Assembly: GCA_021785495.1 (NCBI GenBank)
Contig: JAJYFB010000011.1
Location: forward strand, 1-37,272
Source of the DNA: Acidobacteriota bacterium
GTDB taxonomy: Bacteria > Acidobacteriota > Terriglobia > Terriglobales > Acidobacteriaceae
Direction: 5' to 3'
DNA length: 37,272 nucleotides
Position numbers and translations under genes: made by a program. The notes under the pieces were generated by a model that had not been told where the DNA came from, made no database searches, and was given only the letters and a program-made list of their open reading frames with translations. Of this stretch, positions 1 to 37,272 are shown piece after piece; position 1 is the first letter of the stretch, and every line of letters begins with the position of its first letter.

Positions 1-966
1 GGTGGCCTGCTGAAGAACCCCAACGACATGTTTGTGGCGCTGTTCAAAAGCCGAACCGTCGAAGACGCGATGATCCAGCGCTTCGGGCTGATGCAGGAGT
101 ACCACAGCAAATATCTCTCCGACACGCAAAAGGCATTCGAAAAGTACGCAACCGTGGACGGCAGCAGCAAGGATGGACTCATCCACATCTCGGTCGTGGA
201 TTCCGACCCGCGACGCGCCGCCGCCATAGCCAACGGATATGTCGACGCCTTCCGCGGGTTCTCACAGAACCTCGCCATCACCGAGGCGCAGCAGCGACGG
301 TTGTTCTTTGAAAATCAACTGAAGCAGGCCAACGTCAACCTTGCCGAGGCCGAGAACGCGCTGGAACAGACCGAGCAGAAGACCGGCGTGATCGCGCTCG
401 ACAGCCAGGCGCGCGCTCTGGTCGAATCCGCCGCCGGACTGCGCGCCCAGGTCGCCGCCAAGGAGGTCCAGATCCAGGCCATGCAGACTTACGCCACCGG
501 CGAGAACGCGCAGCTTGTCCAGGCCGAGCAGGAACTGGCCAGTCTGCGCGCGCAACTTGCCAAGCTCGGCGGCTCCGGCGACAACCCCGACAGCATTATC
601 GTGCCTAAGGGCCAGATGACCGCGGCCAGCCTCGAATACGTGCGTCGCCTGCGTGATGTCAAGTACTACGAGACGATCTTCGATATTCTTGCCCGCCAGC
701 TCGAACTCGCCAGGCTCGACGAAGCCAAGGAAGGCTCCATCATCCAGGTTGTCGACCCGGCCGCCGTGCCGGATCGAAAGTCCTCGCCGAAACGCGCGCT
801 TCTTGTGATTGCGGCAACTTTTTTTGGTTTTTTGGTTGGGATTTTCCTTGCACTCATCCAGGCCGGCTTGGAAAAACTAAAAAATGAGGACCACGAGGCT
901 GCCGCAAAATTGACCTCCCTTCGCAAGGCTTTCGCAGTCCGTAAGCGTGCAGCAGTTCGCGGTTGA
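1..966 (+). CDS. Wzz/GumC-type polysaccharide chain-length determinant, 3' part
   Basis: The reading frame is open from the first base, so the N-terminus lies outside the window. The visible 321 residues show the usual order of this inner-membrane family. First comes a stretch with PRRAAAIANGYVDAF, typical of the Wzz periplasmic domain. A long heptad-like, Gln/Glu/Ala-rich coiled coil follows (about residues 90-190). Then comes the VVDPAAVPDRKSSPKR motif, and last a C-terminal membrane helix (FFGFLVGIFLALIQAG). Proteins of this family set chain length in Wzx/Wzy polysaccharide export. There is no Walker-type tyrosine-kinase domain after the last helix, so any BY-kinase must be a separate protein. 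The short tail after the helix is basic. The polysaccharide genes from 19817 onward are on the same contig but about 19 kb away, so a shared pathway is inference. Confidence 0.88.
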   Translation, partial: GGLLKNPNDMFVALFKSRTVEDAMIQRFGLMQEYHSKYLSDTQKAFEKYATVDGSSKDGLIHISVVDSDPRRAAAIANGYVDAFRGFSQNLAITEAQQRRLFFENQLKQANVNLAEAENALEQTEQKTGVIALDSQARALVESAAGLRAQVAAKEVQIQAMQTYATGENAQLVQAEQELASLRAQLAKLGGSGDNPDSIIVPKGQMTAASLEYVRRLRDVKYYETIFDILARQLELARLDEAKEGSIIQVVDPAAVPDRKSSPKRALLVIAATFFGFLVGIFLALIQAGLEKLKNEDHEAAAKLTSLRKAFAVRKRAAVRG

Positions 967-1203
967 GTTCTGGTTTCCCGCAGGTCAAAAGAGGAAGACA
1001 CGCCTCCACGAAGAAATCCTGCGGCTCCGCGCCAGTTCGCTCGCTCGATGGCGCCCGGCAACTGCACCCCGCAAAGAGCAGCGATCCAGGCCAGGTTTTG
1101 ACCACTTTTATTGCGCGACCGGCCGGGCAAATCGAAAGAGTGCGGCATGGAATCACGATGCACTCTTCCGATCTGCGCCTTGCCAAAGCGCCATGATCCT
1201 GCT

Positions 1204-2082
1204 TTATTGACCGTTCTTGCCAGCCTCTTCGCCTGCGAGCCGGTAGACGCGCACGTAATCGACCTGCATGGTTTGTGGAAACTGCGTTGTCGCATCGGGA
1301 TTGCCCGGCCAGAATCCGCCGACGGCGAGGTTCAGGACGATGTAGAAGGGGTGGTCGAAGACCCAGCGACCTCCGGCGGGCACATCCTTCGGCGTCTGCG
1401 TTTCATAGAGCACGCCGTCCACGTAGAAGCGAATGGCGCGCGGCTCCCACTCGACGGCGAAAACGTGAAAATCGTCGCTGAAGCGCGCTTTGCCGGGCAG
1501 CGTATCGATGCCGCTCAGCGGATGGCCGCCCGAGTAGCCGGGACCGTGCAGGCTGCCATGCACCTTTGAGGGCTCGAAGCCGACGTTCTCCATAATGTCG
1601 ATCTCGCCGCACTGTGGCCAGCCGGCGCGATCGTAGTTGTCGCCGAGCATCCAGAAGGCCGGCCAGAGCCCCTGGCCGCGCGGCAGCTTGATGCGCGCCT
1701 CGACGCGCCCGTACCGCACATTGAAAAGCCCGCGGGATTCGATGCGCCCCGATGTGTACAGCCGCACTGCGCCGTCCTGGCCCACGTATCTTTCGCGACG
1801 CGCCGTGAGCTGGAGCAGGCCGTTGCGCACCTGAACGTTCGCCGCACGATGGGTGTAATACTCCAGTTCGTTGTTGCCGTAGCCCGAGTCGTTCGTCACC
1901 TCGACCCACTTGGCCGGATCGGGACGGCTTCCGTTGGGGCCGTTGAACTCGTCGCTCCAGACGAGCGTGCGCGCGCCGACGTCCCCGCTCGGTGTTTGGC
2001 TGGCCGTCGCGTTCTGCGCTGCCGCCGCCATCGGAATCAACAAAATAACTGCGCATGGAAAAGCGCGCATCGATCGGAACAT
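1204..2082 (-). CDS. Secreted GH16 beta-glucanase (laminarinase-like)
   Basis: 292 residues. Start chosen at the ATG at 2082, preceded by AGAAGGA at good spacing; an in-frame TTG at 2091 is the alternative. Residues 1-22 form a Sec signal peptide (hydrophobic core, cut after AAAAQ). The rest is one glycoside hydrolase family 16 domain: VWSDEFNG near the N-terminus, WPAFWMLG, and the catalytic beta-bulge motif GEIDIMENVG with nucleophile E160, D162 and acid/base E165. It ends with YVRVYR, the usual last strand. GH16 enzymes of this type hydrolyse beta-1,3 or beta-1,3-1,4 glucans; the substrate cannot be settled from sequence. It is the third gene of a minus-strand series after the TonB receptor and the GH16 lipoprotein. 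Related GH16 enzymes also trim exopolysaccharides, so a role in processing the cell's own glycan is possible. Confidence 0.92.
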   Translation of the reverse strand: MFRSMRAFPCAVILLIPMAAAAQNATASQTPSGDVGARTLVWSDEFNGPNGSRPDPAKWVEVTNDSGYGNNELEYYTHRAANVQVRNGLLQLTARRERYVGQDGAVRLYTSGRIESRGLFNVRYGRVEARIKLPRGQGLWPAFWMLGDNYDRAGWPQCGEIDIMENVGFEPSKVHGSLHGPGYSGGHPLSGIDTLPGKARFSDDFHVFAVEWEPRAIRFYVDGVLYETQTPKDVPAGGRWVFDHPFYIVLNLAVGGFWPGNPDATTQFPQTMQVDYVRVYRLAGEEAGKNGQ

Positions 2083-2217
2083 CGTTCCCAATCCTTCTCT
2101 GCCGCATCGGCGCAGCTCGTCAGGAGCCGGCCGGTCTGCGGCTTGTTCAGAAAATCATGTGGTCGCGCGTGCGTCTTGGCGCGCACGCTGGGCAAACCCG
2201 GCGTTCTGCGAAAAATC

Positions 2218-3366
2218 TCAATTGGCGTAAATGCGCACGTAGTCCACCAGCATTTGTGCGGGAAACGTGGTGCTGCTATCGGGCGCTCCGGGCCACGAGC
2301 CGCCCACGGCCAGATTGAGGATGACGAAGGCCGGGCCGTTATCGAAGGGCCAGGCAGCTCCGCTCAGGCTGCTCAGGCTCGACGGCGTGTACGTGGCGTA
2401 CGGCGTTGCGGGATCGTCGATGTAATAGGCGACGCTGCCCTTGCTCCAGATCATGCCATAGGTATGCCACGTGGACGCGGTCTCGCCAGAAGGAAAATCG
2501 TAGCGCGTGCCGAGATTGCTGCCGGTAAATCCCGTGCCGTGTATCGAGCCCGCATTCCAATCCGGCACAGTGGCCGCGTTCACGCGTTCGAGCACATCCA
2601 TTTCGCCGCAGGCCGGCCAATTCACCGTGGCGATGTTATTGCCCAGCAGCCACGCCGCCGGCCAAAAACCCTGCCCTTCGGGAACCTGCGCCCGGAATTC
2701 AATGCGTCCGTACTGAAAGCTGAACAGCCCTTCGGTCTTGATCCGCGCCGAGGTATAGCTGCCCGCCGTTGGTTGCTCGGCGACGATGTGCAGATACCCA
2801 TCCGTGCCGACGTAAACATTCGGCGCCGAAGCAGCGCAGGGCGACGCCGAGGAGTTCCAGCCGCAGTAATCCTCCAGTTCGCTGTTGCCCCAGCCGCTGG
2901 CGCCGGTGTCGTAGGTCCAGACGGCGGGATTCGGCTGCGCATTGGCGCTCGTCACATTCGAGAATTCATCGCTCCAGACCAGCGTGCCGGAAGGAATGTT
3001 CGGTGCAAAGCTCTGGCTGGCAACCGCGCTGTTCGTGTCGCCGGAGGCTGCGGCCATTGCGTTCACTGTCAGGTTCGAGGCCACGAGAAACGGCGCTTCG
3101 TAGACCGGCGACGAGGTCGTCGGCGTCGAGCCGTCGGTGGTGTAGTAGATGGTCGCGCCCGCGGTCGCCGTGGAAAGCGCGACCACCTGAGCGCCGTTGA
3201 GCGCGGCGGTCGTCGTCAGCGTGGGCGTTGCGGCAGCTTGCGCGCCGGAACCGCCGGAGCCGGAACCGCCCGTCGCGGCCGTTCCTCCGCCGGCGCTACA
3301 GCCAGCCAGCAGAAAAATGCCCCCAGCCACGGCGCAGCGGAACTGAAACTTCAAGATTTTTGTCAT
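2218..3366 (-). CDS. GH16 beta-glucanase lipoprotein with chitobiase-C-like domain
   Basis: 382 residues from the ATG at 3366. This start gives a clean lipoprotein signal peptide ending in LLAGC, with lipidated Cys23. An ATG at 3387 is possible. After a Gly/Ser-rich linker, residues about 48-122 look like the CHB_HEX_C / FN3-like domain (GATIYYTTDGSTP motif), often found beside glycosidase domains in this phylum. The GH16 catalytic domain fills about 125-382 (LVWSDEFSN, FWPAAWLLGNN). Its motif CGEMDVLERVN carries E255, D257 and E260 in the ExDxxE pattern, so all catalytic residues are present. The protein is probably anchored to the outer membrane. It lies 106 bp after the receptor gene and 135 bp before the second GH16 gene on the same strand, which suggests cotranscription. 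The two GH16 domains are clearly related but differ in localisation. Confidence 0.92.
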   Translation of the reverse strand: MTKILKFQFRCAVAGGIFLLAGCSAGGGTAATGGSGSGGSGAQAAATPTLTTTAALNGAQVVALSTATAGATIYYTTDGSTPTTSSPVYEAPFLVASNLTVNAMAAASGDTNSAVASQSFAPNIPSGTLVWSDEFSNVTSANAQPNPAVWTYDTGASGWGNSELEDYCGWNSSASPCAASAPNVYVGTDGYLHIVAEQPTAGSYTSARIKTEGLFSFQYGRIEFRAQVPEGQGFWPAAWLLGNNIATVNWPACGEMDVLERVNAATVPDWNAGSIHGTGFTGSNLGTRYDFPSGETASTWHTYGMIWSKGSVAYYIDDPATPYATYTPSSLSSLSGAAWPFDNGPAFVILNLAVGGSWPGAPDSSTTFPAQMLVDYVRIYAN

Positions 3367-3433
3367 GACACCAGTTTTTTCGATCATGCGGTGATTCTCG
3401 TTGAGGTAAGGTGGTTGCCCGCGTCCAGTGGCT

Positions 3434-3460
3434 CCGGGCCGCAAGATCCGCGCGGCCCGG
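3434..3460 (-). terminator. GC-rich hairpin after the receptor gene
   Basis: CCGGGCCGC (3434-3442) pairs perfectly with GCGGCCCGG (3452-3460) around a 9-nt loop, 13 bases past the receptor stop codon. No T-run follows on the minus strand, so it is not a classical intrinsic terminator. It could instead protect the upstream mRNA 3' end or cause partial termination before the GH16 genes. Confidence 0.35.
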
Positions 3461-3472
3461 AACCCACTCGGG

Positions 3473-6400
3473 TTAGAAGGTCAAGCGTGCGCCGATCTGG
3501 CCGACGCGCCCGCCAAGCCCGCTATAGTTGATGATCTGGCCAAAGGTGCTGTCGGCCATGTTCGTATCCGGCCCCGCCAATTGGCTGCGGTTGAAGACGT
3601 TGAAAAACTCCATGCGGAAGGTGAAGTTGTAACGTCCATCCGGTCCCATCGCCAGACTCTTGTGCACGCCGAGGTCTTCCACGGCCAGTCCGGGATTGCG
3701 AACCTGCGACTGATAGTTGCCGCCATTGCCCAGCGTGAAGTTGGTTGGATTCTGGAAGCAGCTTGTGTTCAGGTACGGCTGGAAGAGCTTGCGCGTGCCC
3801 GTCGTCAGCTTGCAGCCGGAAACGATGTTGACGTAGACGGAGTTGAATCCGTAGTAGTAGTTGGTCGAGTGCACGGAGATCGGCGTGCCCGTATTGTAGT
3901 GGAAATCGCCGGCCAGCACCCATCCGCCCACGAAAGCGTTGGTCAGCGCGCTGGCGTTGCTCAACAGCCATTTGCCGTGACCAAAAGGCAGGTCGTAGAG
4001 AATGTAGCCTTTGACGACGTGCGTTTGATCGAAGTCCTCGATGTCCTTGGCTTCGTCTTTCAGGTCGTAAGTGTTCTGCAGCGAGCCGGTTCCCCAGAGT
4101 TCCTGGAAATCGGTGTCGATGTCGCCGTGCGTACGCGACCAGTTATAGCTGGCCATCAGCGAAAGTCCCTGCGCGATGCGGCGCGTCACGCTGAGTTGCA
4201 TGCTCTTGTAATCGGAATTGCCCAGCGGCGCGCCGACCGAAAGCATGGGCCCGTAGCCAGCTTCGGCTTGCGGATACGGCGTGATTCCCGCCCAGGCGGG
4301 GCCGACGCCGTTGTAGTAACCGTTGTAGGACGACGGGAACGTACCGTGCAATTCGTAGTTCTGCATGGCGGCCACCGTCGGCTGGTTGGTTTCAAAGATG
4401 CCGCTTTGCAGCTTGTGGCTGTGGCTTTGAATCCAGTTCACCTCAAAAATCGTATGCGCGTCGAGCTGCCGCTGCACGCCGAGGTTGTATTGCTGCACGT
4501 TGCCGGGCGTCAGCGCGCGAGGATCGACATGCACCACATCGGCTTGCGTATAGGCCGGTGAATTGGGCGTGACCGAAGTCGGCGTGTAGCCGTTGTCCCA
4601 CTGGAAGTTGCTCTCCTGCGTCACCGGGTGGAAGCCCACGTCGCCGGCCTGCTGGTAGGGCACGCCGCCCCACTGGTTGAGGCTCAGCGGAGTGAAGTAG
4701 ACGGCGATATTGCCCCGCACCACGGTTTTGGGCGTGATCTGGTAGGCGACGCCGATGTGTGGCGAGTAGTTGTAATAGTCCTGGCGCAGCTCCCAGCTCT
4801 GGCTGCCGCTGCTCAGGTACTGGTATTCGCCCATCAGGCCGGTAATGGGATTGACCACGTTGGTGACGAAGTTGGACCAGTGGCCATACCGCTCGTGGAA
4901 GGGATTGTTGAAGTCCCAGCGCAGGCTCAGGTTCACCGTCAGTTTGGAGCTGGCGTGAAGATCATCGCTGACGTACCAGGAAAAGGCCTTGCGGCGGCCA
5001 TATTCATTGTCTGGATTGTTGGTTTCCGCGTTGTATACATCGCCCAGCAGGAAGCTGCCGAAGGCGTTTCCGATCTGGTCGTAGGAGTTGATGTCGTACC
5101 AGGCGGGAGCTGTGCTCGTGGGATCGAAGATGATCGGATAGCCGCCCATGAACGTGTTGTTGTCGGTGGTGTAATTCATCTGCATGGCGCGGAACTCGAG
5201 GCCGGCTTTCACATTGTGCTTGCCGTGGTTCCACACCAGCTCGTCGCTGTAGACGTAGTTGTTCGCCGCGTACACGTCGTTGAACTGGCTGCCGATGGGC
5301 GAGAAGTTCCAGCCATTCTGATAGTTCGCGCCGCCAAAGTACATGCCGGAATCGAAGTACATGAGCGGGAAGTTTCCGGCGCCGTTGTAATTCAGCAGTT
5401 TTTGATCCCAGTGGCCGGGCTGCGAGGTGGCGATGCTGGGATTGCGGAAGCGGCTGAATGTGGCGTAGACCGTGTTGACCAGATTGGGCGTGATGGTGAT
5501 GGTGTCGTTCAGGCGAGCGCCCGGCGCCGTGGTGTTGTGCCAGTAGGAGTTGGCCATCGGACCGCCATACTGCGCCGTGGCCGACCATGCGCCGCCCTGG
5601 TCGGCGTTGATGCGCGGGTAATCGTCCCAGTAAAACGATCCGGAGAGATGCTGCCGGTCGCTGAGATTGTAGTCCACCTTGACGCTGGACTGCGTGTTGT
5701 GAAACCAGGGGTCGGGATTATAGGCCGGGCCGGCGTCATTCACCGTGGTTGTATTCTCCGGCTGATAATCCTGATGGAAGAGTTGCAGGATTTGCGCCGT
5801 CGTCCTGCTGATGCGGCCGGTGGGAATCTGGTTGTTGACGAAGACGCAGCCAAATCCTTTCGGCGTGTTGGCGCTGGCCACTGGATTTGCGCCGACGGAT
5901 GCGGGATCGATGATGGCGCCCTGGTAGACGGGATTGCCGCAATTATCAATCGCCGGCGCGCCACCGTAGGTGAGCACCGGAACGCTGGTGGAGAGCATGG
6001 GGCTCAGATCGGCGAACGCGGCCGTCGAGCCATCCGCGTTCAGGCCCATCATGGCGTCGGTGGGAACGGTGCGGCTATCGGGTCCCAGCTCCCACATCGC
6101 CTGCATGTAGCGTTCGAGCGCAACAAAGAAGAAGAGTTTGTCCTTTTTGATCGGACCGCCCACGCCCCCACCCCAATCGGAGAGCGAATCGCTGATCTTC
6201 AGGTAGGCGTTCGCCTGGGACGGATTGGTGACCGCCGAAAGGTGATTGGCGGCGCTGACGGCGTCGAAAGCCGTATCGTGCATGAAGCCAAAGAGCGATC
6301 CGTGAATCTGATTCGTGCCCGACTTCATCTCATAGCGAAAAACGCCGCCGCCGGAGCGGCCCGCGTCGGCGCTAATGCCGGAGGTATCGGCCTGAAACTC

Positions 6401-7036
6401 CTGAACCGCCTCCATCGGCGGCTGCGACTCGCTGATGTAGCCGCCCAGTTGCGAGGTCGCCGAGGTGCCGTCGATCAGCACCTCCTTGGTCATGGCCATG
6501 CTGCCATCGATGTGCGAACTATAGTCCGAGCCTTCCGCGCCTGGCACATAGGCAAAGATGAAGTTCGACAGGTTGCGGCTGCCCTGCACATTCAAGGGAA
6601 GTTCGGTCACCGCCTCGTTGTTCAGGTTGGCTCCGACCGAGCTGGTCTCGGTTTGCAGCATGGGCGGCGCGGCAGTGACCTGCACGGTGATCGCCTCGGA
6701 ACCGACCGGGAGCACAACGTCAATCTCCGCCACCTGGCTGATCAGCAGGGTAACGCTCTTCCGGTCCACCGTCTTGAAGCCGGTCTTCGTGAATTCGACG
6801 GAATAGACCCCCACCGGCAGGTTGTCCACGCGGTAATACCCTTGTGCGTCGGTCGTCGTGGTTGTCTCCGCGCTTGTGCCCTGGTTCGTCACCTGAACCC
6901 GCACACCGGGCACCACCGCCGAGGTTGAATCCTTGACGGTGCCAGCGATGGCGGCGCGATCCGACTGCGCCAGCAGCGGCGCCGTCAGACCGCAGAGCGC
7001 CAGCATCACTGTGGCTATTTTTCTTTTCAATGCCAT
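3473..7036 (-). CDS. Oar/SusC-like TonB-dependent receptor with carboxypeptidase-regulatory-like domain
   Basis: 1,187 residues from the ATG at 7036, which has GGAGG seven bases upstream; the open frame upstream of it is not needed. Residues 1-24 are a signal peptide (MALKRKIATVMLALCG, cut after LLAQ). Residues about 28-115 form a CarboxypepD_reg-like beta-sandwich (AIAGTVKDSTSAVVPGV, GYYRVDNLPVGVYSVEF). A plug region follows (about 120-240), then a large beta-barrel rich in Trp, Tyr and Asn, ending in the outer-membrane-protein terminal phenylalanine (GARLTF). Proteins of this build are very abundant in Acidobacteriota and are thought to take up or bind oligosaccharides or other large ligands. 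No SusD partner is present. The two GH16 genes downstream make a glucan ligand plausible, but this is inference. Regulation may involve the palindrome at 7349-7368. Confidence 0.93.
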   Translation of the reverse strand: MALKRKIATVMLALCGLTAPLLAQSDRAAIAGTVKDSTSAVVPGVRVQVTNQGTSAETTTTTDAQGYYRVDNLPVGVYSVEFTKTGFKTVDRKSVTLLISQVAEIDVVLPVGSEAITVQVTAAPPMLQTETSSVGANLNNEAVTELPLNVQGSRNLSNFIFAYVPGAEGSDYSSHIDGSMAMTKEVLIDGTSATSQLGGYISESQPPMEAVQEFQADTSGISADAGRSGGGVFRYEMKSGTNQIHGSLFGFMHDTAFDAVSAANHLSAVTNPSQANAYLKISDSLSDWGGGVGGPIKKDKLFFFVALERYMQAMWELGPDSRTVPTDAMMGLNADGSTAAFADLSPMLSTSVPVLTYGGAPAIDNCGNPVYQGAIIDPASVGANPVASANTPKGFGCVFVNNQIPTGRISRTTAQILQLFHQDYQPENTTTVNDAGPAYNPDPWFHNTQSSVKVDYNLSDRQHLSGSFYWDDYPRINADQGGAWSATAQYGGPMANSYWHNTTAPGARLNDTITITPNLVNTVYATFSRFRNPSIATSQPGHWDQKLLNYNGAGNFPLMYFDSGMYFGGANYQNGWNFSPIGSQFNDVYAANNYVYSDELVWNHGKHNVKAGLEFRAMQMNYTTDNNTFMGGYPIIFDPTSTAPAWYDINSYDQIGNAFGSFLLGDVYNAETNNPDNEYGRRKAFSWYVSDDLHASSKLTVNLSLRWDFNNPFHERYGHWSNFVTNVVNPITGLMGEYQYLSSGSQSWELRQDYYNYSPHIGVAYQITPKTVVRGNIAVYFTPLSLNQWGGVPYQQAGDVGFHPVTQESNFQWDNGYTPTSVTPNSPAYTQADVVHVDPRALTPGNVQQYNLGVQRQLDAHTIFEVNWIQSHSHKLQSGIFETNQPTVAAMQNYELHGTFPSSYNGYYNGVGPAWAGITPYPQAEAGYGPMLSVGAPLGNSDYKSMQLSVTRRIAQGLSLMASYNWSRTHGDIDTDFQELWGTGSLQNTYDLKDEAKDIEDFDQTHVVKGYILYDLPFGHGKWLLSNASALTNAFVGGWVLAGDFHYNTGTPISVHSTNYYYGFNSVYVNIVSGCKLTTGTRKLFQPYLNTSCFQNPTNFTLGNGGNYQSQVRNPGLAVEDLGVHKSLAMGPDGRYNFTFRMEFFNVFNRSQLAGPDTNMADSTFGQIINYSGLGGRVGQIGARLTF

Positions 7037-7348
7037 GATGTATCCTCCAGAAATTTGCAGATTGCGTGCGGCCGTGCCCTCCGGGCCAGAAATGAGCAAG
7101 CCGGACCGGCGGCTTCCGCACTGGCTTGCAAAACCACGCTCATTCAACCCGAAGCACACAAGCATTGAATAGGTAAGCCATCGATAGTTTTACGAGTGCA
7201 TCGAAATTCGGCAGGGTAAACCCGGCAAGCGCCCGTCCAAGCGCCCGCGGTCGGAGCGGCAACAGGAACCGGCAGCCCGCTTTCCAGCCGTAGATGCGCG
7301 TGTTGTGTCCGCGCACGGCTGAACCCGGCTCTTGCGCAGGTCCGCCCA

Positions 7349-7368
7349 TCGATTTACGGGTAAATCGA
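7349..7368. promoter_or_regulatory. Perfect 20-bp palindrome, likely operator
   Basis: TCGATTTAC and GTAAATCGA are exact 9-bp inverted arms separated by GG. The half-site GTAAAT recurs at 7390-7395 and 7404-7409, on the same strand as the right arm. The patch lies about 310 bp upstream of the TonB receptor start and is markedly AT-rich. That fits a binding region for a dimeric regulator controlling the receptor/GH16 unit. The regulator is not encoded in this window. Confidence 0.5.
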
Positions 7369-7460
7369 CGACAAACTCTAAAATTAACCGTAAATATCTG
7401 AGCGTAAATCGGGGAAAATAGGGTAATCTTGCGAGATTTTATCGATTTCGATCAAGATAA

Positions 7461-7601
7461 AGCCACTTGCAAAATTCGGGAATCTTCCGATGCCGCCGTC
7501 CCTCCGTGGCGAAAGCCACTCGGAGTTTGTTCGCTTGATTGGCACGACTGAAGTCGTGCCCTTTCAAAACCGCGACTCAGCGATGAATTTTGCAAGGGGC
7601 T
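7461..7601 (+). repeat. Inverted-repeat element, copy 1 (downstream of gatA)
   Basis: The ends are inverted copies: AGCCACTTGCAAAATTC at 7461-7477 and GAATTTTGCAAGGGGCT at 7585-7601 (one mismatch). Inside are two hairpins: GTGGC-GAAA-GCCAC, and GGCACGACT-GA-AGTCGTGCC followed by CTTTCAAA. The same design and orientation occur at 9883-10034, but the first hairpin has a different stem sequence with pairing kept. It carries no gene and looks like a small non-autonomous mobile or REP-like element. Confidence 0.8.
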
Positions 7602-7655
7602 GGCATGGTCAGGACACCAAGACAAGAGTAGGCCGGGCTCCCAGAAAAACAGCGA

Positions 7656-9119
7656 TCAACCCGCCGCTTCGACGGCTCGCGCGACGCGGAAGGCCGTGCT
7701 TTCGCCGAGGTGCGGCGCGAGGATCTGCATACCGACGGGTAAACCGGCCCGGGTTGCGCCGCAGGGAACGCTGACGCCGCAGATGCCAGCCAGCGAAGCG
7801 GTAACCGTGTAAATGTCGGCCAGGTACATGGCCAGCGGATCGCCGGTTTTTTCGCCGATTTTGAAGGCGGGAAAGGGCGAAGTGGGCGTCACGATGGCGT
7901 CCACCTGGGCAAAGGCGCGGAGGAACTCCTCGGCCAGGATGCGGCGGACCTGCTGAGCCTTGCGGTAATAGGCGTCGTAGTAGCCGGCCGACAGCGCGTA
8001 GGTTCCGAGCAGAATGCGGCGCTTGACCTCGGCGCCGAAACCCTCGTCGCGCGAGTGTGCGTACATGCCGGCGAGCGAGGTTGACTGCGGCGAGCGGTAG
8101 CCATAGCGCACACCGTCGAAGCGGGCGAGGTTGGCGCTGGCTTCGGCCGTGGCAATCAGATAGTACGCAGGAACCGCGTATTTTGTGTGCGGCAGCGCGA
8201 TGGGATGAATGGAGCAGCCGGCGGCTTCAAGCGCGGCGATGCCCTTTTCGATGGCGGCGCGCACTTCGGCATCGAGCCCCTCGGCAAAGTACTCGGCCGG
8301 AACGCCGATGCGCAGGCCGGCGGCGGGTTTGTCGCTCGCGGCGGCGTAGTCCTCGACGGGCGCGGCGGAACAGGTGGCGTCCATCGGATCATGGCCAGCG
8401 ATCGCGCCGAGCAGCGTGGCCGCATCGCGCACATGGGCGGCAAACGGGCCAACCCGGTCGAGCGACGAGGCAAAGGCAATCAGCCCATAGCGCGAGACGC
8501 GGCCCCAGGTGGGCAGCACACCCACCACGCCGCAGAAGCTGGCCGGCTGGCGGATGGAGCCGCCCGTGTCCGAGCCGAGCGTGGCCACGGCCAGATTGGC
8601 GGCCACGGCGGCGGCCGATCCGCCGCTCGAACCGCCCGGCACGCGCTCGGGATCGACCGGGTTGCGCACCGGCCCGAAGGCGGAGTTCTCGTTCGACGAG
8701 CCCATGGCGAACTCGTCGCAGTTGAGCTTGCCGAGCAGCACCGCGCCTGCGGCCTCCAGCCGCGCCACCGCCGTGCAATCGTAGGGCGGCTGGTAGCCCT
8801 TGAGAATCTTCGAGCCAGCCGTTGCGGGCGCGCCCTGAACGACGAGCGCGTCCTTGATGCCCATCGGAACGCCGGCCAGTGGAGGCAGGGGATCGCCCTT
8901 GGCGGCCAGCGCGTCGATGCGCGCGGCCTGGGCCAGGGCGCGCTCTTTGGTCAGGCTCAGATAGACATTGAGCCGCGGATTTTTCTCCTCGATGCGCGCA
9001 TAGTAGCTCGCCGCAAGATCCGTGGCTTTGGTGCGTCCCGACGAAATCTCCTCGCGCAGCGCGGCAAGGGTCTTCGGCTTTTCGACAAAAGATGTGGCGG
9101 ATTGCGTCTCGTCTGGCAA
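7656..9119 (-). CDS. gatA: Glutamyl-tRNA(Gln)/aspartyl-tRNA(Asn) amidotransferase subunit A
   Basis: GatA is the glutaminase/amidase subunit of the GatCAB complex. It releases ammonia from glutamine, and GatB uses it to convert misacylated Glu-tRNA(Gln) or Asp-tRNA(Asn). The amidase-signature Ser-Ser-Lys triad is intact. Numbered from the TTG at 9119, Lys89 is in VPMGIKD, Ser164 in PGGSSGGSAA and nucleophile Ser188 in GSDTGGSIRQP. Spacings of 75 and 24 residues match known GatA enzymes. The TTG start gives 487 residues, the usual size, with GAGG eight bases upstream. A GTG at 9194 would add 25 residues but has no ribosome-binding site and falls inside a hairpin repeat, so I prefer 9119. gatC lies upstream on the same strand; gatB is not in the window. 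Confidence 0.95.
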   Translation of the reverse strand: MPDETQSATSFVEKPKTLAALREEISSGRTKATDLAASYYARIEEKNPRLNVYLSLTKERALAQAARIDALAAKGDPLPPLAGVPMGIKDALVVQGAPATAGSKILKGYQPPYDCTAVARLEAAGAVLLGKLNCDEFAMGSSNENSAFGPVRNPVDPERVPGGSSGGSAAAVAANLAVATLGSDTGGSIRQPASFCGVVGVLPTWGRVSRYGLIAFASSLDRVGPFAAHVRDAATLLGAIAGHDPMDATCSAAPVEDYAAASDKPAAGLRIGVPAEYFAEGLDAEVRAAIEKGIAALEAAGCSIHPIALPHTKYAVPAYYLIATAEASANLARFDGVRYGYRSPQSTSLAGMYAHSRDEGFGAEVKRRILLGTYALSAGYYDAYYRKAQQVRRILAEEFLRAFAQVDAIVTPTSPFPAFKIGEKTGDPLAMYLADIYTVTASLAGICGVSVPCGATRAGLPVGMQILAPHLGESTAFRVARAVEAAG

Positions 9120-9180
9120 GTGCGGCCCCTCTTCGAATCCCTGTTTCCCGTCCCGATTGATCCGGCCCCAAAGGATGAGA

Positions 9181-9229
9181 CCTTGCTTTCCCACCCAAAC
9201 CGCAAAAAACGCGGTTTGGATGGGGCACC
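9181..9229. repeat. Hairpin repeat upstream of gatA
   Basis: CCCACCCAAACCGC (9190-9203) pairs with GCGGTTTGGATGGG around an A-rich loop; the only non-Watson-Crick position is a G-T pair. It is preceded by CCTTGC. A similar arrangement occurs at 17800-17836, with the AAA/TTT part of the stem swapped to TTT/AA. Its position between the tandem array and the gatA start suggests an inserted intergenic repeat. Confidence 0.55.
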
Positions 9230-9262
9230 CATCGTCGTACTCCTTGAGGCCGGGTCTCTACG

Positions 9263-9331
9263 TCCCTAGTCCCTTAGTCCCTTAGTCTCTTGGTCCCTTG
9301 GTCCCTTAGTCTCTTAGTCTCTTGGTCCCTA
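9263..9331. repeat. 8-bp tandem array between gatC and gatA
   Basis: About eight near-identical 8-bp units (TCCCTTAG, TCTCTTGG, TCCCTTGG, TCTCTTAG; the first unit is one base short) run head to tail. On the minus strand the units read GGGACTAA or GAGACCAA. The unit length is not a multiple of three, so the array cannot be a coding repeat. It sits in the gatC-gatA spacer, and its last bases form the TAG stop of gatC. Copy number is likely to vary between strains by slippage. Confidence 0.85.
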
Positions 9332-9649
9332 TCGTTCAATCACCTTCGGCACCTTGAAGAACACGCCGTCGGACTCCGGGGCCTGGGCCATCACCACTGC
9401 GCGCGCCAGCGACGGGGCGGGAAGATCGGGGCGCAAAGCGGAGTGCCCGGCGCTGGCTTGCCCGTCCATCCGCTCGCTGGCCTGGGCCAGCGGTTCGATG
9501 CCCGTGGTGTCGAGCTGGTTCAGTTCGGCCACGTACCCGAGAATGGCGTTCAGATCGCGGCGCATCGGCTCGACCTCTTCGGAGGCAAGCTGAAGATGCG
9601 CCAGCGCGGCGACGCGTTCGACATCGGCGACAGTGACTTTTGCGGACAT
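9329..9649 (-). CDS. gatC: Glutamyl-tRNA(Gln)/aspartyl-tRNA(Asn) amidotransferase subunit C
   Basis: 106 residues, the usual size for the small GatC subunit that wraps around GatA and stabilises the GatCAB complex. The start at 9649 has AGGAAGA eight bases upstream; the frame is open further upstream but that part is not protein-like. Family features are visible: VTVADVERVAALAHLQLASEE at the N-terminus, RDLNAILGYVAELNQLDTTG in the middle, and a C-terminal LRPD segment followed by GVFFKVPKVIER. It precedes gatA on the same strand. The stop codon TAG lies in the first unit of the 8-bp tandem array, so expansion or loss of the array could in principle alter the C-terminus. Confidence 0.93.
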   Translation of the reverse strand: MSAKVTVADVERVAALAHLQLASEEVEPMRRDLNAILGYVAELNQLDTTGIEPLAQASERMDGQASAGHSALRPDLPAPSLARAVVMAQAPESDGVFFKVPKVIER

Positions 9650-10032
9650 GCGTATGATCTTCCTTTTCTTCCCCGGACAGCGCATTTGCGGTCCGCCGAT
9701 CGCTTCGGCCCCTTCCGGAAACACGGCTTTCCGCTCATTCGGCAAACGACGGAAAAAACGACGGGGGAGCAACCTGTTTTGCGCTGCCAAACCGGAGAAA
9801 TCTCCGGGGATCGCCTGAAGAACAAGTATAGCGGCTCGCCATGCGAACGAAGAACGCCGAGTCTGCGTGGAGATCTTCAATCGAGCCACTTGCAAAATTC
9901 AGTTGCGGTGTATTCTGCGAGAAGAAAAATCTCCCGCAGGGGCTAAAGCCCCATTCATTCCAGGTATTTTACGCACGACTGAAGTCGCGCCCTTTCAAAT
10001 CCAGCGATCATCGATTGAATTTTGCAAGTGGC
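9650..10032. other. Intergenic region upstream of gatC
   Basis: 383 bp without a believable gene. It contains the gatC leader, a perfect small hairpin (CCGGAGA-AA-TCTCCGG, 9792-9807), a candidate -10 box at 9825-9830 and the inverted-repeat element at 9883-10034. Open frames crossing this stretch are extensions of shadows in neighbouring genes. Confidence 0.6.
9825..9830 (-). promoter_or_regulatory. Candidate -10 box for gatCA
   Basis: The minus strand reads TATACT, one mismatch from the sigma-70 consensus, about 176 bases before the gatC start. The hairpin at 9792-9807 would lie in the early transcript. No good -35 hexamer is seen at 16-18 bases, so this is a suggestion only. Confidence 0.3.
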
Positions 10033-10034
10033 TC
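9883..10034 (+). repeat. Inverted-repeat element, copy 2 (upstream of gatC), with 4-bp target duplication
   Basis: Perfect 19-bp terminal inverted repeats, GAGCCACTTGCAAAATTCA at 9883-9901 and its reverse complement at 10016-10034, flanked on both sides by AATC (9879-9882 and 10035-10038). Inside are the hairpin GGGGC-TAAA-GCCCC and the core GCACGACTGAAGTCGCGCC followed by CTTTCAAA, both also seen in copy 1. The orientation matches copy 1, so the two copies are direct repeats around gatCA. The right end supplies two bases of the stop codon of the giant gene that ends at 10033. Confidence 0.85.
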
Positions 10035-13000
10035 AATCGACGGTCAGCGTCGCGCTGACGGTCTGCGAAAGTCCATTGGCGCTGACGGTGATGGGAATGG
10101 TGTACGTTCCGGTTGGGGTTCCCGAACCGCCGCCCTGGCTGCCGGATCCGCCCGATCCACCCGATCCACCGCCAGAGCTGACGCAACTGGAAACGCCGGT
10201 GGCCAGCACGGCAAAGAGCAACGCCGGCAGCAGGATGCTGCGGCGGCGCTTGAGGGCAAGCGGCAAAAGCAGTACGCCGCAGACCAGCGGAAGCACGGGC
10301 CATCGGCCAGGCCGAACGAGTTTTGCCGTGGCGCTTCCGGTCGAGATCTGGGCTTCGAGGTTGCCCTGGACGCCGGCGCTGATCGTCTCCGTGGTGGGGT
10401 TGAAGAGACAAAGCGCGCCCGTCGGCAATGTGCCGCAGGCAAAGGTGAATGTGCCGCTGGCGCCCGTCGGCGTGACGACGAGCGAATAGGTAGCCGTCTG
10501 CCCCGCCGTGACCATCTGCGCCGCGGCGCCGACAAAGACGACCGTGAAATTGAAACCCGCTCCAGAGAGCGCAACCGTGGCCGGCGGAACGCCGCTGGCG
10601 CTGGCGGTGAGCGTTCCCGATGCCGAGCCCCCGGCCGTGGGCTTGAAGACGATCTCCGCCGTGCAACTGGCCCCGGCGGCCAGCGTTCCGGCGCAGCCGT
10701 TCTGCGCGATGCTGAAGGGCGCCGCGATCGCAAGCGTCACGGCGTCAATCACCGAAGCCGTGGAGTTTGTCAGCGTCACGGTTTGCGCGGCGCTGGTCTG
10801 GCCCAGGGGAACGGCGGAGAAGTTGAGCACCGCGGGAGTCGCGACAAGACCGCCTGTCTGCTGCCCCGACGCGTTGATCGGAACCGCGACCGCCGTCACG
10901 CCAGCCGTGGAGGAGGAGATCGTGAGTGTTGCCGCGCTGGCTCCGCTTGCGCTGGGCGTGAAGACGATCTGCGCCGTGCAACTGGCTCCGGCGGCCAGTG
11001 TCGTTCCGCAGGTGGTGGTGTACGCATAGCTGGAAGCTGCGGCGCCGCTAAAGGTAAAGCCGAGGCCAGCCAGCGCGGCTCCCCCGGTGTTCGTCACGGT
11101 CAGCGTCTGCGGACTGCTGGACACGCCGGGCTGATTGTTGGTGAAGGTCAGGCTGGTGGGCGAAACGCCAAGGACCGGCGGCGCGATGCCTGCGCCGCTC
11201 AAGGCCACGGTCTGGGTTTTGAGCGCATCGGCAACGGTGAGCGTCCCGGTGAGCGGTCCGGCCTGGGTGGGATCAAAGGTCACCGCGATATAGCAGATGC
11301 CGCCGTTGGCCGCGACCTGCGAGCCGCACTGGTTGGTTTGCTGAAATGGCCCGGTGATCGAGAGGACAAGGTTGGTCAGCGCGACGCCGCCGATGTTCGT
11401 GATGGTGACTGTTTCGGGTGAGGAAACCTGATTTTCGACCGTGTTCGGGAAGCTGAGCGCCGTGGGATTGAGCACGTCGGTGGGCGAAGCCAGCGAGGTT
11501 CCCGTCAGTTGGACGGTCTGCGTCCCGGCCGCGTCGGTGAGCGTAAGCAGGCCGGTGAAGGTTCCGGCCGAGGTGGGCGCAAACTCGATCTGTATCGCGC
11601 AATCGGAACTGGCCGCTAGGCTGGTTGCGCCACAGGAGTTGCCCCCGGCGGGAATCACGAAGGGCGTGGAGACCGTCAGGCCGGAGATGGAAACGGCGGC
11701 GCCGCTGTTCTGCACCGAGATCGATTCGACCGGAGAAACCGTGTTTTCTTCGATCTGCCCGAAGGGGATGGAGGCGGGAGAAATTGTCACCTGACTGGAG
11801 CTGGCGACGCCTGTGCCGTTGAGGTCGACACTCAGTTGGCCGCCGTAAACGTTGGCGTAGATGGTCATCAGGCCGGTGAGCGCGCCGGCCGTCTGCGGCG
11901 TGAAGACAACCCCGACCGTGCAGCTTGCGCCCGACGCAATGGACTGGCCCGTGCAGGTATCGGCGGAGGCCGCGGAAGAGGTCGCAAAATCGCCGGTATA
12001 CATAATCGATGTGGGCGTGAGAGCGACGCTGCCCGTATTCGTAATCGTTACCGTCTGCGCATTGCTCGTGGTGTTCAGATTCTGGTTGGTGAAGGTGAGC
12101 GAAGCGGGAGCCGCCGATGCCGCCGCAAGGGCCGTGCCGGCCGTCCAGAGCGTCGTCTGCCAGATGCCGCGCCCATAGGTTGCCGCAACCAGAACCGGAT
12201 CGGAAGAATGGGCCGCCGCAGCGCTCAGCGCAACCACCGGCGCCGGCGGAAGTCCCGCGCCGAAGGGCGCCCAGCAATTCGAGCCGAAGACGCCGCAACT
12301 GGTCACCTCCGAGGTGTAAAAGACGCCGACGTCGGTGGCCAGATAGACGGTTTGACCGCTTTGCGGATCGATGGCCAGAGCGCTGACCGGCGCGTCGGGC
12401 AGGTTCGAATCGATCGCAGTCCACTGGGCGCCGCCGCTGGTGGAACGATAGACGGTCTGAATGTCCTCGCCATAGTTCTGCATCCCCTCGACGGTCGCGT
12501 AAACCGTGTTGCCGGTTGGGTCGTGCGCATCGATCGTCAGGCTGGAGATGTCGAACTCGTAGTAGTTGAACGGATTGGCGTCGTTCGTGACCGGATTGGC
12601 CGTCAGATCGGTCCAGGTCCAGGCCGCCGGGCTTGTGCTGGAGGCCGGCTGATAGAGCCCGCTCAGAATATGGCCGGAAGCATTGGCGCCGAAGGTGGCT
12701 GCGCCGTAGAGCCCCACGTAGACCACCTCGCTGCCATTGCCCAGATTCATGGCCACCAACGAGCGCACCAGCGCATTGCCATCGCAGGGGGTGCTTGGAG
12801 GATACGAGGCGGCCGGGGGCGCGGTATCGGCCACAGCGAGGACCGGCGAAATGGCCGTCCAGTCCGACCCGCCCGGGGTTCCCTGCCAGATGCGGCAGGT
12901 GGCGACAAGCAACTTTGTCATGTCCAGCGCATCGACCTGAAACGTGGCCGGAACGGGCATCGTCAGGCCGTCGCTGTCCACATCCGCTTCGCCGACCACT

Positions 13001-15066
13001 GGGACCGCCGCAGAACCCGATCCGGTGCAGGGCGCCAAAGGCGAACACAGGTAGATGGCAACCCCGGCTTGATCGTTGATGTACCAACTGCTGTTGTCCG
13101 CCGGGTTGAGGACGGCCGCGCCCGCATCGCCGGTAATGAGCTGGGGCCAATCGGCGGTGGAAGCGAATGTGGAAGAGGTCTCCTCGATGCCGGCGGCTCC
13201 ATTGACGCCGGCGCTGGCCAGAATGGTGTACGGATTCGTGGCAGCGGGCGCAACGCTTTCGACCTCGGCCAGCGAGCCAATGGAGCCGTTCAGATTCTGA
13301 AAGTGGCCGGCGTCGGTCGACGAGCAGACCGGACCGGTCTCGGCGATACCGTCGGTCGAGCGCCAGAGGCCGCTGTCGTTGCCGAGGAAGATCTCCAGCG
13401 GATTCGACGCATTCCAGGCCAGCGCGTGCTGATACTCGCCCACCTGGGCGCTCATGCAGGTGGTCGAATTGGTCGTGTTGCGCCAGCTTCCCCCCAGCGC
13501 ATACGGCAGCTCCGCCTCCCACAGATCGTCGGCTCCGGCCAGCAGCAGCGTTCCACTGGAGGCCGTGGCCGAAGGCGCCGCGGCCAGCGCCAGCGTGTAC
13601 GCGCCGTCGACGACCGTCGCCGCTCCCTGTGCGGTGCTGAGGTCCATCCCCTGGGCTGCGGCCGTGGTGTTCCACTGCGTGCCGAAGGCGATGGTTCCGC
13701 TGGCGCAAGCGCCGCTTGCCGGTGCGCAAACATCCTGCCAGAGGCCCTGGTCCTGGTTGTTGATATCGACGGTCCAGGCAAAGGTGTCGCCGTTTGCGGC
13801 ATTGGCGGCCAGAGCGCCGCGAAAGACCGGGCAGCCGGTGTCGCCGGCCACGCCGGGATTGGTAGGGCATAGCACCGAATTGATCCCGGGCTGATTGGTC
13901 AGCCGCGTCCAGGTGATGCCGTCAGCCGATTCGTAATAACCGTGAAAACGGATGGCGGCGAGGAAGACGTTCCGCAGGGGATTCCAGACCACCGAGGTCG
14001 CGGCATTGCCGTTGGGGCCAAGCAAAGGCGATGCCGCCGATTGCACCAGATTGTTGGCGCCCGTGCCGTCCTCGATCGTAGCCAACTGCCAGGTGGCCCC
14101 GCTGTCGGTCGAGTAATAGAGGCCTTCGCAAATTTTCACCGTGGGGGTCGAGGCCGAAGTCAGCGATGCGCCGACGATGTCGCCCTCGTACGAATCACTC
14201 ACCGCCGCGACCACAACCTGGGGATTCACCGTGCTCCAGGCAAAGCCGGCAAAGGCGGCGCCGGCAAAGGAAAAGCCCGCGCCGCCCGTGCCCGTCTGCA
14301 AGCCCGAAGACTTCGGAATCAAGCTCCAGGTGGCGCCGCCGTCGGTCGAACGCAGAATGCCGGCTCCATAGTAAGAATCGAGCGCATCGTTCGGATCGCC
14401 GGTGCCCGCCAGCACGACGCCTGTCCCACCCGGCTGCACGGTCAGCGCGCCGATGCTGATCGAGGCGTCCTTGGCGCTGGCCAGGGCCGTCACCTGATCC
14501 GTGAGCGGAGTAAAAACAATGCTTGAAACCGCCGCGGCCGCAGCGTTATTCGACGTCCAGACGCCGCCCCCCGTCGTGCCAACATAAATACGGTTGCCGG
14601 TGGAATCGGAGGGATCGGCCGCAATCGAGGTGATCCGGCCCGTCACCGGACCCAAGGCGAGGGTGGAAATTGCCGGTGGACCAAGCGGCGTCCAGGTCGC
14701 CGTCGAGGACGAGCCGGAGGTGCTTTGCGCGGAAATCGCATGAGAACGAAACGCCGTGGCCGGCTGGCGCAGGATCAATCCACGCGGGGAGGCACGGTGG
14801 CCAGCGGTCACTCCGCGTTCTTGCAGAAACCGTCGAGCCGCCTGCGCCAGTGGCGGCAAGGGCCGGACCGATGGCGCGGAAGAGGCGCGGGAGAAAGGAG
14901 ACAAAAGAGATTGTTGCGCGCCGGCTGCTGTGGCCAACGACGCAGCCAGAACGACGGCCAACCGCCAACAGATCCGCGCGACACGCCCCATGGGCCGGAC
15001 CGGCCGGAGGCTGGAGCCGCCTGCCCATCCGGCGGAGACAACACGCTGAACAATCGAATGCAACAT
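10033..15066 (-). CDS. Giant exported protein: Asp-box (BNR/sortilin-like) propeller plus choice-of-anchor-D repeats
   Basis: 1,677 residues from the ATG at 15066; ATG 14991 is an alternative closer to the signal peptide core (RLAVVLAASLATAAGAQ). Roughly the first 1,000 residues carry several Asp-box motifs (RSTDGGATW, YSTDSGATW, RSTSGGAQW), which mark beta-propeller blades of sialidase/sortilin type. About five Ig-like choice-of-anchor-D (HYDIN/ASPM-type) domains follow, each with NPxxLSFP/PxSLTFTN, VTITNTGxxAL and LAAGASCT-type elements. Near the C-terminus are two hydrophobic segments separated by KRRRS, a Ser/Gly linker and a short beta-rich tail. It is probably exported and surface-associated, perhaps in binding or adhesion; no enzyme activity can be assigned. 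The stop codon forms at the edge of the repeat element at 9883-10034, so the original C-terminus may have been slightly longer. Confidence 0.88.
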   Translation of the reverse strand: MLHSIVQRVVSAGWAGGSSLRPVRPMGRVARICWRLAVVLAASLATAAGAQQSLLSPFSRASSAPSVRPLPPLAQAARRFLQERGVTAGHRASPRGLILRQPATAFRSHAISAQSTSGSSSTATWTPLGPPAISTLALGPVTGRITSIAADPSDSTGNRIYVGTTGGGVWTSNNAAAAAVSSIVFTPLTDQVTALASAKDASISIGALTVQPGGTGVVLAGTGDPNDALDSYYGAGILRSTDGGATWSLIPKSSGLQTGTGGAGFSFAGAAFAGFAWSTVNPQVVVAAVSDSYEGDIVGASLTSASTPTVKICEGLYYSTDSGATWQLATIEDGTGANNLVQSAASPLLGPNGNAATSVVWNPLRNVFLAAIRFHGYYESADGITWTRLTNQPGINSVLCPTNPGVAGDTGCPVFRGALAANAANGDTFAWTVDINNQDQGLWQDVCAPASGACASGTIAFGTQWNTTAAAQGMDLSTAQGAATVVDGAYTLALAAAPSATASSGTLLLAGADDLWEAELPYALGGSWRNTTNSTTCMSAQVGEYQHALAWNASNPLEIFLGNDSGLWRSTDGIAETGPVCSSTDAGHFQNLNGSIGSLAEVESVAPAATNPYTILASAGVNGAAGIEETSSTFASTADWPQLITGDAGAAVLNPADNSSWYINDQAGVAIYLCSPLAPCTGSGSAAVPVVGEADVDSDGLTMPVPATFQVDALDMTKLLVATCRIWQGTPGGSDWTAISPVLAVADTAPPAASYPPSTPCDGNALVRSLVAMNLGNGSEVVYVGLYGAATFGANASGHILSGLYQPASSTSPAAWTWTDLTANPVTNDANPFNYYEFDISSLTIDAHDPTGNTVYATVEGMQNYGEDIQTVYRSTSGGAQWTAIDSNLPDAPVSALAIDPQSGQTVYLATDVGVFYTSEVTSCGVFGSNCWAPFGAGLPPAPVVALSAAAAHSSDPVLVAATYGRGIWQTTLWTAGTALAAASAAPASLTFTNQNLNTTSNAQTVTITNTGSVALTPTSIMYTGDFATSSAASADTCTGQSIASGASCTVGVVFTPQTAGALTGLMTIYANVYGGQLSVDLNGTGVASSSQVTISPASIPFGQIEENTVSPVESISVQNSGAAVSISGLTVSTPFVIPAGGNSCGATSLAASSDCAIQIEFAPTSAGTFTGLLTLTDAAGTQTVQLTGTSLASPTDVLNPTALSFPNTVENQVSSPETVTITNIGGVALTNLVLSITGPFQQTNQCGSQVAANGGICYIAVTFDPTQAGPLTGTLTVADALKTQTVALSGAGIAPPVLGVSPTSLTFTNNQPGVSSSPQTLTVTNTGGAALAGLGFTFSGAAASSYAYTTTCGTTLAAGASCTAQIVFTPSASGASAATLTISSSTAGVTAVAVPINASGQQTGGLVATPAVLNFSAVPLGQTSAAQTVTLTNSTASVIDAVTLAIAAPFSIAQNGCAGTLAAGASCTAEIVFKPTAGGSASGTLTASASGVPPATVALSGAGFNFTVVFVGAAAQMVTAGQTATYSLVVTPTGASGTFTFACGTLPTGALCLFNPTTETISAGVQGNLEAQISTGSATAKLVRPGRWPVLPLVCGVLLLPLALKRRRSILLPALLFAVLATGVSSCVSSGGGSGGSGGSGSQGGGSGTPTGTYTIPITVSANGLSQTVSATLTVD

Positions 15067-15293
15067 CGGCTTCGTTCCCCGCAACCGGATGGGGAGTTCG
15101 GCTTGCCCTTGGGTGAAAATCTTCCAATGGAGATGAGCCCGAATCCGCCGGCTTGCGATCAACGAAACACGCAGCTTCCGGGATTGAAACCGTAGCCATT
15201 ATAGGCCAGCACGGGAAAAAAGAACCAGCAGAATTGCAGACGGCCGACGGCCGGTCCAGCGGCCGGCCCTGTTCCGCTTTGCGCGCCACAAAG

Positions 15294-15326
15294 AAAAAGG
15301 CCGGCTCTTCGTCAGAGGCCGGCCTC
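15294..15326 (-). terminator. Intrinsic terminator of the ompA-like gene
   Basis: On the minus strand, AGGCCGGC and GCCGGCCT form a perfect 8-bp GC-rich stem with a 12-nt loop, followed directly by a run of five T (the last stem T included) and then CTTT. It lies about 100 bases past the stop codon at 15425. It should separate the ompA-like gene from the giant gene downstream. Confidence 0.8.
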
Positions 15327-15359
15327 GAAATTCTGCGGATGGAGCGTCGATCCAGCGGA

Positions 15360-15404
15360 ATTCCGCGGCTTTTCCTGTGGATTGACCGGAAAAGCCCGCG
15401 GAAT
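15360..15404. repeat. Long inverted repeat just after the ompA-like gene
   Basis: ATTCCGCGGCTTTTCC (15360-15375) is the inverted complement of 15388-15404 apart from one extra C. The stem is 16 bp with a 12-nt loop and starts 20 bases beyond the stop codon at 15425. It precedes the intrinsic terminator, so the transcript would end with two stacked hairpins. Confidence 0.6.
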
Positions 15405-15424
15405 CTTCCGCTTGTTTCGGTGCG

Positions 15425-17182
15425 TTACTTCTTCGCCTTCTTGCGGGCCTTGTGACGCGCGGGATGCCGCTGGGCAAGGGGCTTGCGGACCTGCGGTTTC
15501 ACCGCGGTCTCGTCGACCGGGGTGGTTCCCGCCACGTCCTTGGCAAAGTCCGCGCCCGATGGCACTAAGTAATTTTCGACCGTCTGGCTGCCGGCCGCAC
15601 CCGTGGCAACGGAGACGCGCGAGCCGTCGATGCCCTGTTCTTTCACCAGGTAGTCCTTGGCGTTGACGGCGCGCTGTGCGGCGAACGCGTCGACCTTGGC
15701 GCGTTTGTGGCGCTGCGCGAACTTCTGCTGCCTGGCCTCGATGGCGACTTCCTTGCTGTCCTGCTCGCCGACCAGGACGGCCTTGGCGTCGGCCTGCTGC
15801 TTGAGGTCCAGAGCGACCTGATCGAGGCAGGCCTTGGCTTCATTGTCGACGCGGGTCGGACGCCGCTTGTCGGTTGAGAAGCTCAGGGTGCAGAGAGCCT
15901 GCGTCTTCGGCTGGATGACCGGCGGAGCCACAATGGTCAGACTGGTGTCGGCCTTTGCGGTGTGCCCCTTGTCGTCGGAGACCGTGCAGGTGATGCCGAC
16001 AGCTCCCGTGGGAGCGCCCGCCGAGGAGTATTCCGCAGTCGTTCCGTCGCCGGTCACCGTGCCTGCCGTGGCCAGATAGCTGTAAGTCAGCGGCCGGTTC
16101 TGCGGGCTGACGGCGGTCGAAGTCACGGTCGCCGTGGCTCCCGGAGCAATCGTGGCGGGATTCGCCGCGCAACTGATGGTCGGCGGCTCGAACTCCTTGA
16201 CCGTCACTTGCGTGGAGTTGGAGGCCGTCTCCCAGGGCTTCAGCCCCTCCTTGCCTTTCTTGCCTTCCTTCACCGTGGCGGTCACGGTGTACTTGCCCGG
16301 AGCCAGATCGGTGGTGTTCATCCTGGTGGTGGTAGCGTCGCTGTCCACCACGCCGGGGCCGGACCAGCTATAGATCACGTTGTCTTTGGGATTCAGGCTT
16401 CCCGCAGTTGCCGTCAGAGCGATCGGCTCGCCAGGGTAGACCGACGCTGGATTCGGCGCGACAGCCAACGTCACCGGCGGCGGCGGAGCCATCGAACCGG
16501 CGTGAATGACCAGGCCCGTGCTCAGGCGCACCGCATTGATATTCGCGTCGCCGCCCAGGGGCACAGCGCCCCAGTTGGCGTGCATGAACTCGTAATCGGC
16601 CTGGAAGAGGCGGATCGCCAGGTGGTGATTGAACCAGGGAGTTTCGTAATCCAGGCCGCCGCCGGCGGTCATGCCCGGACCCCATTTGTTGGGCTCGAAA
16701 TACGGCCCGTTGACGCGGGCCCCAATCATCAGCGCATGAACGAAGGGCGTAAAATTGCCGTTCGGAAAACGCACGATCGGGCCAGCTCCCAGGGTCAGGA
16801 AGCCATCGTTGTTGCTGCGCGAGCCGACGTTCGAGGCGCAGCACTGCACGCCCCACTCGTGCTCGCCAAATTCCGTCTGCACGCCCACATGGCGCGTGAT
16901 GTAATAGGAGCCACTGAACAGACCGCCAAGATTGACCGCATCGTAAGACGCCGAAACAGGCACCGGAGTGGACGAGTTGTTGAGAAAACCCACCGGCGCA
17001 GTGGTATCGACGGTGTCATGTGGAGACAGGTAGCTGTAACCGGCAAAAATATCCCACCTGGAGAGGGATGCGTCAGCCGGGCTCTTGGCCTTGCTCGATT
17101 GAGCCGGCATGGCCGCCGGCAGACAAGCCAAGGCAAGCCAGGCAACCGTCCAGCTCACAGAATGCAAAAGACGAGATTTCAT
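15425..17182 (-). CDS. OmpA-like outer-membrane protein with Ig-like middle and basic tail
   Basis: 585 residues from the ATG at 17182, which has GGAGGA seven bases upstream. Residues 1-28 are a signal peptide. About 40-245 form an eight-strand-type outer-membrane barrel (WDIFAGYSYLSP; alternating hydrophobic strands). About 250-415 hold two Ig-like repeats (CAANPATIAPGATATV). The C-terminal domain (about 420-545) is OmpA-like and normally binds peptidoglycan: Asp475 (GEQDSKE) and Arg504 (AAQRAVNAKDYLV) match the two usual ligand-binding residues. They are 29 residues apart instead of about 15, because of a basic insertion (RQQKFAQRHKRAK). The protein ends in a strongly basic tail (RHPARHKARKKAKK). 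It likely links the outer membrane to the cell wall. It is followed by two hairpins and appears to be monocistronic. Confidence 0.88.
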   Translation of the reverse strand: MKSRLLHSVSWTVAWLALACLPAAMPAQSSKAKSPADASLSRWDIFAGYSYLSPHDTVDTTAPVGFLNNSSTPVPVSASYDAVNLGGLFSGSYYITRHVGVQTEFGEHEWGVQCCASNVGSRSNNDGFLTLGAGPIVRFPNGNFTPFVHALMIGARVNGPYFEPNKWGPGMTAGGGLDYETPWFNHHLAIRLFQADYEFMHANWGAVPLGGDANINAVRLSTGLVIHAGSMAPPPPVTLAVAPNPASVYPGEPIALTATAGSLNPKDNVIYSWSGPGVVDSDATTTRMNTTDLAPGKYTVTATVKEGKKGKEGLKPWETASNSTQVTVKEFEPPTISCAANPATIAPGATATVTSTAVSPQNRPLTYSYLATAGTVTGDGTTAEYSSAGAPTGAVGITCTVSDDKGHTAKADTSLTIVAPPVIQPKTQALCTLSFSTDKRRPTRVDNEAKACLDQVALDLKQQADAKAVLVGEQDSKEVAIEARQQKFAQRHKRAKVDAFAAQRAVNAKDYLVKEQGIDGSRVSVATGAAGSQTVENYLVPSGADFAKDVAGTTPVDETAVKPQVRKPLAQRHPARHKARKKAKK

Positions 17183-17799
17183 GCGCGATTCCTCCGCAGA
17201 TTGAACAACCAAGACTATCCGATGAACAAGGATGTTCCCGTTCCCGTGCGGGTGGCAGGGGAAGGAGACGGCATCGTCTATCGTTCGATGCCATTGTGCC
17301 GCAATAGCTTCCGGCAGTATCCAACGTACCACAGGATCGTCGCCGGGGACGCATCTTTCTTGACAGGGCGCATCAGGCGGATCACTGCGGGCGAGCAATG
17401 CAGTCGGTCGGATGAGGCCATTTTCCCTTTTGCGTTCAAAAACATACGCAATTGTCGACTTGCGGCATTTCCCCTTTGAAAACCATTTCATCTGCCGAAA
17501 TCCGCAGGCCTGCCGATGAAATCCCCTGGACGCCCATTCCTGGATGCGCCAGAGCCGCCGCAAACGCCAAGCGGCAACCACGCGTGCGACGCCGAAGAAC
17601 CGCCTTTTCAGTGAGAAGACTTCCTCTCTCCCGTTCGAGTCCCCCGCGGGAGTTTCCAGCCCGCAGCGCGGTCAACCAAGCCACTCGCCGGTTCTCGGCC
17701 TGACTCCGCCAGCTCAGCCAACTTCTTTCTAGACACTACTTCTGTCCCATCGTTGTACAGTCCGGCGGCCGGTCCGGTTCGCCCGGGCGCAAGGCCGTG

Positions 17800-17836
17800 C
17801 CTTGCCATCCTTTCCGCCAAAAATGCGGAAGGACGC
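17800..17836. repeat. Hairpin repeat related to the one at 9181-9229
   Basis: CCTTGC is followed by CATCC, TTT, CCGC, an A-rich loop, GCGG, AA and GGA. The stem TCCTT(T)CCGC/GCGGAAGGA has one bulged T. The order CCTTGC, C-rich, A/T triplet, CCGC, A-loop, GCGG, GG is shared with 9181-9229, while the A/T triplet is exchanged and pairing is kept. Only two copies are visible, so the family assignment is tentative. Confidence 0.4.
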
Positions 17837-18201
17837 AGATGCAGATGCCTTTGCCTTGGACCGAGTGAGAATCGGTGCGGCTGTCCGGCCCGCGGGACGC
17901 TCAGGATGTGCTTGGCATCCTCGCAGCCGCGAAGTTGCCACTTCATCCGCCTGGACCCGCTGGTTTAGACTGACCAAGGAAAAGCGGCGCTGGAGCGCAT
18001 CGAGGAGAGTTGTGTCTCCGGTTTCGATCGTCAGGCCGGAAGAAAGCCCGCATGGCGCGGGAGAAATGGTTGGCGTTACGCCGGGTGGAATGAAGCCCCC
18101 CGGTTGCGCCACGTCGGCCGGGCCGGGCGCGGAATCGCGCGGTTCTCTCTCGTCGCTCGATATTCCGCCGATGACTGGGCCGTGAACTGCCGGCGGCGCG
18201 G

Positions 18202-18246
18202 ATGGATCCGCACACAATCGATCAACACGCAATGGATCAACGCGCA
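18202..18246 (+). repeat. Three tandem 15-bp units before the 18260 gene
   Basis: ATGGATCCGCACACA, ATCGATCAACACGCA and ATGGATCAACGCGCA follow one another without gaps; units 2 and 3 agree at 13 of 15 positions. The array ends where the ribosome-binding site AAAGGAGA begins. It may be an iterated binding site, or part of the leader acting on translation. The units keep a reading frame (MD/ID repeats), but that frame runs into the next gene out of phase and is unlikely to be expressed. Confidence 0.6.
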
Positions 18247-18259
18247 AAGGAGATGCAGA

Positions 18260-18859
18260 ATGCGCTGGAAGCTATGGATTCTTCTCTTCGCCATGAGTGC
18301 GCTGGCGTCTGCGGCTCCCGCATGTTCGCAGGTTACTCCAAGCTATCAGGGCCATCTCAAGCAGGTAAGCCTTGGCATCGGCCTCTCCGGCTACAACCCC
18401 GGCTGGGGACAGGGCGCGATGTTTGGCGGCGCGGCATGGGCCGACTGGCAGCCACAGTTTCTGCCAAGGGGATTGCGCGGTTTGGGCATTGAAATGGAGG
18501 TGCGTGACCTCAGCCTCGACCGCCATCTTCCTTCGGAAGCGAACGTTCGCCAGGATACCTTCTCGGGAGGGCCGATGTATCTCTGGAGCCACTTCACGAG
18601 CTTCCATCCGTACGGCAAGTTTCTGATCGGTCACGGCAGCTTTGATTTCACCTCGATCAGCCCCTTCTATTCGCACGATACCCGCACCTTTTTGGCTCCC
18701 GGCGGCGGCTTCGAGTGCCGCATCCATCCCGGCCTCTGGGCGCGGGCCGACTACGAATACCAATCCGTGCAAACCCTCATTGGCGACGTGCATCATCCGC
18801 AAGGCTTCACCGCCGGCCTCGCATACAACTTCGGCGACTACCACCCGGCCAAGCGGTGA
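18260..18859 (+). CDS. Small outer-membrane beta-barrel protein
   Basis: 199 residues. The ATG at 18260 has GGAG seven bases upstream; the frame is open further upstream but includes the 15-bp repeats and no better start. Residues 1-24 are a signal peptide (WILLFAMSALASAAPACSQ). The mature part shows alternating amphipathic strands rich in Gly, Phe and Tyr (GIGLSGYNPGWGQGAMFGG, ARADYEYQSVQTL) and ends GLAYNFGDY, typical of eight-strand barrels of the OmpA/opacity transmembrane type. No periplasmic domain follows. The function is unknown; such proteins often serve as structural porin-like or adhesion proteins. It is read divergently from the ompA-like gene across the 1-kb gene-poor region. Confidence 0.85.
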   Translation: MRWKLWILLFAMSALASAAPACSQVTPSYQGHLKQVSLGIGLSGYNPGWGQGAMFGGAAWADWQPQFLPRGLRGLGIEMEVRDLSLDRHLPSEANVRQDTFSGGPMYLWSHFTSFHPYGKFLIGHGSFDFTSISPFYSHDTRTFLAPGGGFECRIHPGLWARADYEYQSVQTLIGDVHHPQGFTAGLAYNFGDYHPAKR

Positions 18860-18895
18860 TTGGGCGGGCCAAAGGTTCACTCGGCGAACGCAAAT

Positions 18896-18914
18896 CGCCG
18901 GAAAATCTCCGGCG
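18896..18914. other. Perfect hairpin between the barrel gene and the next gene
   Basis: CGCCGGA pairs with TCCGGCG around AAATC, followed at once by the palindrome GGCCGTACGGCC (18914-18925). No T-run is present on either strand. The core CCGGA...AAATCTCCGG resembles the hairpin at 9792-9807. It may mark the 3' end of the 18260 transcript. Confidence 0.4.
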
Positions 18915-18960
18915 GCCGTACGGCCAAACGGCGCGCGGCGAGTGGTAGTCTAGCGATGGG

Positions 18961-19827
18961 ATGAACACGGTGCAGCTGGCCAAGATTGTGCTTGTGATGG
19001 CGGCGGGAGCCATTTTCGCGCCTGTGTGCGGGGCGCAGGCCGGCGGAGTTCCGGTCCGCGCGCCCTATCCCGTCCAGCCCGTCCCCGAAGACGTGACGAT
19101 TCCCTACCGGACCCGGCCTCTACCGCGCGTCGCGTCTCTGCCGAAGAGCGGCGGCGACAACACGGCCCAGGCGGGAAGCCATTTTATCGTTTACCGCGCC
19201 CCTGCGCAGATGAGCCGCGAGGATCGCGCATGGACCGCAAAGTCGATGCCCGCGATTCGCGAGGCCGCCGCGTTCGCCGGCATGGAGTTTGGCGCGGCGC
19301 AATGGAGCTACCGGCAGCTCGACTGCCGGGCCCTGCCCGGCCACCTTTTTTTGCTCTTCGCCAATCGCCGCGGCCCAGGCGATACCAGCCGTTTCACGGC
19401 CTCGATTTCCCGCGCTGCAAACGGCCGGCTGCGCATCCTGCCCGTCGAGCGGCGCGGCGACTCGCTCTTTGCGCTGACTCCCACCGACGCACTGGCCCTC
19501 GCCTTCTTCAGCCGTATTCGCGCCGAAGAACCGGAGAGCCAACACGCCGACTGGCTGGCAACCAGCCTTTGTTACGCAGCACTCACCGTTCCGGACGAGA
19601 CGATCGCACTCTCGCCGCGCGAGGCGCCCGACACGAATCTCGCCTTGTCCTTTCCGCCCTCGATCGAGTTGGGCCGCGGGGGAGATTCGACTGTGCGTTT
19701 CGTCAACGTGGACGCGGCCAGCCCGCCATTCGAGTGGACGTTGAACTTCAACGCCAAAGGCGATCTCGTCGCGGCCAACCGCTTCCCCGTTCCGGCCTAC
19801 GCCACGCGCGTGATTCCTAAAAAATGA
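18961..19827 (+). CDS. Exported protein of unknown function
   Basis: 288 residues. A signal peptide is clear (residues 1-25: KIVLVMAAGAIFAPVCGAQA). The mature part begins with a Pro/Val-rich segment, followed by a compact alpha/beta domain with two Cys residues that may pair (LDCRALPG, TSLCYAAL) and a C-terminal beta-rich part. I recognise no family motif. There is only a poor ribosome-binding site, and TAGTCT lies about ten bases before the ATG, so the mRNA could be nearly leaderless. Its 3' end overlaps the convergent wzi-like gene by 11 bp. The neighbourhood suggests a cell-envelope role, but this is only by position. Confidence 0.75.
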   Translation: MNTVQLAKIVLVMAAGAIFAPVCGAQAGGVPVRAPYPVQPVPEDVTIPYRTRPLPRVASLPKSGGDNTAQAGSHFIVYRAPAQMSREDRAWTAKSMPAIREAAAFAGMEFGAAQWSYRQLDCRALPGHLFLLFANRRGPGDTSRFTASISRAANGRLRILPVERRGDSLFALTPTDALALAFFSRIRAEEPESQHADWLATSLCYAALTVPDETIALSPREAPDTNLALSFPPSIELGRGGDSTVRFVNVDAASPPFEWTLNFNAKGDLVAANRFPVPAYATRVIPKK

Positions 19828-21673
19828 CCTTGCGCTGCGGAAACCACGTGATCTGAATGTTCGTGGTGGTCACGGTCTGCTGGCCGGGAAGGTAGATTGG
19901 AGCCTTCCAGTGCTCGACGGCAAAACTGCCGTCAAGTTCGACATCTTTGCCGATCCGTTTCACGGCCTGGAAGGCGACATCGTTGAGCGTGGCGCCGCCG
20001 GGGATGAAGTCCTTGGCCGCCTTCTGATTGCGCAGGCTCACCTGGAGCCATTCGTTGCCGCTCAAGTGGTACGTGAGCCACGCCTGGCCGCCCTTGTCTT
20101 CGCGGCCGATCCAGTCGCCGAACAGTTGCCCCTGGTTGGTGTAACCCTGTTTTTCGATGGTCTCCCAGTACATGAACAGACCGCCTGTGCTGCGGCTGAC
20201 CGGCGGATCGGTCGAAGCGGCTTCCACACGCAGGTCGAGCTGGGGCAGGCCGGGCACATGCGAAAGATAGAGGCCCGGCCGCACGGCGGCGCGGCGCGGC
20301 GCATCGATCGGCGAGATGTCGTCATGCGCCTCCGAGTCGCTATAGAGCGTAAGCCAGTTGCGCAGGTACGGCAGCCGCCAGGAAAAATCGAAGGCTCCGA
20401 AGCGCGCGCCCGGATCGGTGTTGCCAGCTTTCTGCGCGCCGGCGCCGGCCGTCACGCTGAAGAAGCTGCGTAAAAATGAGTGCAGGCTCACGCCCTCGTG
20501 TCCCTCGCCGCCGAAGATCGCCGTGCGCTCGAAGCCGAACTCCAGGTCGCGATAGGGCTTCATGCTCACCTTCTCGACATGCACCCATGGATCGCCGGGG
20601 TTGATGACATTATCGACACCCGTGGATGGATTCTGCTCATAGGCTGGATTCGGCATGAAGCTGTGCCCGCGCAGCGCGCCCACCAGAAATTCGTAACGAA
20701 ACGGACCGGTCCAGCGCGAAAGCACGGGAACGTTCAGCGGCTCGATGCGGTTGATCTCGAAGGCGTAGAAATTCTGCGCGTTGTTGGAAAACGCCATGCT
20801 GGCGCCCTGGGCCGGACCCAGCCACTGGTCCTGCTTGCCGAAAGAAATGACATGGCTCCGCCATTGATACGAGAGATACGCCTCCAGAAACCGCGCCTGC
20901 GCCGCCGAAGCGATGGGCCCCTGCGGAATGGTGGTCTGCGGCAGATAGTAATTTGTGGCGAAGGTGGTTGGATTGATATAAACCGTCAGATCGATCGTCG
21001 ATAACTCTTCCGCCAGCGCCGCCGGGTAGCCCGCGGCCGAAGGAGCGCCCTGAAACTCCCAACGCGCGTAAGCGGCAAATCGCCCTGCGCTGGCATAAGC
21101 GCTCGCGCCGGAGTCGTTGTTGAGGCCGTTCTGGTACGGGCGCCCGTAGTCGTTCACGATGGTCTGGCCGAGATGAAAGCTGTCGTCGAGCGGCATGCCG
21201 CTGATGCCGCGCGTCAGGCTATAGGCGGACTCGATGCGCGCACTGCCCTGGTGCGGCCCGCATGGGCCCTGCATATCCTCGTGCAGTTCGTAGCGGAGAG
21301 CACGGTAGATCGCGCGCGCCTCGGCGGCGGCCGGATCGCCGCGGCCTGCGCTGTCGTCGAGAAGCAGGCTGGCGTTTTCAAGCATGCGCATCACGCTGGC
21401 GCGTGTCCACGGGCGCAAGCCGAGAAAAACATCGTCCACATAGCCCAGCGCATACAGCCGAAGAAGCGCCGGGTACATCCAGCTATCGACGGGAATGTAC
21501 GGCGAACCAAGCTGCGAGGGCACACACAGCGCCGTTGCGCCTGCCGGGGAATCTTTGCCAGAAGAGCCCGGATCTTCCGCCCCGATCGGCAGGGGCGCGC
21601 TCAAGACGCCGAGCGCAAAAACGAACAGCAACAAAACAAAAATTCTTTCCAAGGATGTTTTTTCCCAGTTCAT
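19817..21673 (-). CDS. Wzi-like outer-membrane capsule-assembly protein
   Basis: 618 residues. A signal peptide covers about residues 1-32. The protein fits the Cap_assemb_Wzi family: an N-terminal helical part (VDSWMYPALLRLYALGYVDD, LRPWTRASVMRMLENA), then a large beta-barrel with the characteristic SYQWRSHVISFGKQDQWLGP and MAFSNNAQNFYAFEINRIEP segments, ending in a terminal Phe. Wzi proteins sit in the outer membrane and help retain or organise capsular polysaccharide at the surface. The start at 21673 follows GAGGAA; an overlapping out-of-frame ATG at 21677 is ignored. The gene lies 38 bp after the acetyltransferase gene on the same strand, at the distal end of the glycosyltransferase cluster. 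That fits a surface glycan that is exported and held on the cell. Confidence 0.87.
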   Translation of the reverse strand: MNWEKTSLERIFVLLLFVFALGVLSAPLPIGAEDPGSSGKDSPAGATALCVPSQLGSPYIPVDSWMYPALLRLYALGYVDDVFLGLRPWTRASVMRMLENASLLLDDSAGRGDPAAAEARAIYRALRYELHEDMQGPCGPHQGSARIESAYSLTRGISGMPLDDSFHLGQTIVNDYGRPYQNGLNNDSGASAYASAGRFAAYARWEFQGAPSAAGYPAALAEELSTIDLTVYINPTTFATNYYLPQTTIPQGPIASAAQARFLEAYLSYQWRSHVISFGKQDQWLGPAQGASMAFSNNAQNFYAFEINRIEPLNVPVLSRWTGPFRYEFLVGALRGHSFMPNPAYEQNPSTGVDNVINPGDPWVHVEKVSMKPYRDLEFGFERTAIFGGEGHEGVSLHSFLRSFFSVTAGAGAQKAGNTDPGARFGAFDFSWRLPYLRNWLTLYSDSEAHDDISPIDAPRRAAVRPGLYLSHVPGLPQLDLRVEAASTDPPVSRSTGGLFMYWETIEKQGYTNQGQLFGDWIGREDKGGQAWLTYHLSGNEWLQVSLRNQKAAKDFIPGGATLNDVAFQAVKRIGKDVELDGSFAVEHWKAPIYLPGQQTVTTTNIQITWFPQRKVIF

Positions 21674-21711
21674 TCATTTCCTCGCTTCAAATTGAGCGGC
21701 TTGCGGGGATT

Positions 21712-22374
21712 TCAATTCGCATCGGCGTGCGCTGCGTCCAGAATGCGCGCCCGCGCCTTGACCGCAACGGCCGGAACGCCGCTGTACATCGTCCACGGCT
21801 CCAGGTCGCGGGTCGCCACCGACCCCAATCCCAGCACAGCGCCCACGCCCACATTCACGCCGGGACCGACCGAGGCTCGCGCACAGATCCACACATACGC
21901 GCCCAACCGCATCGGGTACGAAATCATGGGAAAATCGGGATCGTTGGCGTCGTGCGTCGCCCCGCAGAGATAGGCCTGCTGCGAGATCACGCAGTGGGAT
22001 TCGAGAAAAACCGGCGAAGGATTGTAGATCTCAGCTCCATCGGCCAGCGTGCAGCAGTCCTCCGCAATCAGGTTCCACGGCGCCCAGATCTTTCCGCCGG
22101 GATAAAAGCGGCAGCCGGGGCCGATCTTCGCGCCAAACAGCCGCAGCAGCAGCGACCGCCAGCCGTGAAAGGGCACAGGCGACGGGCAATAGAACAGCAG
22201 ATACACCGTCCGCCAAAGCAAGCGCATCAGCCGGTGCCGCACGTCAAAGGAGGGGCGATGATAGGGATTCTCCCCCTTGCCCGCCGCAATGTGATGCACC
22301 GCGCGCTCGCGTTGTGGAGTGGTTGCGCTCATCGGCGCTGTCTCTTCTCCTGCTGGCATCGGCATGAAATCCAT
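21712..22374 (-). CDS. Hexapeptide-repeat O-acetyltransferase (WcaF-like)
   Basis: 220 residues from the ATG at 22374, which has GAGGA seven bases upstream; longer in-frame starts lack such a site. After an amphipathic N-terminal region (about 45-80, RLLWRTVYLLFY), the left-handed beta-helix begins (FGAKIGPGCRFYPGGKIWAP) with imperfect hexapeptide repeats. Its likely catalytic His141 is in CGATHD. The last coil reads GVNVGVGAVLGLGSVATRDLEPW, followed by the YSGVPAVAVKAR end common to the WcaF/NodL-type group. It would transfer acetyl from acetyl-CoA to a sugar hydroxyl during polysaccharide synthesis. It precedes the wzi-like gene and diverges from galE. Confidence 0.88.
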   Translation of the reverse strand: MDFMPMPAGEETAPMSATTPQRERAVHHIAAGKGENPYHRPSFDVRHRLMRLLWRTVYLLFYCPSPVPFHGWRSLLLRLFGAKIGPGCRFYPGGKIWAPWNLIAEDCCTLADGAEIYNPSPVFLESHCVISQQAYLCGATHDANDPDFPMISYPMRLGAYVWICARASVGPGVNVGVGAVLGLGSVATRDLEPWTMYSGVPAVAVKARARILDAAHADAN

Positions 22375-22465
22375 GAGCGCATCCTCGCATTTCCCTTCAC
22401 CCGCAGCAACGCGTTGTTCCGCCGGACGCGAATGAACTCGCTCCCGCGCCGAAACCGTCCATACG

Positions 22466-22479
22466 CTGACTATACTGAG
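22466..22479. promoter_or_regulatory. Shared near-palindromic -10 region between acetyltransferase and galE genes
   Basis: CTGACTATACTGAG reads TATACT (22471-22476) toward galE on the plus strand and TATAGT toward the acetyltransferase on the minus strand. galE starts 57 bases after the plus-strand box; the minus-strand gene starts about 95 bases away. -35 boxes are weak on both sides. A symmetric -10 could serve both directions. Confidence 0.4.
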
Positions 22480-22532
22480 ACAAACGGCATCGGCGTCGCA
22501 GCCAGCGCATCGCCGCACCGGCAAGGATCGCA

Positions 22533-23513
22533 ATGCGCGTTTTGGTGACAGGCGGATGCGGCTACGTGGGCGCGCACACGGTACGCGAACTCAGCGCTGC
22601 CGGCCACGAGGTCGCGATCTGCGACAACCTCAGCACCGGCCATCGCCCGTTCGGTGAAGGATACCGACTGATTGAAGCGGACATCGCCAACCAGGATGTG
22701 CTGGCCAAGGCGCTCGACGGTGTCGACGCCGTACTGCACTTTGCCGCCTCCGCCTATGTCGGCGAATCGGTCGTCAATCCACGAAAGTACATCCATAACA
22801 ACGTCGAGTCGGCGCTGAAGCTGCTCGACGCCGTCCTGGCCAGCCCGGCGCGCCTTTTTGTCTTCTCCTCGACCTGCGCCGTCTATGGAGTTCCGCGCAC
22901 GCTTCCCATCGCCGAAACCGCTCCACGGGATCCGGTCAATCCCTACGGGGCCACCAAACTTTTCTTTGAGCACGCTCTGGCCGCCTATTCCGTCGCGCAC
23001 GGACTTCGCTCGGTTTCTTTGCGTTACTTCAACGCCGCAGGCGCGCATCCCGACGGCTCCATGGGCGAACTGCACACCCCGGAGACCCATCTGATTCCGC
23101 TCGCGCTCCAGGCTGCGCTCGGCGTCGCTCCGCCCCTCACCATCTTCGGCAACAACCTGAACACGCCCGACGGCACTTGCATTCGCGACTACATTCACGT
23201 CTCCGACCTGGGCCGCGCCCACGTGCTCGCTCTTGAGTATCTCGCGCAGGGAGGCCGGACGACCTGTCTCAATCTTGGCACCGGCGAGGGAACCTCCGTC
23301 GCGCAGATCGTTCTCGCAGCCGAACGGATCAGCGGACGAAAGGTGCCCTACTCTTACGCCGATCCACGGCCCGGCGATCCCCCGGCACTCTACGCCGATT
23401 CCGCGCTCGCCCAATCCGTCCTCGGCTGGCGGCCCCAGTTCGACATATCCGCAATTCTAAGCACGGCCTGGAACTGGGAACTACGGTTACAGGCCATGAA
23501 CCATCGCTTGTAA
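22533..23513 (+). CDS. galE: UDP-glucose 4-epimerase
   Basis: 326 residues; the ATG at 22533 follows AAGGA. It is an extended short-chain dehydrogenase: NAD-binding GGCGYVG at 7-13, the acceptor-specificity Asp at the end of strand 2 (CDNLSTG), SSTCAVYG at 112-119, and catalytic Tyr138/Lys142 in YGATK. NPYGATKLFFE and RYFNAAGAHPDGSMGE are typical of true GalE proteins that interconvert UDP-Glc and UDP-Gal (or the GlcNAc forms). It would feed activated sugar to the neighbouring glycosyltransferases. It is one of only two plus-strand genes inside a minus-strand polysaccharide cluster, so it is transcribed separately, probably from the promoter at 22471. Its end is 25 bp from the end of the convergent glycosyltransferase gene. 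Confidence 0.95.
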   Translation: MRVLVTGGCGYVGAHTVRELSAAGHEVAICDNLSTGHRPFGEGYRLIEADIANQDVLAKALDGVDAVLHFAASAYVGESVVNPRKYIHNNVESALKLLDAVLASPARLFVFSSTCAVYGVPRTLPIAETAPRDPVNPYGATKLFFEHALAAYSVAHGLRSVSLRYFNAAGAHPDGSMGELHTPETHLIPLALQAALGVAPPLTIFGNNLNTPDGTCIRDYIHVSDLGRAHVLALEYLAQGGRTTCLNLGTGEGTSVAQIVLAAERISGRKVPYSYADPRPGDPPALYADSALAQSVLGWRPQFDISAILSTAWNWELRLQAMNHRL

Positions 23514-23538
23514 CGGCGCACGATCGCGCACCGGCCAG

Positions 23539-24510
23539 TTATAAGCGGCGATAAAACCGCCCAATCAACGATGCCAGCAAACAAGCCGTGCGCTTTGCGT
23601 ACAACCGCAAAGCGGGATACGCGCGGATCGGGCCATTGACCTGCCGGAGAAAGGACTTCATGGCCCCCGAAGGCGGCGTCCCCTGAAGCGCGCGCCACAA
23701 AAACGATCCCCGCCACGGCTTGGGCCCAACCGCATGATACATGGCCATCGACGCGCCGTAGACAAAGCCCATCCCCTGCGGTCCCAGCGTCGTCAGCGGA
23801 GATTTCGTGTACATCAAAGCGATGTTCAGCGCATCCTGGTCGCCGATGTTGAAAGGCCGCTCGCGGTCGCCGTGCGCAAGAAATCGCAGATCGCAACCTT
23901 GGCTTTCGGCAAGCCCGATCAGCCGCTTCCACTCCTCGAGAAACGTGCGATCTTCCGCCGGAACGCCGACCGCGCCCGCGTTGTAATAGTGCTCGACGGG
24001 GCGCGGATCGCGAAAGCCGATCCCCTCCGCCAGTTCCATCCATTGTTTGCGCAGGGGCGCATCGGCGGGAAGGATGTTATCGACGACCTCCTGGCACACA
24101 GCCACACCGAAGCGCTGCCAGGTGCGAAAGTAGGACCAGCGCGCCAGCACAAAAACATCGGGATCGAAGTACCAAAGATAGGCGCATTCCCGCGCTTCGT
24201 TTGCCAGCAGCCGCAGCATGAACTCCGGCTTGTAGTTGGTGAAATGTATACTTGCCGTCTGCTTTAAAAAGACGATGCGTACGCTGCCTTCCACATCGAA
24301 GGCGTCGGCAGGACCGCCGTCGATGCGCTTCAATTGGCCGATCCACGGAGGCAATTCGCCGCGATAGCCCGCCCAGACGGTTCCCGCAAAGCCCGCGCGC
24401 ACGAGCGAATTCACCAGCGCCGCAAGGCCCAGATGGTAATCGCCCTCGAAAAGGGTGCAAATCGCGGTCTCGCGCTGGTCTGTTGGCTGCGCCGATCCGG
24501 TCTCGCTCAT
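23539..24510 (-). CDS. GT-A fold glycosyltransferase of unassigned family
   Basis: 323 residues from the ATG at 24510, with AGGA eight bases upstream. The protein begins TAICTLFEGDYHLGLAALVNS, the first strand and helix of a nucleotide-sugar transferase. It has a DxD-type metal site at D116-D118 (WYFDPDVFV), then HYYNAGAVGVP and FNIGDQDALNIAL, a pattern seen in glycogenin/GT8-like and related GT-A enzymes. No signal peptide or membrane helix is present, so it is probably cytoplasmic or membrane-associated. It lies 32 bp after the next minus-strand glycosyltransferase gene, so it is likely the last gene of that operon. Donor and acceptor cannot be told. Confidence 0.85.
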   Translation of the reverse strand: MSETGSAQPTDQRETAICTLFEGDYHLGLAALVNSLVRAGFAGTVWAGYRGELPPWIGQLKRIDGGPADAFDVEGSVRIVFLKQTASIHFTNYKPEFMLRLLANEARECAYLWYFDPDVFVLARWSYFRTWQRFGVAVCQEVVDNILPADAPLRKQWMELAEGIGFRDPRPVEHYYNAGAVGVPAEDRTFLEEWKRLIGLAESQGCDLRFLAHGDRERPFNIGDQDALNIALMYTKSPLTTLGPQGMGFVYGASMAMYHAVGPKPWRGSFLWRALQGTPPSGAMKSFLRQVNGPIRAYPALRLYAKRTACLLASLIGRFYRRL

Positions 24511-24542
24511 GGGAATCTTCCTTCGATCGCATTCTCGTTATT

Positions 24543-25484
24543 TCACGATGCCAATCTACGTGTGTCGGCACCACTCTCGTTCAGCCATTCCCTGCTCTGA
24601 CGGAGCAAGACCGGCATTCCGAACGTATACATCGCCTGCCGCGCCGGTCCCGTAAAGTACCGCGCGGCAATCGACGTATCGTCCAGGTTCGATTCGCGGC
24701 CGAACTGGCGGCATGGGCCGACAACGTAGCGCTCCGGGGGCAGCGCCACGACATCAGGCTTTTGCAGCAGGAAGCTGAGCACGGTCCGCGCGGAGAATGA
24801 CGATTCTTTGCGCGCTCGCCAGGTCGCCGTGATCTGACCCGCCGTTCGGATCGGCAGCGAACCCTGCGGAAGATAGAAAAGTCCGCAGCTCAACTTCGGA
24901 ACGTACTCAACGCCAAGCTGTTTCGCCCGCTCGGCGATCCGATCGTCCTGCTCTCCATGCGATTCGTCGACAAAATGACAAGGAACCTCTCTCTCGATCG
25001 CAGCCAACATTTCATGCGGACGCTGAAAGGCAAGTACGTCGCAATCCGCAAAAATCAGCGGGCCGCGATCGGACCAGGCCAGAATCTGCGCGAGCTTTCG
25101 GCCCTCCGGCTCTCGCTCGTAAAAAAGCTGCACGCCGGGAATGCGCGGGCGCACGTAGTTGCAGGCCCACTCGGCCGACTCAATCGCAACGCCAGGAAAC
25201 AGCCGTTCGGCCGCGGCTTCTTGCCTCCGGGTAAGCTCTCCATCGACCACCAACAGCAGCCGGCAAGGCAGTTCGCGCAAAAAGCGATACCAGCTCCACG
25301 CCGTCCACAGCGCCTCGTTCAGCGTTCGGGGTGTCGTCAGCACGATAAAGCGCATGTCTCCCGGAACAACCGCCAGCGAAGGCAGCCGGCGATAGCGGCT
25401 TCGCATTGCATAGGGCCGGTTGCGCTCCCACCACCGGATTGGCTTCGTCGCCAGCTTGCAAACGATGCGGCTCACGCTCGACAT
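24543..25484 (-). CDS. Glycosyltransferase, tandem paralogue A
   Basis: 313 residues. It shares its whole build with the upstream neighbour (25545-26456): an N-terminal TKPIRWWER motif, RFIVLTTPRTLNEALW, the block AWSWYRFLR, a DxD-like site at D147-D149 (FADCDVLAF), and C-terminal YFTGPARQAMYTFGMPVLLRQ. This is a GT-A-like fold; I know no named family for it. The ATG at 25484 has GGAGG only about four bases upstream; GTG at 25475, which lines up with the paralogue's start, is an alternative. The pair probably arose by tandem duplication and may add two different sugars in one glycan. Confidence 0.82.
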   Translation of the reverse strand: MSSVSRIVCKLATKPIRWWERNRPYAMRSRYRRLPSLAVVPGDMRFIVLTTPRTLNEALWTAWSWYRFLRELPCRLLLVVDGELTRRQEAAAERLFPGVAIESAEWACNYVRPRIPGVQLFYEREPEGRKLAQILAWSDRGPLIFADCDVLAFQRPHEMLAAIEREVPCHFVDESHGEQDDRIAERAKQLGVEYVPKLSCGLFYLPQGSLPIRTAGQITATWRARKESSFSARTVLSFLLQKPDVVALPPERYVVGPCRQFGRESNLDDTSIAARYFTGPARQAMYTFGMPVLLRQSREWLNESGADTRRLAS

Positions 25485-25544
25485 GCCCCTCCGGATCTAC
25501 TCGCCTGAACTGGAATCGTCAAAAAACAGGATTTTCCTGCGCAC

Positions 25545-26456
25545 TCATGCGCGTTTCTCCGCCGCATACCGGCTACCTTGCCGCAGCAGAGTCGGCATTC
25601 CGTACCGGTAGAGCACATGGCGCACCGTGCCCGTAAAGTGTCGCGCTGCAATCGCCTCGTAATCCACGTCCTCTTCCCAATAGAATTGACGCCGATTGCT
25701 GATGACGTAGCGATCTTCCGGCAAAGGCTGCGCGCCGGCCTCCTGCATCAAGACACTCATCACTGTTTGCGGCGTGAAGTAGAAGTGGGGAAGCGGATTC
25801 CAGTCGGCAAGAATCCTTTCGGCCAAGGCGGCGGAAAGCGCGTTCTGCGGCACATACAGAAAGCCGGCATTGAGCCTTTGTATATGCTGGAGTCCCATCG
25901 CGCGCACGGTTTCCAGCAAAGCCGGATCGTGGCAGCCGGCCTCATGATCGAGAAAATAGCATGGCGTCTGGCGGGACATCTGCTCCAGCAATTCCACAGG
26001 CGGGCTAAAGGCAAGGACATCGTGATCCGCATAGAGCACCGGCCCCTGTCGGGATAAGCCCAGAACCAGACCTACCTGCTTGGCGAAGGCGTGCTGACGC
26101 AGGAAAGCGCGCAACCGGGGCCACGCGGCAAAGATTTCATCGAACCACGGATTGACGTTGTAGATCCGGACTCCCGGAAACAGCGCCCGCGCAGCGGCCA
26201 AAGCGACAGCCTCCATCTCTCCGTCCACGGCCAGTTGCAGTTCGATGCCCTGCGGCCGCAGAAAGCGGTACCAGCTCCACGCCGCCCAGAGCGCATCGTT
26301 GAGCGTCTGCGGAGTCGTCAAGACGACAAAGCGCGCCTCTGCGGGTCTCACCTCCAGCGACGGAAGCAGACCGTAATGATCGCGAATCGCATACTTGCGA
26401 TGGCGCTCCCACCACCAGACCGGCTTCGTCGTCAGTTTGCGAACGATGCGGTTCAC
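25545..26456 (-). CDS. Glycosyltransferase, tandem paralogue B
   Basis: 303 residues from the GTG at 26456. I chose this start because GGAGG lies about ten bases upstream and VNRIVRKLTTKPVWWWER aligns with the start of the downstream paralogue; the frame runs further upstream into unlikely sequence. Features are TTPQTLNDALW, AWSWYRFLR, DxD-like D144-D146 (YADHDVLAF), NAGFLYVPQNAL and HFTGTVRHVLYRYGMPTLLRQ. Compared with paralogue A, the sugar-binding middle differs most (roughly residues 95-130 and 215-255), as expected if donors or acceptors differ. It is separated from the GT2 gene upstream by 26 bp and belongs to the same operon. Confidence 0.83.
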   Translation of the reverse strand: MNRIVRKLTTKPVWWWERHRKYAIRDHYGLLPSLEVRPAEARFVVLTTPQTLNDALWAAWSWYRFLRPQGIELQLAVDGEMEAVALAAARALFPGVRIYNVNPWFDEIFAAWPRLRAFLRQHAFAKQVGLVLGLSRQGPVLYADHDVLAFSPPVELLEQMSRQTPCYFLDHEAGCHDPALLETVRAMGLQHIQRLNAGFLYVPQNALSAALAERILADWNPLPHFYFTPQTVMSVLMQEAGAQPLPEDRYVISNRRQFYWEEDVDYEAIAARHFTGTVRHVLYRYGMPTLLRQGSRYAAEKRA

Positions 26457-26482
26457 CTTGCGTTTTCCTCCCGCAACGAAAT

Positions 26483-27403
26483 TCAAATTGGCAGAATCAA
26501 TTCGATGGCGCACTTCTTCAGGATGGTTCGCCGCGCCGCGACAAAAGCGCGCAGAAACCGCGCGCGCAACTGCTGGCGCGCCTGCCTGCGCAGCGCAGGA
26601 GAGAGACGCTTTTCCCTGCACAGTCCACGAAGAAGATCATACGATTCCAGATCACCGCGCACGTTATACGACGTACTCTTGGCATTCTCATGCTGACGGT
26701 AGTAAGCAGTCATGGCTGGAACCATGCAATAGCGAAACCCTTCGAGCGACAATCGCCAGAAGAAGTCAATGTCCATGACAAAATGCAGATCGTCGCGGAG
26801 AAACAAGCCGCGGCCGAAGATCGCCCGGCGGAAGAACATGCTCTGATTCATCACGCAGACCCCTTCGAGAAACTTCTGCCGCGAGAACTCCTGACAGTTC
26901 TCGAAAAGCCAAGGCGGCTGGCTGTTCTGCCCTTGAAATCCGCGAACCATTCCATGAAAAATTGCGCACTCCGGCTGCTGCGCGGCGGCGAGCGCGGCTT
27001 GACGAAAACTGTCGGGGCCGTAAAAGTCGTCGGAATTCTGCCAGCCGATCAACTCGCCGGTGGCCATCCGAAAGCCGCGATTGAGTGCGGCCGACTGCCC
27101 TTCCCGCTCGCGCACCACGCACCGGACCCAGGAAGAATAGGTGTCGATCAATTCCAAACTTCCATCGGTCGAGCCGCCATCGACAAGGATGTATTCCAGG
27201 TTGGGATAACCCTGCAAAAGAATCGAACGAATCGTCTCCTCAAGAAACGGCCGCTGATTGAGATGCGGCGTGACGACCGTAATCTTCGGCCAACAGCCGC
27301 CCTCCGGCATGGCCTCCGGCAGCCGTTCGGAATCTTCAGTCCACGGCCAGCCCGACTTTTCTGCAGGCGGCTTGGGCAGTTCCGCTAAAGTGGGACAACG
27401 CAT
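26483..27403 (-). CDS. GT2 family glycosyltransferase
   Basis: 306 residues from the ATG at 27403, with AAGG seven bases upstream. It overlaps the end of the GT87-like gene by 19 bp, which suggests translational coupling. Residues 40-130 are a classical GT2 domain: KITVVTPHLNQ, the nucleotide-binding YILVDGGSTDGS (D75 and D80 regions), and the metal-binding NSDD at 123-126. Further motifs are NQSMFFRRAIF and MDIDFFWRLSLEG, which carries the likely catalytic Asp, as in WcaA/SpsA-like enzymes. The C-terminal 60 residues are basic and helical, fit for membrane association. It likely adds one sugar to a lipid-linked intermediate. Confidence 0.9.
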   Translation of the reverse strand: MRCPTLAELPKPPAEKSGWPWTEDSERLPEAMPEGGCWPKITVVTPHLNQRPFLEETIRSILLQGYPNLEYILVDGGSTDGSLELIDTYSSWVRCVVREREGQSAALNRGFRMATGELIGWQNSDDFYGPDSFRQAALAAAQQPECAIFHGMVRGFQGQNSQPPWLFENCQEFSRQKFLEGVCVMNQSMFFRRAIFGRGLFLRDDLHFVMDIDFFWRLSLEGFRYCMVPAMTAYYRQHENAKSTSYNVRGDLESYDLLRGLCREKRLSPALRRQARQQLRARFLRAFVAARRTILKKCAIELILPI

Positions 27404-28755
27404 GTTTGCGCCTTTTCTCCTCTTCTTCGCAATTCCGCAAGACAAACCCCATTCAGGATCGCCAACAGGCCGACATATTGCAAAAAGCTGAACAGTTGAA
27501 CATGCCAATCCCAGCGCAGAGCCGCCCATGGCATCAGAAAACCGACAGCAAGCAAAGCGCCATAGAAGAACCAGCCGCCGCGCGATCCACGGCTCAACAC
27601 AGACGCAAGCATCAGCAGCAGCGGCGCGAGTAGCAGCACATCGCAATAGCCGAAGTGCTGCGGCGCAAAAAGTTCCAGATTCAACGGAGCCAGAAACGCA
27701 AATGCGATTGGAACCGGCCCCTGCGCACGGCTGCGCCAAAATCCATACAGAACCGTCAGATTGAAGATCAGCATCGACAAGAGACAGCCCGTATTCAGCC
27801 GTTCGAAGCGATTCTCCGTAGGCGCGATGCGATGCACCAGGCGGGTCAGCACGGGACTGACCGAGCCGCGCGCCAGTCCAACCAGCGTGCAATCCACAAA
27901 AGCCGCCGGCCCGGCCAACGAACGCGAAAAGTCGATCCCGTCCATCGTCTGGCCATCGAGCGCCGCCGCGGATTCGGGAGTCATTCCGTAGACAGCATCC
28001 AGCGTCGCACGTTCGTCGGCATGCACCGCGGCCAGATATTTTCCCCAGTCGCCCACGCCAACCAGGGGAAGCGTCGCGGCGAAAAGCAACAGGCCGATTC
28101 CCGCGGCATACACGGCGTAGCGAACCCGTCGCAGAAAGAGCAAAACTACGAGGCATATCGCATAAGTCGGGCGCAGCAGAACGAGCAGCGCCAGCGGCCA
28201 GGCGTGGAACCATTGGTTCTGTCTGCGCAGCAGAGACGCCGAAGCCAAAGCGGTCAGCAGCGCAAGCTCGACGTAATATTGTCCGCGCTCAAGATGGAGC
28301 CGAAATCCGAACGCGGCGATAAACAGCAGGACAAAGGCGATCCATAGCGCAGTTCGCGACGCGCCTTTGGGAAAGACGCGCGACAGGACAAGAGAACAAA
28401 GCAGGATCGCCGACCAGTCCACCAGAAAATACACCGCGCGCTGCATGCGCCAGTTCGATTCGGACAGCGGCTCGTACATCAGCAGAAGCACGGGCGAATA
28501 GGTATCGTCGCTTGGCAGTTGCAGGTGGGCAGGTTGAGAAACGTGGCGAAAATCGTAGTAAGGATTCATCCCCCGCGCCAGAAGCCTGGAACTGACAACC
28601 TTGACCCGGAGATCGATACCGGGATAAGTTTCCAGATCGCGCACCGTCTGCACCAGAACGTGGCCGAGGACGACAAGCGTCATCCCGATCGCGAAGAGGC
28701 GAAGCCATGACCATCGATTGCACAGCTTGTCGCGAAACTTATCGATGAAGATCAT
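27385..28755 (-). CDS. GT87-like (DUF2029) polytopic membrane glycosyltransferase
   Basis: 456 residues with about ten predicted membrane helices (for example LFAIGMTLVVLGHVLVQ, ALLLLM-type and YVGLLAILNGVC segments). The first periplasmic loop begins LETYPGIDLRVKVVSSRLLARGMNPY, where acidic residues are typical of GT-C enzymes using polyprenyl-phosphate sugars; the GMNPYYDF stretch is common in the DUF2029/GT87 group. Such enzymes transfer mannose or another sugar from a polyprenol carrier on the outer face of the inner membrane. The ATG at 28755 has only a weak ribosome-binding site. The gene follows the flippase gene by 78 bp and overlaps the GT2 gene downstream. Confidence 0.8.
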   Translation of the reverse strand: MIFIDKFRDKLCNRWSWLRLFAIGMTLVVLGHVLVQTVRDLETYPGIDLRVKVVSSRLLARGMNPYYDFRHVSQPAHLQLPSDDTYSPVLLLMYEPLSESNWRMQRAVYFLVDWSAILLCSLVLSRVFPKGASRTALWIAFVLLFIAAFGFRLHLERGQYYVELALLTALASASLLRRQNQWFHAWPLALLVLLRPTYAICLVVLLFLRRVRYAVYAAGIGLLLFAATLPLVGVGDWGKYLAAVHADERATLDAVYGMTPESAAALDGQTMDGIDFSRSLAGPAAFVDCTLVGLARGSVSPVLTRLVHRIAPTENRFERLNTGCLLSMLIFNLTVLYGFWRSRAQGPVPIAFAFLAPLNLELFAPQHFGYCDVLLLAPLLLMLASVLSRGSRGGWFFYGALLAVGFLMPWAALRWDWHVQLFSFLQYVGLLAILNGVCLAELRRRGEKAQTCVVPL

Positions 28756-28833
28756 GGCCGGCTTTCTCAGTTGCTGTATTTTTGTGCGTGAGCCGGGTCG
28801 ACCGGAACACGGACAAGAGTTTCCACATGGCGA

Positions 28834-30150
28834 TTAACCGTTCCGTCCCTCGGCTGCGGCCGGAGAGCATCCGCTCTCGGGAATCCGCCGACCGCCATGA
28901 GTGAATCCGTAGAACGCGGTGACGATCGCAATGCCCGTCGTCGGAAACATGGTGAAAATATTGAACCAGAGCACGGCCTGCACCGTGCTCAAATCGACCT
29001 TCCAGATATAAATCGCCTGCAGGATCAAAGTAAGAACGATGTCGGCGAGGACGGACGTGTAATACGTGAACAGGCGTGCGCCGTTGATCGAGGCCATCGC
29101 GCCGGCGACGAAACCGAGCGCCCCGGACAGCATCGTCAGCACAACCTCGTCGCGCAACCCCGCATACTTCGGTCCGAGCACCCACAAAAAAAGGCCCGGA
29201 AAGATGCGCGCCAGCACAACAAGCGCTGCGCTGCAGGCGCTTGCCGCGAAAACCACCATCGGGTAATGGCTCTTGAGCTTCTCTTTGGGCAGGCGCGCAA
29301 AGTAAGGCTCGATGAGAATCCCATTGATCGGCTGCACAAGTGCGAAGATCTGGCCCAACCTGCTGAGCGCGCCAACGGAGGCGACCGCGGAGGTCCGCCC
29401 GAAGTACGTGATGAGAAAAACCGAAATCTGGCCGCCCAGCGCGTAATACATCACGCTGGGCACAGCGGGAAGCGCAAGATGAACGATCGCGGCCCGCTTC
29501 TCGCTGGACGGCGCGCCGCGCACGCCCAGCAGCTTCTGCGCGCGCGCGAAATAGATGCCCGCGGTCACGACGGTCTTGGCTACTCCGATTGCAATCGCCA
29601 CGAAGACGCCAAAACAATGGAAGAGAACGCAAACGCCAAGCAGCGCCAGCGCGCCAAAACTCGTCCCCATCTGCGCCTGGTACCAGCGCGCGCGGTCGCG
29701 CCGCAGGATCAGCACCGCGCCGTAGGCCGCCGCGACGCGCGCGAACCACGCCGAGATCAGCACCAAAGCCACCATCGCCGCAATCGTCGGCGCGCTCCAG
29801 TGGCGGTTGCGGACCAGTTGCGGAAAGGCAAAGACGACAATCGGTGCGGCGACGGCGAACAGCCAGTAGGCGATCTGCCGCAGCGAGGCGAGATAGTCGG
29901 CGATCAACGGCAGATCGTCAATGCGCTCGCCCACCAACGGAACGAACGTTCCGGAGATGCCGATGTCCAGAAGAATCGTCAGCGAGGCCTGGATCGAGAA
30001 GACCACGACAAACTTTGCATAATCTTCAACCGGTAGCAGGCGTATGCAAAGAAACCCGAAGAGCAGATTGCCCGCAGTGGCGATTCCCTGCGAAACCAGA
30101 AATTCCGCAACGCGATGCAGCTTCGGCAGCAGAAATGACCTGGCGGACAC
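28834..30150 (-). CDS. Wzx-like polysaccharide flippase
   Basis: 438 residues from the GTG at 30150, which has GAGGA seven bases upstream. An ATG at 30219 would overlap the previous gene by 14 bp and add 23 residues but lacks a ribosome-binding site. About twelve to fourteen membrane helices are evident, starting with FLVSQGIATAGNLLFGFLCIRLLPVEDYA, the entry motif of the polysaccharide-synthesis/MATE-like flippases. Arginine and lysine are placed on cytoplasmic loops (LRRDRARWYQ, RLPKEKLKSHYP). Such proteins flip undecaprenyl-linked oligosaccharide across the inner membrane. It sits centrally in the glycosyltransferase run, as expected for a Wzx-dependent pathway. A matching Wzy polymerase was not recognised in the window. 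Confidence 0.86.
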   Translation of the reverse strand: MSARSFLLPKLHRVAEFLVSQGIATAGNLLFGFLCIRLLPVEDYAKFVVVFSIQASLTILLDIGISGTFVPLVGERIDDLPLIADYLASLRQIAYWLFAVAAPIVVFAFPQLVRNRHWSAPTIAAMVALVLISAWFARVAAAYGAVLILRRDRARWYQAQMGTSFGALALLGVCVLFHCFGVFVAIAIGVAKTVVTAGIYFARAQKLLGVRGAPSSEKRAAIVHLALPAVPSVMYYALGGQISVFLITYFGRTSAVASVGALSRLGQIFALVQPINGILIEPYFARLPKEKLKSHYPMVVFAASACSAALVVLARIFPGLFLWVLGPKYAGLRDEVVLTMLSGALGFVAGAMASINGARLFTYYTSVLADIVLTLILQAIYIWKVDLSTVQAVLWFNIFTMFPTTGIAIVTAFYGFTHGGRRIPESGCSPAAAEGRNG

Positions 30151-30205
30151 GATACGATCCTCGATCCGAATGATTTTCTCCTTCTGTATCGGCGGCCAAT
30201 GCACT

Positions 30206-31072
30206 TTAAACAAGCCCATGCCGCAGCAAGCGCGCGCCATGCACGGCCGCAGCCGGAAGATCGCGCTCGGCAAGGCTCAACTTCACCAGATGTTTTTCCA
30301 GACCGCGATACGTGCGGCGGATTTCCCGAGCGAAAGGTCTGTAGGCCGGGTCGCAAAGCATCAACTCATGCACATACGCGAGGCCCTCGGTTGTTTGGCG
30401 ATGAAATTCGGCGCTCGCCCCTCCGCCATGCGCTCGATATTCGGTCAGCCGCTCAGGGACGTAGAGGACTTTTCCCGCGCCGCAGAGCAGAGAATAGGCT
30501 ATATAGCTGTCGTACGCGCCTTCCACTCTGCGTGAATACCGGCTCCAATCCACCTTCGAGCGTCGAAACACGGCCGCCATGGCGAGCGGGATCGAAAGAC
30601 GCGCCATCAAGCAACGCGGATTTTCGATCGCGCCTGCGTTGAGTCCTTCGCGTCCGTAGGCGCGCGTGTTGGCCTCGGTCGCCGCGATGAGACGGTCGCC
30701 ATGCGCATCGATCAGCCAATGATCGCTGAACGACAGAACCGTCTCGGCGTCGTCCAGAAGCGGCCTCGCACACTGCGCAAGAAAACCGGCAGTCCAGCGA
30801 TCGTCGTCGTTCAAAAACGTGATGCAATCCGATTGCGCGCGCTCGACGCCGGCAAGGCTATTCATCGCGATGCCGAGCCGGACAGGATTCACGATGTGCC
30901 GAATGCGCGCGTCATGAAAGCTCTCGCAAATCCGCCTCGTTTCCGCCAGTCCGCCGTCATCGCACACCAGCAGCTCGAAATCCGCAAACGTCTGCGTGAT
31001 CGCCGAATGAAGCGCCTGCCGCAGATATTCCGGGCGATTGAATGTCGTCGTTACGATCGATACGAAGGGCAT
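30206..31072 (-). CDS. GT2 family glycosyltransferase
   Basis: 288 residues. A standard GT2 start, MPFVSIVTTTFNRPEYLRQA, is followed by LLVCDDGG (UDP-sugar binding) and the metal site FLNDDDRW (D89-D91). The region around LMARLSIPLAMAAVFRRS and YDSYIAYSLLCGAG corresponds to the acceptor half, in which an ED/DS motif normally carries the catalytic base; here EGAYDSY is the likely equivalent. The C-terminal 60 residues form basic helices. It is the first gene of the series that continues with the flippase. The ribosome-binding site is weak (AAGAG). The 508-bp gap upstream holds its promoter. Confidence 0.88.
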   Translation of the reverse strand: MPFVSIVTTTFNRPEYLRQALHSAITQTFADFELLVCDDGGLAETRRICESFHDARIRHIVNPVRLGIAMNSLAGVERAQSDCITFLNDDDRWTAGFLAQCARPLLDDAETVLSFSDHWLIDAHGDRLIAATEANTRAYGREGLNAGAIENPRCLMARLSIPLAMAAVFRRSKVDWSRYSRRVEGAYDSYIAYSLLCGAGKVLYVPERLTEYRAHGGGASAEFHRQTTEGLAYVHELMLCDPAYRPFAREIRRTYRGLEKHLVKLSLAERDLPAAAVHGARLLRHGLV

Positions 31073-31580
31073 CTCTTGATTCCCAGAATCTCGCTATGGC
31101 TATTCGTCCGTCCAGCTCGCAACGGGTCAGGCAGAGGCTGCCTCCGGATGCGGAGGCTTTCTCAAGTACAGATCGCACCCATAGCCGCGCTACGCATTCG
31201 ATATCCTGCGTCCGAAAGCCGTAATCCACACATGCGCGGGCGACGGCGCTGTTTTGACAAAACAGGAAGAACCTTGGCCACAACACCGGGTCGTGCTCTG
31301 GCAAAACATGTTGCGGACGGACTTGATTGTCGAGAATCTGGAACAAGGACCCGGCTTGAGCGGGGCCAAGCTCGATCGGAAGAGACGGCGTTTTAGCCCC
31401 TGCCCGTCTGGCCTTTGCCACGCTCGCGACACTTTGCAAGAGGTTCCTGCTTATTCATTTTTTCGAGAAAGGATAAAACCGGAAGTTGCCGTAGGACGAA
31501 GCCGCTGCGCTCAATTCACCGCGCTCCCTGCGACCGTCGGCCTCGCGCAAAACTCAGCCGGAGATACCTTCGCCGTTTTT
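31073..31580. other. Intergenic gap within the glycan cluster
   Basis: 508 bp separating two minus-strand glycosyltransferase genes. A 160-codon minus-strand frame (30957-31439) covers part of it but runs into the next gene out of phase, has no ribosome-binding site and resembles no family, so I do not call it a gene. The gap contains a perfect palindrome at 31249-31265 and a GCCTCCG-GATG-CGGAGGC hairpin at 31140-31157. It probably holds a promoter and may hold a gene remnant. Confidence 0.5.
31249..31265. promoter_or_regulatory. Perfect palindrome CTGTTTTG-A-CAAAACAG
   Basis: Eight-base arms are exact complements around one A, in an otherwise GC-rich gap about 180 bp upstream of the GT2 gene that starts at 31072. 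The size and symmetry fit a dimeric repressor site. It also contains TTGACA on the plus strand, but no matching -10 follows. Confidence 0.4.
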
Positions 31581-32699
31581 TCAATCTTTCCCGGTCAGTT
31601 CGCGATAGAGCGCTCGATACTCGCCGATCATGCGTGCGGTTTGAAACCGTTCGCGAACGTTGTCGAGGCCGCGCTGCCGGAGCTGTTCGCGAAACTGCTC
31701 CTCTGCGGCGATGCGGCGAATCGCCGCAGCCATGCCGGCCTCGTCCTCCTGCGGAAAAAGCGCAGCCGATGGTCCGAGCGACTCGGCAAAGGGCGCAATG
31801 TTGCTGGCGACGACCGGGCAGCCGCAGGCCTGCGCCTCGATCGTCGGCCAGCCAAAACCCTCGTAACGCGACGGAAAGAGCAGGCAGAGGGCGCGATTGT
31901 AGAGCGCTTCAATCGTGGCGGCATCCGGCCGCGGGATTTGCACGATGCGGTCTTCGATCGCGAGCGAATGAGCGAGGCGAAGAAGTTTTCCGTCGAGCGG
32001 TTCGCCGGCGAACGCCAACTGCAGTTCCATTCCGCGCACAGCCTGGGCAAAGACGCGCAGCACACCTTCGCGATTTTTGTAGGCAAGGTTCGAACCGAGA
32101 TGTAAAACGAAGGCGGTTTTCAGCCGGTCCAGAGGCGCAAGACGCCGCTCAACTTCTTCCGCGGCGAGAGGCTCGAACGGGTAGTTCAGACTGTTCGGAA
32201 TGACGCACAGATTTTTTTCGGTCTTCAAGAGCCGCCGCGCGTCGTCGAAGGTGGCGCGAGAGACGCAGACAACCCGCACAGCCCGGCGCAATCCATGACA
32301 AATCCATCGCTGCAACACTTTTCCAAAGAGCGAGGCGCGCATCTCCGGCAGTTCGCCGCGCGCCGTGCGCACGGCAATCATGTCGTGACAGGTGACGACG
32401 ACCGGCCCTGCCGCGATCATCGGCGCGTACATCGCTCCGCCGTGGTCGCAGAGATGCACGATGTCGGCTCTGGCGGCAGCGGCGCGCAACTGGCGAGGAA
32501 ATAGAACAAAGCGATCGATATATCCCAGCCATTTACCGACGCCGTGCGCGGAGGGATGCAACTTTCCCAGCGCAGGCCGCGGAGCAATCGACTCCACGCC
32601 GATTCCGACCCTGCGCAGCTCGCGTTCGAGCACGTCAGCCCAGATGTGCATGCTCGTCGCGCCGTCGTACTTGTAATTGCCTACCAGCAGAACTTTCAT
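31581..32699 (-). CDS. GT4 family glycosyltransferase
   Basis: 372 residues from the ATG at 32699 (MKVLLVGNYKYDGATSM), the normal GT4 beginning; earlier in-frame starts are not needed. This is a GT-B fold. The N-terminal Rossmann half holds HLCDHGGAMYAPMI and VVVTCHDMIAVR. In the C-terminal half are FVLHLGSNLAYKNREGVL and, near residues 280-305, PSRYEGFGWPTIEAQACGCPVV, the EX7E motif that retains the nucleotide-sugar. All key residues are present. It would transfer a sugar (often mannose, glucose or galactose) with retention, on the cytoplasmic side. It diverges from the WaaE-like gene with a 95-bp spacer and is separated from the rest of the minus-strand run by the 508-bp gap. Confidence 0.91.
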   Translation of the reverse strand: MKVLLVGNYKYDGATSMHIWADVLERELRRVGIGVESIAPRPALGKLHPSAHGVGKWLGYIDRFVLFPRQLRAAAARADIVHLCDHGGAMYAPMIAAGPVVVTCHDMIAVRTARGELPEMRASLFGKVLQRWICHGLRRAVRVVCVSRATFDDARRLLKTEKNLCVIPNSLNYPFEPLAAEEVERRLAPLDRLKTAFVLHLGSNLAYKNREGVLRVFAQAVRGMELQLAFAGEPLDGKLLRLAHSLAIEDRIVQIPRPDAATIEALYNRALCLLFPSRYEGFGWPTIEAQACGCPVVASNIAPFAESLGPSAALFPQEDEAGMAAAIRRIAAEEQFREQLRQRGLDNVRERFQTARMIGEYRALYRELTGKD

Positions 32700-32794
32700 G
32701 GCCGGCGCACTCCTGGTCGACTCAGTATCAAACCGAGTCTTCTTTCCGCCGCGCACGAACCAGAGCGCGGCGCCGTTGCGCTACCATCGTTGGT

Positions 32795-33655
32795 ATGCGC
32801 CCAGCCGTCATTCTTCTCTCGTTTAACTCGGCGGAGACGCTTGGGGCCACGCTGGCAAGCGCACGGCGCGTCTCCAGCGAGATCTTCGTCGTCGACTCGT
32901 TCAGCACGGACAACACCGTGGCGCTTGCGCGCAGCTTTGGGGCGACCGTGGTCGAACACGCCTTCGAGCACTACGGCGCGCAGCGCAACTGGGCTATCGA
33001 CAACCTGCCGATCACAAATCCGTGGCAACTGCATCTGGACGCCGACGAAGCCATGGACGACGCGCTCGTCGCATCGATTCTTGCTCTCGCCGACGAGCCC
33101 GAACACGACGGGTATTTCCTGCCGCGCTATTTGCGTTTTCTCGGCCGGGTGCTGCGCCACGGCGGCATGAGCCCGACGTGGCATCTGCGGCTCTTCCGCA
33201 CCGGCGCAGGGCGCTGCGAAAATCGCAAGTACGATCAGCATTTTCTGCTCCTCAGCGGCACGACGGGCAAGCTACAAGGCGCGGTGATCGACGACATCCG
33301 CATGTCGCTCGCCGAGTGGACCGCGCGGCATAACCGCTGGTCCGACGGCGAGGTCGCCGAGTGGAACAGCCCGGAGACCGAGGGCCGTCTCCAGGCCGAT
33401 GCCCACGGCAATCCCGCCCAGCGCAAGCGCTACCTCCGCGAGAAATACAACCGCTTGCCGCTCTTTGTGCGGCCCTGCGCGCTGTTCGCGTATCGCTACT
33501 TCATCCGGCTCGGCCTTCTCGATGGCGCCGAGGGGCTGATCTTCTGGGTGCTGCAAACCTTCTGGTTCCGTTTCCTGGTGGACGCCAAAATCTGGGAGCA
33601 GCGCCACGCCGCACGCTTCGCCTCGACGTCTCCGCGCGATTCATCCCCTCAATAA
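32795..33655 (+). CDS. GT2 glycosyltransferase, WaaE/KdtX-like
   Basis: 286 residues. The N-terminal half carries signature blocks of the WaaE-type beta-glucosyltransferases of lipopolysaccharide core synthesis: VVDSFSTDNTVALA, GATVVEHAFEHYGAQRNWA and the metal site LHLDADEAMDD (D82-D84). The C-terminal half has FLLLSGTTGKLQGAVIDD, followed by Tyr/Lys-rich and hydrophobic segments (ALFAYRYFIRLGLLDGAEGLIFWVLQTFW) suited to membrane contact. It is the second gene on the plus strand within the cluster. TACCAT lies about ten bases before the ATG and no ribosome-binding site is seen, so a leaderless or nearly leaderless mRNA is possible. Its end is 29 bp from the end of the convergent repeat-protein gene. 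It may act on lipid A-core or on the surface glycan. Confidence 0.87.
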   Translation: MRPAVILLSFNSAETLGATLASARRVSSEIFVVDSFSTDNTVALARSFGATVVEHAFEHYGAQRNWAIDNLPITNPWQLHLDADEAMDDALVASILALADEPEHDGYFLPRYLRFLGRVLRHGGMSPTWHLRLFRTGAGRCENRKYDQHFLLLSGTTGKLQGAVIDDIRMSLAEWTARHNRWSDGEVAEWNSPETEGRLQADAHGNPAQRKRYLREKYNRLPLFVRPCALFAYRYFIRLGLLDGAEGLIFWVLQTFWFRFLVDAKIWEQRHAARFASTSPRDSSPQ

Positions 33656-33684
33656 AATTCGCCGCGCTCCGGCAGGGCGCGCAA

Positions 33685-34476
33685 TTACCTCGGCAAGGTC
33701 TGCGTCGCCTGCTTCCCGCTGGATTGGTCTTCGCCCGGCGCGCTGACCAAAGGTGCGAAAGGCAATGGCGAAGACTGCGGGGAGCCAAAATCCGAGGAGG
33801 TTGTCTCCGCGCCTTCTTGCGCGCCGTGAGGCCATGCGCCGGAGCCGGCCGGAGTTCCTCCGCCGTGCGGCCGGGAACTTGTTCCGCCCGAAGCACCGGC
33901 GCGCATGTTTTTCGACAGTGCGCTCGGTACGCCAGCGCTTGCCCCACGTTTGCGCGACAGAGGCGATGCGCGCCGGGACGCGCTGCGCGTCGCATGGGCC
34001 GCGCCCAACCGCGCGCCGATGTGCGAGGGCGCATCCGCAAAGTTCGCTTGCGCGCCGGAAAGATTTTGTCCGTTTGCCGGGGAAATCGCCGATCCACTGT
34101 TTGGAGACGCGAGAGAGACTCCATTGTCGCGCCAGATGCCGCCGGGCTGCGCCTTCGCGCCAAAGCTGCCGCGCCCTGCAACCCAGCTTGAAGAGTCTCC
34201 AGCCGTTGTAGCTTTTGTTGCTGCGGGCATCGCACTCGGCGCGCCGAAACTTCCTCGGCCAGGCGACCAGTTCGACGAGCCGCTACCGTCGCCGGAGGCC
34301 TTCGCCGCAGAAAGGCTCGCCGCCGCGCCGGAACGCCACGAGGATGCACTGCCCGTTTGCGCCGCTGCGCCCTGGCCGTTCGAGGTGGATTGTGTTTGCG
34401 CGAAGGCAAAGCCCTGCAGAAACACGGCGCAGAGCATTCCGGCGGCAAGCGAACCAATTCTCCGGACATCGATCAC
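33685..34476 (-). CDS. Secreted Ser/Ala/Gly-rich protein with SSxW...GRGSFGA repeats, coupled to a GT4 gene
   Basis: 263 residues from the GTG at 34476. AAGGAG lies seven bases upstream and the GTG overlaps the stop of the preceding GT4 gene as GTGA, which indicates translational coupling. Residues 1-27 form a signal peptide (IGSLAAGMLCAVFLQGFAFAQ). The mature protein is low-complexity, rich in Ser, Ala, Gly and Pro, and predicted to be disordered. Two clear repeats read SSNWSPGRGSFGA and SSSWVAGRGSFGA; a third, SSWRSGAAAS, is degenerate. PGGIWRDNG follows. Its middle is basic (HATRSASRRASPLSRKRG). I recognise no family. Coupling to a glycosyltransferase suggests it is made with the glycan, perhaps as a glycan-bound or glycosylated surface protein; Ser-rich stretches would suit O-glycosylation. 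This is inference. Confidence 0.72.
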   Translation of the reverse strand: MIDVRRIGSLAAGMLCAVFLQGFAFAQTQSTSNGQGAAAQTGSASSWRSGAAASLSAAKASGDGSGSSNWSPGRGSFGAPSAMPAATKATTAGDSSSWVAGRGSFGAKAQPGGIWRDNGVSLASPNSGSAISPANGQNLSGAQANFADAPSHIGARLGAAHATRSASRRASPLSRKRGASAGVPSALSKNMRAGASGGTSSRPHGGGTPAGSGAWPHGAQEGAETTSSDFGSPQSSPLPFAPLVSAPGEDQSSGKQATQTLPR

Positions 34477-35729
34477 GATTGAACTCCTTTTGCGGCCGGC
34501 TCGCGTTGCGCAGAGTTCGCAGCCGACACGAGACACCGCTCCAGATCGCCGAGCACGCGCGCCGACGACCAGCGCGCACGCGCATAGTCGCGCGCATTCT
34601 CGCCGGCCTTCCGCAAATCTTCACCGCGCAACCCGCGAATCGCCTCGATCAGCGCCACGGGATTCTCCGCCTCGACCACTTTTCCCGCGCCCGACTCGCG
34701 AACCGCCTGCGCAACCTCGCAGCCGGGATGAACCGAAGCCACCACCGGCCGGCCCGCGGCCAGATAGGTGACCACCTTCGACGGAAAGACGATCTCGGCG
34801 ACCGACCGCTGCTGCGTCACCAGGCAGAGGCCGCTTGCGGCCAGCAGACCACGAAAATCCTGCTCGTCGAGCAGCGGAAGAATGCGCAGGTTGTCGAGAT
34901 CGAGCGCAGCGGCGCGGCCTGCGATGCGCGCGCGCTCTGCCCCGTCGCCCACGCAAAGGAAGAGCATGGATGCGTCGGCGCGCGCCAGCGCCGCGGCATC
35001 GATCATTACGTCAAGCCCCTGCTTGACGCCCATGTTGCCGCTATGCACGACGAGAAATTTCTCGCCGAGTTCGTATTTGCGGCGAAACGCCGCGGCCTCT
35101 TCGCCAGAGAGCGTGGCCAGCGATTCATCCATGCGCGGCTCGATCAGTCCAACCTTCTCTTCTGCAATCCCTTTGGCGACAATCCGCGCCCTCATGCTCG
35201 GCGTCAGCGTCGTAACCAGGCGCGCATGGCGATAGGCCGCGTTCTCCAGGCGATAGAGGAGCCGCACCGCCCACGGCGGCAGCATCCCCAGGTCGGCGGC
35301 CGAGTCCGGCTGCAAATCCTCGACATCGAAGACGTACGGCGTGCGCCACAGGCGGCTGAGCAGGATCGCCGGCGCCGCCAGCCCCAGTGGCGGAGAGACC
35401 ACCAGTAATACATCCGGCCGCTTGCGCAGCAGGGCGCGCACCGTTGCTCCCGCGATAAAGCTGGCCTCATGCAGAATGCGCTTGAGCGGCGTGACGGGCT
35501 GGGGAATGTACGCGCGGCTGCGCACGATGCGCACGCCGTTGCGCTCCTCGGTCAGCGCCCATCGGCCGGCGTACCCGGCTGGAACCCGCCAGGCCGGATA
35601 ATACGGAAAGGTGGTGCAGACCTCCACGTCGTGCCCGGCGGCGGCAAGAGACTCCGCGCGATAGGTCGTGAAGGCGCCGATACCCGTCACCTCGGGCCAA
35701 TAGTTGATGCTCAAAATCAGGATGCGCAT
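34473..35729 (-). CDS. GT4 family glycosyltransferase (WcaI/WbuB-like)
   Basis: 418 residues from the ATG at 35729 (MRILILSINYWPEVTGIGAF), the usual start of WcaI/WbuB-type enzymes. The N-terminal half includes GHDVEVCTTFPYYPAWRVP and DVLLVVSPPLGLAAPAILLSRLWRTPYVFDVEDLQPDSAADLGM, with the hydrophobic stretch that lets these enzymes sit on the membrane. The C-terminal half has FLVVHSGNMGVKQGLDVMIDAA, LLDEQDFRGLLAASGLCLV and FPSKVVTYLAAGRPVVAS, the nucleotide-binding region. Some members add fucose or GlcNAc-type sugars, so the substrate is open. The stop codon overlaps the GTG of the secreted repeat protein. It starts 43 bases after the end of another GT4 gene and is part of the same operon. 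Confidence 0.91.
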   Translation of the reverse strand: MRILILSINYWPEVTGIGAFTTYRAESLAAAGHDVEVCTTFPYYPAWRVPAGYAGRWALTEERNGVRIVRSRAYIPQPVTPLKRILHEASFIAGATVRALLRKRPDVLLVVSPPLGLAAPAILLSRLWRTPYVFDVEDLQPDSAADLGMLPPWAVRLLYRLENAAYRHARLVTTLTPSMRARIVAKGIAEEKVGLIEPRMDESLATLSGEEAAAFRRKYELGEKFLVVHSGNMGVKQGLDVMIDAAALARADASMLFLCVGDGAERARIAGRAAALDLDNLRILPLLDEQDFRGLLAASGLCLVTQQRSVAEIVFPSKVVTYLAAGRPVVASVHPGCEVAQAVRESGAGKVVEAENPVALIEAIRGLRGEDLRKAGENARDYARARWSSARVLGDLERCLVSAANSAQREPAAKGVQS

Positions 35730-35772
35730 CGCTTCTTCATGTCGCCGCTCGTGTTGCTTCGGGCCGTGTTTC

Positions 35773-36804
35773 TCATCGTCTGCACGCCGCAAAGTGCGCT
35801 TCGTAGGCGTCGATGACGGTGTCGATCTGAAATTGCCGCAGATGGCTCTCGGCCCTGGCGCGATAAGCATCCAGTTTCTCCGGCGCGTCGAGCAGGCCGA
35901 GAAGCGTTCCGGCCAGTTCTTCGGCGTTTCCTTCCTCGAAGAGCACGCCGGCCTCACCCACCGATTCGGGCAATCCGCCCATGCGACTGGCCACAGGAAC
36001 ACAGCCGCAAGCAATGGCCTCGACCGGAACCACCGGGCAGGCCTCCGGCGGCACGGAGCGCGACGGAACCACGAGAATGCGATGGCGATTCATCACGCAG
36101 GCCAGATCGTCGCCCTGCCTAGCGCCGAGAAAGTGCGCCGCCGGGTCAATGCCCAGCGACGCAGCCAGCGTGCGCAGCGCATCCTCTTCCGGTCCCGCGC
36201 CGACAATCGCGAGCGTTGTTTTCGGGCGCAGTTTGCGAACGATTGCGTAGGCCCGCAGCAGCGTATCCACGCCCTTGGCCGTCACCAGCCGGCCGACAAA
36301 GAGCAGGTCCTGATCGCGCTCGATTTGTGGAAGCGGCCGAAAGGTCTCGCTGTCGTAAGGATTGCGGATCACCCGTGAACCGGGCTGAATCGTCTCCGCC
36401 TGATAGCGACTCACGCTCAGAAAATACGGGCGCCCCAGCAAGGCGCGCTTCAGTCTGTCCTGCCAGGCCACGCGCCCGTCAGGCCGCGCAATCGGACCAT
36501 GAAAGACGAGAACGAAAGGCTTGCGCGGAAACAAAATCCAGAGCGGCCAACCGAGCCGCAGAGAGATGTTGCTTTGAAGTACGATCTCGGCGCGACGAAT
36601 TGCGGCAATCAACCGGAGCGCGCCCGGCCGGCGCACCACGCGAAACGGCTCCTCGCCATCGCGCGCGTCGCCGCCGGTCTCCGTCGCCACCGTCACGTCG
36701 TAGCCGCGCTGCGCAAAGCTGCGCGCCAGCACCAGGCTGACGGTTTCGATGCCGCCGACGCTCGGTGGAAAAGCATAGGAAAGGATCAGCAGATTGCAGC
36801 TCAC
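35773..36804 (-). CDS. GT4 family glycosyltransferase
   Basis: 343 residues from the GTG at 36804, which has AAAGGA ten bases upstream and begins the fold directly (VSCNLLILSYAFPPSVGGIE). ATGs at 36831 and 36843 are possible but lack ribosome-binding sites. This is a GT-B fold. The N-terminal half contains GGIETVSLVLARSFAQRGYDVTVAT. The C-terminal half contains DLLFVGRLVTAKGVDTLLRAYA, LAIVGAGPEEDALR and the donor-binding PSRSVPPEACPVVPVEAIACGCVPVAS, in which the EX7E glutamates are spaced normally. The enzyme should be a retaining sugar transferase of the cytoplasmic face. It lies about 100 bp after the acyltransferase gene. Confidence 0.9.
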   Translation of the reverse strand: MSCNLLILSYAFPPSVGGIETVSLVLARSFAQRGYDVTVATETGGDARDGEEPFRVVRRPGALRLIAAIRRAEIVLQSNISLRLGWPLWILFPRKPFVLVFHGPIARPDGRVAWQDRLKRALLGRPYFLSVSRYQAETIQPGSRVIRNPYDSETFRPLPQIERDQDLLFVGRLVTAKGVDTLLRAYAIVRKLRPKTTLAIVGAGPEEDALRTLAASLGIDPAAHFLGARQGDDLACVMNRHRILVVPSRSVPPEACPVVPVEAIACGCVPVASRMGGLPESVGEAGVLFEEGNAEELAGTLLGLLDAPEKLDAYRARAESHLRQFQIDTVIDAYEAHFAACRR

Positions 36805-36904
36805 GCTTGTTCGATCCTTTTTTTGCCGCATCCAATCGTCCATACCCGCCGTTGTGAGCCTGACAAAGTGCATGCACGCCGGCTTTCTATTATGCTTCGA
36901 GTAC

Positions 36905-37272
36905 TCAATTCGCGTTGGCCTGTCGATCCGGCCCCGCGGCTGGCACCCAACGATCCTTGAGGCGCAGAATGGGCGTCTCAAAATACTTCCATGAGAGCGC
37001 GGAACACAGGACGGAAGTCAAAAGCGCCGCAACGCTCACTGTGAGTCGTGCGCCTGCTCCTGCATAGCGAAATTGTGCAGCAAGACGCAGAAATCCGTAA
37101 TAAACCGGAAGGTGAAACAAATAGAGCGAATAGCTGATTGTGCCCAAGTAGCAGGCAGGGCGCCAGCGAAGCGCGCGCAGCACAGGAGATGACTCTCCGC
37201 GCCGTTCCACGACCCAGCCAATCATCAGCGCGAGCAAAATCGAAAAAGCGGGCAGGCCAAAAGCCATAAACG
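36905..37272 (-). CDS. Acyltransferase-3 family membrane protein, C-terminal part
   Basis: The frame is still open at the right edge, so only the last ~122 residues are visible. They contain three membrane helices and the family's C-terminal block: RPACYLGTISYSLYLFHLPVYY (helix with the SYSLYLFH motif), a following helix (LTVSVAALLTSVLCSALSW) and KYFETPILRLKDRW, the usual (E/ET)P end. Proteins of the OafA/ExoZ type move acetyl or succinyl groups across the inner membrane to sugar hydroxyls of surface polysaccharides. It would be the second acyl-modification enzyme of this cluster, together with the hexapeptide acetyltransferase at 21712-22374. The catalytic N-terminal His/Arg motifs lie outside the window. 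Confidence 0.88.
   Translation of the reverse strand, partial: FMAFGLPAFSILLALMIGWVVERRGESSPVLRALRWRPACYLGTISYSLYLFHLPVYYGFLRLAAQFRYAGAGARLTVSVAALLTSVLCSALSWKYFETPILRLKDRWVPAAGPDRQANAN

Follow-up and report, generated by a model that had tools for sequence, protein, structure and literature searches.

A MITE family beside gatCA in an Acidobacteriota genome, with a hairpin doublet of probable RAYT type between its ends

The gatCA locus and the anatomy of its two elements

The window, a stretch of 37,272 nucleotides from a genome of the Acidobacteriaceae, contains gatA (7656..9194, minus strand; PF01425) and gatC (9329..9649, minus strand; PF02686, start codon read from the letters). Outside these genes lie two short elements on the plus strand: copy 1 (7460..7602, 143 bp), 53 bp beyond the gatA stop, and copy 2 (9883..10034, 152 bp), which precedes the gatC start by about 230 bp. 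The first-pass annotation had placed two same-orientation inverted-repeat elements here, one past gatA and one before gatC, and both the elements and the genes that they flank were borne out; the lengths of 143 and 152 bp include the outer bases, and the ends measure 18 bp.

The 18-bp end, GAGCCACTTGCAAAATTC, occurs without mismatch on both sides of copy 2 (left, 9883..9900, plus strand; right, 10017..10034, minus strand), and this copy is flanked by a 4-bp target duplication, AATC, at 9879..9882 and 10035..10038. Copy 1 has decayed ends, with one mismatch on the left (7460..7477, plus strand) and two on the right (7585..7602, minus strand), three in total, and its target duplication is absent. 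Between the ends lies a filling of about 105–118 bp, too short for a transposase, which consists of a hairpin, about 20 nt and a second hairpin. Hairpin 1, read from the letters and the fold, is GTGGC-GAAA-GCCAC in copy 1 (7506..7519, plus strand) and GGGGC-TAAA-GCCCC in copy 2 (9939..9952, plus strand). Hairpin 2 and a CCCTTTCAAA tail are common to both copies. In copy 1, letters and fold give hairpin 2 an 8-bp stem and a TGAA loop (7541..7560, plus strand); in copy 2 (9973..9990, plus strand) the alignment shows an impaired stem, which has lost one base and acquired one substitution. The two internal hairpins described earlier are therefore present in both copies, with the second stem of copy 2 damaged. 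The folding z-scores were −5.9 for copy 2 as DNA and −5.3 for copy 1 as RNA, values to which the ends themselves contribute. At the Rfam gathering score there were no matches in the window.

An open reading frame with ASH/Cep192-type domains, identified by domain search (10033..15162, minus strand), has its stop codon exactly under copy 2; the GA of its TGA stop is supplied by the end of the element.

To place the bracketing of gatCA in its history, we sought gatA in 40 genomes of the genus, matched it in 38 and read 30 loci. The genes gatC and gatA were adjacent in all 30, and both elements were missing at gatCA in all 29 relatives read; from these two results, the most fitting origin of the bracketing is a pair of separate insertions. 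The arrangement of two genes between two same-orientation copies would suit a device that serves gatCA specifically, whether by regulation or by recombination, such as one that deletes or tunes the operon. However, at least 53 other complete copies lie elsewhere in the genome, none of the relatives read carries either element at this place, and the two copies, of which the first is decayed and the second intact, fall into separate subfamilies, with 106 of 159 alignment columns identical and a longest common exact run of 17 bp. We consider such a device scarcely credible, and the low identity does not support the earlier suggestion that recombination between the copies endangers gatCA. The bracketing looks like coincidence, and the copies probably play no part in the gatCA operon. 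Past gatA, a site resembling hairpin 1 occurs in two relatives, L320 (1 mismatch) and L324 (4 mismatches), and a third (L312) has a single end-like site with 4 mismatches near gatCA; none of these is an element.

Genome-wide copies, target duplications and a matching insertion sequence

At least 55 complete copies of 141–154 bp with 18-bp ends were catalogued in the 2.9-Mb assembly, counting sequences of 125–160 bp in which the two ends together carry no more than 8 mismatches and the core no more than 9, and excluding copies cut by contig ends. The 18-bp end itself occurred at 143 genome sites with up to 2 mismatches, and its reversed control at none. The stretches at 7460–7602 and 9883–10034 are two members of one family. 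An exact 4-bp target duplication was found in 40 of the 55 complete copies, as against a mean of 0.9 and a maximum of 5 in shuffled flanks, and it is this excess that identifies the element as a DDE-type MITE. Three further copies had a duplication of 5 bp and one of 7 bp, while the remaining 11 had none of 4 bp or more.

In two relatives (G249 and G334), pairs of 18-bp ends identical to those of the element lie 1,453 bp apart and enclose an open reading frame of 383 amino acids with the domains DDE_Tnp_1 and DUF772. The duplicated target of this insertion sequence (IS) is GGAT in one of the relatives and AAGAT in the other. The family thus has the size and ends of a MITE, a target-site duplication, and ends in common with an autonomous IS, which is found in relatives. 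The transposase did not reach the NCBIfam cut-off for IS1182 (NF033551; 110.6 vs 270 bits) or for IS5 (NF033581; 76.5 vs 140 bits), and it had no relative in the PDB at E 0.01. No match to hairpin 1 or hairpin 2 lies inside the complete 1,453-bp IS (loci L225 and L230). Homologues and remnants in the genus adjoin variants of the 18-mer; at protein identities of 82%, 78%, 77%, 74%, 53% and 50%, the end mismatches number 1, 0, 2, 1–2, 4 and 2–3, respectively. Divergence of protein and end correlates only roughly: a stop-containing remnant of 78% identity (in G338) has a perfect end.

The matching transposase was absent from the genome's own assembly, where the best match reached 41% over 93 amino acids and none was found at 1e-30; for this reason, we infer rather than observe recent mobilisation in this genome. 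Three DDE_Tnp_1 genes of the assembly were considered as a source and rejected, as no element end occurred within their loci at up to 5 mismatches; one of them is classified as ISAs1 (above cut-off) and another is nearest to IS5 (below cut-off). A 1,131-bp end pair (locus L227) was likewise rejected as a separate IS type, since the frame that it encloses is a shortened member of the same transposase family and seems to lie within a copy of the element.

The first-pass annotation had proposed a mobilised structured element rather than random hairpins, and had suggested a search for further copies and for a transposase with matching ends. The 4-bp duplications, the many copies and the same-ended IS support its proposal, although the transposase came to light in the two relatives and not in the assembly itself. 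These data also bear on the reading of the family as a pure REPIN or BIME, spread by RAYT (REP-associated tyrosine transposase) alone, with the 18-bp ends as an outer hairpin and not as DDE ends. RAYT genes and doublets are indeed present, but two findings argue strongly against it: 40 of the 55 copies carry a 4-bp target duplication, and a DDE transposase is encoded by an IS whose ends are identical to those of the element. Known members of IS200/IS605 are said to generate no larger duplications (PMC2817692). We therefore regard this reading as very improbable.

The hairpin doublet, its borders and its neighbours

Across 97 Acidobacteria loci, information content is about 1 bit or higher over TCCCTCAG...CCTTTCAAAAC and drops nearly to 0 only a few bases outside it, the hairpins having served as the search pattern; one search gave at least 107 stretches, largely from a few MAGs. 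Hairpin 2 was present in all 25 searched genomes of the genus and in none of 16 others. The 18-bp end occurred in 7 of the same 41 genomes, in several through a single site with 2 mismatches, and 20 of the 25 genus genomes with hairpin 2 have no match to it; in the family as a whole it was found in 17 of 348 genomes. With its sharp borders and independent distribution, the filling is a module separate from the MITE ends.

The RAYT gene of the element's own genome has doublets arranged in the same order at its flanks. Hairpins like those of the element occurred within 350 bp of RAYT in 14 of 31 loci (that of the own genome and 13 of the other 30), with 44 hits in 21.7 kb near RAYT vs 15 hits in 71.3 kb farther away, and the order of hairpin, about 20 nt and hairpin was seen beside RAYT in several genomes. 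Such a hairpin was not seen nearby in the other 17 loci, a set that may include loci cut by contig ends. In the doublets at the own RAYT, hairpin 1 is identical in three of four copies, hairpin 2 has 3–4 mismatches and the CCTTTCAAAAC tail is missing. The filling has the paired, genome-repeated hairpins of REP sequences. The GTAG tetranucleotide at the hairpin foot, by which REPs are defined in PMC3733652, is absent, and because the conserved feet are TCCCTCAG and CCCTTTCAAAAC, the doublet is not classed as a GTAG REP. The earlier label "REP/MITE-like" undersells the element, which is a MITE on the outside and a RAYT-type doublet on the inside.

The stems of hairpin 1, GTGGC/GCCAC and GGGGC/GCCCC, are as first described, and the change between them had been taken as compensatory and as a sign of selection on structure. 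We examined this in a structure alignment of 47 of 48 distinct copies, one that contains N being omitted. The pair 60–71 is GC in 35 of the 47 and UA or UG in 10, which amounts to a single split between subfamilies. Over the whole structure, both-sided changes were found in 5 pairs; shuffles averaged 2.2, with 10 of 500 reaching that number, and a control slid by +3 gave 6. The covariation score was higher than in any of the 500 shuffles or any slid version, in a comparison in which relatedness remains under shuffling. In the own copies, hairpin 2 pairs in 105 cells, which is no better than shuffled (mean 103.8, maximum 108); in RAYT flanks, the pairing of hairpin 1 does no more than equal the shuffled maximum (47). 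The compensatory change is thus present, and the conclusion about selection is weaker than stated, given one subfamily split.

Within the Acidobacteriaceae, six or more distinct terminal-repeat groups enclose the same core, and an IS has been matched to only one of them. A flanking inverted repeat with a score of 11 or more accompanied 36 of 108 core sites, as against 7.5 expected, and a score of 15 or more accompanied 16, as against 1.3; 108 of 110 core sites entered this test, in which loci of one end group pair with each other and so raise the null. The remaining 72 sites showed no clear terminal repeat. Short pairs of the window's own end enclosed the core in 91 cases and lacked it in 7, overlapping loci being counted repeatedly; the end strings for this count were drawn from the inverted-repeat test, which makes it a check and not independent evidence. 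The searches yielded no matching IS for any other end group; in one of these groups, 1 of 5 copies in the own genome has a target duplication. Long pairs of other end groups at two loci (L160 and L183) had no recognised transposase-like frame and poor ends, and were rejected as chance. These groups probably belong to DDE elements as well. With one core spread over six or more terminal-repeat groups, RAYT-type REP doublets appear to be housed in several kinds of MITE.

These results have to be weighed against an ordinary MITE, in which the hairpins are kept as terminators or RNA stabilisers, or come from the interior of the IS, and the resemblance to RAYT doublets arose by convergence. Such an origin would account for the transposition evidence, which requires no RAYT, and it fits the differing hairpin 2 at the own RAYT and the 17 of 31 RAYT loci with no such hairpin nearby. 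It is hard to reconcile with one bounded core within several terminal-repeat groups, with the occurrence of that core in all 25 genus genomes although 20 of them have no match to the window's end, and with the shared hairpin order in the RAYT flanks of several genomes. The complete IS has no match to either hairpin from which they could derive, and promoter and terminator scans found no site inside an element, all six terminator-like sites of the region lying outside. We consider an ordinary MITE unlikely.

Proposed origin and comparison with known systems

The reading that we favour, and consider probable, is a MITE spread in trans by the DDE transposase of an IS1182/IS5-like IS, with a RAYT-type doublet as its filling. 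The DDE transposase, surviving in related genomes, would act on the ends. A RAYT, which is a Y1 tyrosine transposase, may have made or moved the doublet: it could have inserted the doublet between the ends, or a doublet that was already there could have been picked up by transposon ends. DDE transposition would then have amplified the whole chimera. A wider generalisation, that such doublets are a general filling that has turned different IS into MITEs, repeatedly between the ends of many transposons in the Acidobacteriaceae, and that two unrelated transposition systems can recognise the resulting elements, one giving rise to them and the other spreading them, is offered tentatively, and we would not yet bet on it.

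To our knowledge, the birth of bacterial MITEs and the spread of REP doublets are both poorly understood. A core common to differently ended MITE-like elements links the two, and REP sequences would gain a route of dispersal independent of their own transposase. The shared core also makes it testable whether RAYT inserts doublets into transposon ends or the ends pick up doublets.

The matching IS resembles IS1182 and IS5 in its DDE_Tnp_1 and DUF772 domains, and these two families are its best NCBIfam hits, but it scores far below the curated cut-offs. The Tn3-derived TIMEs (PMC4133298) are likewise small non-autonomous elements that form mosaics; their ends, however, derive from Tn3, and a REP filling is not mentioned in the title and the start of the abstract. 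Among the literature matches listed, which cover few subscription papers or preprints, no description of REP doublets inside DDE MITEs was found, and the letters of the core did not occur in the literature searched. As described in PMC3733652, bacterial MITEs are 70–300 bp long, have terminal inverted repeats of 15–30 bp and lack coding capacity. The present family agrees with them in size, in its 18-bp ends, in its target duplication and in the matching IS of relatives, and differs from them in that its filling is a bounded module common to elements with other ends, with no hairpin match in the IS. With REP doublets, REPINs and RAYT/TIRYT loci, as described in PMC3733652 (Acidobacteria TIRYT) and PMC6006769 (class 3), it shares hairpins about 20 nt apart in many copies and a similar doublet next to RAYT genes, TIRYT being compared by description and not by letters. 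In contrast to those systems, the core here has no GTAG foot, and the doublet sits within transposon ends that are flanked by DDE-type duplications.

The elements beside gatCA and their copies in the genome

The two elements that the first-pass annotation placed near gatCA are present as claimed, in the same orientation, at 7460-7602 (copy 1) and 9883-10034 (copy 2), and both gene identities, gatA and gatC, are supported by Pfam. Copy 1 has decayed ends and no target duplication; copy 2 has perfect ends, with AATC on either side. Aligned over 159 columns, the two agree in 106 and share no exact run longer than 17 bp. Copy 2 is inserted precisely at the stop codon of the adjoining 1,709-residue ORF (10033-10038), the TGA of which is completed by bases of the element's end, and the empty site predicted without copy 2 leaves the length of the neighbouring protein unchanged. 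The bracketing of gatCA was not found in relatives: 40 genus genomes were searched, 38 matched and 30 loci were read, in all of which gatC adjoins gatA, and elements occurred at the window's locus only. Judged from the sequence, there is no reason to think that the two copies would act on the gatCA operon. The stretch between gatC and gatA (9260-9335) contains CCCTTAGT/CTTGGTCC in short near-tandem runs; at two other loci (L108 and L113), elements with a different set of terminal repeats are flanked by runs resembling GGGATTAGGG.

A genome-wide search for the 18-bp terminal inverted repeat (the end) returned 76 forward and 67 reverse sites in the window's own assembly, and 0 sites for the reversed control, both at up to 2 mismatches. 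Stretches of this genome yielded a catalogue of 55 complete copies, each 141-154 bp long. In 40 of them the bases directly outside the ends form an exact 4-bp direct repeat, compared with 0.9 on average and 5 at most upon shuffling of the right flanks; three copies have a 5-bp repeat, one has a 7-bp repeat, and 11, copy 1 among them, have none of these. The element transposes as a DDE element. Some copies are subfamily mosaics, the left half of one being joined to the right half of another. Two of these (L201 348-501 and L021 312-462) have no target duplication, as expected from crossover between copies, and three (L035 148-299, L065 1501-1652 and L257 307-458) have one. On contig C166 (L020 377-666), an element copy stands beside a second core in the opposite orientation, within about 290 bp; this second core has one recognisable outer end.

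An insertion sequence with the same ends

The end was found at no more than 1 mismatch in 17 of 348 family genomes. A transposase with matching ends, which the first-pass annotation had suggested looking for, exists in relatives: genomes G249 and G334 have perfect ends 1,453 bp apart around a 383-aa ORF with DDE_Tnp_1 and DUF772 domains, with GGAT and AAGAT as their target duplications. By NCBIfam this transposase is nearest to IS1182 and IS5, under the cut-off of both. At E ≤1e-30 it was detected in 5 of the 80 genus genomes searched and was absent from the window's own genome. Of the 218 contigs in the own assembly, at least 12 (C6, C26, C78, C86, C92, C96, C97, C114, C119, C148, C149 and C157) start or stop within an element or at its edge, where the assembly seems to have been broken; a multi-copy insertion sequence could therefore have been lost during assembly.

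Beside transposase homologues, the ends are versions of the 18-mer. At 100% transposase identity they match it fully; they carry 1 mismatch at 82% identity, none beside a remnant of 78%, 2 beside a fragment of 77%, 1-2 at 74%, 4 at 53% and 2-3 at 50%. End divergence thus parallels transposase divergence roughly, not strictly. In genome G303 (L227 1501-2631), a shortened relative of the insertion sequence, with a 74% transposase fragment, appears to be an insertion into the left end of a copy of the element.

The doublet core within different ends

The ends enclose a core, or doublet, of hairpin 1, a spacer of about 20 nt and hairpin 2. An exact pattern of hairpin 2 and part of its tail matched at least 107 stretches, and those among the matches listed are all Acidobacteria records. 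Alignment of 97 loci on the core retained TCCCTCAGGGGCTAAAGCCC, about 20 variable bases and GGCACGACTGAAGTCGTGCCCTTTCAAAAC, with nearly nothing beyond; because the hairpins served as the search pattern, the result here is the borders and not the hairpins. All 25 genus genomes searched carry hairpin 2, against 0 of 16 others, and in 20 of those 25 the end was not matched. The filling is another module, distinct from the ends.

Of 108 core sites, 36 are flanked by inverted repeats scoring at least 11, where mismatched pairs give an expectation of 7.5, and 16 by repeats scoring at least 15, against 1.3; clear ends are missing at 72 of the 108. Requiring at least two loci each and at most 4 mismatches per end, we distinguished six end groups: GAGCCACTTGCAAAATTC, the window's own; TAGAGCGTGTTTCATAAATGGC, TAGAACTGGTTGCATAAAT and their kin; GTAGTGGGTCAGTTTGA and GTAGCGTCTCAGTTTGA; AGGAACCTCTGAATAAGTC; AGCAGCCTGTGGCGTAAGTC and CAGCCTGTGGTGAAAG; and ACAGGCTGCGGAAAAACTC. 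Two further groups had one locus each in the same check. The fifth group, with CAGCCTGTGGTGAAAG-like ends, encloses the same core at five loci of the own genome (L242, L243, L246, L247 and L248), one of which has a 4-bp duplication. An insertion sequence was matched to the first group only.

In an alignment of 47 distinct copies, pairing holds in 95.7% of cells. Changes on both sides are seen in five pairs, against a shuffled mean of 2.2 (10 of 500 shuffles as high), and a +3 slide gives 6. The covariation score lies above all slides and all 500 shuffles, which leave relatedness in place, and most of its signal is one pair splitting subfamilies.

RAYT genes and the proposed mechanism

The own genome has two Y1 transposase genes, one of them above the cut-off for RAYT (REP-associated tyrosine transposase) and having, on each flank, hairpin 1 together with a related form of hairpin 2. 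A RAYT match was found in 53 of 60 family genomes. Such hairpins lie within 350 bp of RAYT in 14 of the 31 loci read, the other 17 being without them. Hairpin matches numbered 44 in 21.7 kb near RAYT versus 15 in 71.3 kb farther off, a comparison that assumes full 1.5-kb flanks, which is untrue for loci at contig ends. Several loci (L285, L296, L297 and L302) have mirror-image doublets on each side of RAYT, mostly with CCTCAG ahead of hairpin 1 and CCCTT or CTCTT behind hairpin 2. In the RAYT-flank hairpin 2, 15 distinct sequences show pair variation of the kinds GC/CG, AT/TA and CG/TA/GC, and pairing holds in 113 of 120 cells, against a maximum of 112 in 500 shuffles; RAYT-flank hairpin 1 and own-copy hairpin 2 showed no pairing excess over shuffles. 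On contig C115 of the own genome (L205 1402-3077), the RAYT domain occupies residues 170-303 of a 319-aa frame, which is overlapped, on the same strand, by another of 366 aa, and the RAYT start as listed is uncertain. The 366-aa frame presumably resembles a glycine-cleavage P-protein subunit.

The best-supported reading is that an IS1182/IS5-like transposase would act in trans on 18-bp ends placed around a RAYT-type doublet. Among the matches listed in our literature search, there was no description of a REP-doublet/MITE chimera or of its recurrence across end groups; MITEs, RAYT doublets and acidobacterial TIRYT loci are already known, as described in earlier reports (PMC3733652, PMC6006769, PMC2817692).
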